From a virus, in the IMG/VR virus record IMGVR_UViG_3300023180_000129, positions 1 through 41,762 of that record: DNA of 41,762 nucleotides, one strand, 5' to 3'. This document shows, piece after piece, positions 1-41,762 of this stretch. Both the position numbers and the translations under genes were made by a program. The notes beneath the pieces are model-generated. The model was not told the origin of the DNA, searched no databases, and saw only the letters and a program-made list of their open reading frames with translations. The first letter of the stretch is position 1. Each line of letters opens with the position of its first letter.

Positions 1-927
1 TTTACCTGATGCACCGTGGGTTTGGACGTTTTCGGTGCCGTTGCCGTAATCAGCGGAGTGTGAAACGGTGAAATTGTTTTTTGAATAGGAGAGCTTGACG
101 GCAGAGAAAGAGAAGGAAGCAAGGATGCCGATGCGAGAGATGGCCGCTATGAGGTCATCACGGTTCAGGACGACATTTGAATCAAAGGTGGGTGGGACGA
201 GTTTTTCAACGTCTGGGAATTTGCCGTCTAACAGGCGTGAGGTGATGACGGTGCCTGAGCAGGAATAAGAGGCGTGGCCGTTTTTGGAAATGCTGAGGTT
301 GCCCTCAAAGCCTTTTAAGCGGAGCATTTCGCTTAGGGCTTTGGCTGGGACTGTGACGCTGGTGGCGTCGGGGTCGTCTTGGCCTGTGATGGCTAAGCGG
401 TGGCCATCGGTAGCGCAGGCAAAGATTGAGCTATCAGTGATTGAAAGGCGAACGCCTTGCAGGACTTGTTTTGAGGGTTCGTTAGAGGCGGCATAGATAG
501 CCGATTTAATGGTTTCTGAGAACTCGTGATGCAGGGTGGTGAAACCGGAGTCTGGCTCGCCTTCGTCGATATTGGGGAAGTCTTCTATTTCGGCCAGCTG
601 CAGGGTGTAGTTGCTGGTTGGCGCTTTTACCAGGAGCTTCATGCCGTCCGTTTCAAGCGTGACGGTGGCTGCGGGGTCAAGCGTTGAGATTAGGTTGCTG
701 AACAGGTTGAAGGGAACGGCGACGATGCCGGTTTCATCTACCTGGCATTCAACGGAAGTAAAGATGCCAAGTTCTAGGTTGTAGGACTGAGCGCAAAGTT
801 TTTTGGCGTCATAGGAGCCAAAGGTGATGCACTGCAGGATTGGGTGAGGCGAGTTTTTTGGGCCTACAGCACGTTTTACGGTTGATAGCAGGTTGTTGAG
901 CTTGGGCTGCTCAATCTGGATTTTCAT
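1..927 (-). CDS. dnaN: DNA polymerase III beta sliding clamp (DnaN-like), C-terminus cut by the window edge
   Basis: The frame is open from the ATG at 927 to base 1 (309 codons visible of about 370-390 usual for bacterial beta clamps). The N-terminus has the bacterial beta-clamp pattern: a basic helix with LLSTVKRAV, then the HPILQCITFGSYD strand pair and the repeated sheet-helix architecture. A later segment with FACATDGHRLAITG matches the ATDGHRLA signature of the second domain. The family forms the processivity ring for DNA polymerase III; a phage copy would tether host or phage polymerase to phage DNA. It overlaps the upstream gene by 17 nt. Its start is preceded on its own strand by CACCCCC (935-941), seven bases before the ATG, rather than by a Shine-Dalgarno sequence. 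The C-terminal peptide-binding pocket is outside the window. Confidence 0.88.
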   Translation of the reverse strand, partial: MKIQIEQPKLNNLLSTVKRAVGPKNSPHPILQCITFGSYDAKKLCAQSYNLELGIFTSVECQVDETGIVAVPFNLFSNLISTLDPAATVTLETDGMKLLVKAPTSNYTLQLAEIEDFPNIDEGEPDSGFTTLHHEFSETIKSAIYAASNEPSKQVLQGVRLSITDSSIFACATDGHRLAITGQDDPDATSVTVPAKALSEMLRLKGFEGNLSISKNGHASYSCSGTVITSRLLDGKFPDVEKLVPPTFDSNVVLNRDDLIAAISRIGILASFSFSAVKLSYSKNNFTVSHSADYGNGTENVQTHGASGK

Positions 928-1204
928 TTTTGGTGGGGGTGTTGATGAGGTGGCGGATAGCAATTGCCGCAGCTTGCTCCGCTTGGATTCGTGAGATAGT
1001 GCCGCCCAGCTCTTTGTAGATCAGGGAGCCTACCCGGTTGAAGTCTTCAAAAGTTACACCAAGGCGATTGTGCTGGGTAACTTTTGCCTGCCGAATCATG
1101 CGGCGGATGACTTCCTGGCGTGAGATGTCATGAGCCTCAGCCGTCAGGTTGATTTCGTTGAACTCAGGTTCTGAGAGCTTGAGTTTGATTTCTTTGGACG
1201 GCAT
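911..1204 (-). CDS. Small ribbon-helix-helix-like protein, 97 aa
   Basis: Residues 4-38 read as a short strand (KEIKLKLSE) followed by two helices with ISRQEVIRRMIRQA, a pattern like CopG/Arc ribbon-helix-helix DNA-binding proteins. The remainder is helical with an alanine-rich segment near residues 74-86. It could be a small phage regulator, but the family assignment is weak and rests only on this pattern. It lies in the leftward replication operon, overlaps the next upstream gene by 41 nt and runs 17 nt into the sliding-clamp gene, so translational coupling is likely. Confidence 0.6.
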   Translation of the reverse strand: MPSKEIKLKLSEPEFNEINLTAEAHDISRQEVIRRMIRQAKVTQHNRLGVTFEDFNRVGSLIYKELGGTISRIQAEQAAAIAIRHLINTPTKNENPD

Positions 1205-1406
1205 AGCAATCTGCGGCAGTCTCTACAAACGACTTGATTTTGTAGAGGTCACTAGCGATGGAGATTAACAGCTCTTTGGGGATGGGCTGTTGATCTTCGA
1301 AAGCGTTATCGGAGATTGCAGCGGCTGCGGCTTTGGCCTCGTCCAAGAGGTGCAGGAGGGAATGGACGACAGGTTCCTGGCGTTCGGAAACGTCGGGGGT
1401 AATCAC
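1164..1406 (-). CDS. Hypothetical protein, 80 aa, GTG start
   Basis: I do not recognise this protein. It is mostly helical, with an Ala-rich stretch near residues 25-35 and a C-terminal helix containing one Cys. The start is a GTG at 1404-1406 that overlaps the stop of the gene upstream (GTGA arrangement), which supports a genuine coupled start. It sits between a Cys/His-rich protein and the ribbon-helix-helix-like gene in the leftward replication operon. Confidence 0.5.
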   Translation of the reverse strand: MITPDVSERQEPVVHSLLHLLDEAKAAAAAISDNAFEDQQPIPKELLISIASDLYKIKSFVETAADCYAVQRNQTQALRT

Positions 1407-1918
1407 GCTGAGGGGGTAGTGCGGGGTAATTCAAACATGTTTTTTATGCCTTGCAACTGCTGTTTTACGGATGTGATGTAGTCAGGTGCGGTGATGGTCT
1501 CACCTGCTGCCGCACGTCGGCGGAGGTCGTTCATTTGGATTTCGGCCTCTTGCCAGCGGCGAAGCCTGCGGGAATGGATTTCACGGGCTGAAAACTTGTC
1601 GATGCTGATGCCTACGGCCTGGTTGCCGTTTTCGGTTGCTACGGCGATGGGGTCACCGCCAGAGCGGAAACCACCGCGAGCGGTAGAGCCATCAGGGTTG
1701 AGAGATGGGTAGGCGGCCTCGCAATGGCAGATAACGGCAAGGTCAATGCCTGCGTGGCGTTCGCCGTTGGTGGTGGTGTCGTAGTCGGGCAGGTAGTCGT
1801 TGAGGATGCCGTCGCCGTTGGAGACGATGCCGGAATCGTGGCAGGCGTAGCACTTGACGGAAGGTGAGCGCCAAGTGATGTCGCGGTCAGTGGCGTTGCG
1901 TTTGTGAGAGCGGCTCAT
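1403..1918 (-). CDS. Cys/His-rich putative zinc-binding protein, 171 aa
   Basis: The N-terminal half contains CYACHDSG near residues 23-30 and a second CHC group near residues 64-66, so a zinc-finger-like site of the CxxC...CxC type is plausible. The C-terminal half is basic and helical with RRLRRWQ and RRRAAAGE segments. CxxC-DSG fingers occur in several phage replication-associated proteins and in DnaJ-like zinc modules. The location directly downstream of the replication initiator suggests a replication accessory role, possibly helicase loading, but no ATPase motif is present. The ATG at 1916-1918 lies 9 nt after the initiator's stop. Confidence 0.6.
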   Translation of the reverse strand: MSRSHKRNATDRDITWRSPSVKCYACHDSGIVSNGDGILNDYLPDYDTTTNGERHAGIDLAVICHCEAAYPSLNPDGSTARGGFRSGGDPIAVATENGNQAVGISIDKFSAREIHSRRLRRWQEAEIQMNDLRRRAAAGETITAPDYITSVKQQLQGIKNMFELPRTTPSA

Positions 1919-1927
1919 GGGTAGGCG

Positions 1928-2833
1928 TTAAAAGGGCATCCCCTCTGGTGCACCGTTCTCCCACGGTTTGCTCAGTCCTGCCCCGTCAGTGGACAGCAGA
2001 TCAGTTGACCCCAGAAAGGTTTCGTACTTGCCGTCACGGAGCCAGCGGAAGCAATCGGGGAAATAGGCCACAAAGCCGCCTTTGCGCTCCATAGCGCCCT
2101 GTTCCTGCACCGCAGCCGTCAAAGCGCCTTGCAGGGCCTCTGAGGGGCATTTGCGGAGTGCTTTGCGGTATTGCTCCCATGCGAGCGGTTTGGACTGGCC
2201 AGAGGCGCGTTTGCCAATGCTCTGGTACTGGCGCCAGAACTGCTCGAACTCAGGGCTGTAAGGCACCGACGCCTTGGGCTTGCGGCCTCGCTTTTTCGGC
2301 TGTTCGTTTTTTTCCACCTGATCTCGTGGTTGATTTCCGAAATCAACCCCCGCCTCAGACCCAGGTTCAGGCTGGAAATCAACATAGGGTTTTATTGGGT
2401 TTTTATTAGCTGGGTTTTTATTAGGGGTGCTTTTTGGTACTGGGGTACCTAGGTACCTTTTGGCACCCCCCTCCCCCGTTTTGAGGGGATCCCTTTTGGT
2501 ACCGGGGTACTTTTTGGCACCCCCTTCCTCGCGGTGCAGCCGGACGGTGTAAACCGCTGTTCGCCCTGGCCGTGGCGTGCGCAGAACCCAGCCCTCTTCC
2601 ACAAGCCAGTGCAGCGCCTTCACCACGTCCTGCACCTTGATCCCCGTTCGATCAGCGATGGTGGCGCGTGATGCCCAGCAGCCTTCCTCGCTGCCCCAGC
2701 CGAAGCGATGCAGCCAGAGGTAAACGCAAATAATTTGCTTTCCGCCGCGCTCTGGCATCAGGTCCATTAGCTCGTATGGAATTGATGCGTAGGCCGGCGT
2801 CCTGTAAGCGCGTGACACGTTGTAAAATTCCAC
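1928..2833 (-). CDS. Phage replication initiator (lambda O-like organisation), GTG start
   Basis: This 301-aa protein has two domains. Residues 1-100 form a winged-helix/HTH region (GCWASRATIADRTGIKVQDV followed by a helix ending in LVEEGWV), as in phage O/DnaD-type initiators. Residues about 195-280 carry the pattern FEQFWRQY...KPLAWEQYRKAL...FPDCFRWLRDGKYE, common in the C-terminal domains of phage replication proteins. The middle is a low-complexity Lys/Pro/Asn linker. Its DNA holds palindromes and direct repeats (2329-2526), so the origin is probably inside the gene, as in lambda O. Such proteins bind origin iterons and recruit the host helicase. The start is a GTG at 2831-2833; no in-frame ATG lies closer upstream. 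Confidence 0.75.
   Translation of the reverse strand: MEFYNVSRAYRTPAYASIPYELMDLMPERGGKQIICVYLWLHRFGWGSEEGCWASRATIADRTGIKVQDVVKALHWLVEEGWVLRTPRPGRTAVYTVRLHREEGGAKKYPGTKRDPLKTGEGGAKRYLGTPVPKSTPNKNPANKNPIKPYVDFQPEPGSEAGVDFGNQPRDQVEKNEQPKKRGRKPKASVPYSPEFEQFWRQYQSIGKRASGQSKPLAWEQYRKALRKCPSEALQGALTAAVQEQGAMERKGGFVAYFPDCFRWLRDGKYETFLGSTDLLSTDGAGLSKPWENGAPEGMPF
2387..2424 (+). repeat. Three AT-rich direct repeats (GGGTTTT(T)ATTAG)
   Basis: Copies lie at 2387-2396, 2397-2409 and 2412-2424; the last two are identical over 13 bases. They sit between the palindromic half-sites and the TTTTGG(T/C)AC iterons and would be a natural DNA-unwinding element for the candidate origin. Confidence 0.6.
2444..2457. 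repeat. Perfect 14-bp palindrome GGTACCTAGGTACC
   Basis: This fully symmetric sequence is flanked by TTTTGGTAC/TTTTGGCAC repeats in the candidate origin and may be an initiator-binding site. A related GGTACCGGGGTAC copy lies at about 2498-2510. Confidence 0.55.
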
Positions 2834-2845
2834 TGGAATGTTCGA

Positions 2846-2878
2846 GAGCGGCCCTTACCTGCGGTCGCTCTTTTTTTT
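2846..2878 (+). terminator. Rho-independent terminator facing the plus strand
   Basis: An 8-bp stem (GAGCGGCC at 2846-2853 with GGTCGCTC at 2863-2870, one G-U pair) and a 9-nt loop are followed by eight T residues (2871-2878). On the minus strand, the coding direction here, the T run would precede the hairpin, so it does not terminate the leftward operon. Either an unannotated rightward transcript ends here or the site insulates the initiator gene from antisense transcription. Confidence 0.6.
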
Positions 2879-2894
2879 GTGCGTGAGAGACAGC

Positions 2895-3134
2895 CTATTG
2901 GGGCTGAGTTTCGTAAAAGCTGTTCAGGGTCGATTCGTGGCGGCCCAGGAGTGACGCGGCCTCAGCGTGGTAACGCCTTATATCGGCATCGCTTTCCCAT
3001 TTGGGCGGCAGGCCCTGCCAGTCCCGTTCCTCGTCTTTGCTAATTTCTGCATCAATGCGGTCATGGATGGCCCGCGTTAATGCCATGTCTGTGACTAGGG
3101 CTTCAAGCAGTTTCTGGCGCTGTTCAGGTGTCAT
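2895..3134 (-). CDS. Hypothetical protein, 79 aa
   Basis: I do not recognise this protein. It is acidic and helical (MTPEQRQKLLEAL at the N-terminus, RYHAEAASLLGRHESTL near the C-terminus) with no Cys. It is the first gene of the leftward operon and is divergent from RusA, so the 71 bp between them should carry back-to-back promoters. The ATG at 3132-3134 is the natural start. Confidence 0.5.
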   Translation of the reverse strand: MTPEQRQKLLEALVTDMALTRAIHDRIDAEISKDEERDWQGLPPKWESDADIRRYHAEAASLLGRHESTLNSFYETQPQ

Positions 3135-3161
3135 CTAGGGGCCAAAAGCAGCGCTAAGTTA

Positions 3162-3190
3162 CTGACATTCTCTTGGGCCCGTAGTGATAC
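3162..3190 (+). promoter_or_regulatory. Sigma-70-like promoter for the early rightward genes
   Basis: CTGACA (3162-3167), a 17-nt spacer and TGATAC (3185-3190) match the -35/-10 consensus well. Transcription would start only about 10 nt before the RusA GTG, giving an almost leaderless mRNA. Confidence 0.4.
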
Positions 3191-3205
3191 AGGCCAGAAC
3201 GCCTA

Positions 3206-3649
3206 GTGACCATTCACGTTGATGTTTTCGGCATTGTGCCAGCGCCTCAGGGCAGCAAAAAGCACGTTGGCCATGGCCGCATGGTTGAAGCGAGCAAGCG
3301 GGTGAAGCCTTGGCGGGAGGCGGTCAGGCAAGCGGCTTTGGACCTTAACGAGCCGGTGATTGAAACTGCCTGCTCTGTCTCAATGGTCTTCCGGTTCCCT
3401 CGGCCTAAGAATCACTTTAAGGCGAACGGAGAGCTGAAAGACACAGCGCCTGGTTGGCTGACGGTGAAGCGGAATGACCTTGACAAGCTGTGCCGGTCAA
3501 CGCTGGACGGGTTGAGCCATACGGTGAAGCAGGGCCGGAGCTTGCTGGCTGATGACTGCCTAGTGGTGGCGATTGCAGCAGAGAAGCGGTATTGCATTGG
3601 CCAGGAGCAACCGGGCGCCTGTATCACGGTCATACCGATCAATTACTGA
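3206..3649 (+). CDS. rusA: RusA-family Holliday junction resolvase
   Basis: The 147-aa protein has the RusA layout: an N-terminal strand with APQGSKKHVG, then FRFPRPKNHF, a central KRNDLDKLCRSTLDGL segment and LADDCLVVAIAAEKRY. The two Asp residues in NDLDK and the DD in LADDCLV correspond to the catalytic acidic residues of RusA, which cuts four-way junctions symmetrically as a dimer. In phages it resolves recombination intermediates before packaging, which fits the RecE-like nuclease and annealing protein encoded downstream. The start is a GTG at 3206; the length (147 aa) is slightly above typical RusA (about 120 aa). Confidence 0.88.
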   Translation: MTIHVDVFGIVPAPQGSKKHVGHGRMVEASKRVKPWREAVRQAALDLNEPVIETACSVSMVFRFPRPKNHFKANGELKDTAPGWLTVKRNDLDKLCRSTLDGLSHTVKQGRSLLADDCLVVAIAAEKRYCIGQEQPGACITVIPINY

Positions 3650-3730
3650 CTGCAGTGAGCAGGAAGGGGGAGCACGAGGTATAGTGAGCAGATCGGCAGG
3701 CGACTGCCGGTTGCACATCGACAACTGCAC

Positions 3731-3895
3731 ATGACTCCCAAGCAACGCCTTGACCGGGCATTGCAGATCAGGGCCGCCCTGACTGCATTGATGACCGACG
3801 ACGAGGCCGAAACCTACGAGGTGATCGACGAGCACTTGACCGATTACATCAACGAGCTTTCGCTCGCGTATGAGGCAACGCTCGATGAGCTTTGA
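3731..3895 (+). CDS. Small acidic hypothetical protein, 54 aa
   Basis: An ATG-started frame of 55 codons lies directly upstream of a strong terminator. The product begins MTPKQRLDRALQIRAAL and ends in an acidic helix (YEATLDEL). Its start resembles that of the 79-aa protein at 2895-3134 (MTPEQRQKLLEAL), so the two may be distantly related. Function is unknown. The call rests on its position between RusA and the terminator and on the helical composition. Confidence 0.5.
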   Translation: MTPKQRLDRALQIRAALTALMTDDEAETYEVIDEHLTDYINELSLAYEATLDEL

Positions 3896-3901
3896 GACTT
3901 A

Positions 3902-3921
3902 GGCCCTTCGGGGCCTTTTTT
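3902..3921 (+). terminator. Rho-independent terminator after the RusA segment
   Basis: GGCCC / GGGCC form a stem closed by a TTCG tetraloop (3902-3915), followed by six T residues. It ends the first rightward transcription unit, so the genes from 4095 onward need their own promoter. Confidence 0.8.
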
Positions 3922-4030
3922 ATTGCGTGCTAGTTGCCAGCAGGGCCAAGCGTGTGTAAAAGGGGGTGCGAGGAGATAGGGGGAGGGGGTCTCACACCAG
4001 CCCCCTCTTTTTTTGTGCCAATTCAAGAGC

Positions 4031-4094
4031 TGTCACCCTGGGGGTAGTAGGGGTGACCACAGGGGTTATCTTTAGTTCATCGGCAATCACCCCC
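4031..4094 (+). promoter_or_regulatory. Early upstream element, copy A (64 bp)
   Basis: This 64-bp sequence aligns without gaps to 4644-4707 at 51 of 64 positions. Conserved parts are TGTCAC, CTGGGGGTAG, AGGGGT, a -10-like TATCTT (4067-4072; TATATT in copy B), TTCATCG and a terminal CACCCCC that abuts the start codon. GGGGGT near the 5' end and ACCCCC at the 3' end are inverted repeats. No canonical -35 lies 16-18 nt before the -10-like hexamer, so an alternative promoter or operator is likely. Confidence 0.6.
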
Positions 4095-4382
4095 ATGGCT
4101 CGCACTCTCTCCACCCGCTCCGTTCTCAAGCGCCTCCGCGATGGTGGCTTCGACATGACCGCCGTAATTGAGCAGTCACGCGGTCGCATCGAAATTGGCC
4201 ACATCAACGACGAGACGCAACGCGCTGACTGGGAGCAACGCCAAGCAAACATTGAACTGGCCGAGCAGGCTTCTGAGCTTCTGGGCTGGGGTTGGTTCTG
4301 CAGCGGTTACGGCACCGTTCACCTCTGGGCCGATCGTGGCTGCCCCGTGCACCGCGAGCTTGTTTCCCTGAACATCGACTGA
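4095..4382 (+). CDS. Small hypothetical protein, 95 aa
   Basis: I chose the ATG at 4095 because it follows immediately after the conserved upstream element; a longer frame back to 3966 would run through that element. The N-terminus is basic (MARTLSTRSVLKRLRDGG) and the centre is acidic/helical (DETQRADWEQRQANIELAEQ). The C-terminal part has GWGWFCSGYGTVHLW and one further Cys. No family is recognised. It is the first of a run of five tiny genes ahead of the recombination module and probably an early host-directed protein. Confidence 0.55.
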   Translation: MARTLSTRSVLKRLRDGGFDMTAVIEQSRGRIEIGHINDETQRADWEQRQANIELAEQASELLGWGWFCSGYGTVHLWADRGCPVHRELVSLNID

Positions 4383-4389
4383 TCTGCCT

Positions 4390-4404
4390 GGCCCCTTCGG
4401 GGCC
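4390..4404 (+). terminator. GC hairpin without a T-tract, probable attenuator or weak terminator
   Basis: GGCCCC...GGGGCC forms a tight hairpin at 4390-4404, nearly identical to the stem of the terminator at 3902, but it is followed by TCACTTG rather than T residues. It sits between two tiny early genes and could reduce read-through or stabilise the upstream mRNA end. Confidence 0.35.
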
Positions 4405-4426
4405 TCACTTGACACCCCAAAGAATC

Positions 4427-4630
4427 ATGACCATTACCGAAGCACGCAAAACCCTCACTCAGCTTGGGTATGACCTTTTGGGCTATCAAGCCATGGGCAG
4501 AGAGCGCCGTTATTGCGTTTGGCGCGGCCAGCTTGCCGAGTTCTGCAACCTGCCCACTGGCGGCTCTTTTGACAAGGACGGCTTAAAGGCTTTTGCGGCT
4601 GAGGTAGTGGCTTCAATCAGCTCCCACTAG
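4427..4630 (+). CDS. Small hypothetical protein, 67 aa
   Basis: The frame starts at the ATG at 4427, eight bases after CACCCC (4413-4418). The product begins MTITEARKTLTQLGYDLLGY, continues with a basic patch (RERRYCVWRG) and ends in an Ala-rich helix. No family is recognised. It lies between the two copies of the 64-bp upstream element, so it probably shares a transcript with the 95-aa gene before it. Confidence 0.5.
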   Translation: MTITEARKTLTQLGYDLLGYQAMGRERRYCVWRGQLAEFCNLPTGGSFDKDGLKAFAAEVVASISSH

Positions 4631-4643
4631 CCAACCCCCTAAC

Positions 4644-4707
4644 TGTCACACTGGGGGTAGCAGGGGTTAGGAGAGGGTCTATATTTAATTCATCGACAGG
4701 CACCCCC
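4644..4707 (+). promoter_or_regulatory. Early upstream element, copy B (64 bp)
   Basis: This is the second copy of the element at 4031-4094, with 51 of 64 positions identical and no gap. The -10-like hexamer is TATATT (4680-4685) and the CACCCCC ends one base before the ATG at 4709. The same order and spacing of all blocks in both copies argue for a functional regulatory unit rather than chance similarity. Confidence 0.6.
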
Positions 4708-4708
4708 A

Positions 4709-4897
4709 ATGAAAACCTTCACCACCGCCACCCGCTACTACGCCGCTCAAGTCAACGGCGTCACCCTCGGTTCCTGGTACGTCGATCAGGCCAAAGCCCA
4801 GGCCAAAGTCGATTCCCTCAACCGTGAATGGAACGGCGAGCGCACCTTCACCGTGCACAGCTGGGTTGCTGACACCTTCACCGCACACGAGCGCTGA
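4709..4897 (+). CDS. Small hypothetical protein, 62 aa
   Basis: The ATG at 4709 follows copy B of the upstream element by one base. The product begins MKTFTTATRYYAAQVNGVTL and contains YVDQAKAQAKVDSLNREW, suggesting a small strand-helix-strand fold. No family is recognised. Its dedicated regulatory element suggests early, strong expression. Confidence 0.55.
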   Translation: MKTFTTATRYYAAQVNGVTLGSWYVDQAKAQAKVDSLNREWNGERTFTVHSWVADTFTAHER

Positions 4898-4931
4898 TCG
4901 CGCTTTTCCAACCACTCACCCCCGATCAATC

Positions 4932-5072
4932 ATGAAAGCCATTGCATTCCTCGCAGTCCTCACCGGAATCAGCGGACTTTTCCTACATCAGGCCAACAGC
5001 AGCCTGCATCAAATGACCATCGCAGATTGCAACGCCGGTATTCAACGCGCTTGCACTTACCTGCAGAAGTAA
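4932..5072 (+). CDS. Tiny membrane or exported protein, 46 aa
   Basis: An ATG at 4932 opens a 47-codon frame. Residues 1-20 (MKAIAFLAVLTGISGLFLHQ) form a signal peptide or single membrane helix; the rest carries two Cys residues that could form a disulfide outside the cytoplasm. CACCCCC lies eight bases upstream (4917-4923). Function is unknown. Confidence 0.5.
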   Translation: MKAIAFLAVLTGISGLFLHQANSSLHQMTIADCNAGIQRACTYLQK

Positions 5073-5143
5073 CGGGACAGAGCCACCGCCACCCCCGTAG
5101 CAATGGCCTATCCCTACCCGCTGCGACGGGTGCCAAATTTTAC

Positions 5144-5172
5144 TTGCATTCACTGTTCACCCCTGGTAATCT
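5144..5172 (+). promoter_or_regulatory. Sigma-70-like promoter of the recombination operon
   Basis: TTGCAT (5144-5149), exactly 17 nt, then TAATCT (5167-5172). Start of transcription would fall near 5179, about 28 nt before the ATG at 5207. It lies in the 134-bp gap after the 46-aa gene; nothing else was seen in that gap. Confidence 0.55.
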
Positions 5173-5206
5173 CTCCTCAGCCTTCTGGCTACCACCCCCA
5201 CAAACA

Positions 5207-5395
5207 ATGACCGAATCGCAAGAGCGGCACACGCTGCTAACCGCGCAACATTTTGGTGGTGCATTTGTCAAAGCACTTGCACGCGCCGGCCTCGTAGCTG
5301 ACCTCAGAAACCGCGAACGCATCTTTCAGGCATTCCCTGAAATCCTGGGCCTTTACGGCCCCCGTGGAGACTTCTACAGCGAGGATCTCGGGTGA
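5207..5395 (+). CDS. Small hypothetical protein, 62 aa
   Basis: The ATG at 5207 follows CACCCCC (5193-5199) by seven bases and the promoter by about 35. The product is helical (MTESQERHTLLTAQHFGGAF, then a Lys/Arg-rich helix) with FPEILGLYG near the end. Its stop overlaps the GTG of the RecE-like exonuclease (GTGA), so the two are translationally coupled. No family is recognised. A longer in-frame reading back to 5027 would run through the promoter and is not favoured. Confidence 0.6.
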   Translation: MTESQERHTLLTAQHFGGAFVKALARAGLVADLRNRERIFQAFPEILGLYGPRGDFYSEDLG

Positions 5396-6177
5396 CAATT
5401 ACTAACGCCGAATACCACGCTGACCCCTCCGTCAGCGCCTCCCATCTCCATGCCGTTGCCGTCAGCCCGGAGAACTACTACCGCAAATATGTTGATCCCC
5501 ACCGTCCTGCTGTCGAGCCAACTAGCGCAATGCGCTTTGGCACTCTTGCCCATTGTGCAGTTCTCGAACCCGACGAATTGCACGCCCGATTCGCTGTTTG
5601 TCCACCACGCAACACCAAGGCAGGAAAGGAGCGAGCAGCGGAGCTGGAAGCAGCGGGAATCGAAGTTGTTTCATCACTTGATTGGGCATTGGCAGGAAAG
5701 CTCTCAGAAGCAGTCAGGCGCCACCCAATCGCCAGCGAATTGCTCTCCGATGGCAAGGCAGAGCAGTCCTTCTGGTGGACTGATCTAGACACCGAATTGC
5801 GCTGCAAATGCCGGCCTGATTGGATGTGCCGCGATACGGTCATTGATCTCAAGACAACTACCGACGCATCACCAGCAGGCTTTGCACGATCGGTAGCCAA
5901 GTTCCGCTACCACGTCCAACAGGCGCATTACATGGCCGGCACCTTCGCTACCCGGTTTGTCTTTATCGCCGTTGAGAAAACCTTTCCCTACAGCATCGGG
6001 GTTTACGAACTAGACGACGATGCATTGGCCGAAGGTCAGCGCCTAGCTGATCGTGACCTGCGCCGAATCAAGCGCTGCAGGGAAAACGACAACTGGCCTG
6101 GCTACAGCGCCGAAATCACCTCGCTCAGCCTTCCTGCCTGGGCCTACGACACCAGCACCATTGCAGAGGATTTCTGA
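5392..6177 (+). CDS. RecE-like PD-(D/E)XK exonuclease (DUF3799 family)
   Basis: The 261-aa protein begins with the family signature: YHADPSVSASHLHAVA, SPENYYRKYVDP and AMRFGTLAHCAVLEP. The nuclease core is visible as E124 (AEQSFWW), D143 (CRPDW), D152 with K154 (VIDLKTT) and a YHVQQAHYMAG motif at 173-183. Homologues degrade the 5' strand of duplex DNA and hand the 3' overhang to an annealing protein, encoded here two genes downstream. The GTG start overlaps the stop of the preceding gene and the stop overlaps the next ATG. I am confident of the family; the coupling to the annealing protein is inferred. Confidence 0.9.
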   Translation: MTITNAEYHADPSVSASHLHAVAVSPENYYRKYVDPHRPAVEPTSAMRFGTLAHCAVLEPDELHARFAVCPPRNTKAGKERAAELEAAGIEVVSSLDWALAGKLSEAVRRHPIASELLSDGKAEQSFWWTDLDTELRCKCRPDWMCRDTVIDLKTTTDASPAGFARSVAKFRYHVQQAHYMAGTFATRFVFIAVEKTFPYSIGVYELDDDALAEGQRLADRDLRRIKRCRENDNWPGYSAEITSLSLPAWAYDTSTIAEDF

Positions 6178-7013
6178 TGACCACCCCCAATTTCGAAGTT
6201 GTGCAGATGACGCCCGAATGGGCGCAACACCTGCTGGCCAATCAAAACGGCCATAACCGCAAAATGAAGCCCCGTCAGGTCAGGCACCTAACGGAATCAA
6301 TCAAGCGGGGTGAATGGAAGCTGACCAGCCAAGGCATCGCCATCGGCAACAACGGCCAACTGCTAGATGGTCAACACCGTTTAGCTGCCATCCGTGATGC
6401 AGGCCATGCCGTGCCGGTGCTGCTTGCCACTGACTGCGATCCGTCAATCTTCACCGTGATTGACACGGGCTCGAAGCGGTCTACAGGCGACACCCTTTAT
6501 CTGCTGGGTGCACCGCAACACAACCAAGCCGCTGCTGCCATCCGCCTGATCATGCTGGCCAAACAGCACAAAACAGGTAGCTGGGCAAATGCCAAAATGG
6601 TTTTCAGCAATGATCAAATACAGCAGTATTACTTACAGGATCAGTTGCGCATAGATACTTATGTGCGCCTGGTTTACAACTCGGTGAAAAATTTCAAGAT
6701 GATCAATCGCGGTGCATTGACCGCGTTCTGCATCTTGGCTTTAGATAAAGAACACTACCCAGCAACAGTTGAAGATTTCGTCAAGGCGTTGACCACTGGC
6801 GCCAACCTGCCATCTGATAGCTCCGTTCTGGCCTTCAGAAATGCAATCGTAAACCGCACGATCTTTGCCCAGCGCGGTGGCTCAAGTGTCCAGCAGCTTT
6901 GGATTTCTTGCCTTACCAAGTGCTTCAATGATTGGTATTTGGAGCGCAGCCTGAAGGTGTTCAAAGCGCCCAAACAAATGCCCGAAATTGCCCACAACGT
7001 ATTCCCCGCATGA
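6177..7013 (+). CDS. ParB-like N-terminal domain protein, 278 aa
   Basis: Residues 22-105 carry the ParB/sulfiredoxin-fold signature: NRKMKPRQVRHLTESIKRGEW, IAIGNNGQLLDGQHRLAAI and FTVIDTGSKRSTGD. The remaining 170 residues are helical and unassigned. Proteins of this type are frequent in phages and may bind DNA or act as nucleases/ATP-dependent regulators; the function is not established. It is embedded between the exonuclease and the annealing protein with overlapping stop/start codons on both sides, so it is made in step with the recombination proteins. Confidence 0.8.
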   Translation: MTTPNFEVVQMTPEWAQHLLANQNGHNRKMKPRQVRHLTESIKRGEWKLTSQGIAIGNNGQLLDGQHRLAAIRDAGHAVPVLLATDCDPSIFTVIDTGSKRSTGDTLYLLGAPQHNQAAAAIRLIMLAKQHKTGSWANAKMVFSNDQIQQYYLQDQLRIDTYVRLVYNSVKNFKMINRGALTAFCILALDKEHYPATVEDFVKALTTGANLPSDSSVLAFRNAIVNRTIFAQRGGSSVQQLWISCLTKCFNDWYLERSLKVFKAPKQMPEIAHNVFPA

Positions 7014-7684
7014 CCATCCCTAACCTCTCCGGCGTCATCACCCTTGACGACGTACACAAGAAAGGCACGGGCAGCTTTCAAGCGTCTTACGTTGCCTGGT
7101 CTAAAACTGCCCAGCTGCTTCACCAGCACGCGCCTGGGTTTGACTATCACCTGCGGCCTAATGCAGATGGTGAGCTGATCCACAAGGCGCCTGATGGCAC
7201 TGGCTTTGTCGTCGGCTATTTCACTGGCCCTGATGGCATCGTCACCGCTGATTTCCCTTTTCCTTGTATGGACCATCGGAATAATCCGATTGCCTATGAC
7301 AAGATCAGCGCACGGGTTCTGACCGATTCACACCGCCGCTCTTTGGCTGCCTGCGCTTGCTTTGCATTCTCCCTGGCCCATGAGCTTTGGAGCAAGGAAG
7401 AGGTGCAGAGTGCTGCCAATGAAACCATGCCATCTGGTGATGCTCCGGCTGCTCAACCAAGCAAGCAAAAGCCAGCAGTGCAGCAAAGCCAACCGCAATC
7501 TGCAGTGCTAGGCAAAACAGCTATCGCCGGCCTGAAAGTTATTCGTGGCACCTCTTCACTCAAAGAGTTGAAAGACGTTGGCGCACGGCTAACTGATCGG
7601 CACAAAAAAGGCGACTTGAACGACACCGAACACCAAGAGTTGATGCAGGCTCTGCTTGAAAAAGAAACCCAGCTGGCTAAATGA
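7010..7684 (+). CDS. Sak3/DUF1071-like single-strand annealing protein
   Basis: The ATG at 7010 overlaps the upstream stop (ATGA) and gives 224 aa. Residues 20-130 match the pattern of DUF1071/Sak3 annealing proteins: a YVAWSKTAQLLHQHAPGF helix, GFVVGYFTGPDGIVTADFPF strands, then DSHRRSLAACACFAFSLAHE. After a Gln/Pro/Ala linker (about 145-170) there is a helical C-terminal domain. These proteins anneal complementary strands exposed by the partner exonuclease. The position after RecE-like nuclease and close to SSB supports the role. The family call is by pattern and could instead be another phage annealing superfamily. Confidence 0.68.
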   Translation: MTIPNLSGVITLDDVHKKGTGSFQASYVAWSKTAQLLHQHAPGFDYHLRPNADGELIHKAPDGTGFVVGYFTGPDGIVTADFPFPCMDHRNNPIAYDKISARVLTDSHRRSLAACACFAFSLAHELWSKEEVQSAANETMPSGDAPAAQPSKQKPAVQQSQPQSAVLGKTAIAGLKVIRGTSSLKELKDVGARLTDRHKKGDLNDTEHQELMQALLEKETQLAK

Positions 7685-7914
7685 TTGACGACACAAAACC
7701 CTATTTGACAACAGCACAATTAGCGCATCGCTACGGCCTTAGCCCGGCTACAGTTCGTGGCTGGCGCAAAAGCACCAACAAAGGCAACCCACAAGGGCCA
7801 AAGTGGGAAATGCTGCCAAAGATCGGCGTAGCAGCCGGCCAGCCTCGCGTTCGCTATTACCTGGCCGACGTGCTGGCATTTGAAGAGGCCAAGTCCATCA
7901 CCCCCATTAACTGA
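7681..7914 (+). CDS. MerR/excisionase-like HTH protein, 77 aa
   Basis: Residues 8-30 (LTTAQLAHRYGLSPATVRGWRK) form a helix-turn-helix of the AlpA/excisionase type, and a second part has VRYYLADVLAFEEA, the usual C-terminal wing and helix. Such proteins act as excisionases or small transcription factors. No integrase is visible in the window, so an excisionase role is only a possibility. Its start overlaps the annealing-protein stop. Confidence 0.7.
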   Translation: MIDDTKPYLTTAQLAHRYGLSPATVRGWRKSTNKGNPQGPKWEMLPKIGVAAGQPRVRYYLADVLAFEEAKSITPIN

Positions 7915-7915
7915 A

Positions 7916-8227
7916 ATGCTGAACATCACAGCCCATGGCCGCCTCGGTCGGGATCCAGAACTTAAAACCATCGGAGATGATCAGGTCGCCCGATTCTCTA
8001 TCGGGTGCAACACCAGCAAAGAGGAAACCACCTGGGTCAATTGCACCGTTTGGGGTCGTCGCGCTGATGTGGTCATGCGTTTTCTCACCAAGGGTGCTGC
8101 GGTCACCATCGCTGGCAGAGGAAAGCTGAGCACCTACACAAAGAAAGATGGCACCCAAGGCACCACGCTTGAGGTAAGCGTGTCAGATTTCACCCTGCCC
8201 CCTCGTGAAGAGAAGGAACCCTTCTGA
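7916..8227 (+). CDS. ssb: Single-stranded DNA-binding protein (OB fold)
   Basis: The ATG at 7916 gives 103 aa with the SSB pattern: MLNITAHGRLGRDPELK, VARFSIGCNTSKEETTWVNCTVWGRRADVV and LTKGAAVTIAGRGKLSTY. It ends in EKEPF, resembling the acidic/Phe C-terminal tail that recruits partners, but lacks a long linker. It protects ssDNA during replication and recombination. CACCCCC (7899-7905) lies ten bases before the start. Confidence 0.9.
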   Translation: MLNITAHGRLGRDPELKTIGDDQVARFSIGCNTSKEETTWVNCTVWGRRADVVMRFLTKGAAVTIAGRGKLSTYTKKDGTQGTTLEVSVSDFTLPPREEKEPF

Positions 8228-8379
8228 TGGTTGATCACGTTGAAGAGCTAAAGCGGCAAGAGCGCCTAGAGCGTCTTTATGTCGAAGATGGCCGCGACAA
8301 TCCCGAACACCCGTTTCATGCGTTATACACAGGGCTGCATCAACAGACCTTGAACGATGATGACCGAAGCGGATCTTGA
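8227..8379 (+). CDS. Small hypothetical protein, 50 aa
   Basis: The ATG overlaps the SSB stop (TGATG) and the frame runs 51 codons. The product is charged and helical at the N-terminus (MVDHVEELKRQERLERLYV). No family is recognised. It overlaps the next gene by 23 nt in another frame, consistent with a tightly packed operon. Confidence 0.45.
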   Translation: MVDHVEELKRQERLERLYVEDGRDNPEHPFHALYTGLHQQTLNDDDRSGS

Positions 8380-8536
8380 GGCCCTGTTTCGTAAATGGTG
8401 GGAGGAGTCTTACCCCTTCGCTCCACCTAACAAACAGAGCGTTAGCAGCCATGTGGCATTCGCTGCTTGGTTGCTGCGCTGCGAAGCCGTTCTGAACGTT
8501 GGCGATCCTGACGACAAGCCAGGTTGCACGATCTAA
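8357..8536 (+). CDS. Small hypothetical protein, 59 aa
   Basis: The frame starts at one of two adjacent ATG codons (8357 or 8360). It contains FRKWWEESYPFAPP and FAAWLLRCEA, a pattern seen in many short phage proteins of unknown function. It precedes a GC-rich hairpin at 8547-8580. Confidence 0.45.
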   Translation: MMTEADLEALFRKWWEESYPFAPPNKQSVSSHVAFAAWLLRCEAVLNVGDPDDKPGCTI

Positions 8537-8546
8537 GAGGGTGGCA

Positions 8547-8580
8547 GGTGGGGGGCTTGCCGGAGCAGTCCCCCCCTCAC
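8547..8580 (+). promoter_or_regulatory. Strong GC hairpin with TTGCCGGAGCA in the loop
   Basis: A run of six G (8550-8555) pairs with the C run 8571-8576, extended by GGT/ACC outside a bulge. The loop contains TTGCCGGAGCA, which recurs at 8626-8636 just upstream of the DUF3310 gene. No T-tract follows, so it is more likely an RNA processing or regulatory structure than a terminator. The rest of the 109-bp gap shows no gene. Confidence 0.45.
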
Positions 8581-8636
8581 CGTCGCCTGCCGTCGGCGGA
8601 CGCTTAGAGATTCCTCAAAAATGGTTTGCCGGAGCA
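8557..8636 (+). repeat. Direct repeat pair TTGCCGGAGCA (8557-8567 and 8626-8636)
   Basis: Two exact 11-base copies lie 69 bp apart, the first in the loop of the GC hairpin and the second 9 bases before the ATG at 8646. The second copy contains GGAG and could act as the ribosome binding site, while the first would be presented in a loop, suggesting a decoy or protein-binding site. Confidence 0.5.
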
Positions 8637-8645
8637 ATTTAGCGA

Positions 8646-8855
8646 ATGCCTTTTGACATGGTGGCCAATCCACCGCATTACAACCAAGGCCACATCGAAT
8701 GCATCGACGCCTTAGAAGCAGCCCTAGGCCCTGATGGCTTCAAAGCCTTTTGCCGTGGCAATGCCATTAAATACCTCTGGCGGGCTGACTTGAAAAATGG
8801 CGCAGAGGATTACCGCAAAGCGGCTTGGTATGTCGATCGTTTGATTTCTTCCTGA
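8646..8855 (+). CDS. DUF3310 family phage protein, 69 aa
   Basis: The protein matches DUF3310 nearly throughout: NPPHYNQGHIECIDALEAAL, then FCRGNAIKYLWRADLKNG and EDYRKAAWYVDRLI. The family is common in phages (also called nucleotide kinase-like or SaV-like) and is of uncertain biochemical function. GGAG at about 8631-8634 is a candidate ribosome site. It lies directly upstream of the sigma factor gene. Confidence 0.85.
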   Translation: MPFDMVANPPHYNQGHIECIDALEAALGPDGFKAFCRGNAIKYLWRADLKNGAEDYRKAAWYVDRLISS

Positions 8856-8888
8856 TCCCTGCTACGTTACCCCCGGTCAATTCTTTTC

Positions 8889-9788
8889 ATGGCTACCGAT
8901 TCGCTCTCTGAATACCTCAACGCAATCGGTCGTTACCCCCTGCTTTCTGCTGAGCAGGAAATTCAGCTCTCACGCCAGATTCAGCGCTGCCTAGAGCTAA
9001 AGCAAAAGGAAGGTGAGCTGACCAGCAAAGAGCGCCGCGAAATCAAGATTGGCGAACGGGCAAAAGAAAAGATGATTAAGTGCAATCTGCGCTTAGTCGT
9101 CAACGTCGCCAAAAAGTACATCCCCAAGCTGCAAGGCGGCGGCATGGATTTAATCGACCTGATCCAAGAGGGGAACGTCGGTCTAAATCGTGCTGCTGAA
9201 AAGTACGACGGCGCCAAGGGGTACAAGTTCTCTACTTATGCCTTCTGGTGGATCAGGCAAGGCATCACGCGAGCACTGGCCACCCAGGCCCGTTTGATTA
9301 AGGTGCCGCAGGACATGCTCAATTTCGTAGGCAAAGCCTTTGAGGTAGAGCGGAACTACGTTCAGGAGCATGGCAAGCCGCCAAGCATTGAATACATCGC
9401 CAATACCCTTGGCGTCAGCGTTGACCGCTTGCGGATGGCCTTAGAGCGCAGCATCCCGCATCGCAGCCTTGATCAGATGATGCTGGAAGACGGCAAGACG
9501 CTAATTGACCTGATTCCTGATACCAGCACCGAAGAGGAAGACTACACCCAAGTAGAGAAGACTGAGCGTAGCGAGCAACTCAACCTGGCCTTTTTTCGAC
9601 TAGAGGAACTCGATAGGGATATTGTCATTAAACACTATGGCATCAATCAGCCACGGCCAATGACGCTAGATGAGATTGCCAAAAGCCATAGCCTCTGCCG
9701 TCAATCAGTTGGCGTGCGCAAGCAAAAGGCAATGAAGATTCTGCGGCTGACAATGGCGCAACGATTAAAAGAGCCCGCATTTCACTAG
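8889..9788 (+). CDS. Phage-encoded sigma-70 factor, cyanobacterial group-2-like
   Basis: The 299-aa protein has region 1.2 at 3-33 (SLSEYLNAIGRYPLLSAEQE), region 2 at about 55-135 including LRLVVNVAKKY, DLIQEGNVGL and YKFSTYAFWWIRQGITRAL (regions 2.1-2.4), region 3 at about 140-215 and region 4 at about 230-290. There is no long region 1.1, as in cyanobacterial group 2 sigmas. Region 2.4 is well kept, so a TATAAT-like -10 is expected. In region 4.2 the usual RERVRQIE recognition helix reads CRQSVGVRKQK, so -35 preference is probably altered. It is the last gene of the rightward early operon and is the obvious candidate activator of late or middle transcription. Confidence 0.92.
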   Translation: MATDSLSEYLNAIGRYPLLSAEQEIQLSRQIQRCLELKQKEGELTSKERREIKIGERAKEKMIKCNLRLVVNVAKKYIPKLQGGGMDLIDLIQEGNVGLNRAAEKYDGAKGYKFSTYAFWWIRQGITRALATQARLIKVPQDMLNFVGKAFEVERNYVQEHGKPPSIEYIANTLGVSVDRLRMALERSIPHRSLDQMMLEDGKTLIDLIPDTSTEEEDYTQVEKTERSEQLNLAFFRLEELDRDIVIKHYGINQPRPMTLDEIAKSHSLCRQSVGVRKQKAMKILRLTMAQRLKEPAFH

Positions 9789-10037
9789 GAGCTGATGCCA
9801 CCAGCTAGGCGACTGATTCTCAGAGTCGGCCAGAATAGCTTTTAACTCGATTTCATTGATATAAAATGCCGCCTGCTTAATCAGCTTCTGCTGGTAGGCA
9901 TTTTGTTTCATCAGAGTGGCACACAATTTTGTGACCTCTTCGGCTTTAGTCTGTTGCAGAATCGTTCGCGCTTGTGATTCAATCCTAAATTCTTCTTCTT
10001 CGGTTAGGTTTACAACCATCCACTGCCCCCAGGACAT
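9765..10037 (-). CDS. Small helical protein with weak NblA resemblance, 90 aa
   Basis: The segment from residue 10 reads LTEEEEFRIESQARTILQQT, followed by KLCATLMKQNAYQQKLIKQA. The order LT-x-E-x-x-F-(K/R)-(L/I), a Q-Q turn, then L-x-KQ...YQ..L-K-Q resembles the two-helix NblA family, which triggers phycobilisome degradation in cyanobacteria and is carried by some freshwater cyanophages. The spacing in the second helix is about five residues shorter than in NblA and there is an extra C-terminal tail, so this may be an unrelated coiled-coil protein. Two starts are possible (10037 or 10019). It overlaps the sigma gene's 3' end by 24 nt on the opposite strand. Confidence 0.55.
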   Translation of the reverse strand: MSWGQWMVVNLTEEEEFRIESQARTILQQTKAEEVTKLCATLMKQNAYQQKLIKQAAFYINEIELKAILADSENQSPSWWHQLLVKCGLF

Positions 10038-10239
10038 GACTAACTGGCAGAGTTTTAAGGCTAGCTGTATGGAACCGCCAAGGCTTGAAAAGATTATGAC
10101 GGCTGAAGGTATCGTCTACAGAATCACTTATGCCGGCATGGTTAAAGAACACAAGCAGGATTGGCAAGCAGAGTGGCACTACCGCCAAGCCTGCGACATG
10201 TATGTTCAGAACCTAGCCACGAGACGCGGTAACGGTTGA
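10036..10239 (+). CDS. Small hypothetical protein, 67 aa, divergent start at CATG
   Basis: The ATG at 10036 gives MTNWQSFKASCMEPPRLEKI and a Trp/Tyr-rich second half (DWQAEWHYRQACDMYVQNLA). The same CATG palindrome provides the start codon of the minus-strand 90-aa gene, so the two genes begin on top of each other in opposite directions. It ends 27 nt inside the dCTP deaminase gene, convergently. It may be a real early gene; no family is recognised. Confidence 0.4.
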   Translation: MTNWQSFKASCMEPPRLEKIMTAEGIVYRITYAGMVKEHKQDWQAEWHYRQACDMYVQNLATRRGNG

Positions 10240-10728
10240 GTCGTTGTTGTAGCGGCCAGTAATGGCGTAGGTGCGATCAGGAATGGTCTCTAGGCGATGG
10301 AAGACCATTTGGCCAATCTTCATGCCAGGCCACAGGCCAATATTGAAAAAGCGGCGGCTGTTGTGCAGCTCTAGGGTCAAAACGGAACCGTGCCAGCCAG
10401 GATCGCAGTAACCCGCCAGCAGGTGTTCTAGGCCGCTTCTAGCGCGAGACGACTTGAGCACAAACTGTGCCGCCACATCATCAGGCAGGCAGAAGGTTTC
10501 CAGCGTTTCGCCCAGCACAAACTCCCCAGGCGCCAGCAGGTACGGATCCTCTTGGCTGTGATGCGAAATATCGACTAACTGCAGATCGCTGGTGTGTTCT
10601 ACCTCCACCATCAGGCGGGGACCTAAGACCACATCTAGAGAGGCAGGATTCTGCAGATCGCTGTTGTATGGAAGAACCATCGCCTGCTCTTCGCACAGAC
10701 GGCGGATCTCGTGATCAGGCAGAATCAT
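10213..10728 (-). CDS. dcd: dCTP deaminase
   Basis: The 171-aa protein shows the dCTP deaminase/dUTPase core: LKSSRARSGLEHLLAGYCDP at 91-110, VLTLELHN at 116-123 with the catalytic Glu at about 120, and WPGMKIGQMVF at 133-143. The N-terminus MILPDHEIRRLC is typical. The enzyme converts dCTP to dUTP, feeding dTTP synthesis. Phages use it to balance nucleotide pools during replication. It is the most downstream gene of a leftward group that begins with the small genes at 11914. Confidence 0.9.
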   Translation of the reverse strand: MILPDHEIRRLCEEQAMVLPYNSDLQNPASLDVVLGPRLMVEVEHTSDLQLVDISHHSQEDPYLLAPGEFVLGETLETFCLPDDVAAQFVLKSSRARSGLEHLLAGYCDPGWHGSVLTLELHNSRRFFNIGLWPGMKIGQMVFHRLETIPDRTYAITGRYNNDSTVTASRG

Positions 10729-10752
10729 GCAGCTAATTTGGCTCGGCGTAGT

Positions 10753-11460
10753 TTACAACGAAAGGTCATCAATGACCATTGCCCAGCCGTTACCTGGGCC
10801 TTCTACTTCCCAGCGGTGCAAAAAGTCTTCCCAGTCATACCTGACGGCAAAACCATTTGAGTCAAGCAGCTTGCCGGTGGCCATGTCATACTTGCCACGC
10901 GGATCATGCAGCACAAAATACTCCCCTTCTTTCATCCCTATTATTAGCGCCCAATGCCCAAAACCTTCTGCTGGTCTGCCGTCTGCGATATTGCCTTTAT
11001 GCAAAAAGCCGACTGCTACAGGCCGCTGCGCTCGCACCTCTTCAATCAATAAATCAGCGGTGCCATTGGTCACAAATTCAACCTTGGCGCCAAGCTCTGA
11101 CATGGCCTTAAGGTGGCTGTCCACCTCTTCAGTGGGGCCATATTTCATGCGTACTTTGTAATACTCATACTGATCTGTTACCAGCGCAAACGTGCCGGCC
11201 AGCATCGCCATGGTTGACGTGAAGCATTGATTCTCCCCAGAGGGGAGGTCTAGCTGGTGGTAATACGGTGCATAGGCAAATTCATCCGTGCTTTTGCCTG
11301 CAGCCTTCCATATTTGGAACCACTCAGCATCGTGGCTGAGCAGCTCCGGTGGCATATCCTCTGCCAATTGTTGAATGGCAGCACGTTGGTGCGGCTGCCC
11401 TGAGAAGCGGTCGAAAAACTGATTGAGTTGCAGCATCGAAGCGGCCAACCAATCAAGCAT
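10753..11460 (-). CDS. Peptidase C39-like cysteine protease, candidate endolysin
   Basis: The core begins at residue 63 with YAPYYHQLDLPSGENQCFTS, placing the nucleophile at C79. GHWALIIG puts the catalytic His at 169 and LHDPRGKYD gives D186, the usual C39 triad order. The N-terminal 60 residues are helical and may be a cell-wall or partner-binding part. Cyanophages often carry such peptidases as lysis proteins that cut peptidoglycan cross-links, and two small membrane-type genes lie upstream in the same operon. No signal peptide is seen, so it would need a holin. A role in virion entry or processing cannot be excluded. Confidence 0.75.
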   Translation of the reverse strand: MLDWLAASMLQLNQFFDRFSGQPHQRAAIQQLAEDMPPELLSHDAEWFQIWKAAGKSTDEFAYAPYYHQLDLPSGENQCFTSTMAMLAGTFALVTDQYEYYKVRMKYGPTEEVDSHLKAMSELGAKVEFVTNGTADLLIEEVRAQRPVAVGFLHKGNIADGRPAEGFGHWALIIGMKEGEYFVLHDPRGKYDMATGKLLDSNGFAVRYDWEDFLHRWEVEGPGNGWAMVIDDLSL

Positions 11461-11638
11461 CTGCTACGGGTTTGCCACTAGGAAACAAGTTAGCTTCGAT
11501 GAAATCAACCATTCGATCGTCAACGGTGTTATCGGTCTTGGTGGCCAGCTTGCGCAGCATGTCGATGACAAGCTCTTTAACAGCGTTCGACTGCAGGAAC
11601 TTGAAGAGGATGGGGCGAACCAGAAGCAGCATGACCAT
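11453..11638 (-). CDS. Small protein with a hydrophobic N-terminus, 61 aa
   Basis: Residues 1-14 (MVMLLLVRPILFKF) are hydrophobic and are followed by an amphipathic helix (NAVKELVIDMLRKLA) and a polar tail. It overlaps the start of the C39-like peptidase by 8 nt, so it is probably a lysis-associated or membrane-anchoring protein. No holin family is recognised. Confidence 0.5.
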   Translation of the reverse strand: MVMLLLVRPILFKFLQSNAVKELVIDMLRKLATKTDNTVDDRMVDFIEANLFPSGKPVADA

Positions 11639-11656
11639 CTAAAAGCTGGGCGAAGT

Positions 11657-11914
11657 CTAGGAATGTTTCTGTGATCCTTCCAGTCTTGCTACCGCTGCTT
11701 CAAGATCTCTCAACCTTGCGAACACCTCTGCATCGCGCAATTTGATGTCTTTGTGCAGTACGTCTAGTCGGTGAACCATGTTGTCTACCGACGTTGTAAG
11801 CCGCACTACAGCGTCTCGGTTTTCGTTGAATCGTTTGCCGTAGCTGGTCAGGCTCATGGCCGCTACCGTTACCGAAGCCCCAGCTAGCGCACCAACAACC
11901 TCAACCACAATCAC
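11657..11914 (-). CDS. Membrane-anchored coiled-coil protein, 85 aa
   Basis: Residues 2-24 (IVVEVVGALAGASVTVAAMS) form one membrane helix. The rest is a long amphipathic helix with heptad spacing (TTSVDNMVHRLDVLHKDIK and LRDLEAAVARLEG), giving an anchor-plus-coiled-coil shape typical of small phage lysis or spanin-like proteins. It is divergent from the holin-like gene at 11932 with only 17 bp between them. Confidence 0.6.
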   Translation of the reverse strand: MIVVEVVGALAGASVTVAAMSLTSYGKRFNENRDAVVRLTTSVDNMVHRLDVLHKDIKLRDAEVFARLRDLEAAVARLEGSQKHS

Positions 11915-11931
11915 AAAGCACTCTCTACATC

Positions 11932-12183
11932 ATGGCGACAGAGGAAAAGCAAGAACAGGAACACAACTCACGCCTTGGCGATGTCGTCAAAATCGTTCTG
12001 CTGGGCTGGGCGATGGCCATTCTTACTGCTAATTACCTTGGCGTTTTTAAGCAATCGCTAGACCCCACTTATCCCGCGTCAATCCTTAGCGGTACTGCAG
12101 CCAGCTTTGGCCTGTCAGTCGGTAGCAACCGCAAGAAAAAAGAAGAGCCTAAAGTTCAAGGCAAAGCCACTCCCGAAAAATGA
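11932..12183 (+). CDS. Holin-like small membrane protein, 83 aa
   Basis: Two hydrophobic segments are visible: about residues 17-37 (VVKIVLLGWAMAILTANYLG) and 48-63 (PASILSGTAASFGLSVG), flanked by an acidic N-terminus and a strongly basic C-terminus (NRKKKEEPKVQGK). This is the layout of class II holins. It overlaps the next gene (ATGA, 12180-12183) and faces away from the peptidase operon, so the lysis functions are split over both strands. Confidence 0.6.
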   Translation: MATEEKQEQEHNSRLGDVVKIVLLGWAMAILTANYLGVFKQSLDPTYPASILSGTAASFGLSVGSNRKKKEEPKVQGKATPEK

Positions 12184-12683
12184 AAAAGTTTCTCGCTTTA
12201 GCTGTGGTTTTGGCATCAGCCCCTGCGCAAGCTGACATAAGCCATAAAATCCAATCCAGCGTCCAATTAACAGTCGATGGAGCCGCAAGCGCCGCAACCC
12301 GAGTGCCCACTGTCTACTCAGTCACAGGTTCGGGAGCTTCCACTACTGATGGAACAACTACTGGCGCTCTTGGCGGTTTTGGCGCTGTTACTAACGGTGT
12401 CCCTGCTGTCACCACCATCAGTGCAACTCAAGCCACCAGCGGCGATGCCTTCTCGTTCTCTACCAGCTACATAGAAGGCGACAGCACTAGCGCAACGGGC
12501 AGCACTGTTACCAGCGGTGTGGTTGGCAGCCTGCCGCTCTTTGGTGACACCACTACCACCTCAGGCGGTGTTGCAGGATCCTTGGCCGGCACCATTGATA
12601 GCCAACACGGTGTCACCATTACCGCTGGCGGTGCAGGTACTACCGCAACCGGCCAAATGGTCACTGAGCTAACGATTCGATGA
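12180..12683 (+). CDS. Exported Ser/Thr/Gly-rich protein, 167 aa
   Basis: The N-terminus MKKFLALAVVLASAPAQAD is a clear signal peptide with AxA cleavage after about residue 18. The mature part starts ISHKIQSSVQLTVDGAASAA and is rich in T, S and G with no Cys, suggesting a beta-structured secreted or surface protein. I recall proteins with the same opening in T4-like marine cyanophages, of unknown function. It forms a plus-strand series with two further exported proteins, each overlapping the next. Confidence 0.7.
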   Translation: MKKFLALAVVLASAPAQADISHKIQSSVQLTVDGAASAATRVPTVYSVTGSGASTTDGTTTGALGGFGAVTNGVPAVTTISATQATSGDAFSFSTSYIEGDSTSATGSTVTSGVVGSLPLFGDTTTTSGGVAGSLAGTIDSQHGVTITAGGAGTTATGQMVTELTIR

Positions 12684-13108
12684 GACGTTGGCCATTGCTG
12701 TTGCTGCTGCTGGCTAATCCGGTGGCAGCTGTGCCGGTGGTTCCTAACTTCCGGTCAGGCACAACCTCTAGTCACACAGAATCAACCACTCAGGTCACTG
12801 AGGTTATCCGCAGCGTTGATTTCGCTACGGGCTACACCTACAGCGCGTCGGGTTCTGGTATAAAGCACAGTGGCACAAGTATTGCCCCAGGTGCAGAGGC
12901 CACACAGTCGCAAACTGTCAGCGGTGTTAATAGCACTTGGACTGGCCTGCAATTAGAAGACAAACCCGAATGGTCACTAATCACCCCCGGCGCCAGTTTT
13001 CAATTCGTGGAAAGTTATTCCGGCCCAGGCATTCAGACGGTCACGGACATAACCCGAACCACCGTCGTAGAAAGCACCACCGACACTACCTCTATCTTTG
13101 CGCAATAG
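12680..13108 (+). CDS. Exported protein, 142 aa
   Basis: Residues 1-17 (MRRWPLLLLLLANPVAA) are a signal peptide. The mature chain carries VPNFRSGTTSSHTESTTQVT, then GYTYSASGSG and ASFQFVESYSGPGIQTVTDI, a beta-rich pattern that I associate with the second member of an exported trio in cyanomyoviruses. It starts 4 nt before the upstream stop. Its last 139 nt are overlapped in the -1 frame by the following gene. Confidence 0.7.
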   Translation: MRRWPLLLLLLANPVAAVPVVPNFRSGTTSSHTESTTQVTEVIRSVDFATGYTYSASGSGIKHSGTSIAPGAEATQSQTVSGVNSTWTGLQLEDKPEWSLITPGASFQFVESYSGPGIQTVTDITRTTVVESTTDTTSIFAQ

Positions 13109-13809
13109 CCCTGTGGCCTAATCAGGCATTAGCGCAGGCCAATGCAACAGCAGCGCCAGTGGCCTCTAGTTCTGGCTCGGTGTCTAACCTCGCCGTGCAA
13201 CAGCTGACAGGTGCCTGGCCTACAGCACGTTTTAGCCAAGGCATTCAATGCCAAGGGCCAACACTAAACTTTTCGCCGTTTGTTACTGCCGGCAAGTCTT
13301 ATGCCCTGCCGTTTGAAAGCACGATAAGAACCCCGTATTACGATCCCACCGACGATGACGAAAACGGCGTACCGGACAACCCAGGAAACATCCTCTACAC
13401 ACAAGAGATCCCGAGCCGTCAGAAAAATAACCACAACTGGAATTGGGGCTTTGGCATCACGCTATCAATGCCGTTGGATGGTGGCATTCAAGAACGATGC
13501 AAGGCTGCGGCGGATACTGAAACCGCATTGCAGCGTCAGCTATTGGCTAACAAACGTTTGGACTTTGAGCTAAGCCGGTTGCGCCATTGTGGTGAGTTGG
13601 CACAAAAAGGAATTACGTTTAAGCCATCATCTCAATTTGCAATCATCTGCTCTGATGTGGCTTTAGTGCCGAAGCCTGGCCAGGTATTACCTCACCGGCA
13701 TAGCATCACGGTTTCAAAGCCCGACGCAAAGCAAGTATTGCGCGGTTCCGGTCCCGCTGAACCAGTCGCCGCTCCCATACCGATTCGACAGCAACCGTTT
13801 GCCCCCTAG
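12970..13809 (+). CDS. Exported protein with overlapping start, 279 aa
   Basis: The only in-frame ATG is at 12970, which places about 40 basic residues (RRRKHHRH at the end) before a hydrophobic core YLYLCAIALW and an ALA cleavage site, so it encodes a signal peptide in a second frame over the 3' end of the preceding gene. The mature protein has SQGIQCQGPTLNFSPFVTAG, WNWGFGITLSMPLDGGIQER and KRLDFELSRLRHCGELAQKG with paired Cys residues, as in the third exported cyanomyovirus protein I recall. A non-AUG start nearer the signal peptide, or frameshifting from the upstream gene, is also possible. The 3' end overlaps the converging minus-strand gene by 104 nt. Confidence 0.62.
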   Translation: MVTNHPRRQFSIRGKLFRPRHSDGHGHNPNHRRRKHHRHYLYLCAIALWPNQALAQANATAAPVASSSGSVSNLAVQQLTGAWPTARFSQGIQCQGPTLNFSPFVTAGKSYALPFESTIRTPYYDPTDDDENGVPDNPGNILYTQEIPSRQKNNHNWNWGFGITLSMPLDGGIQERCKAAADTETALQRQLLANKRLDFELSRLRHCGELAQKGITFKPSSQFAIICSDVALVPKPGQVLPHRHSITVSKPDAKQVLRGSGPAEPVAAPIPIRQQPFAP

Positions 13810-14377
13810 CGGTCGCCAGCTTTTTCATCACCTTTTTTACGGTTGGTTTGATCGTTTTCAGGATCAGTTCAGCCAGAGGTTTTGCCACCAGCGCAGAAGT
13901 AGTGGCAACCACTGCAATAGTGGTGGTGGTGACAACGCTTCCCACATCTGGGAGCCCGTCGAGCGCCTGTTTGATAAATGGCGCCTCTGGTTGTGGTGGT
14001 GCTGTTGTCTGAGCTGGCGCCGCATCTGTTCTAGGTAATCTCGGGACTGTCGGTAATTGAGGGGTTGAGGGTTGTGAGTCCTCATCCTCATTTGAATTTG
14101 CCGGCGCCTTTGGTTCTGTAAATCTGAGTTCATTAGCGGTAAAGTCCATCGGCTCAAACGATGGGATCTGGCCCTCTGGGCAGGCGTAGCCAGTACGGGC
14201 AGGATCATCCCGCAGCAGGCTTGGATTCAGCTTTGCATCAGGGTGCACCGCCACACACCCTGGCATGTCAATAATTGGAAAGCCCAGCTCTAGCGTGACG
14301 CTCTGGGCCTGTGGGATGTTGTTGAGCGGCGGTATCTGCCGAACCTGAGGGATCCTGATAGACGGGATCTCAGGCAT
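13706..14377 (-). CDS. Proline-rich membrane protein, 223 aa
   Basis: The N-terminal half is rich in Pro/Ile (MPEIPSIRIPQVRQIPPLNN) and carries two Cys near residues 41 and 69. Residues about 85-135 are a Pro/Thr/Gln linker. One membrane segment follows at about 146-172 (VGSVVTTTTIAVVATTSALV), and the C-terminus is very basic. I recall short MPEIP-starting proteins of this layout in cyanomyoviruses; their function is unknown. It is coupled to the upstream 74-aa membrane protein. Confidence 0.6.
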   Translation of the reverse strand: MPEIPSIRIPQVRQIPPLNNIPQAQSVTLELGFPIIDMPGCVAVHPDAKLNPSLLRDDPARTGYACPEGQIPSFEPMDFTANELRFTEPKAPANSNEDEDSQPSTPQLPTVPRLPRTDAAPAQTTAPPQPEAPFIKQALDGLPDVGSVVTTTTIAVVATTSALVAKPLAELILKTIKPTVKKVMKKLATARGQTVAVESVWERRLVQRDRNRAILALRRALKP

Positions 14378-14601
14378 CAGAACGGCATAGCTGGGCCGGT
14401 AGCTTCAGGCAGCTTGGGCATCACATCTTTGATCTTGCCTTCTAGTTCGGCTTCGATGTGCTCAGTCACCTGGCCGCCGATGCGCTCCATGCTTTCGTCC
14501 ATGAAGTTATCGAACTGCAGATAAGAGATCACCAGCGCTGCGGTCATGGAACCGCTGAGCAGAAAGCCGACAACGGCCATGGTGTCAATGATCTTGCGCA
14601 T
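14377..14601 (-). CDS. Small membrane protein, 74 aa
   Basis: I chose the ATG at 14601 (MRKIIDTMAVVGFLLSGSMT), which gives one N-terminal membrane helix and an acidic amphipathic tail ending in Pro/Ala. A longer frame back to 14805 has no hydrophobic or family pattern upstream. Small proteins beginning MRKII with the same layout are common near fibre genes of cyanomyoviruses. Its stop overlaps the start of the Pro-rich protein. Confidence 0.65.
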   Translation of the reverse strand: MRKIIDTMAVVGFLLSGSMTAALVISYLQFDNFMDESMERIGGQVTEHIEAELEGKIKDVMPKLPEATGPAMPF

Positions 14602-14770
14602 TGAGAATTGCCTTTTCGTTGGCGTATGGCGGGACTGTAAGGAACTCGAAGGCATCCTGCACATAAGGCAGTAACCAATCAGGCGGCCAACAGTATTGCC
14701 AGTTATCAGGGTTGGCAAGGCAGGGCCAGACAACCACCCGCCAGAAGGCTGATAGGTAGTTGCTGGCCAC
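14585..14770 (-). CDS. Small Trp-rich protein, 61 aa
   Basis: This frame encodes MASNYLSAFWRVVVWPCLAN followed by WQYCWPPDWLLPYVQDAFEF, a composition (six Trp, ordered hydrophobics) more protein-like than the competing frame over the same bases. It overlaps the start of the 74-aa membrane protein by 17 nt, a coupling typical of this region. Function is unknown. Confidence 0.45.
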   Translation of the reverse strand: MASNYLSAFWRVVVWPCLANPDNWQYCWPPDWLLPYVQDAFEFLTVPPYANEKAILNAQDH

Positions 14771-14813
14771 AATTGCCTGATCAGAGGCCCGCCGAAGCAG
14801 GCCATGCTGTCGC

Positions 14814-15173
14814 TCAGAACTTGTACTTAGAACCGAGCTTGAGGCCGTAGCTGTTGCTTTTGTCGCCAGTGGCCATGCTCACCTCGGTGTAAAGGTTGAG
14901 TTTGCCGTCTTTGGTGACAGGAGCGCTCAGGCCAGTTTTGGCAGAGAACTGGTAATCAGTTGCTGCGCCTTCAGGGAACACAACCTGGGGACCGCCTTGG
15001 ATGTACCAAGGGCCAGCCTCATAGCCGACGTGAGCGTCAATGACGCCACCGCCAGAGGTTTGATTACCAGCAAAGCCAAGGTTGTATTCAGGGTTCACAT
15101 AGAACCCATCAGCCATAGCGGCAGGTGCAGCAATTGCCATCAGAGCAATAGCAGCAGAAGCAGCCTTAATCAT
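14814..15173 (-). CDS. Outer-membrane-like beta-barrel protein, 119 aa
   Basis: The ATG at 15173 gives a signal peptide (MIKAASAAIALMAIAAPAAMA, cleaved before DGFYV). The mature part alternates strands: FYVNPEYNLGFAGNQ, AHVGYEAGPWYIQGGPQVVF, then LNLYTEVSMATGDKSNSYGLKL and a terminal KYKF, the Phe-ended strand usual for outer membrane proteins. Similar small barrels are widespread in marine cyanophages. It may modify the infected cell's envelope, for example to block superinfection; that is inference. Confidence 0.75.
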   Translation of the reverse strand: MIKAASAAIALMAIAAPAAMADGFYVNPEYNLGFAGNQTSGGGVIDAHVGYEAGPWYIQGGPQVVFPEGAATDYQFSAKTGLSAPVTKDGKLNLYTEVSMATGDKSNSYGLKLGSKYKF

Positions 15174-15206
15174 GAATGTTGGATAACAACAACCAGGCAA
15201 TTTTAC

Positions 15207-15368
15207 CTATGAATTGTCGTTATCCGGTTTAAAAACTGGATGCTCTAATGGATCCTTGCCAGTGCGTTCGATAGCAACAGCGCGGCGGTAATACCAGCAG
15301 TCTGTTTTACCCGCAGCTTCCAGCGCTTGTTTTACCTTGCGCCAGTTGTTGCGGGTGTGTCTATCCAT
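15207..15368 (-). CDS. Small basic protein, 53 aa
   Basis: The frame opens at 15368 with MDRHTRNNWRKVKQALEAAG, continues with KTDCWYYRRAVAI and ends in a polar tail. Its ATG shares a base with the upstream stop (TAATG). I recall near-identical openings (MDRHT..NW.KVK.AL) in cyanomyovirus genomes; the function is unknown. Confidence 0.65.
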   Translation of the reverse strand: MDRHTRNNWRKVKQALEAAGKTDCWYYRRAVAIERTGKDPLEHPVFKPDNDNS

Positions 15369-15505
15369 TAGCCCTTACCTTGCCCCCGGTACTTCTTTTT
15401 ATTCTTACGCGGCAGCGAGTTCTGACCGTTGCCCTGATGGCTTTTCTTCGGTTTTCCGGGCTTATGTTCAATGCGACCTAATGCGGTCTTTGATTTAGCA
15501 GCCAT
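15368..15505 (-). CDS. Tiny highly basic protein, 45 aa
   Basis: The product MAAKSKTALGRIEHKPGKPK continues with KKSHQGNG and ends in KNKKKYRGQGKG. The pI would be very high and the chain is probably disordered, so it could bind nucleic acid or pack with DNA. Very similar short proteins (SKTALGRIE.KPG.PK) occur in cyanomyoviruses. It is joined by TAATG overlaps to the genes on both sides. Confidence 0.7.
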   Translation of the reverse strand: MAAKSKTALGRIEHKPGKPKKSHQGNGQNSLPRKNKKKYRGQGKG

Positions 15506-16536
15506 TAGCCACCCATGTTGAGCAGAAGTTGAGCGCTAATCCTAGTGCTGCTTTCGACGTAGTACACCAGCACGTCAACCTTTCCGCTAGTGCTGGTTGC
15601 GGTCGGTGCAGTGCCGCCAGCGAACTTCCAGTAGGAGCCGAAGGCGACGGTATAACCGCCGTTGTAAGTGATTGCGATAGCACCACTCTGGCCCGCTGTC
15701 AGGTTGGAAGGGTTAGCAATAGTGGTATTGGTTGAAAGGCTGATAGAGAAATTATTTGAGTTGGCAAAGTTTGGCGTGATCGTTGAAGCACTGCTTAAAG
15801 CATCAACCTGACCACGCTGGGCGAGCGTGAAAGTCTGCGCCGAAGTTAGCGAGGCCTTGTCGTTTAAGGTCGTCTGCAGTCCGTCGATATTGCTTACGAC
15901 GTGGTTGTGGCTGTCATCAGCAACAGCCGCAGTAATAGTGATGTTGGCGCTGCCATTGAAAGAAGCAGAACCGCTTAAGTCACCACCAAGCGCAATGGTC
16001 CTAGCCGTCTGCAGCGTCGTTGCAGTAGCCGCATTGCCGGTGCAGCTAGCCGAGCTACCGCTGGTGTTTTGATTGCCGGTGGTATTGACCCCTGGCAGGT
16101 TGATGTTTGCCGAGCCGTTGAACGACACGCCGCCAATAGTGCGAGCCGTCTGCAGCACAGTGGCGCTGGCAGCATTCCCGCTGGTGTTCTGATTACCTGC
16201 AGTGTTGACTCCTGGCAGGTTGATATTGGCAGAGCCATTAAATGACACGCCGCCAATCGTCCTGGCAGTTTGCAGCACGGTGGCGCTGGCCGCGTTACCA
16301 GTGCAGCTAGCAGAACTGCCCGTAACGCTGATGCCATAAGAACCCGACAACCGCCCAGATGGAACGGTGCCGGTGCTCAGATTGCTGGCATTAGAGCCAA
16401 CCTCTACAACGCTGCCACCATCTGTTTTGGTGAACAGGCCACCATCAGAGGTATTAACTAAAAGCTCAGCGGTTTGGCTGAAATCACCTGAAGCGGGGTT
16501 GCTAGTCCCCCGCTTATGCCGAATGACGTTTGCCAT
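15505..16536 (-). CDS. Tail fibre protein with internal repeats, 343 aa
   Basis: The N-terminus (MANVIRHKRGTSNPASGDFS) has the MAN..R.KRG start shared by cyanophage fibre genes. Residues 80-159 are two 40-aa repeats with the core ASATVLQTARTIGGVSFNGS, followed by a degenerate third. The C-terminal 105 residues are homologous to the C-terminus of the fibre at 21291-22067. A GAGGTGA Shine-Dalgarno lies upstream of the ATG. It is probably a trimeric fibre or fibre tip involved in host binding. Confidence 0.75.
   Translation of the reverse strand: MANVIRHKRGTSNPASGDFSQTAELLVNTSDGGLFTKTDGGSVVEVGSNASNLSTGTVPSGRLSGSYGISVTGSSASCTGNAASATVLQTARTIGGVSFNGSANINLPGVNTAGNQNTSGNAASATVLQTARTIGGVSFNGSANINLPGVNTTGNQNTSGSSASCTGNAATATTLQTARTIALGGDLSGSASFNGSANITITAAVADDSHNHVVSNIDGLQTTLNDKASLTSAQTFTLAQRGQVDALSSASTITPNFANSNNFSISLSTNTTIANPSNLTAGQSGAIAITYNGGYTVAFGSYWKFAGGTAPTATSTSGKVDVLVYYVESSTRISAQLLLNMGG
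16060..16299 (-). repeat. Two tandem 120-bp repeats in the fibre gene
   Basis: Repeat 1 (16180-16299) and repeat 2 (16060-16179) encode 40-aa units differing at one residue, yet the DNA differs at many third codon positions. The protein sequence has therefore been kept while synonymous sites drifted, so it is not a recent duplication. Confidence 0.7.
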
Positions 16537-16545
16537 TTAGTCACC

Positions 16546-17646
16546 TCAGAACGTGCCGCCATCGAAGGTGATTCCATCAATGGAACCGCCAGTGATGCTG
16601 ACGCTATTTGAGTTCTGAGTGGCCATTGTGCCAAGGCCAAGGTTGGTGCGTGCACCTGACGAGCTATTAGAGCCGGTGCCGCCGTCTGCGACTGCGAGAA
16701 CACCAGTAATACTGGAAGCGGCAAGGTCAACAGCGATCTCGCCACTTTCAATGACCAAGCCACCATTGGCTTTAAGGTCAACGCTGAAAGTGGTAGAAGT
16801 CAGATCAAGACCATCACCAGCCGTGTAGGTGGTGTCGGTGTCCGTTGCGGCAATTGTGATGCTGCCAGCGCCGTTTGTGATGCTGACGTTTGAGCCAGCA
16901 GTAAGCGTGGCTTTGGCAAGCGTGTTGCCGGTGGTATTACCGATCAGCAGCTGGCCGTTGGTGTAGGTGGTCTGGCCGGTGCCACCTTTGTTGACTGCAA
17001 TGGTGCTGGCGGACCAAGTACCAGAGGTCAGAGTCCCAACGCTGGTCAGGCTTGAACCCGTGACGCCAGAGCCCAAAGTGCTGCCGCTCAATACAGAGGT
17101 GCCGGCGATCTTGAACTCTTTGCCAGAGGCAAGGTCAATGTGCTCGGAGCTAGTCCAAGCATCAGTCGAATTAACCCAATTCCAAGTGTGGTCAGAGTCA
17201 CCCTTAAGGGTCAAGCCGCCGCCGTCGGCTGAGGCATCAGACGGGCTTGCGGTAGAGCCCAGTTCGATATTTTTATCATCCACCGAAACGGTGGTGCTGT
17301 TCACCGTCGTAGTGGTGCCGTTGACGGTCAGGTCACCAGTAACAACCAAGTTGTTGCTAAAGGTGGTGTTGCCGCTCAGGGTTGCGCCGCTGAGGTCAAC
17401 CGTGCCGGTAAACGTCTTATTGCCGCTGATCGTTTGGGTGCCCGTCAGGCTGACGTAAGCACCGTCGCCACCGATAGCAACAACGCTGGTAGCACTACCG
17501 CCAGCACCGCCAGTGCCATAGCCGTAGTACAAAATGCCATTACCGGCATCCGACTCGTTATACGCGAGTTCGGCATTCTCCAGTGAAGTAGGAGCGCCAG
17601 TACTGCCGCCAGACGCCCGGCGTTTGATGCGAAGGGTGTTGGCCAT
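16546..17646 (-). CDS. Tail fibre protein, 366 aa
   Basis: It begins MANTLRIKRRASGG, continues with GTQTISGNKTFTGTVDLSGA and LTVNGTTTTVNSTTVSVDDK, and ends TFDGGTF. These are hallmark motifs of cyanophage fibre/appendage proteins, with beta-rich Thr/Ser/Gly repeats likely to form a trimeric shaft. No catalytic motif is visible. It is next to the 343-aa fibre and shares its MAN..R.KR start, so both may attach to the tail by the same N-terminal peptide. Confidence 0.78.
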   Translation of the reverse strand: MANTLRIKRRASGGSTGAPTSLENAELAYNESDAGNGILYYGYGTGGAGGSATSVVAIGGDGAYVSLTGTQTISGNKTFTGTVDLSGATLSGNTTFSNNLVVTGDLTVNGTTTTVNSTTVSVDDKNIELGSTASPSDASADGGGLTLKGDSDHTWNWVNSTDAWTSSEHIDLASGKEFKIAGTSVLSGSTLGSGVTGSSLTSVGTLTSGTWSASTIAVNKGGTGQTTYTNGQLLIGNTTGNTLAKATLTAGSNVSITNGAGSITIAATDTDTTYTAGDGLDLTSTTFSVDLKANGGLVIESGEIAVDLAASSITGVLAVADGGTGSNSSSGARTNLGLGTMATQNSNSVSITGGSIDGITFDGGTF

Positions 17647-17649
17647 GGC

Positions 17650-17874
17650 TTAGAAATTGCCTCCGTCGGTGAGCGTGTCGGTAGTCCAGGTGTCGTCAGC
17701 AACAAAAGTGCCGGCGCTGGAGTCGTAGTAAATAATGCTCTTGTTCACTTTATCGGTGCTGGTCAGCTGGAAATTGCTTCCTGCTGCGCCTTGCGGACCT
17801 TGCGGACCTTGAGTAGCGATCTCAACCGTGTTGGTTCTGCCGCTGGTTTGAATCGTGACAGTGTTGCGGCTCAT
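17650..17874 (-). CDS. Short fibre-associated protein with collagen-like motif, 74 aa
   Basis: The N-terminus forms a strand (NTVTIQTSGRTNTVEIAT), followed by a short collagen-like GPQGPQGAAG at about residues 23-32 and a C-terminal part ending TLTDGGNF. That ending mirrors the DGGTF at the C-terminus of the neighbouring 366-aa fibre, so they may share a packing element. Its stop overlaps the start of nothing downstream; its own start overlaps the 112-aa gene upstream by 4 nt. Confidence 0.6.
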   Translation of the reverse strand: MSRNTVTIQTSGRTNTVEIATQGPQGPQGAAGSNFQLTSTDKVNKSIIYYDSSAGTFVADDTWTTDTLTDGGNF

Positions 17875-18209
17875 CGCGTGTACCCCTGGCTTACATAGAT
17901 GGTGCCCTCTAGGTAATACTCTTTTAGGCCATCGGAATTGGTTAGCAACACGTCATAGCGCAACTCGGCAGGGAAATCGTCGGTGTCTTCATCAGACAGC
18001 GACAATTTCACCGTGCCGGCTGTGCGGTCGGTGTAGGTCACCGTGAAGTCCGCATATTTTGTGCTGCGGTCTTCATCCCAAGCCTGGGAGGCGACGGTCC
18101 AATCAGTCAGGTCGATGGCATCCCCATTGCTGTCTTTGAAAATCAAGACAAGCTCATGGTCTGCAGCTCTCTGCACTGAAAAGTTATAGATGCCAGGTTC
18201 AACGGCCAT
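17871..18209 (-). CDS. Structural or fibre-attachment protein, 112 aa
   Basis: The protein is acidic and beta-rich: GIYNFSVQRAADHELVLIFK, DAIDLTDWTVASQAW and AELRYDVLLTNSDGLKEYYL. This resembles the Ig-like N-terminal domain of phage baseplate/upper-fibre proteins. GGAGGTGA directly upstream is the best Shine-Dalgarno in the window. The likely role is connecting fibres to the tail tip; this is inference from position and fold pattern. Confidence 0.6.
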   Translation of the reverse strand: MAVEPGIYNFSVQRAADHELVLIFKDSNGDAIDLTDWTVASQAWDEDRSTKYADFTVTYTDRTAGTVKLSLSDEDTDDFPAELRYDVLLTNSDGLKEYYLEGTIYVSQGYTR

Positions 18210-18243
18210 AAGTCACCTCCCAAAACCAGTTTAGGGAGCTGGT

Positions 18244-18807
18244 TTATTGCTCAGGCCAAGGCGTGATGAACGGTTCAGTGTTCGCAACCCTTGAATCAGT
18301 TGCCTCGTCGTACACCTCAGCCAGATTAGTCAGCAACGCTGCCAGCTCTTCGGTGGTGGTGCAGGCGTTGATTTCAGCCTCGCGGGTGCCGCTAGTGGTG
18401 CGGACTGCTTCGCGGTAAGCCAAGACATCAGCCGGAATGGCGGCGCCAGTTTCAGCCTTGCGGGTGACGTACCAGTCAGTAGGTGCCAGCAGGCTGCCAG
18501 CGATTTGCTTTTGCTGGGCAACCCACTCAGTCTTCAGACCTTTGTTGATGATCTGAACGCCATCAGCATCCAGCACTGGGTCGCCGTCTGGATCAACAGC
18601 AGGCTCATCTTCAAGCCGCTTGGGGAGATCGTGGTCCCAGTAGAAGCGGTTATCAACCGGAGCAGGATCTGCTTCCCAGGTAATGCCGATTGCAGCCTTT
18701 TCATCCTCGCTGGCAAGGCGCAGCCAGTTAGACGGGTACTGCGTACCGTCTGCGTCAGTGAAGGGGCGACCAACCGCAAGAGGCTGACCGTTGATTAGAA
18801 ATCCCAT
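18244..18807 (-). CDS. Probable tail fibre assembly protein, 187 aa
   Basis: The C-terminal half has the tail-fibre-assembly pattern WYVTRKAETGAAIPADVLAY followed by REAVR, in which a Trp-Tyr-Arg motif precedes an AIPADVLAYREA helix. The N-terminal half (GQPLAVGRPFTDADGTQYPS) binds or templates the fibre in related proteins. It lies between fibre genes, as expected for a chaperone. The protein could instead be a minor fibre subunit. Confidence 0.6.
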   Translation of the reverse strand: MGFLINGQPLAVGRPFTDADGTQYPSNWLRLASEDEKAAIGITWEADPAPVDNRFYWDHDLPKRLEDEPAVDPDGDPVLDADGVQIINKGLKTEWVAQQKQIAGSLLAPTDWYVTRKAETGAAIPADVLAYREAVRTTSGTREAEINACTTTEELAALLTNLAEVYDEATDSRVANTEPFITPWPEQ

Positions 18808-18845
18808 GGCTAGATAGTAGCGGTGGTGTGTGCCCGTTTCATAGG

Positions 18846-21287
18846 TCAGCGGGCGGTAGCGGGCGAAACACCTTCCCCGCCGAATGGGTTTTCAGCAAAT
18901 GCGGCAAATATATAGTGTCCATTAGTTGCGTTGCGATCTAGATAATTGCCGGGCACTCTAATTTTGAACCCATTACTTAAAAAGTCTATGTCTGGAACCG
19001 TATATTCGTTGCCATTGGCATCAAGATAAAACTCTCTAATTGTGCCGTTGTACGGATCCCTTTCTGCGTCACGTACAAACCAGCTGCCAACCGCATCTGT
19101 GCGCTTGAACAGAATGTATGCAGGTCTAAACCCGCAATACACAAACGGACCATCGCTGGATCCATTTCCGGTGTATTTGCCTATGCGTGAATAATTTTCG
19201 ACTTCGGCAAAGCAGTAGGCGATGTAGTTACTGTTTAAGGCGTTGACTTTATCGCTGGTTTTTACGCTAAAAACTGTCGAAGTTGGAGCTGTATTGTTCC
19301 AGAAATCAACCGTAGCGCGGGAAACGTCTCTGTCTAGCTCGCAGGTCAGCGTTTCTGGCGCAGAAGTTTGGTGCATGTAGTAATGGTAAACCGGCCAAAA
19401 ACGACTTAAAGTTCTGTTTTTGACGATAATCATTCCTGGAGCCACGCCTAAGCCATGACCCACTGTTCCTGCAGTACCAGTTCCTGCCCAAGCAACAATC
19501 GAGAACCCAGCGGAGGGGTTGGCGCTTACCGTGCTGGTGATACTGCCAGAGGTGTTGCTTGAGCCGCTGCCGCCTGCTTTCCAGTTCCAAGCGACAAATG
19601 TCTTGTTAGTTTCATTAACAGCGCCAGAACTGCCAAGCGAGAAACCATCGCTATTGAACGATGTCAGACTGGTTGCAACTGTTGCTTCTACACCTGTGTC
19701 GTTGGGATAAATCTCTTTTGTTGCTCCACGAACTGCATCTATTGTCCGGTGGTAATAGTTGTCGTTTCTTGACTTAATCCAAACAAGATCAGGCTGCCAA
19801 CCATTGCCGCTGTTGTCTGCAACCGTAAGACTTCTGGCTGCTGAAGTTCCGCTGTAAGTAATGGTCTGAAAATAATCCGACCCATCCGCAATGTCCGGCG
19901 CGGGCAGGTTGGCGGTGTTCAGTGCGTTGAAGCCGGTCGGTGGGGTGTAGGCAAAGGCGCGTTGTCCGAAGTTGTACCGTACGTTTTGGGCAGTATTTGC
20001 CGCCGTCGAGGTGAACGGAACATAGGTATAGCTATTTCCTGAATATGATTCAGTGTTGCCTATTGCCGTTCCATTTACATAATACTGAACGGTATTATTG
20101 TCAGCGTCTACAGCTACCCCGCAAACATCACTTGCATTTCCATACCCTGCGCCCCAAGCGGTAACGCTTTGGTAAGTAACTCCATTCCAGTCCTTGGTAA
20201 TTCTGCCCCGTGATTGATAACTAACGTAATCAGAACTATTCCAAGTCCATGGGTAAGCAATAATGCCGGTACTGATAAATGGATTTGGACTGCCAGCGGT
20301 AAGCTGCTCAACTTCCCAATACCACTTGCCTGATTTAGGAACCGTGAAGTTGGCAACCCAAGCACCATCACCTACATCACGATTCATTGCCGCGACGAGA
20401 TTCCCTTCACTAAGATCAACGCCCATTGAGCTTGCCGGATCGTCACCCCTTTCAAGTGCGTTCCACGTTGGATAGTTCGTCGTCGGCGTGTCAAACATCA
20501 CGTCCGTACCAGTGCCGGAGGTAGTGAAGCCAGAAGCGGTGAAGTTATTACCGTTGCCGCTGTGGTCGTGACCGATGCCGTTGGTGGCACTGGGGTCGAA
20601 CTTCATATACCAACCATTTGTGCCGTAGCTCAGTCCGCTTACTTCAATGGGACGCCAGACACCGTTATCGTCGTATTCACCAAAGCTAGTTTCGTCATAC
20701 GCTGTGCCATCAACATAATGAAATTCTGCTAAATAGAAATTTCCATATTCAGAAGAGCTGCGAGTATTTCGCCCGATCTCAACCGGATCTCCTGAGCGGT
20801 TTGGCGTTGTATCCTGATTTTGACCCGGCCAATAACCTGTGTTGATAGCATCAGTAATCGTTGAATCACCATTGACCCACATTTTTATGCGGTCATTTTG
20901 TGTTGCCTGTGTCGTGTCAACTGCAATTACATAATGCGCCCAGGCGCTTGGATCTCTTTGCACGCCGGTAGTGGCACGCAAGGGTCTTATATAACTTGAA
21001 AAAATAAGCTCATCGTTTGTAGCATAACTGCTGCCATTTACAAACCGAATATCATGCCCGCTGGTTTGCTGGCTGTTTGCTTCACCATCAACACTCCAAA
21101 TTGTATGGTTACCGCCTAACGCCGCACGTTTTACCCAAAAACTAAACGTGTAAATGTCACGACTGCCAGTGCCAGAGTTGGTCCGATACAAGTACGAACT
21201 CCCATCAAACCGCAAGCTCTGCTCGATCTCATACGCAGGCGCTCCACCACCAGCAAGCAGAAAATTGGCGCTTCCGGGGATACCCAT
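18846..21287 (-). CDS. Large lectin-like tail fibre / receptor-binding protein, 813 aa
   Basis: Residues about 20-210 have a concanavalin A/LamG-like pattern (RFDGSSYLYR, FSFWVKRAAL, AHYVIAVDTT and NFYLAEFHYVDG). A second domain at about 285-440 is SPRY-like (GKWYWEVEQLTAG, YVNGTAIGNTESYSGN and RYNFGQRAF). A third beta-rich part ends the protein, with FVAWNWKAGGSGSSNTSGSI and FAAFAENPFGGEGVSPATAR. This combination is typical of cyanophage adhesins and suggests glycan binding at the host surface. It is the largest fibre gene and the best host-range candidate. Confidence 0.75.
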   Translation of the reverse strand: MGIPGSANFLLAGGGAPAYEIEQSLRFDGSSYLYRTNSGTGSRDIYTFSFWVKRAALGGNHTIWSVDGEANSQQTSGHDIRFVNGSSYATNDELIFSSYIRPLRATTGVQRDPSAWAHYVIAVDTTQATQNDRIKMWVNGDSTITDAINTGYWPGQNQDTTPNRSGDPVEIGRNTRSSSEYGNFYLAEFHYVDGTAYDETSFGEYDDNGVWRPIEVSGLSYGTNGWYMKFDPSATNGIGHDHSGNGNNFTASGFTTSGTGTDVMFDTPTTNYPTWNALERGDDPASSMGVDLSEGNLVAAMNRDVGDGAWVANFTVPKSGKWYWEVEQLTAGSPNPFISTGIIAYPWTWNSSDYVSYQSRGRITKDWNGVTYQSVTAWGAGYGNASDVCGVAVDADNNTVQYYVNGTAIGNTESYSGNSYTYVPFTSTAANTAQNVRYNFGQRAFAYTPPTGFNALNTANLPAPDIADGSDYFQTITYSGTSAARSLTVADNSGNGWQPDLVWIKSRNDNYYHRTIDAVRGATKEIYPNDTGVEATVATSLTSFNSDGFSLGSSGAVNETNKTFVAWNWKAGGSGSSNTSGSITSTVSANPSAGFSIVAWAGTGTAGTVGHGLGVAPGMIIVKNRTLSRFWPVYHYYMHQTSAPETLTCELDRDVSRATVDFWNNTAPTSTVFSVKTSDKVNALNSNYIAYCFAEVENYSRIGKYTGNGSSDGPFVYCGFRPAYILFKRTDAVGSWFVRDAERDPYNGTIREFYLDANGNEYTVPDIDFLSNGFKIRVPGNYLDRNATNGHYIFAAFAENPFGGEGVSPATAR

Positions 21288-21290
21288 TGA

Positions 21291-22067
21291 TCAGCTGAAG
21301 TTGGTGAGCAGTGTTGCGTGGATGCTAGTCGTAGTTCGCACCGCATAAGCCAGTGCATCTACCGCTCCACTCCCAGTTGAAATCGTAGGCGGGTTACCAC
21401 CAGAAAAATCCCAGTAGCTACCAAACGCAAGCGTTCTCGCCGTGCTGTCTTGGGTGATAAAGATCACGCCAGATTGCCCAGCCGTCAGGTTGCTTGGATT
21501 TGCCAGCGTGGTGTTCTCGCTCAGCGTGATGCTGAAATTATTAGCCGCTGCAAAGTCAGGCGTTGCCGTGCCAGAGCTGCTGCTAAAGCTGGTAATCGTG
21601 CCGCGCTGTGCTTTGGTAAAGCTCTGAGTGATCGCAAGCCCTGCCAAGGTTGAAGTGGCATTAGGCAGCGTCAGGGTGCGATCCGCCGTGGGATCGGTAA
21701 CCGCCAGCGTGGTCTCGAAGTCGTTATCGGTTGCGCCTTCAAATACCAGAGAGGCAGCATTGCCAAGCGTGACAGCGCCGGTAAAGGTGCCGCCAGCCTT
21801 CGCCATGTAGGTGCTGCTAGCGCTGCTGGTGGTCAGCAAGCCAAGGTTGGCCGACCCAAGAGCGCCAACGGTTATCCAAGAGCTATCGCTGGAATCCCTC
21901 AGTTTGAGGGTTGCGGTATTGGTATCAGCCCACCACTGATAGGCGTAGGTGGTAGCGGGCTCGGTGCTGCTGCTGTTATTGCTGACAATCGCGGCCAGGG
22001 CATTATTGAGATCACTCCTAACGGCACTGCCCGTGCCATTGGCGATTACATAATCATGAGTCGCCAC
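21291..22067 (-). CDS. Tail fibre protein, 258 aa
   Basis: The N-terminus (MATHDYVIANGTGSAVRSDL followed by NNALAAI) is a recognised opening for phage appendage proteins that sit on the tail tip. The middle is a Thr/Ser-rich shaft (AGGTFTGAVTLGNAASLVFE). Residues 153-258 are homologous to the last 105 residues of the fibre at 15505-16536, with the shared core ANPSNLTAGQSG and FGSYW. It follows the J-like tail tip gene and may be the fibre that attaches to it. Confidence 0.78.
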   Translation of the reverse strand: MATHDYVIANGTGSAVRSDLNNALAAIVSNNSSSTEPATTYAYQWWADTNTATLKLRDSSDSSWITVGALGSANLGLLTTSSASSTYMAKAGGTFTGAVTLGNAASLVFEGATDNDFETTLAVTDPTADRTLTLPNATSTLAGLAITQSFTKAQRGTITSFSSSSGTATPDFAAANNFSITLSENTTLANPSNLTAGQSGVIFITQDSTARTLAFGSYWDFSGGNPPTISTGSGAVDALAYAVRTTTSIHATLLTNFS

Positions 22068-22094
22068 AACGTTTCGACCAGAATTTCACCCACT

Positions 22095-25000
22095 CTATCC
22101 GGCCTTGCCGTAACCAGTTGCCGACCAATTGAAGTTGCGGTCAATAGCAGTGCCGCCGCTATTTTTGAACGTCACCGTAAAACCAGTGCCGCTAACGCTG
22201 CTCACCTCAAAATAATCACCGCTCTGCATATTCTGAGCAGTAATGCCGACGCTAGGCAAATAGCTGTTGCTGCCAAGCAGTGATGCCGTGCCGGTAAAGA
22301 AGCCATTTCCAAATGTGATCGCTTTAGCTCCGGCGCCGCTGGCCACCGCACTGGCGCTTTGCTCTGTACGACGGGCAAACTGCGCTAAATAGCCCAGCTC
22401 ATCCACAAGGATGTTTTGCGCTGTATCCGTAGAGCTGAGTTCAGTTTTGAACTGGAAAGCCCTGGCCTTAAACGTACCGTTGGCAAAATCCTGCCAGCTG
22501 CTCCAAGTCGGGCTGCCGCTTGGGTCGTCGTCCGTTCTTCGCACGAACAATTTGGCGTTTACCTTGTCCACTACATCACCATCCCAGTCATCCCAGCTAT
22601 CGACGTTTTCATTCCGGCTATCGACAAGATCACCGGGATAAAAACCACGAGTAACAAAACGACGCTCAAGATCCAACGAATAAACGCTTTCAAGATCAAG
22701 CGTGTTTGTGAACTCATAAGTGGCGCTTGATAGCACGTCGCCAAGAACATCAAAAAAGTCAAGCTCATCAACGTCGGTCACATCGTCAAAATCCTCATCG
22801 CCGTCAATGATCAGCGCGTCGTAGGTTTCGTCATAGAAGCAATCAGTTTTATTTCCTTGGAATGGCGGGGCGTCTTGATCCTCCCGCCGATCTTCTACCA
22901 GCAGCCGGCCAAGCGTGTCAGGCAGATCAATGATCACGCTGGTTTCATTGGTGCTAAGCCTGCCGCCATCATCGGCAAACTTCACCAGCACTTCGCCTTC
23001 AATTAGCGGGATTTTGGCGCTAGTAGAGCTGCCCGCAACTGCCTCAATCAGGTCAACTGAATTGCTCCAACTGGCGCTGCCATCAATAAGGCTGCTGTGG
23101 CGGATATAAACCTTGCCGCCGTTTTTAACGTCAAGATCGGTCGTCTCATCCCATTTAAGTGTTCCCTCTTTGTCGCTAGTAGCTTCAAAGCGCAGATTCT
23201 GCACATCAGCAGGAACTGCAGTTTTGCCAATAGCAGCAAAGCTCAGGCTGGCAAAATCACTGGACTGCCGGCCCAATGAATTGATGCTGTAAACCTCAAT
23301 TGTGTAAGTCGCTGCTCTGGTGTCTAGGATTTCATAATCAGGCTTGGTGACGGTCGCCGTTTCCCAGTTATCGTCGCCGGCCCTATAGCGCACCTTGTAT
23401 TGGGGGATGCCTTTAACAGCAGACCAGCTGACAACAATTTTGACTTTGGCTTTATCGTTCTGCGCGTAAAACTTTTCCTCTGCTTTCGGGCTGGACGGTG
23501 GATTAGGTATTGCGTTTAGGTTGCTGATCGTGCGGGATTGCAATGCGTAGCCGCGTTCAACATGGTCATACTTGCTGACGTTGTATTTAAGGCCGGTGAT
23601 TTCATAAACGTGGCCATCGGTTTCCCGAACGCTTAAAACTCGATACTGCTGCGTTTGCAGTGAGTCGGTTTGAATAATCCAAATGCTGTTTGCATTGGGC
23701 TGTGTTGACCAGTTCTCATCAACTGTGATCAATGTGCCGGTACGGCTGATGATGTTTTTGGTTTCAACCGTGCCATCAGGCAGGATTACGCTTAGCGTGG
23801 CATCGTCATCCGGCAGGCCAGTGGCATCATCAACGTTGATAGTTTTGGCCCCAGAAGCAACAATCCGGCCACCAAAGCGAACGCCTGCCCTAACTGGATC
23901 CTGAACGTCTACAACCGCACCTGGGCGGATAAGTGAGCCCGCATCAATAGAGGTAGCAAAGGTGAGTACCTCGTGCTCTTGCTGTTCGGTGTAGAGAATC
24001 CACTGGCCCAAACGGTTCGCTTGGCCGCGTGAGGTGCAAGCAAACGCTTTGATCTGAGTGGTAACAACGCCGTATTTTTCAATGGCGTCACGATCCTCTA
24101 CAACCTCGTAATTGATCTCGCGGGTTTCAAGATCTAGGTAACCAACAATGGCGACAGTGTGCCGAGTTTTAAGGTCAGAGCCGGCATAGCTAAAGCCATC
24201 CTCAGTGACATTGGCCCGTGTGAATAGATAGCTGGGATCAGTTGGCTTATCCTGCGTAATAGTCAAAGTGCCGGTTGACCAGTACGGCTGACAGCGCATA
24301 ACGCTGCACAGGTCATTGATTAGCTTGTATGCCTCGTATTGATTTTGAATCAGAGCATTACAGCTAAACCGAGCCTCTTTTCCACCAAAGCCATCATCAA
24401 CAAGTCCATTGCAATACTGGCTGGCAGAATAGAACGCAAATTTATCTAATTGAGCGGCTTCAATATGATCCCCAAAACCGTACCTCTTGCTGGTCAAAAG
24501 GTCGAATAGCACCCAGGCCGGATCGCTACACCATTGCGCAGCGCCAAAGGTTCCGGTCCAAGTGCCGCTATAAGTGACCCTGCCAGTATCTTGGTCAACC
24601 GTGGCATTGTTAGGCAGCTGAACCTTGATCCCTCGTATGCGATATGAACGCGCAGGGATTGAGTTGAACTGTTCAGCCTGAAAGCGCAATGCAACCAATG
24701 CGCTGTTTGGATAACGGAGCTTTTGATAAATAAGCTCGGTGTAAGCCGTGAAGAATGTTGGGCTAACGTTGGTGTCTGAAGAATCGCCAGATTCGCGGAC
24801 AACGCGAATATCAACAGGGAAAGCGCCGTCTAAATCAATGACATAATCGCGCTCATATTTATCGGCTGTTCTGCCGCTAATTGTGTCGCGCTTGGCTTCG
24901 GTAAAACCGCCGCCGTTGTACTGAACATCAATCCGAATGGTGACGGATGTGCCAAGGATGTCACCTTCATTGGTGCCACGCTCAAGACGGCTAACGGCCA

Positions 25001-25499
25001 TGCTGATTCGCACGGCGTCAACGTTGGTATCAGTAATCTGCCGGGTTACTGGCGTTGCTTGTTTAACTTCAATGTTTACCGATTGAATGTCTTCAGTCGC
25101 GCCAAATTTTGAGATATAGCTTTGCGCGTTGGTGCCGTACCTAGTCTCTACTGTTACGCCTTTGAAGTTGTAGTCTGAATCCGACAGGTCAGTTACATCA
25201 GCGCCGGATCTAAGGATTGGCGTATCAGTTAAATAAACGTCTTTTAGCAGTGCTTTGTTGTAATTGTCAGTGCCCCTGGTGTAATTTCTTGCAGAAGGGA
25301 AACCCTCAATCTCGCCTTCTGAAATAAGGTCCAAAATATTGCCATAGGCCGTAGAGGCCAAGTTGTCAGCCGTTCGCGTTGGCGTGCGAACTGCAGGCGC
25401 AGCAGATTGCTGAACTTGTACCGTTTGCTGGACGACTGTTTGGCCACCGCCACCGCCACCACCAGCGCCAATGATCTGGTTTTTATCTTTGTCTGCCAT
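22095..25499 (-). CDS. Lambda J-like central tail tip / host specificity protein, 1134 aa
   Basis: The N-terminus carries a Gly run, a Gln/Val repeat, then RTADNLASTAYGNILDLISE followed by GEIEGF, the hallmark J-family opening. Phage tail hub domains follow to about residue 640 (including YEITGLKYNVSKYDHVERGY). Then come fibronectin-III-like domains at about 650-850 (APVDV-type repeats, here PSSPKAEEKF and PADVQNLRFEAT). The C-terminus is acidic then beta-rich. J closes the tail tube and contacts the receptor. Length (1134 aa) matches lambda J (1132 aa) well. Confidence 0.9.
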   Translation of the reverse strand: MADKDKNQIIGAGGGGGGGQTVVQQTVQVQQSAAPAVRTPTRTADNLASTAYGNILDLISEGEIEGFPSARNYTRGTDNYNKALLKDVYLTDTPILRSGADVTDLSDSDYNFKGVTVETRYGTNAQSYISKFGATEDIQSVNIEVKQATPVTRQITDTNVDAVRISMAVSRLERGTNEGDILGTSVTIRIDVQYNGGGFTEAKRDTISGRTADKYERDYVIDLDGAFPVDIRVVRESGDSSDTNVSPTFFTAYTELIYQKLRYPNSALVALRFQAEQFNSIPARSYRIRGIKVQLPNNATVDQDTGRVTYSGTWTGTFGAAQWCSDPAWVLFDLLTSKRYGFGDHIEAAQLDKFAFYSASQYCNGLVDDGFGGKEARFSCNALIQNQYEAYKLINDLCSVMRCQPYWSTGTLTITQDKPTDPSYLFTRANVTEDGFSYAGSDLKTRHTVAIVGYLDLETREINYEVVEDRDAIEKYGVVTTQIKAFACTSRGQANRLGQWILYTEQQEHEVLTFATSIDAGSLIRPGAVVDVQDPVRAGVRFGGRIVASGAKTINVDDATGLPDDDATLSVILPDGTVETKNIISRTGTLITVDENWSTQPNANSIWIIQTDSLQTQQYRVLSVRETDGHVYEITGLKYNVSKYDHVERGYALQSRTISNLNAIPNPPSSPKAEEKFYAQNDKAKVKIVVSWSAVKGIPQYKVRYRAGDDNWETATVTKPDYEILDTRAATYTIEVYSINSLGRQSSDFASLSFAAIGKTAVPADVQNLRFEATSDKEGTLKWDETTDLDVKNGGKVYIRHSSLIDGSASWSNSVDLIEAVAGSSTSAKIPLIEGEVLVKFADDGGRLSTNETSVIIDLPDTLGRLLVEDRREDQDAPPFQGNKTDCFYDETYDALIIDGDEDFDDVTDVDELDFFDVLGDVLSSATYEFTNTLDLESVYSLDLERRFVTRGFYPGDLVDSRNENVDSWDDWDGDVVDKVNAKLFVRRTDDDPSGSPTWSSWQDFANGTFKARAFQFKTELSSTDTAQNILVDELGYLAQFARRTEQSASAVASGAGAKAITFGNGFFTGTASLLGSNSYLPSVGITAQNMQSGDYFEVSSVSGTGFTVTFKNSGGTAIDRNFNWSATGYGKAG

Positions 25500-25501
25500 G
25501 A

Positions 25502-26104
25502 TCAGATGTTATCTACGTCGATGCCGGCAGAGATAACAACCGAGCCGACTATGGTTTCACCAAAGATCAGGGGAACGCTGACGCCAGCCCTTGAAACGTT
25601 TTGAATGCCGCTAAAGCTATAAGACGCTTGCGGATCCATCTCCGTATTTTCAGTGGTCTTATTAGCTGTCGTCGGGTTGAATGACACTGGCCCGAATTGC
25701 CCCATCTGCGGCGTAGGACTTAGCAGCTGTGCAACACCGCCAAGCACCAAGCTGGCGCCAACAGCACCAACAGCAAACATAGAAGTAAGGCCAAAGGCTG
25801 CAGCAGGCACAAACACCGAAACCGCAATCAATGCAATGCCGGCAATGATTTTGCCTACACCACCGGCACCACCAATCACCGGGACAATTTGAATACAGCC
25901 TGATGCAGGAAAATTGATCTCATCAACGTCGCGCTCAGAGTTATCAACTATGACTTTGTAATGCTGTTCGGTCATGTGCCTTTCCAGCTTTGGAAAATTA
26001 GCCAGCAGCATCCTTATGGCTTCACCAGCGCTAGAAACTTCAGCTAAAAAGCGCCGCTTACCTACAAACTTTGCAAGTGCGCCGTAGAGCTTAATTTCGC
26101 GCAT
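25502..26104 (-). CDS. Lambda I-like tail tip assembly protein
   Basis: The 200-aa protein begins [20 protein letters not shown], the beta-grasp start of the lambda I family. It has a Gly-rich hydrophobic middle ([20 protein letters not shown] and [14 protein letters not shown]) and ends in a beta-rich part. The family acts between K and J during tail tip assembly. It overlaps K by 14 nt and ends 2 nt before J, exactly the lambda order. Confidence 0.88.
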
Positions 26105-26798
26105 CGTATCGCAGCACCTTGCCAGTGCATTTTAGGAGCCATTCCCCTAAAAGGTCTCTAGAGCTAAGCCGGCCCCTGAGGTGATGCAACACCAGCTGAT
26201 CACCGATATAAACGCCAACATGATTCAACTTGTTTGACTCAATAGCCATTAGCAAGGCGTCGCCCTCTTGCATCTCTTCTAGCTTCACCTCTCTAAAACC
26301 GATCTCCTCCCAGCAGTCATCAAACATCGGCTGGCTGTTGAACTCTTCAGGCGTCGTTGGCCTGTCCCAGTCGCGCAGTTCAATCCCCTGCTCGGCGTAC
26401 CAGTCCCGAACCAAGGTCCAGCAGTCGGTTACACCCCAAACCCATTCACGGCCAATCAACGGCGCTCTGTAGCCCTCTGGCTTGCATTCACCCCATTGCT
26501 CAGTCTTAGGGTTAATGATGTACCAAGGCAACCCAGACTTTTCGCAAGCCACTCGGTCTGCTTGGCTTGGTTGTGGCGGCGTTACCGGATGGCTATGGAT
26601 GATTGCTACGACTTCACCTTGATCCTCAGCGGCGGCGTAATCGACTGGATCGAGGATAAAGAGATCACTACCCTCAGCCAGATTTTTACATGGCCAATAC
26701 CGCTCACGGCCTTTGATGATGACCAGCAAACCGCATGATTCACGCGGGTCTTCTGCCTTCGCGTGCTCAAGCGCTTTTGCCTTGGCCGTTTTCTTCAT
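26091..26798 (-). CDS. Lambda K-like tail tip protein: JAMM peptidase plus NlpC/P60
   Basis: Residues 64-81 carry the JAMM/MPN metal site ([17 protein letters not shown], with H68, H70, S78 and D81). The second half is an NlpC/P60 domain with C126 ([12 protein letters not shown]), H193 (NHVGVYIG) and a further His at 205-206. This two-domain layout is that of gpK homologues, required for tail tip assembly and probably able to cut peptidoglycan at entry. All catalytic residues appear intact. It overlaps L by 4 nt and I by 14 nt. Confidence 0.92.
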
Positions 26799-27541
26799 CC
26801 GTTAAACGCGCCGATGCCAGGGAACCCGCCAAAGGGTAATTCATTTTCTTCCCCAAAACGAACTTGGCAGCTGCTTAGCTTTTTGCCGCATTTGTCATCG
26901 GCGCTATCGGTAACGGCCTTGTCGTTCTCGTCGTAATAATCAGTGCCGCTATAGCCACACTCTGAACCCTTGTAGATCCATGGGCAAAGGTTGGCGTGGC
27001 ATTGGCGCTTGGGAGCCCTGATGCCGGCCAAGTCAAATACAGCTGACGCCTCAAATTCGACTAGATCACGGGTCTCAGCAACCTTGCGACTGATGTAATA
27101 AATCTCAGATGGCATGACACTAGAAGTGTCAGCCGTGCCATAAGGATTGCTTGCCTCGTCAGGAAAATTGGCGTCGTCGATGTAACGCACCAAAGTGCGA
27201 ATGCGCGTCAGCTTGGCGCCTGTTAGATCGTTGCCAGCATTGGAAGCATTGACGCTAAGCAAGACGGCTGTAATCGTGCCAAACATGTTGGACACACGCA
27301 CCGTTGGCCTGGGCAGCGTGCCACTGTCGGCTTTGTATTCAAACCCCTCAACCTGAATAGGAAACCGGCTATAGGTGTTCCCATCCCAAATGATGTCGCC
27401 GTTGCTGTTGAATTGATTGGTGCCGGCATGAAAGCGGTAGGTAAAGTCAACACCATGCAGGGCCGCAGACAGCTCAAGCTCAAACAGTTCAATAATGCTG
27501 CTTGGGTTGACCTTCTGTAGTTCTGAATGCGGGTTAGCCAT
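26795..27541 (-). CDS. Lambda L-like tail tip protein with Fe-S-type cysteines
   Basis: The 248-aa protein starts with the family pattern [20 protein letters not shown] and [15 protein letters not shown]. The C-terminal domain has five or more Cys ([19 protein letters not shown], then [10 protein letters not shown]). In lambda, gpL binds a [4Fe-4S] cluster through this type of Cys set, and the spacing here allows the same. It bridges M and K in the tail tip. The ATG at 27541 shares bases with the stop of M. Confidence 0.88.
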
Positions 27542-27888
27542 TAGGGCTCAAACACCTCACGGAAGGTAGCCGTAATGGTGGCCCGATTAACAAATGGGAT
27601 CCGCTTGGTCCACTGCTCACAAACCCACTTGTAAGAAGTGGTTTCATCTGGCGGCGTCCAATCAAACGATGCCGCATCTTCTGCCCTGGCATCTAAAAAC
27701 GTTTCGATCGTGTCAGCGTCAGTCTCTGACACCTCCCAAGTCAAAGACCATTCCTTAGGGTTCATGTGGCCGGGGATGCCATACAGCAAACGCTGTTCGT
27801 AACCATCGCCAAACTGAATTTTTTTTACCTTCGGCTGGCTGCTCTTTTGTGCGCCGTAGGTAGGCGTAATCGAAGGGAAAGTAGCCAT
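27541..27888 (-). CDS. Lambda M-like minor tail protein
   Basis: The 115-aa protein has the M-family pattern: FPSITPTYGAQKSSQPKVKK, FGDGYEQRLLYGI, then WSLTWEVSETDADTIETFLD and YKWVCEQWTKR. The protein joins the tube distal end to the tip. It overlaps the tape measure stop and L start by single codons. Confidence 0.88.
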   Translation of the reverse strand: MATFPSITPTYGAQKSSQPKVKKIQFGDGYEQRLLYGIPGHMNPKEWSLTWEVSETDADTIETFLDARAEDAASFDWTPPDETTSYKWVCEQWTKRIPFVNRATITATFREVFEP

Positions 27889-30527
27889 TATGCGAGCAAT
27901 CCTCCGGGTCGTTTCTGGCGTACCAGTTCCTGCCGAACTGCCATGCCAATTGCTTCGCCCAGCTTATTCGCATTGGGCTCATTGCCCTCAGCTTGAGTGC
28001 CTTTGGCGTCTACGTTGACCACCACCATTGCACCGCCGCCACCACCGCCACCGCGAGGAACAAACAGCTCAGGGCCTTTTTCTCCAACCATGTAGTTGGA
28101 GCCCGGCGAAACGGGACCACCGTTTGCACGCGGAGTGGCATGGCCAAACCGTGCGCCAAAACTTTCCATTACGCCCTGCCGGTTGCCACCGAAGTTTCCA
28201 ATGCCAAACATTGCCGCCATAAAGAGCGGATGGAATGGCATAAACTTGCCGCCCAAATCAACCATCCTGGGCAGCTTGTGATTAGGAGTGATTTTGCCCC
28301 CAATGCCCGGCCTGAAATACTCTGGCCCGTTCTCTCCAACGATGTAGCCACGTCCGCCGCTAACCCGACCACCGCGAGCTTTGAAGCCGCCAAAGGTAGC
28401 GCCAGAGATTGAACCACCAATGCCAGCACCAACACCGCCGCCGCCGTAGCTGGCACCGCCTAAAGAACCGCCAATGCCAAGGCCGGAAACCTTGCCGCCT
28501 AATGCGCCAGCACCGCTAAGCCCTGGGGCTGTCATGTTGCTAGCGCCAAAGGCAGCACCAACACCGGGGAACAGGCTAGAAATAATCTTGAATGCCATCA
28601 TCCGAATGGCGGCCTTGATAATGTCGGTCGCCATATTTAGGAAGCTTTGCGATATTGACTGGAAGAAATTCGCCAGCGCTTGCTTGGCACTCATCGTGCC
28701 ATTGATCATGCCAGCAATGGACGTTGAGAATGCATCGGCAATACCGCCAGAGATATTTTTAATCGCCAGCATCGGGCTTTGAAGCTCTTTGAATTTCTTT
28801 TTCAGTTCCTCTAAGTGCTGGGTGCGCTCACCACCCTTTTCAAAGATCCCGCCAAACTCACCACCGAACTGGCCAGGAGTTACAGCAGCACCGGCAAAGG
28901 CGTCCGCAATCTCTTGCCGCAGGGCTTTGATCTTCTCTGAATAATCAAACTCAGTCTGCAGTAATGCATTCATGCGTTCACGCGACTTCATCTCGCGCTG
29001 CATGATCTGTTCACGCTCTAGCAGTTTTTCGATATAGGCAACCTCTTGAGCATTGCCCTTGACCTTGGCTTCACGCAATAGGTTCTCTAGTTCAAGCTGC
29101 TTCTGCGAAATATCCTTTTTCTTGCTCGCCTTGGTTAGATCCTTGGTCGCGTTTTGCTGCCGCTGATATTCGGCCTCATCACGCTCTGCCGCAATGTTCA
29201 ATTCATCGCGCAGCTTGAGGATGCGAGCATTGGTAGCGTCAAGCGCTTTCTTGGCTGCTATCTCGGCAAAGCCGCCACCCGTCTTGCCGGATTCAGACAA
29301 TGCAAGACTTGCAACCTTTTGCTGCTGCAAAGCCTGAGTTGCAATCTCTGCAGCCAATGCTGTTTGCAGCAGCTCAGTGGTCTGGCCTTTTAATGCTTGC
29401 TCAAACAGCTGTGTATTTTTCTTGGCTTGCTCTGTCTCGTCGTAATAGGTTTTTACCGCCAGCGCCACCAACGCAAATGGCAATGCCACCAAGGCACCCT
29501 TGGCCAAAACGCTGGCAGCAGCAAACGCTTTTTGTGCTCCGGCTGCAAAGTAGATGGAAGCGCCAAAGAACCGATACAGCGCAATTTGCTGCCTAAGGAA
29601 CTCAACCATCTGCAACGCCAGCACTGATTTCATCGCCTTTTGCAAAGCGATGTAAGCGGCAGTTGCAACGCCGATTTGTGCGGCCATCTGGCCCGCTTCT
29701 TTGGGAATCTTCGAGAACAGATCGAATAGATCTGTCATCACGTTGAGAACCTTGGTTACCGCAGGCTCAACACCCTTGGCCAGCTGCTCTTGGAAGTCAC
29801 GGAAGCTCTCGCCCAAGCTGTCAACAGCGCCCGCATAACCAGCACTGCCAGCAGCCTTGGCCGCGTCGCCGTACTGCTTCTCAATCTCCTTAAGGATGAA
29901 GTCCTGGGCCTCAGCAGCCTTGCCGGCCTCAACCAGCTTTTTAATGACCTCTTTTTGTGCGTCAGTAAATTGCGTGCCAGCCCGTGAAAGCGCCGTAAGG
30001 CCCTTGACGGGATCCTGCAACGCCTTGGCCAACTGCAGCAGAGAGCTGTTTACGTCTTGCTTGGTGACCTGCGCAACGTCTGCAGCAGCCTCAGCAACGC
30101 GCTGGTAACTGCTAACTGCAATGGTCTGGAAGCTAGTAAGAAGCGCAAAGCCTCGGGTGAAATCTTCCTGATTAAATAACGTCGCCTTACCCAGCCGATC
30201 TGCCACCTTCTGCAGGCGCTCTAATTCGCCAGCAGCAGCACCAACTTTGCGCAGGCCATTCTCTAATGCAGCAGCATCAGCCTGACGCTCGCCAAGAGTT
30301 TTCAGGCTGCGGCCAAGCAGGTTGACCGCGCCAGTAATAGCAACAACCGGACCAACAACGGAACGGAACGCAATGCCAAAGCGTTGAACGTTGGCAGTAG
30401 CGCTGGCCGTTGCCTTGCTAGTCCGGTTGACCTGGGTTTCTAGCTTTCTGGTTTCCTGCTGAGCTTTTCTGAGGCCGGTTACAGCTTGCCGCGTATCTAC
30501 GTTTAGCCTTACCTGAGCCTCAGCCAC
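27888..30527 (-). CDS. Tape measure protein, 879 aa, GTG start
   Basis: The protein begins AEAQVRLNVDTRQAVTGLRK and has long coiled-coil segments (about 8-50, 190-260 and 440-560). A central hydrophobic region includes VLAKGALVALPFALVALAV. The C-terminus is Gly-rich, with two VGE-x-GPE-x-F motifs (YIVGENGPEYF and YMVGEKGPELF), a common tape-measure ending. It sets tail length, and 879 aa would predict a tail of roughly lambda size. The GTG start at 30525-30527 is preceded by AGAGGT. It is the largest late gene after J and follows the G/GT chaperone, as in lambda. Confidence 0.9.
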   Translation of the reverse strand: MAEAQVRLNVDTRQAVTGLRKAQQETRKLETQVNRTSKATASATANVQRFGIAFRSVVGPVVAITGAVNLLGRSLKTLGERQADAAALENGLRKVGAAAGELERLQKVADRLGKATLFNQEDFTRGFALLTSFQTIAVSSYQRVAEAAADVAQVTKQDVNSSLLQLAKALQDPVKGLTALSRAGTQFTDAQKEVIKKLVEAGKAAEAQDFILKEIEKQYGDAAKAAGSAGYAGAVDSLGESFRDFQEQLAKGVEPAVTKVLNVMTDLFDLFSKIPKEAGQMAAQIGVATAAYIALQKAMKSVLALQMVEFLRQQIALYRFFGASIYFAAGAQKAFAAASVLAKGALVALPFALVALAVKTYYDETEQAKKNTQLFEQALKGQTTELLQTALAAEIATQALQQQKVASLALSESGKTGGGFAEIAAKKALDATNARILKLRDELNIAAERDEAEYQRQQNATKDLTKASKKKDISQKQLELENLLREAKVKGNAQEVAYIEKLLEREQIMQREMKSRERMNALLQTEFDYSEKIKALRQEIADAFAGAAVTPGQFGGEFGGIFEKGGERTQHLEELKKKFKELQSPMLAIKNISGGIADAFSTSIAGMINGTMSAKQALANFFQSISQSFLNMATDIIKAAIRMMAFKIISSLFPGVGAAFGASNMTAPGLSGAGALGGKVSGLGIGGSLGGASYGGGGVGAGIGGSISGATFGGFKARGGRVSGGRGYIVGENGPEYFRPGIGGKITPNHKLPRMVDLGGKFMPFHPLFMAAMFGIGNFGGNRQGVMESFGARFGHATPRANGGPVSPGSNYMVGEKGPELFVPRGGGGGGGAMVVVNVDAKGTQAEGNEPNANKLGEAIGMAVRQELVRQKRPGGLLA

Positions 30528-30551
30528 GGTGCTACCTCTCGTGGCTCAAGT

Positions 30552-31084
30552 CTACCGACGGGATGACTTGGCCCGATCTGATTGCTCTTTTTCCATTTCG
30601 GCTTTGACCTCATAGTAGGCAGCAAAGTGCATGAACTCCGCATCGGTTAATTCGGTGCGGAGCCTGCTTACAGTCATGCCTAAATCGCAGGCCAGGTGAA
30701 ACTCAAAGAAGAGCCACCCATCCTGCTTTAGTCGTTTTTTGCTTCCTGCAAGTTGGCGTCATCGCCAAGGCCAAACAGGAACAGCTCAAGTTCGTTCAGC
30801 ACCGATTCAGGCAGTTGGCGCTTGAGCTTTGGCGCGTCGCCAGGTTCAAACGCCTTGCTGCCATCCTCTAGCTCTGCCATTTGGCACAGCATCTGGGTGC
30901 TGATTTCTAGTGCCTCTTCGCTGTTGGCAAGCGTCGTGGCCCGTTGCCGATCGGATCGCGTAATTGGCTTGAAATACAAGTCAAGTACAGGCTGTCCATC
31001 AGCACCCTTAACGACGAATTTGCGCCGTTGGTTCAGATCAAAAGAGCTGATCAGGAGATCAACTGCACGGGTTTTGGCAGGCAT
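30552..31084 (-). CDS. GT tail assembly chaperone made by -1 frameshift (177 aa)
   Basis: This frameshift product reads the G frame from 31084 through the A AAA AAC heptamer (30734-30740) and then continues in the -1 frame (first codon CGA at 30734-30732) to TAG at 30552-30554. The 60-residue extension has WLFFEFHLACDLGMTVSRLR, TELTDAEFMHFAAYYEVKAE and a basic end, matching the T domain of lambda-type GT proteins, which recruits tube subunits to the tape measure. It fills the 200 bp between the G stop and the tape measure gene, which otherwise holds nothing. Confidence 0.85.
30728..31084 (-). CDS. G tail assembly chaperone, 118 aa
   Basis: The ATG at 31084 (MPAKTRAVDLLISSFDLNQR) opens the frame; a TTG two codons upstream is unlikely to be used. 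The protein has the G-family pattern of an N-terminal strand pair (FVVKGADGQPVLDLYFKPIT), a helix RSDRQRATTLANS and an acidic end. G is made in excess of GT and both load onto the tape measure protein. The slippery site lies four codons before the stop (30728-30730). Confidence 0.8.
   Translation of the reverse strand: MPAKTRAVDLLISSFDLNQRRKFVVKGADGQPVLDLYFKPITRSDRQRATTLANSEEALEISTQMLCQMAELEDGSKAFEPGDAPKLKRQLPESVLNELELFLFGLGDDANLQEAKND
30734..30740 (-). promoter_or_regulatory. Programmed -1 ribosomal frameshift slippery site A AAA AAC
   Basis: On the minus strand the heptamer is in the correct phase (GCA AAA AAC GAC TAA) so that both tRNAs can re-pair one base back. The post-slip frame immediately encodes the T-like domain. 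No strong downstream pseudoknot was obvious by eye. Confidence 0.88.
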
Positions 31085-31142
31085 TAACAATCAAGGCCCA
31101 TAAGCAGGCCAAGACTATCACCACCTGCCAAAAGAAGCAGCC

Positions 31143-31559
31143 TCAGATTGCCTCAGTAATAGCACCGTTGACGGTGAAATTACAGGTGATCACTTCCAGC
31201 TCGCCAACAGTGGCGCTGTACTCAGCAGAGGTGATGATCCCTGCAAAGCTCAGCTTTTTAGTGCCGGAGGTGTCCAGGAACAGCTCAAAGGTTGCATCGC
31301 CGCCATCTTCGGTGGTGAAGATGTCGCTAATAAAATCGTTGGTTTCGTCAGAGCTGGAAGCGGTGTAGAGCACTTCAACGGTGCCTTCACCAGAGATCAG
31401 CCCGCCGACATAGGCACGGCTGGTGTCGCCATGGTCGGTGACTTCCAGCAGTTCCTTATTTACGGTCAGGCTCCAGCTGCGGGTCGAAGTGATGGCAGCG
31501 TTAGTGCCCCCATCCTTTTCAAAGCTGACGGAGCCTTCCTCGCCACGAAAAAAGGCCAT
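31143..31559 (-). CDS. Major tail tube protein
   Basis: The 138-aa protein has the tube protein signature: EEGSVSFEKDGGTNAAITST, then RSWSLTVNKELLEVTDHGDT and SGEGTVEVLYTA. This is followed by a C-terminal TSGTKKLSFAGIITSAEYSA strand and a TCNFTVNG ending. It forms the tail tube that the tape measure spans. It is the first gene before the chaperone pair, as in lambda. Confidence 0.88.
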   Translation of the reverse strand: MAFFRGEEGSVSFEKDGGTNAAITSTRSWSLTVNKELLEVTDHGDTSRAYVGGLISGEGTVEVLYTASSSDETNDFISDIFTTEDGGDATFELFLDTSGTKKLSFAGIITSAEYSATVGELEVITCNFTVNGAITEAI

Positions 31560-31601
31560 GGTTGAACCAAGGTAGGTTTACGGTAATTTTAGCGATCAGT
31601 A

Positions 31602-32027
31602 TTAGAGGCTCTCAAATGCCTCAAACGTCACGCGCATTTGGGTTTGAAAGAAACCCTCAGGGATTGGAGTAGCCACAACCTCGGGCCCGTTCACCGCATC
31701 AAAGATGATGCCGGAAACAACCTGGCGGTTGAACAGGTCACGCGCACGTTTGGTGATCGTGTAGTTAGCGCCTGGGCCGTCGCCCTTCGGCGTAAAAATG
31801 TTGATGGCCATGACACCCCGAACGCTGTTATCACTGCCGGTGGTGCCGCCTTGCGTCAGGTACGAATTAACGCCGAACGACACTAGGCATTGCAGCCACG
31901 TCGAATTAGGCGTTGGCACATAAGGCGTATTGTGAAACGCAACGTGATACGCCGGCATGGCGTCAAACTCCGTTTTCATCCGGCCTTCAATCGTGTACCG
32001 GAGAGTATTTAGGTCGATTGCTGCCAT
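31602..32027 (-). CDS. Lambda U-like tail terminator (DUF4128-like)
   Basis: The 141-aa protein opens with AIDLNTLRYTIEGRMKTEFD and has the strand pattern YHVAFHNTPYVP, GVMAINIFTPKG and TQMRVTFEAFESL of tail terminator proteins, which cap the finished tube and join it to the head. It is coupled to the preceding gene through a shared base (ATG at 32027). Confidence 0.75.
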   Translation of the reverse strand: MAAIDLNTLRYTIEGRMKTEFDAMPAYHVAFHNTPYVPTPNSTWLQCLVSFGVNSYLTQGGTTGSDNSVRGVMAINIFTPKGDGPGANYTITKRARDLFNRQVVSGIIFDAVNGPEVVATPIPEGFFQTQMRVTFEAFESL

Positions 32028-32434
32028 CAGCTCTCTCTAGAGATTTTGCGCCAGTTGGAATCTACATACGCTTGCATATCTTTGGCTATAGCATCCACCC
32101 AGCCTGCATCAGCTTGTGGACTGTGGCCCTGCGCCAACGGTTCGGCATAGGGCAGATTATTGTGAACGCTATAAACATTGCCAAGGCGTTCTTGGCCTGG
32201 GATGTAGTTGGTGCCTTTGGGTGGGGTAAGTGTGTTGCCATAGTCGCCCTCAGGTGCTGGCACTCCTGATGCGTCATTCTCACCGATCTGCCAACTTACT
32301 TTGAAGCGGCCAGTATCTACCGGGCTGCCTTCTTTTGCCCTTTTGTCAGTCTCCAAAACAGTAGTGCGCAACAGCAGCTCTACTCGATCCTGCAGGTAAT
32401 CTCCGATCTGGCCGATCTTGATTTCCCTGGCCAT
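32027..32434 (-). CDS. HK97 gp10/lambda Z-like head-tail joining protein
   Basis: The 135-aa protein contains EGSPVDTGRFKVSWQIG and VYSVHNNLPYAEPLAQGHSP, the signature of the HK97 gp10/tail-completion family (PVDTGRF...HN.LPYA..L..GHS). It connects the tail terminator to the head. Confidence 0.82.
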   Translation of the reverse strand: MAREIKIGQIGDYLQDRVELLLRTTVLETDKRAKEGSPVDTGRFKVSWQIGENDASGVPAPEGDYGNTLTPPKGTNYIPGQERLGNVYSVHNNLPYAEPLAQGHSPQADAGWVDAIAKDMQAYVDSNWRKISRES

Positions 32435-32435
32435 A

Positions 32436-32792
32436 TCAGCCCCTCAGGATCAGTTCGTAATAGATGTTGGAACCCTGCACCTGCTCGGTCTTCACTTCAA
32501 TCACCTGATAAACGCTGCCGCCAATGGATACCTTATCCTCTGTGTTCGGCACGCTGGTTAAAGCGTTCTTGGCTACCAGCAGCTTTTTATCAGTGGCCTG
32601 CACAAGCTCATTCACCTCACGTTCGGTGATGTCTTGCAAAATGCCCTTAATCTCGCTGTTGCTAGAAGATTTGACCATGGCACCCGTTTCCGGGTTATAG
32701 CTTCCGTAGCTAAAGAACTGAACCGTTACGGTCTGGCCGAAAGTGCTGATCACCTTGGCCGCGACTTTCTGTAGCGAGGAAGCAAGTGCCAT
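32436..32792 (-). CDS. Head closure / minor head-tail protein, 118 aa
   Basis: The product has FGQTVTVQFFSYGSYNPETG, then KGILQDITEREVNELV and a strand-rich C-terminus ending in YYELILRG, matching the head-closure (lambda FII/SPP1 gp16-like) pattern. Its position between the connector and the tail completion gene fits. The start ATG shares bases with the stop of the preceding gene (TGATG). Confidence 0.7.
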   Translation of the reverse strand: MALASSLQKVAAKVISTFGQTVTVQFFSYGSYNPETGAMVKSSSNSEIKGILQDITEREVNELVQATDKKLLVAKNALTSVPNTEDKVSIGGSVYQVIEVKTEQVQGSNIYYELILRG

Positions 32793-33046
32793 CAGACCCG
32801 ATACGCAATGCAGGCGCCGTTTTGCAGCGTGATGCTGGTGAACACGCCAACGATATGAAAGCCAGCCGGGATGCTTTCACCGTCAAGGCTATTGCCGGTG
32901 TAGTTCTCAGCTACCAGCGTGTCAATCGTGGTGTTCTCGTAAAAGTCGATGTGATTAAACCTGCCGGTATGCGCGGCAGTGTCGTTGATGATTTCGGCGC
33001 CGATCGTGTAATCGTGTGCACCGCCTTGCCCAAATCCCTTTGACAT
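32792..33046 (-). CDS. Small beta-rich virion protein, paralogue 1 (84 aa)
   Basis: It has a GAEIINDTAAHTGRFN core, a DTLVAENYTGNSL middle and ends GVFTSITLQNGACIAYRV. The next gene upstream shares the same order of motifs. I recall proteins with the GAEFI.DTAAHTGRF signature in many phage structural regions; they may be head decoration or head-fibre subunits. This copy has an additional Gly-rich N-terminus (MSKGFGQGG). Confidence 0.65.
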   Translation of the reverse strand: MSKGFGQGGAHDYTIGAEIINDTAAHTGRFNHIDFYENTTIDTLVAENYTGNSLDGESIPAGFHIVGVFTSITLQNGACIAYRV

Positions 33047-33048
33047 GA

Positions 33049-33276
33049 TCAGAGTTTGTAAGCAACGACAGTGCCGCTAGTCAGCGTGATGCTGGTAAAC
33101 ACCCCGTACATCTCACCAGTGGCTTTCAGAGGAATAGCCGAAAGGGTGTTGCCGGTGTAATCCTCTGCCGACAGGCTGGCGATCACCGAATCTTCCAGTG
33201 CGCAGATCTTGCCGAACCGGCCTGTATGCGCTGCCGTGTCGTCAATAAACTCAGCGCCGGGGTAGGCGTAACCCAT
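33049..33276 (-). CDS. Small beta-rich virion protein, paralogue 2 (75 aa)
   Basis: It carries PGAEFIDDTAAHTGRFGKIC, SAEDYTGNTLSA and GVFTSITLTSGTVVAYKL, aligning end to end with the 84-aa protein immediately downstream. The gap between the two genes is only 2 nt. This is a clear tandem duplication that has since diverged to about one-third to one-half identity by eye. It may form a heteromeric head component with its neighbour. Confidence 0.65.
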   Translation of the reverse strand: MGYAYPGAEFIDDTAAHTGRFGKICALEDSVIASLSAEDYTGNTLSAIPLKATGEMYGVFTSITLTSGTVVAYKL

Positions 33277-33278
33277 GA

Positions 33279-33839
33279 TCAGCTCCGCTTAACGGCGATG
33301 TTGCCTGGTCCACTGATTCTAAGCCCAGTGAAATAACGCTCAACCATTGGCGGAATACGATCAGCGCCAGTGGCACCATTGAAGTTAGGCGTAACGTCCA
33401 GGCTGCCCAGCTTCACGTTCTTGTAATCCTCAAGGCCACTCAGGCCAAGCCCTGATTTGTTGTTGTTCAGGTAGACCGCAAGCTCAACTTGCGCACGCTT
33501 CACCTGATCAGGGATCTCAGTATCAGTGAAATAATCAGCAGTGATCCGAAAAGGAAAACCAACCGAGTAGGTATTGATGTAGGTATCCGGCTTGCGGACG
33601 CCGGTACGGGGCCATTGGAGAGACTGCGTATCAGTCGCACGAGCGCCTAAAAACCGTTCACGGTCAATACGTTGTGCCGCAGTGTATAAAGCCCGGTTTT
33701 TCTGATCGTCAGTAGCCGAGCCCCAGGCGGTTACATCGTCGCTTTCCACCATGCCATCAACGATCGCATCAGCAGCAGCCAGCGTTAAATAGCTGTTTGC
33801 GTTAGCGCCACCGGCTGTCGCGTCAATCGTGATTGCCAT
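33279..33839 (-). CDS. Head-tail connector (DnaT-like/gp6 family), 186 aa
   Basis: The protein shows the head-completion pattern: NANSYLTLAAADAIVDGMVE, KNRALYTAAQRIDRERFLGA, and a helix VKRAQVELAVYLNNNKSGL. It ends in a basic tail. These proteins (often labelled DnaT-like ssDNA-binding) form the ring under the portal. Its ATG overlaps the preceding 58-aa gene by 17 nt. Confidence 0.75.
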   Translation of the reverse strand: MAITIDATAGGANANSYLTLAAADAIVDGMVESDDVTAWGSATDDQKNRALYTAAQRIDRERFLGARATDTQSLQWPRTGVRKPDTYINTYSVGFPFRITADYFTDTEIPDQVKRAQVELAVYLNNNKSGLGLSGLEDYKNVKLGSLDVTPNFNGATGADRIPPMVERYFTGLRISGPGNIAVKRS

Positions 33840-33999
33840 CGGCTTTTACCGTTTTGGTTCGACCTCTCCGACGTTTTGGGGCCGTCGGTTCTTCAGGTGT
33901 TAAATCAATTTTAGGTGCCGACTCTTCCTGTGAAAAAGAGGCCCCAGCTTTCGCCAGAGCCTCACGTTCACGGAGTCGCTTAAAAGCGAACAACCCCAT
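33823..33999 (-). CDS. Small basic protein, 58 aa
   Basis: The product MGLFAFKRLREREALAKAGA ends with PKRRRGRTKTVKADGNHD. It is helical and basic with a disordered C-terminus. Its start overlaps the decoration-protein stop (TGATG at 33997-34001). Small basic proteins at this site occur in other phages next to the capsid gene; function unknown. Confidence 0.6.
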   Translation of the reverse strand: MGLFAFKRLREREALAKAGASFSQEESAPKIDLTPEEPTAPKRRRGRTKTVKADGNHD

Positions 34000-34361
34000 C
34001 AGGAAGCAGCAGACTTCATGACGGCATAGTTCAGCACGAGAGCCTCACCAGCGGTGGTGCCAACGTTGCTCAGGGTCACATCAAAGGAACCTGCAGCGAC
34101 AGCGCTAACGCTTGCGATGTAGGTGCCGGTAGAAGCGCCGGAGCCGACGCAAACCATAACCACATCAGTAGCGGCAACTTTGTCGCTGGTGACGGTGAAG
34201 GAAACCTCAGCACCACCAGCCAGGCTGGCGTCAGAGGTAGTGATCTGGCCGCAAGGCTGATTCAGCGTTACGCCAGTGCTCTTGTCGGTCGCTTGGGTGA
34301 CAGCTCCACCAGAGGTGTAGCCAATCGCCTTACCGGCGCCGATTTCAAAAAGGGATGCCAT
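33999..34361 (-). CDS. Probable capsid decoration protein, 120 aa
   Basis: The small beta-rich protein contains MASLFEIGAGKAIGYTSGGA and TTSDASLAGGAEVSFTVTSD and ends LVLNYAVMKSAAS. It directly follows the major capsid gene, and the ATG has GGAGGTAA upstream, one of the strongest ribosome sites here. Together these fit an abundant head decoration protein. No exact family is recognised. Confidence 0.6.
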   Translation of the reverse strand: MASLFEIGAGKAIGYTSGGAVTQATDKSTGVTLNQPCGQITTSDASLAGGAEVSFTVTSDKVAATDVVMVCVGSGASTGTYIASVSAVAAGSFDVTLSNVGTTAGEALVLNYAVMKSAAS

Positions 34362-34377
34362 GGTTAGTTACCTCCGA

Positions 34378-35405
34378 TCAGTCAAAATTGCTGACGTTGG
34401 TAATCCGGATGATCCCTACGTTCTTGGTCTCGAAAACTTTGCTCCAGTTAGAAGCAGTTTCGAGCTGAGCGCGGGTCGGATTAGCAGTAGTCACTGCCCA
34501 CTTAGCACCAACAGGGTGGTACAGGTAGTGAGCGTCCAGAGCGAGTGCGTCAGACTTAGCGAGCACATCGCGGTCTGTCTCGATGTCGAGATTGGCCTGC
34601 TCTCCGCTAGCAACACTGCCAGGCGAGAAAACGTAAGTTGCATACTCGGTGGAAGCGCCAGAGCCGGCAGTTTCCACGTCGTCCGAAACAATAACGCGGC
34701 AACCGAGATAGGTGGGCACGCGAACTTCGCCGTATGCATTAGCCATCGAACCACCAGATTGGGTGGTCGAAGTGCCACGAGCATCAGCAGTGCTGACGTA
34801 ATCAATGGCGCGGCGCTCCACGAGGTCGTAATAGACCTTGGAGTGCATACAGATGGCCGAAAGGGATTCCCCTTTGTCGCCAAGAATGGCGCGAGCCTGA
34901 GCAACCTGGCGGGGCTCAGAACAGTCGGGGTGTCGCCAGATTCGGAGTCGATGCAGAGATCGAAGAAAGCCGAACTAGAGGTGTTGGCGTTCAGCGAACC
35001 GAACACACCTTTCAGGCAGGAAATCAGATCCTTCTGACGCTGGTGAGCGATGTAGGCGCCCAGCTTGTCACCGATGGCACCCATGATGTCAGCGCCGGAG
35101 CTGATAGCTGCCAGGTCGCGTGCTTCAAAAGCGCGTCCACGGTGAAGAACAACACCAACTTGCTTGTCGGTGGTGATCTTGCCAGGAGTCATCGAAGTGC
35201 TATCGCTAAGCACTTCAAAATCACCGCTCAGGTTGGCGGAGAAAAATGGGATGTTTACGAAATCACCCCCGTCAGAGGTCGCGTTCAGTGCGGCCAGAGG
35301 CTGCACCACACCGCTAGCCAAGAAGGCATCACGAAGGGTGGTCTGCTCTTGGACGTAGGGAACGAAAACCTCGGGGATGATCATGTCACTCCGAAGAGTT
35401 GCCAT
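34378..35405 (-). pseudogene. Major capsid protein gene interrupted by an apparent 1-nt deletion
   Basis: The gene starts at 35405 (MATLRSDMIIPEVFVPYVQE) and reads well as a phage major capsid protein to LSPAR near 34911. From there the correct continuation lies in another frame (QVAQARAILGDKGESLSAIC, then MHSKVYYDLVERRAIDYVS) to the stop at 34378-34380. The break falls in a GGGG run at 34911-34914; one extra base there would restore a single 342-aa frame (LSPRQVAQARA). A capsid protein is essential, so a homopolymer sequencing or assembly error is the simplest reading; an authentic disruption in a decaying prophage or an unusual recoding event is possible. GAGGTTT precedes the ATG. Confidence 0.85.
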
Positions 35406-35482
35406 GATTAAACCTCAAGAATGTTTTTGTTAGGTCGGGCGCAGCCCTGACTTACGCTGGCGCTGCCTTTGTAAGCGTTGGG

Positions 35483-35511
35483 ATTATATTAACGGCCCGC
35501 TGCCTTCTTAA
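35483..35511 (-). promoter_or_regulatory. Candidate capsid promoter (TTAAGA-17-TATAAT)
   Basis: On the minus strand, TTAAGA (35511-35506), a 17-nt spacer and a perfect TATAAT (35488-35483) precede the major capsid ATG by about 78 nt. The -10 overlaps the stop codon of the scaffold gene. It would boost capsid over portal and terminase. The gap 35406-35488 holds no gene. Confidence 0.5.
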
Positions 35512-36175
35512 GCCTTTCGTACAAGTCCCGATCTGTCTTAAACAGTCGTGATTGCTCCGTCAGGTTGAAACTTTCAGCAGCGAACGGGTTTTTGGTCCCT
35601 GCAGGAATCTCACCAGCACTGCGACCAATCGGCGCACCGCTTCCCTGTGGCTTGGGTTGCTTCTGCATCCATGCCGGCAGGTTCTTGGCCCATTCGCCAA
35701 TCGGCGTGCGCTCATAGCCCTTGACGACAACCACCGTGCCATCCTCTTCACGCTCGATCTGCTCTCGGCTGATCTGAGTGCGCAAGATCATGTCGGGATC
35801 ATGCACTACATCCGCCAGAGCGGTTGCAGCTGGACTGATAATTTCCAGTTCGCGCACCCGTGCCTCTAGCTCAGCAATGCGCTGATCCTTTTTGGCCGTT
35901 GCTTCACGGAACTGCTCTTCTAACGCTTGCCGGGCTTCGGTGTACTTACCCTCGCTCTCAAGCTGCTGCTGCTCATGATTGCGCTTGAACTCAAGCAGCG
36001 ATTTCACATCGGTGCCAGCAGGCAATTCAGCCTGAAGCTCTTCTAGCTTTCGCAGCTTGCGCTTTTCATCCGCTAGCTCTTTGTTCTTGCGCTCAAGGTT
36101 GTCAATGCTGCGCAACAGCGCTTGAACGTCAACCTCAGGCGCCGCAGGCGCTTCGGTTTGGTTCTCTTCAGACAT
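35489..36175 (-). CDS. Capsid scaffolding protein, 228 aa
   Basis: An acidic N-terminus is followed by a long coiled coil at about 20-115 (NKELADEKRKLRKLEELQAE and REATAKKDQRIAELEARVRE). The C-terminus is Pro-rich then basic (DLYERLKKAAGR), the usual capsid-binding end of phage scaffolds. It lies immediately before the major capsid gene. No protease domain is visible, so head maturation may rely on scaffold exit. Confidence 0.85.
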   Translation of the reverse strand: MSEENQTEAPAAPEVDVQALLRSIDNLERKNKELADEKRKLRKLEELQAELPAGTDVKSLLEFKRNHEQQQLESEGKYTEARQALEEQFREATAKKDQRIAELEARVRELEIISPAATALADVVHDPDMILRTQISREQIEREEDGTVVVVKGYERTPIGEWAKNLPAWMQKQPKPQGSGAPIGRSAGEIPAGTKNPFAAESFNLTEQSRLFKTDRDLYERLKKAAGR

Positions 36176-36178
36176 AAA

Positions 36179-36191
36179 AACCCGCAGGGTT
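36179..36191 (-). terminator. Short hairpin abutting the scaffold start
   Basis: AACCC-TGC-GGGTT on the minus strand is followed by TTT and then the scaffold ATG (36175). It resembles a weak terminator or a stem occluding the start. No ribosome binding sequence is visible between it and the ATG. Confidence 0.3.
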
Positions 36192-36231
36192 AATTACGCC
36201 ATCCAAGATAAACAACAACGGCCCAATATGT

Positions 36232-36465
36232 CTACTTATTGGTTTTGGGTGCAGACCGTAACTGAGAGCGGCGTTTTAATACTGGGTTGCCAGTTGACTC
36301 CGATTTAATCCGCACTACCGGATCATCTTTGCTGCCAACACGGGTAACACTTCCCCCGCTTGGGCCTTTGATCGTGGCACGCTCGCCGCCAATGCTGGTG
36401 ACGACGCCATAGGTGCGTTTGCCCTGGTATTCCCAGCTAACGCGAGAGCCTTTTTGAATTGCCAT
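36232..36465 (-). CDS. Tudor-like HVA1/DUF2945-type protein, 77 aa
   Basis: The sequence GSRVSWEYQGKRTYGVVTSI, then GERATIKGPSGGSVTRVGSK and DDPVVRIKSESTGNPVLKR matches the small beta-barrel family annotated as hypervirulence-associated TUDOR/DUF2945. Function in phages is unknown; a nucleic-acid or head-protein contact is possible. The ATG overlaps the upstream stop (TAATG). Confidence 0.75.
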   Translation of the reverse strand: MAIQKGSRVSWEYQGKRTYGVVTSIGGERATIKGPSGGSVTRVGSKDDPVVRIKSESTGNPVLKRRSQLRSAPKTNK

Positions 36466-36624
36466 TTACTTGCCCTTTTTGCCGCCTTTCTTTTTGCCCT
36501 TTGGCTTTGACTTGCCGTAAGACATAGCGATGGCAACAGCTTGAGTTCTACTGTACCCCTCTTTCATTAGCTGCCTGATGTTCTCGCTAATGATCTGTTC
36601 GCTCTTACCTCTCTTTAATGGCAC
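36466..36624 (-). CDS. Small basic phage protein, 52 aa, GTG start
   Basis: A GTG at 36622-36624 opens MPLKRGKSEQIISENIRQLM, followed by KEGYSRTQAVAIAMSYG and a run of KKGGKKGK. The MPLK.GKS...I..NI..L...GY...QAVAIA pattern is a familiar short phage protein of unknown function, found next to head genes. The start lies inside the last 20 nt of the minor head gene, so translation is coupled. Confidence 0.75.
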   Translation of the reverse strand: MPLKRGKSEQIISENIRQLMKEGYSRTQAVAIAMSYGKSKPKGKKKGGKKGK

Positions 36625-37816
36625 CGTATCGAGCGCGTAGATGATCCAAGGTTAATTCGGACCCATCATCACGAACCAGCTTGGCGATGGCATCTTTGGC
36701 GCCATACTTTTCCGTCAGCTGGTCAAAGTAGGCAATCTTTTTAGCGCCAATTGCTTTGGCCTTGGTTGCAGGCGATTGCTTGGCCAGCCACTCGCCATAG
36801 CTCTGATTAGCAGGCACTTGGCCACCAGTACTGGCTCGGGTTCCTTCCTTTGGCGGTTCAAACCCAAGTTCCTCATAGTCAATCACCGGCACCGTTGTAG
36901 ACCGGCAACCAAAGTGCTGCGGTGGTTGTGGCCCCTTGCCATACTCAAACTCGCGGCCATCTAATGCAGCGCAAATGGCACTGGTCCTGGTGTCCAGCGT
37001 CGCAACGTAGCGATACCGCTTGGTTATGTCTTGGTTCGCCTCATACACCGACTGGCTGGCGGCATTGGCTACTTGGTTCACGCTTGTGCGCACCAAGGTG
37101 ATCACCTGATTATTTGCTGCCTTGGTCAGCTGGCCACCTGCCAACGCAAGCTGTCTGACGGACAACGGCCCGAAATCAGCAAACTCCAAACGGCCAACTA
37201 AGCGCTTGGCAATGTCTTGGGTGGTTTCGCCAGTCAGAAGGCCATTCCGTACAACCTGTCCAAATAACTGCGCCTGCTTTTCGGCAATGCCCCGAAACGC
37301 CTTATTGACCACCTCGCCATTGGGCAGCGTGATGGCAGTGCCCTGAGTAGCGGTCAGGCTGAATGCTTGCCTCGCACCCTCTACGCCTTCGACTGCCTTA
37401 AACAGATCGTCGCTCAGCGCCACCACATTGATTTGCGTTGGGTCAGCCACCACCACCGCCTGCGCAAATTGCGGGCTGATCTCAACCGTGCGCACCGCAT
37501 TCCGTCCGCCAACCGGCAACGCCTTGCGCAGCTGATCCTCTACAAACTCGCCCTGCAGCATTGCCAGGCCCTGCAGTTCACGCGCTGCAACCGCAGTGCT
37601 ATCACCAGCCCAGCCATCCAAACTGCTTTTCAACTGGGCCAAAATCGCCCGCAATCTGGCAGCCTTTACAGGTGCTGTCGCGTCATCAATCCTGCGCAGC
37701 TGGGCCACTGCATCCAAGATGATTTCGTCGTATGCCACCACCAAACGCTTGGCAACGCTATTGCCGTAGCGGTTCAGATCAATGGCATTCCGATATAAAG
37801 ATTCGGGGGTGCTCAT
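36605..37816 (-). CDS. Mu F/SPP1 gp7-like minor head protein, 403 aa
   Basis: The N-terminal two-thirds is helical. The C-terminal domain has the head-morphogenesis signature: RYRYVATLDTRTSAICAALD at about 282-301, then QPPQHFGCRSTTVPVI with the conserved D-T-R, C-x-x-D-G and HFGCRS residues. The family sits inside the portal and may be ejected with DNA. It is coupled to the preceding gene (4 nt overlap) and precedes the 52-aa basic gene. Confidence 0.88.
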   Translation of the reverse strand: MSTPESLYRNAIDLNRYGNSVAKRLVVAYDEIILDAVAQLRRIDDATAPVKAARLRAILAQLKSSLDGWAGDSTAVAARELQGLAMLQGEFVEDQLRKALPVGGRNAVRTVEISPQFAQAVVVADPTQINVVALSDDLFKAVEGVEGARQAFSLTATQGTAITLPNGEVVNKAFRGIAEKQAQLFGQVVRNGLLTGETTQDIAKRLVGRLEFADFGPLSVRQLALAGGQLTKAANNQVITLVRTSVNQVANAASQSVYEANQDITKRYRYVATLDTRTSAICAALDGREFEYGKGPQPPQHFGCRSTTVPVIDYEELGFEPPKEGTRASTGGQVPANQSYGEWLAKQSPATKAKAIGAKKIAYFDQLTEKYGAKDAIAKLVRDDGSELTLDHLRARYGAIKER

Positions 37817-38097
37817 GCCTTAATGCCTAGATCCTCCGCATCGTATGCCGTAAGAATCGAAACGTCTGCGCCGGCCTTCAACGCTTCGCCAACAACGCTT
37901 GCGAATCCCTCAAAGTCGTCATCGCCATTGTCGATCAACCTTATCTCGTCAACCTCATAAGGCTTGCCGTCTTTGAACCATGAAAGGCGGATAACGGCGA
38001 AGATCTCATCGGGCAGTTCCTTGGTGGCACAGTGCAAGCATTGCTTGCGTGGCGGTTTAGATTCCATGCCCAAAACCTTGCGTAGCCATCGGATCAT
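37813..38097 (-). CDS. Hypothetical protein with CxxC, 94 aa
   Basis: The product starts with a basic helix (MIRWLRKVLGMESKPPRKQ), then CLHCATKELP and a beta-alpha segment (DFEGFASVVGEALKAGADVS). It overlaps both the portal gene and the minor head gene by 4 nt. No family is recognised; a zinc site is possible only as a dimer because just two Cys are present. Confidence 0.55.
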   Translation of the reverse strand: MIRWLRKVLGMESKPPRKQCLHCATKELPDEIFAVIRLSWFKDGKPYEVDEIRLIDNGDDDFEGFASVVGEALKAGADVSILTAYDAEDLGIKA

Positions 38098-39545
38098 GCA
38101 GGCAAAACGTCTTGATCCTCCATATCTTCGGTTTGATCTGGCATTTCGGGTTCTTCTGTAGCCATTATTTGCGCTGGCTCAGGCTCCATCAAACCGCCGT
38201 TTTGTGTTGCTTCGATCTCGGCTTCAATGTCGAAATCGTCGCCCAGGCACTCGCCATCACTGAGCTGCGTAAGCAACGTTTCTTGGGTGATGGTGCCAGC
38301 GGTAAACAGCTGCAGCAGGGCTTGGATTTCCTGCGGCTCAAGACGTGCACCCAGGAAGTCACGATTAACAAGGCTGCTGCCGACCTGCGTAATTCGCAGA
38401 TACTCAGCATGAAAGCGCAAGCAATTGTCGATCATGTCTTGCATCTGCTGTGCAATGACCATCATCGTTGAATCGCCTTGGCTGCGGTCAATGCGCTTGC
38501 TCTCTGCCGTTTCAGCGCTCAGCTTTTGACCCAGCACAGCAGAAAGGCCAAGCTGGTTGATCTGCTTTTCAAGCTGATCTAAACGCTGAAATTGAGCAGC
38601 GAACGCATCGCTAGGGGGGCTGATGTATTCCGCCCGAGACTCACTGGGCAGTGCCAACGCTTCACCGGGGCCAGCGGTGATTTCCTCAGCTGCAGTGGGG
38701 TAGCCAAAAATGCCGAGAAACGGAACGGCTGAAATATGCAGTTGGTTGTCAAGGTCGCTCTGCATCTGATACGCCTTGAGGTTCAACTCAGCAATATCAG
38801 AAAGCGGTGGCCGCGATTCCATCACGCCAACGCGGTTGGAATACGCAACGGCAAAAGGAATATCGCTAAGGCTTGTGCGGCCTTCATCCACCACGCGGTA
38901 AGTTCCCTCATCGTCAGGCTGATAAACCTGAAATGCGCCGGGCGTTAAAACCCGCACCTGCTCAACTTCCTTCTCACCCCATTCACCGTCAGGCTCGATC
39001 ACCTTTTCAAGCAAGCGCAGCTGAATCAGCTTCAATGCGCCGTCAACAATCTCAGTACGCCAGCCCAGGATTTCTCGCGGCGTATACACCTTGTAGTAAG
39101 GCCGGCCATTAGACCCAGCAGCAGGCGCATCAACCAGAACGCCAATGTGGCCATAGCGCAGGCACAGCCTAGCCGTCTGATACAGCCATTGGTTCAGGTC
39201 GTTGCCTTCTAGGTCAACGTCAAACAGTTGCTCGCGTACAACGTCCGAAACGTCGTTTAGGCGCACCGGCTTGCGCGTCAACATGCCGGCCAACATGCGT
39301 TCGATTCGCTGCAGGTAAGGCGGAACGCACGAAACGGCCAAACGCCGGTCGTAGCTTTCGTCGAGTTCTCGGATCGCCTGCGGTAAATACCTTCGATGCC
39401 GTTTCCGCACGGCGAAGGTGCCTTCGATCAAATCTTCTACCAGACCCCAGTGCGGCTCCATGTTGCGGTGAGCCGCGTTGGGATCCTGAACCTGAGAAGC
39501 ACTAGAAGCAGACGAGCGATTGTAAAAGGAATACCCGGAATACAC
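38094..39545 (-). CDS. Portal protein (DUF4055-like), 483 aa
   Basis: The protein reads as a portal: GLVEDLIEGTFAVRKRHRRY and RLAVSCVPPYLQRIERMLAG near the N-terminus, LCLRYGHIGVLVDAPAAGSN, then KVYTPREILGWRTEIVDGAL. The clip/crown follows with LDQLEKQINQLGLSAVLG and SAETAESKRIDRSQGDS. These are typical of DUF4055 portals. The C-terminus is acidic. It forms the dodecameric DNA gate at the capsid vertex. ATG at 39545. Confidence 0.9.
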   Translation of the reverse strand: MYSGYSFYNRSSASSASQVQDPNAAHRNMEPHWGLVEDLIEGTFAVRKRHRRYLPQAIRELDESYDRRLAVSCVPPYLQRIERMLAGMLTRKPVRLNDVSDVVREQLFDVDLEGNDLNQWLYQTARLCLRYGHIGVLVDAPAAGSNGRPYYKVYTPREILGWRTEIVDGALKLIQLRLLEKVIEPDGEWGEKEVEQVRVLTPGAFQVYQPDDEGTYRVVDEGRTSLSDIPFAVAYSNRVGVMESRPPLSDIAELNLKAYQMQSDLDNQLHISAVPFLGIFGYPTAAEEITAGPGEALALPSESRAEYISPPSDAFAAQFQRLDQLEKQINQLGLSAVLGQKLSAETAESKRIDRSQGDSTMMVIAQQMQDMIDNCLRFHAEYLRITQVGSSLVNRDFLGARLEPQEIQALLQLFTAGTITQETLLTQLSDGECLGDDFDIEAEIEATQNGGLMEPEPAQIMATEEPEMPDQTEDMEDQDVLPA

Positions 39546-39573
39546 AGCGCTTCTCAGATCCGATAACGGCAGT

Positions 39574-39891
39574 TTAGGCAGCGACCAAGGTTACAGAGTT
39601 GCGACCCACTTTGATCTCAAACTCATCCCCAGGCTTAAAGCCCATCTCACGGATGTAAGCCTCGCCAATCTGCAGTTTGCCGTTGAACTGCACTTTGGTC
39701 TTGTAAGGCAGGCGACGGCCATTAGGCGTGGTCTTGCCCAGCTCAAAGCCCTTTGCCTCTAGCAGCGCCTCATAGAACTGGGTGAATTTCAGGCGGCCAT
39801 CCTTTTCATAGCCACACTCGCGCACCAAATCAGACTTAGGAGCGCCAGCAAGCTCTTTGACTTTCGACAGCAACTCAGGGCCGGTCAGCAT
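39574..39891 (-). CDS. cyAbrB-family transcriptional regulator
   Basis: The 105-aa protein is a close match to cyanobacterial AbrB proteins: LTGPELLSKVKELAGAPKSD, LVRECGY, then FTQFYEALLEAKGFELG. The C-terminal AbrB-like barrel has VQFNGKLQIGEAYIREMGFK and PGDEFEIKVGRNSVTLV. Host cyAbrB proteins bind DNA broadly and tune nitrogen, carbon and photosynthesis genes. Its place between portal and terminase is unusual for a regulator. The 66-bp gap upstream has a weak promoter-like site, so it may also be expressed separately from the packaging genes. Confidence 0.92.
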   Translation of the reverse strand: MLTGPELLSKVKELAGAPKSDLVRECGYEKDGRLKFTQFYEALLEAKGFELGKTTPNGRRLPYKTKVQFNGKLQIGEAYIREMGFKPGDEFEIKVGRNSVTLVAA

Positions 39892-39916
39892 AAATAGAAC
39901 TGAAAAAGCAGGTGCA

Positions 39917-39945
39917 ACATTACACCTAAACGTCGCTGTTGTCGA
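39917..39945 (-). promoter_or_regulatory. Weak promoter-like site before cyAbrB
   Basis: On the minus strand TCGACA (39945-39940), a 17-nt spacer and TAATGT (39922-39917) lie about 26 nt before the cyAbrB ATG. The -35 is good (5 of 6) but the -10 is poor. The gap between terminase and cyAbrB contains nothing else. Confidence 0.28.
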
Positions 39946-39957
39946 TTCAACCCAGGA

Positions 39958-41310
39958 TCAATAAATGCGGATGCCCGTAGAGCGGCCTGCATTGACGTGC
40001 AATGGGTTGAACTCACGCCACACGAGGTAGCCCAATGCGTCGTTCATGTGGTCATAACCGGCCTCTTTGTCCGGCTCGCCCTTCTCGCTGTAGCTCTGCA
40101 GCTCAAGGCACTCAATCGTTCGCTTGCAGCTGCCCGCGACTTGAAACCTTACCTCGCCTTTCCCGTTTTCCAACAGAGCCTGAACAGCAGCAACGCGATC
40201 ACGGATGGCAGGATTTGACTTAGATGACTGGTTGGCGAAACCGTATGACTCAAGAATCTGAATGTCGGTTCTGGAAGCATTGGTAGATCGGTTGCCGCCT
40301 GAGGCGTCAGGGTAGACATAGACACGGTGCATTGGGTAGCGCCGTTTTATTTCTTGAGCGAGCGTATCGGTGTCATGCGCCTTGCTGATTTCATCGACGA
40401 TCAGCAGGCCATTGCCAGAGCGGATGCCGATAACCGCCGACATGTTCCCAATGTTGAAGTCCACCCCGACGCGGAGAGGCTCGCGGTCATAGTCCGGGAT
40501 GCTGGCCGCTACATGCTTGGCACGGTCGAAGCGGTCATACACCTGGCCCGTAGTGAGGTTGACGAACTCACCCATTAAATAAGCCTTCAAAAGGCTTGGG
40601 TCGTAATTGGCCTCTAGACGTTCTACAAAGTCCGCTGGCAGGTATGGGTTATCTGCCGTGCGCATTTTGATCAGCTTGCGATCCTCACGTTTCTGCGCCT
40701 CGTCTGATCCAAAGGTGTTCCACATCCAACGGAAACCCTCTGGCGTTGATGCAGCCGCAAACTGCCTGACGTTGCCGGAACGTAAACGGCCCAGGATTTT
40801 GGTAAAGGCTTTGCCGGCAATGGCTGGGTTGACCGTATCGACCTCATCGCACAACACATGGGAGAGGTTCAAGCCAATCAGCCTGGTGTAATTCTCGAAG
40901 CTGCGGCACAGCAATTTCGTGTCACCGCCTGGCAGGTGCAAGACATATTCAGGCAATGGCGATGCCCGGAAGGTGTACGGGATCTCATAGCTCTCTAGGA
41001 AGTCGTCGAAATCGTTGATCCAAATATCACGGATCAATGGGCCGGTGGGTTCCATAACCGCACCTGTAAACCCTTGGTTGGCGCAAGCAAGAAATATGGC
41101 TTTGGCGCAAAGCGCTCTGGTCTTACCAGCGCCATAACCAGCAGAAAGGCCAACAATCTGGGTGTTGTCATCATCGACAAAAGCCCGTTGGCCAGGGTGG
41201 AGATCCTGGCGGATGCGATCGAGAATCTGCTGGGTGTCTTGGTCATCAGGTGGCTGCGCAAAGGCCAGCAGTGATTCGTCAGCGCAGAGCCCAGCCAGTA
41301 GCGATGGCAT
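39958..41310 (-). CDS. terL: Terminase large subunit
   Basis: The 450-aa protein has the ATPase motor at the N-terminus: SAGYGAGKT (Walker A, about 56-64), MEPTGPLIRDIW and HVLCDEVD (Walker B, 151-158 with the catalytic Glu at 156). The RNase H-like nuclease has VGVDFNIGNMSAVIG (D284), YVYPDASGG (D335) and DHMNDALGYLVW near 420-432. All catalytic residues are visible. It cuts and pumps DNA into the prohead. Its ATG overlaps the upstream gene stop (TAATG). Confidence 0.95.
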   Translation of the reverse strand: MPSLLAGLCADESLLAFAQPPDDQDTQQILDRIRQDLHPGQRAFVDDDNTQIVGLSAGYGAGKTRALCAKAIFLACANQGFTGAVMEPTGPLIRDIWINDFDDFLESYEIPYTFRASPLPEYVLHLPGGDTKLLCRSFENYTRLIGLNLSHVLCDEVDTVNPAIAGKAFTKILGRLRSGNVRQFAAASTPEGFRWMWNTFGSDEAQKREDRKLIKMRTADNPYLPADFVERLEANYDPSLLKAYLMGEFVNLTTGQVYDRFDRAKHVAASIPDYDREPLRVGVDFNIGNMSAVIGIRSGNGLLIVDEISKAHDTDTLAQEIKRRYPMHRVYVYPDASGGNRSTNASRTDIQILESYGFANQSSKSNPAIRDRVAAVQALLENGKGEVRFQVAGSCKRTIECLELQSYSEKGEPDKEAGYDHMNDALGYLVWREFNPLHVNAGRSTGIRIY

Positions 41311-41633
41311 TAGCTCATATCGAAGCGCAGTAGCCGTGCCTGATCCTCAAGGGCTTTGATGGCTACGGCGAAATTGCCTTTTTGAGCACAACGGCGTTCG
41401 TAGTCTTGCAGGCGAGCGACAGCACCGGCTAACCATTGGGGCCGTTCGAGTTCTGCATCTAGGCGTTGCAGTTCTCTAGCGCGACCGATGTAAACATCAG
41501 CCTGACGGGTGCTAACGGCCCACTGGTCCGAACAGTATTGATGGATCTGGTGCCTGCTGTGAGCATCCAGTAGGAGCTGATAAACGAGGTTTACCCGTTC
41601 ATCAATTTCTACGTTGGTGGATTTACTCGCCAT
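41310..41633 (-). CDS. Probable terminase small subunit, 107 aa
   Basis: It is directly upstream of the large subunit and translationally coupled. The sequence VYQLLLDAHSRHQIHQYCSD, then WAVSTRQADVYIGRAREL is a helix-turn-helix like small terminases that recognise the packaging site. The C-terminal half (LQDYERRCAQKGNFAVAIKA) is helical, suitable for oligomerisation. ATG at 41633. Confidence 0.75.
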   Translation of the reverse strand: MASKSTNVEIDERVNLVYQLLLDAHSRHQIHQYCSDQWAVSTRQADVYIGRARELQRLDAELERPQWLAGAVARLQDYERRCAQKGNFAVAIKALEDQARLLRFDMS

Positions 41634-41647
41634 GCGGTAAGGGTAAC

Positions 41648-41762
41648 TTATTCGCGGGTTTGAACGGGCATTATCAGGTGAGTTTGGAGCGCTGCGGCGT
41701 TATGGGGTGTGATGGTGAAGGGAGCGTGAGGGGTATTGGCTTGGATAACTATTTGCTCGGAA
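41648..41762 (-). CDS. C-terminal fragment of a small gene, cut by the window edge
   Basis: The minus-strand frame is open from the window edge to a TAA at 41648-41650 and reads IVIQANTPHAPFTITPHNAA followed by ALQTHLIMPVQTRE. The hydrophobic pattern is protein-like. It ends 14 nt before the ATG of the small terminase gene. Only 37 residues are visible, so no function can be given. Confidence 0.4.
   Translation of the reverse strand, partial: SEQIVIQANTPHAPFTITPHNAAALQTHLIMPVQTRE

Follow-up and report, generated by a model that had tools for sequence, protein, structure and literature searches.

CACCCC tracts just upstream of early-type start codons appear, on balance, to be part of a modular 5′-leader RNA of cyanosiphophage early genes that would allow initiation independently of a Shine–Dalgarno (SD) sequence and perhaps confer RNase resistance. 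This reading draws on sequence comparison and predicted folds, and the proposed users are a siphophage group of Synechococcus/Cyanobium-type cyanobacteria. In order, the module would comprise either a nearby upstream promoter or the gap between two cistrons, a short hairpin, the CACCCC tract, a U-poor linker and the AUG. By holding the AUG region single-stranded, the leader would let ribosomes start without an SD sequence, while the hairpin and the U-poor linker may resist RNase E. On this view, what sets early genes apart would be a leader carried by the individual gene, whereas late genes, in operons, have SD sites.

CACCCC tracts before early-type genes

The window analyzed here is a 41,762-base virus record from a siphophage related most closely, among named phages, to those of Synechococcus. 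Early-type genes are found at positions 1–9800 (dnaN, a lambda-O-like initiator, RusA, small ORFs, exonuclease VIII, a recombination-type gene, SSB and a sigma factor), and the late structural genes lie on the minus strand from about position 15,500. The label "early" was assigned from gene function and position, and the gene starts are our own, uncurated calls. An earlier note on this DNA had listed CACCCC(C) before seven early starts and TACCCCC before the sigma factor gene, and all of these tracts were present where it had placed them (Table 1).

Five of the seven sites, before the starts at 4095, 4427, 4709, 4932 and 5207, are solid. The other two, before ssb and dnaN, lie over codons of the gene ahead and can be put down to coding; in the ssb case these codons specify the conserved ITP(L/I)N with which the upstream protein ends, and relatives have ACA CCA or ACT CCA there. 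The sigma tract is ambiguous, since it directly follows a possible −10 element and may thus fall outside the RNA. C-rich leaders before sigma were also found in phages S-CBS1 and KBS-S-2A and in the relatives L054 and L083. An additional site precedes a 35-aa ORF, which is intact in strain L004 and whose stop overlaps the ATG at 5207. Further copies of CACCCCC were repeats within the replication-initiator gene (2464 and 2518), lay at a probable terminator (3962), or fell within codons 2–5 of genes (6182 and 37805).

Table 1. Tracts, hairpins and promoter-like elements in the window.
Feature	Position	Strand	Context	Basis
CACCCCC before dnaN	935–941	−	7 nt before ATG 927; last codons of ORF 911–1204	
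Leader cassette A: G-rich repeats, −10 TATCTT (4067–4072), CACCCCC (4088–4094)	4017–4095	+	ATG 4095	
CACCCCC	4088–4094	+	0 nt before ATG 4095	
Hairpin GGCCCC-TTC-GGGGCC	4390–4404	+	upstream of CACCCC	sequence and predicted stem
CACCCC, then A	4413–4418	+	8 nt before ATG 4427	
Leader cassette B: −10 TATATT (4680–4685), CACCCCC (4701–4707)	4630–4708	+	ATG 4709	
CACCCCC	4701–4707	+	1 nt before ATG 4709	
Possible hairpin AGCGC-TGATC-GCGCT, then TTTT	4890–4904	+	upstream of CACCCCC	complementarity by eye
CACCCCC	4917–4923	+	8 nt before ATG 4932	
CACCCCC, additional site	5090–5096	+	6 nt before ATG 5103 of 35-aa ORF	
Promoter-like TTGCAT (5144–5149) N17 TAATCT (5167–5172)	5144–5172	+	5207 leader	by eye
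Mini-hairpin AGCC-TTCT-GGCT	5179–5190	+	near inferred 5′ end	computed fold
CACCCCC	5193–5199	+	7 nt before ATG 5207	
CACCCCC before ssb	7899–7905	+	10 nt before ATG 7916; preceding gene's codons explain tract	
TACCCCC	8868–8874	+	14 nt before sigma ATG 8889; overlaps possible −10 TACGTT (8863–8868)	

The tract proved to be specific to early-type genes, tied to start codons and confined to one strand. CACCCC occurred within 30 nt before the start of 8/23 early and 0/46 late genes (Fisher p = 6e-5, for a motif form picked after inspection of the sequences), and its reverse complement was found in none of these 30-nt regions. With ssb and dnaN removed, the bias remained (p = 8e-4). Dinucleotide shuffling of the early upstream regions gave a mean of 1.2 CACCCC and a maximum of 5 in 1000 shuffles, compared to the 8 observed. 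In the window as a whole, CACCCCC was present in 14 copies against 4.9 expected, and none of 100 shuffles reached 14.

CACCCC(C) is not complementary to CCUCC at the 3′ end of the 16S rRNA, so that the tract, as had been argued, cannot pair with the anti-SD sequence and does not qualify as an SD sequence itself. The CACCCC leaders of the window also lack GGAG and GAGG cores. SD-like 5-mers were found upstream of one of the 23 early starts and 11 of the 46 late ones (p = 0.05), and re-reading the sequence confirmed the GAGGTGA or GGAGGT reported before the late genes at 16536, 18209, 34361 and 35405.

The leader in related phages

A preference of CACCCC for early starts was also present in KBS-S-2A (3/24 early vs 0/38 late), S-CBS1 (3/17 vs 0/26) and S-H1 (5/35 vs 0/29), with no reverse complement in any of the three, and was absent from S-CBS3, S-LBS1 and MED4-184. 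In the near relatives L005 and L006, CACCCCC was mostly missing. Environmental relatives were collected via their exonuclease and sigma genes; their 608 unique homolog upstream regions contained 23 forward copies of CACCCC and one reverse, in relatives that are not independent of one another and on contigs many of which are fragments. SD motifs are present in early genes of relatives too. When k-mers in all early upstream regions were ranked against dinucleotide shuffles, SD 5-mers came first, suggesting that the CACCCC element is one among several signals; ACCACC was among the top 6-mers.

Many environmental relatives carried a repeated leader consisting of a hairpin, CACCCCAAACCGAGARCC and the ATG, in up to four copies within the sampled flank. 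In these relatives the order is promoter or gap between cistrons, short hairpin, CACCCC, a linker with almost no U, and ATG, and the carriers are small early genes. Some copies follow TTGAC-N17-TAnnnT promoters, identified by eye, and lie near the inferred transcription start; other copies are intercistronic, with no −10 element visible by eye, and retain both hairpin and tail. Tails differ between lineages but recur before unrelated genes of the same lineage: the window has CACCCCC, S-H1 has CACCACCCCACA and many contigs have CACCCCAAACCGAGARCC, while the tail in L571 ends in TAGAGCA. The exact tail was found in 117 viral contigs. A pattern search for the GGCTACCACCCC leader returned unrelated or unspecific contigs among the matches listed. 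Comparison to Rfam 15 gave no gathering-level match in the leader contigs L077, L073 and L105, and chance-level matches only in the window at 3600–9200.

To avoid circularity, 26 non-redundant leaders from relatives were picked by their tail alone, blind to hairpins, and the set was then cleaned by hand. In 24 of the 26, a stem of 5 bp or more ended no further than 8 nt from ACCC, compared to a mean of 5.6 and a maximum of 12 in shuffled sequences and to 23% of other early upstream regions. The stems included GCCGG/CCGGC, GGAGGC/GCTTCC, GCAGG/CCTGC, CGAGCGG/CCGCTCG, CGGCG/CGCCG and GCCGGA/TCCGGC, and these differences suggest that pairing was preserved while the sequence changed. Two MAFFT alignments misregistered the stems, and the 5-bp stem test took the place of a covariance model and formal pair counting. 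The U content of the tail was 1.7%, vs 21% for other early and 23% for late genes, a figure that describes the tail rather than testing it, because the tail is partly defined by its own letters.

The start region of the motif leaders was predicted to be unusually open, with a mean unpaired probability of 0.68, compared to 0.49 for other early genes and 0.46 for late genes. When the upstream 38 nt alone were shuffled, the comparisons were 0.68 vs 0.61 and 0.68 vs 0.59, and none of 40 shuffles reached the observed value. The predicted openness is partly due to composition, and the remainder to arrangement.

Hairpins were fewer in the window itself. Computed folds gave a 6-bp hairpin before 4427 and a 4-bp hairpin before 5207, and none before 4095 or 4709, where the two leader cassettes are 76% identical; at 4890–4904, the minimum-energy fold paired other bases instead of the possible stem. 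What places the window in this leader family is consequently the CACCCC tract and where it lies, two or three hairpins, and the leaders of orthologous genes. In L567–L570, whose orthologs of gene 4095 are 77–80% identical, the −10 region is unchanged and the CACCCC leader includes a GGGG/CCCC hairpin; since the CCCC is paired there, the tract is not always single-stranded. In L571, the ortholog (72%) has a GGAGGC-GAGA-GCTTCC cassette instead, a pattern pointing to the exchange of whole leader cassettes. Just upstream of the exonuclease gene lies a gene that is preceded by a mini-hairpin and then C-rich sequence in the window (5179–5199), L034, KBS-S-2A and L006, with stems that differ among the four.

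Host genomes and known systems

A host origin of the exact tail was rejected: 300 Cyanobiaceae genomes contained no exact match and five matches with one mismatch. A host-wide C motif was likewise discarded, as CACCCC was weakly enriched in a marine Synechococcus (15 of 991 ORFs preceded by it, against 0.5% inside genes) and the C run is not conserved in pgk leaders. In most of 30 Cyanobiaceae genomes, of very different GC content, the tufA ATG is preceded by a C run and then GATTCTTT, which we regard as a lead, not a test. The sigma leader of the window resembles this tufA C run.

Stable 5′-terminal hairpins, such as that of the ompA leader, protect mRNA from RNase E. The cyanophage leaders are likewise short, with a hairpin close to, or at, their inferred 5′ end, but their conserved part is the tract and linker, and some of them are intercistronic. 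For another cyanophage, shielding of phage transcripts against RNase E has been documented.

The leader is nearest to phage start-associated sequences, yet lies outside the SAS/ESAS family of Cluster K mycobacteriophages. The latter consists of a 13-bp GGGATAGGAGCCC-like sequence with an SD core, AGGAG, about half of the copies having an inverted repeat just upstream that was not supported as an RNA hairpin (PMC3203893). Both are short, asymmetric repeats in one orientation, a few nt from the starts of non-structural genes, common to unrelated genes and almost missing from hosts. In contrast, the CACCCC leader combines a C tract, without SD or AGGAG, with a linker poor in U and hairpins whose stems vary; the AGGAG-core 13-bp sequence does not occur in it, and both the sequences and the phages are unrelated. 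SD-independent initiation through a local lack of structure has also been described, with conserved sequence and structural motifs reported to be absent (PMC3121790). The openness of the start region and the lack of SD agree with this type, whereas sequence and structure motifs recur in the cyanophage leader. According to a study of two other cyanophages, S-SSM6a and S-SSM6b, SD usage in cyanophages imitates that of the host (PMC6847405). No description of a hairpin–CACCCC leader was found in the literature searched, with subscription journals mostly outside its coverage, and judged by its sequence the leader resembles a transferable start signal that seems not to have been described before.

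Alternative explanations and significance

Codons for Thr-Pro at gene ends account for the ssb and dnaN tracts and for several instances in relatives, but intergenic sites remain significant without ssb and dnaN, exceed the shuffles and recur in relatives. The controls with late genes, the reverse strand and shuffled sequence largely refute composition and coding coincidence as a general explanation, which we consider very improbable. The earlier note had suggested that the tract might act at the DNA level; it could then be part of an early promoter or an operator. Promoter-like sequences do lie just upstream of several leaders, G-rich repeats in the opposite orientation, at 4036–4066 and 4653–4679, precede the −10 element (a pattern search for this repeat returned unrelated or unspecific contigs only), and the sigma tract overlaps a possible −10. 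However, no reversed copy of the motif lies within 30 nt of an early start, hairpin and tail are retained in leaders between cistrons where no −10 is visible, and the AUG sets the distance of the tract; a DNA-level role is therefore unlikely.

Direct reading of the C run by the cyanobacterial ribosome, for example by S1, in place of an SD sequence would fit the tufA leaders and the similar sigma leader, but the enrichment in hosts is weak, pgk leaders differ and S1 has no established preference for C runs, making this a doubtful alternative as well. Somewhat more credible, if still tentative, is that the hairpin and C tract form a site bound by an RNA-binding protein of phage or host origin, or by a small G-rich RNA, that switches early genes on or off together. 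The uniformity of the tail across unrelated genes within a genome fits such a trans-acting partner, but recombination between cassettes could also keep the copies alike, no partner was identified and the stem sequences vary freely. We give similarly limited credence to the broader proposal of a dedicated initiation signal other than SD in cyanosiphophage early genes, made up of hairpin and C tract and recognized by a particular phage or host factor, that separates early from late translation and has a related C-run counterpart in host tufA.

The modular leader RNA that we favor bears on start-codon choice without SD in cyanobacteria and their phages, for which the leader gives a short, defined test sequence. 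Since it precedes many unrelated early genes, the leader could mark early genes and could serve as a cyanobacterial expression part.

Surroundings of the two leader cassettes

G-rich repeats (GGGGGTAGNAGGGGT) lie immediately 5' of the -10 element in both leader cassettes, A and B, of the window, and similar GGGGT repeats occupy the same position in two viral relatives, L568 and L570. The stretch upstream of cassette A is G-rich and, when read by eye, contains an apparent hairpin and a T run; it is probably a terminator.

Features within and next to coding sequence

A small ORF of 35 amino acids has a stop that overlaps the ATG of early gene 5207, and it is intact in strain L004. Two genes carry CACCCCC within codons 2–5, directly 3' of the start. 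Direct repeats (GGTACC...TTTTTGGCACCCCC) within the lambda-O-like initiator gene are possibly replication-origin repeats.

Coordinates of the features
Feature	Sequence	Position	N-terminus
Initiator-gene direct repeats	window	2424-2530
Stretch upstream of cassette A	window	3960-4015
G-rich repeats, cassette A	window	4036-4066
G-rich repeats, cassette B	window	4653-4679
35-aa ORF	window	5103-5210
In-gene CACCCCC	window	6182-6188	MTTP
In-gene CACCCCC	window	37805-37811	MSTP
Leaders with TAGAGCA-type tail	L571	3001, 3344, 3577

Leaders in another phage and in host tufA

In the phage L571, the tail that precedes the ATG ends in TAGAGCA (or TAGAGCAAA) in each of three different leaders, unlike the tails in other phages. 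Most of the Cyanobiaceae tufA leaders (L392-L421) have in common a C run and then GATTCTTT upstream of the ATG, in genomes that span a wide GC range.
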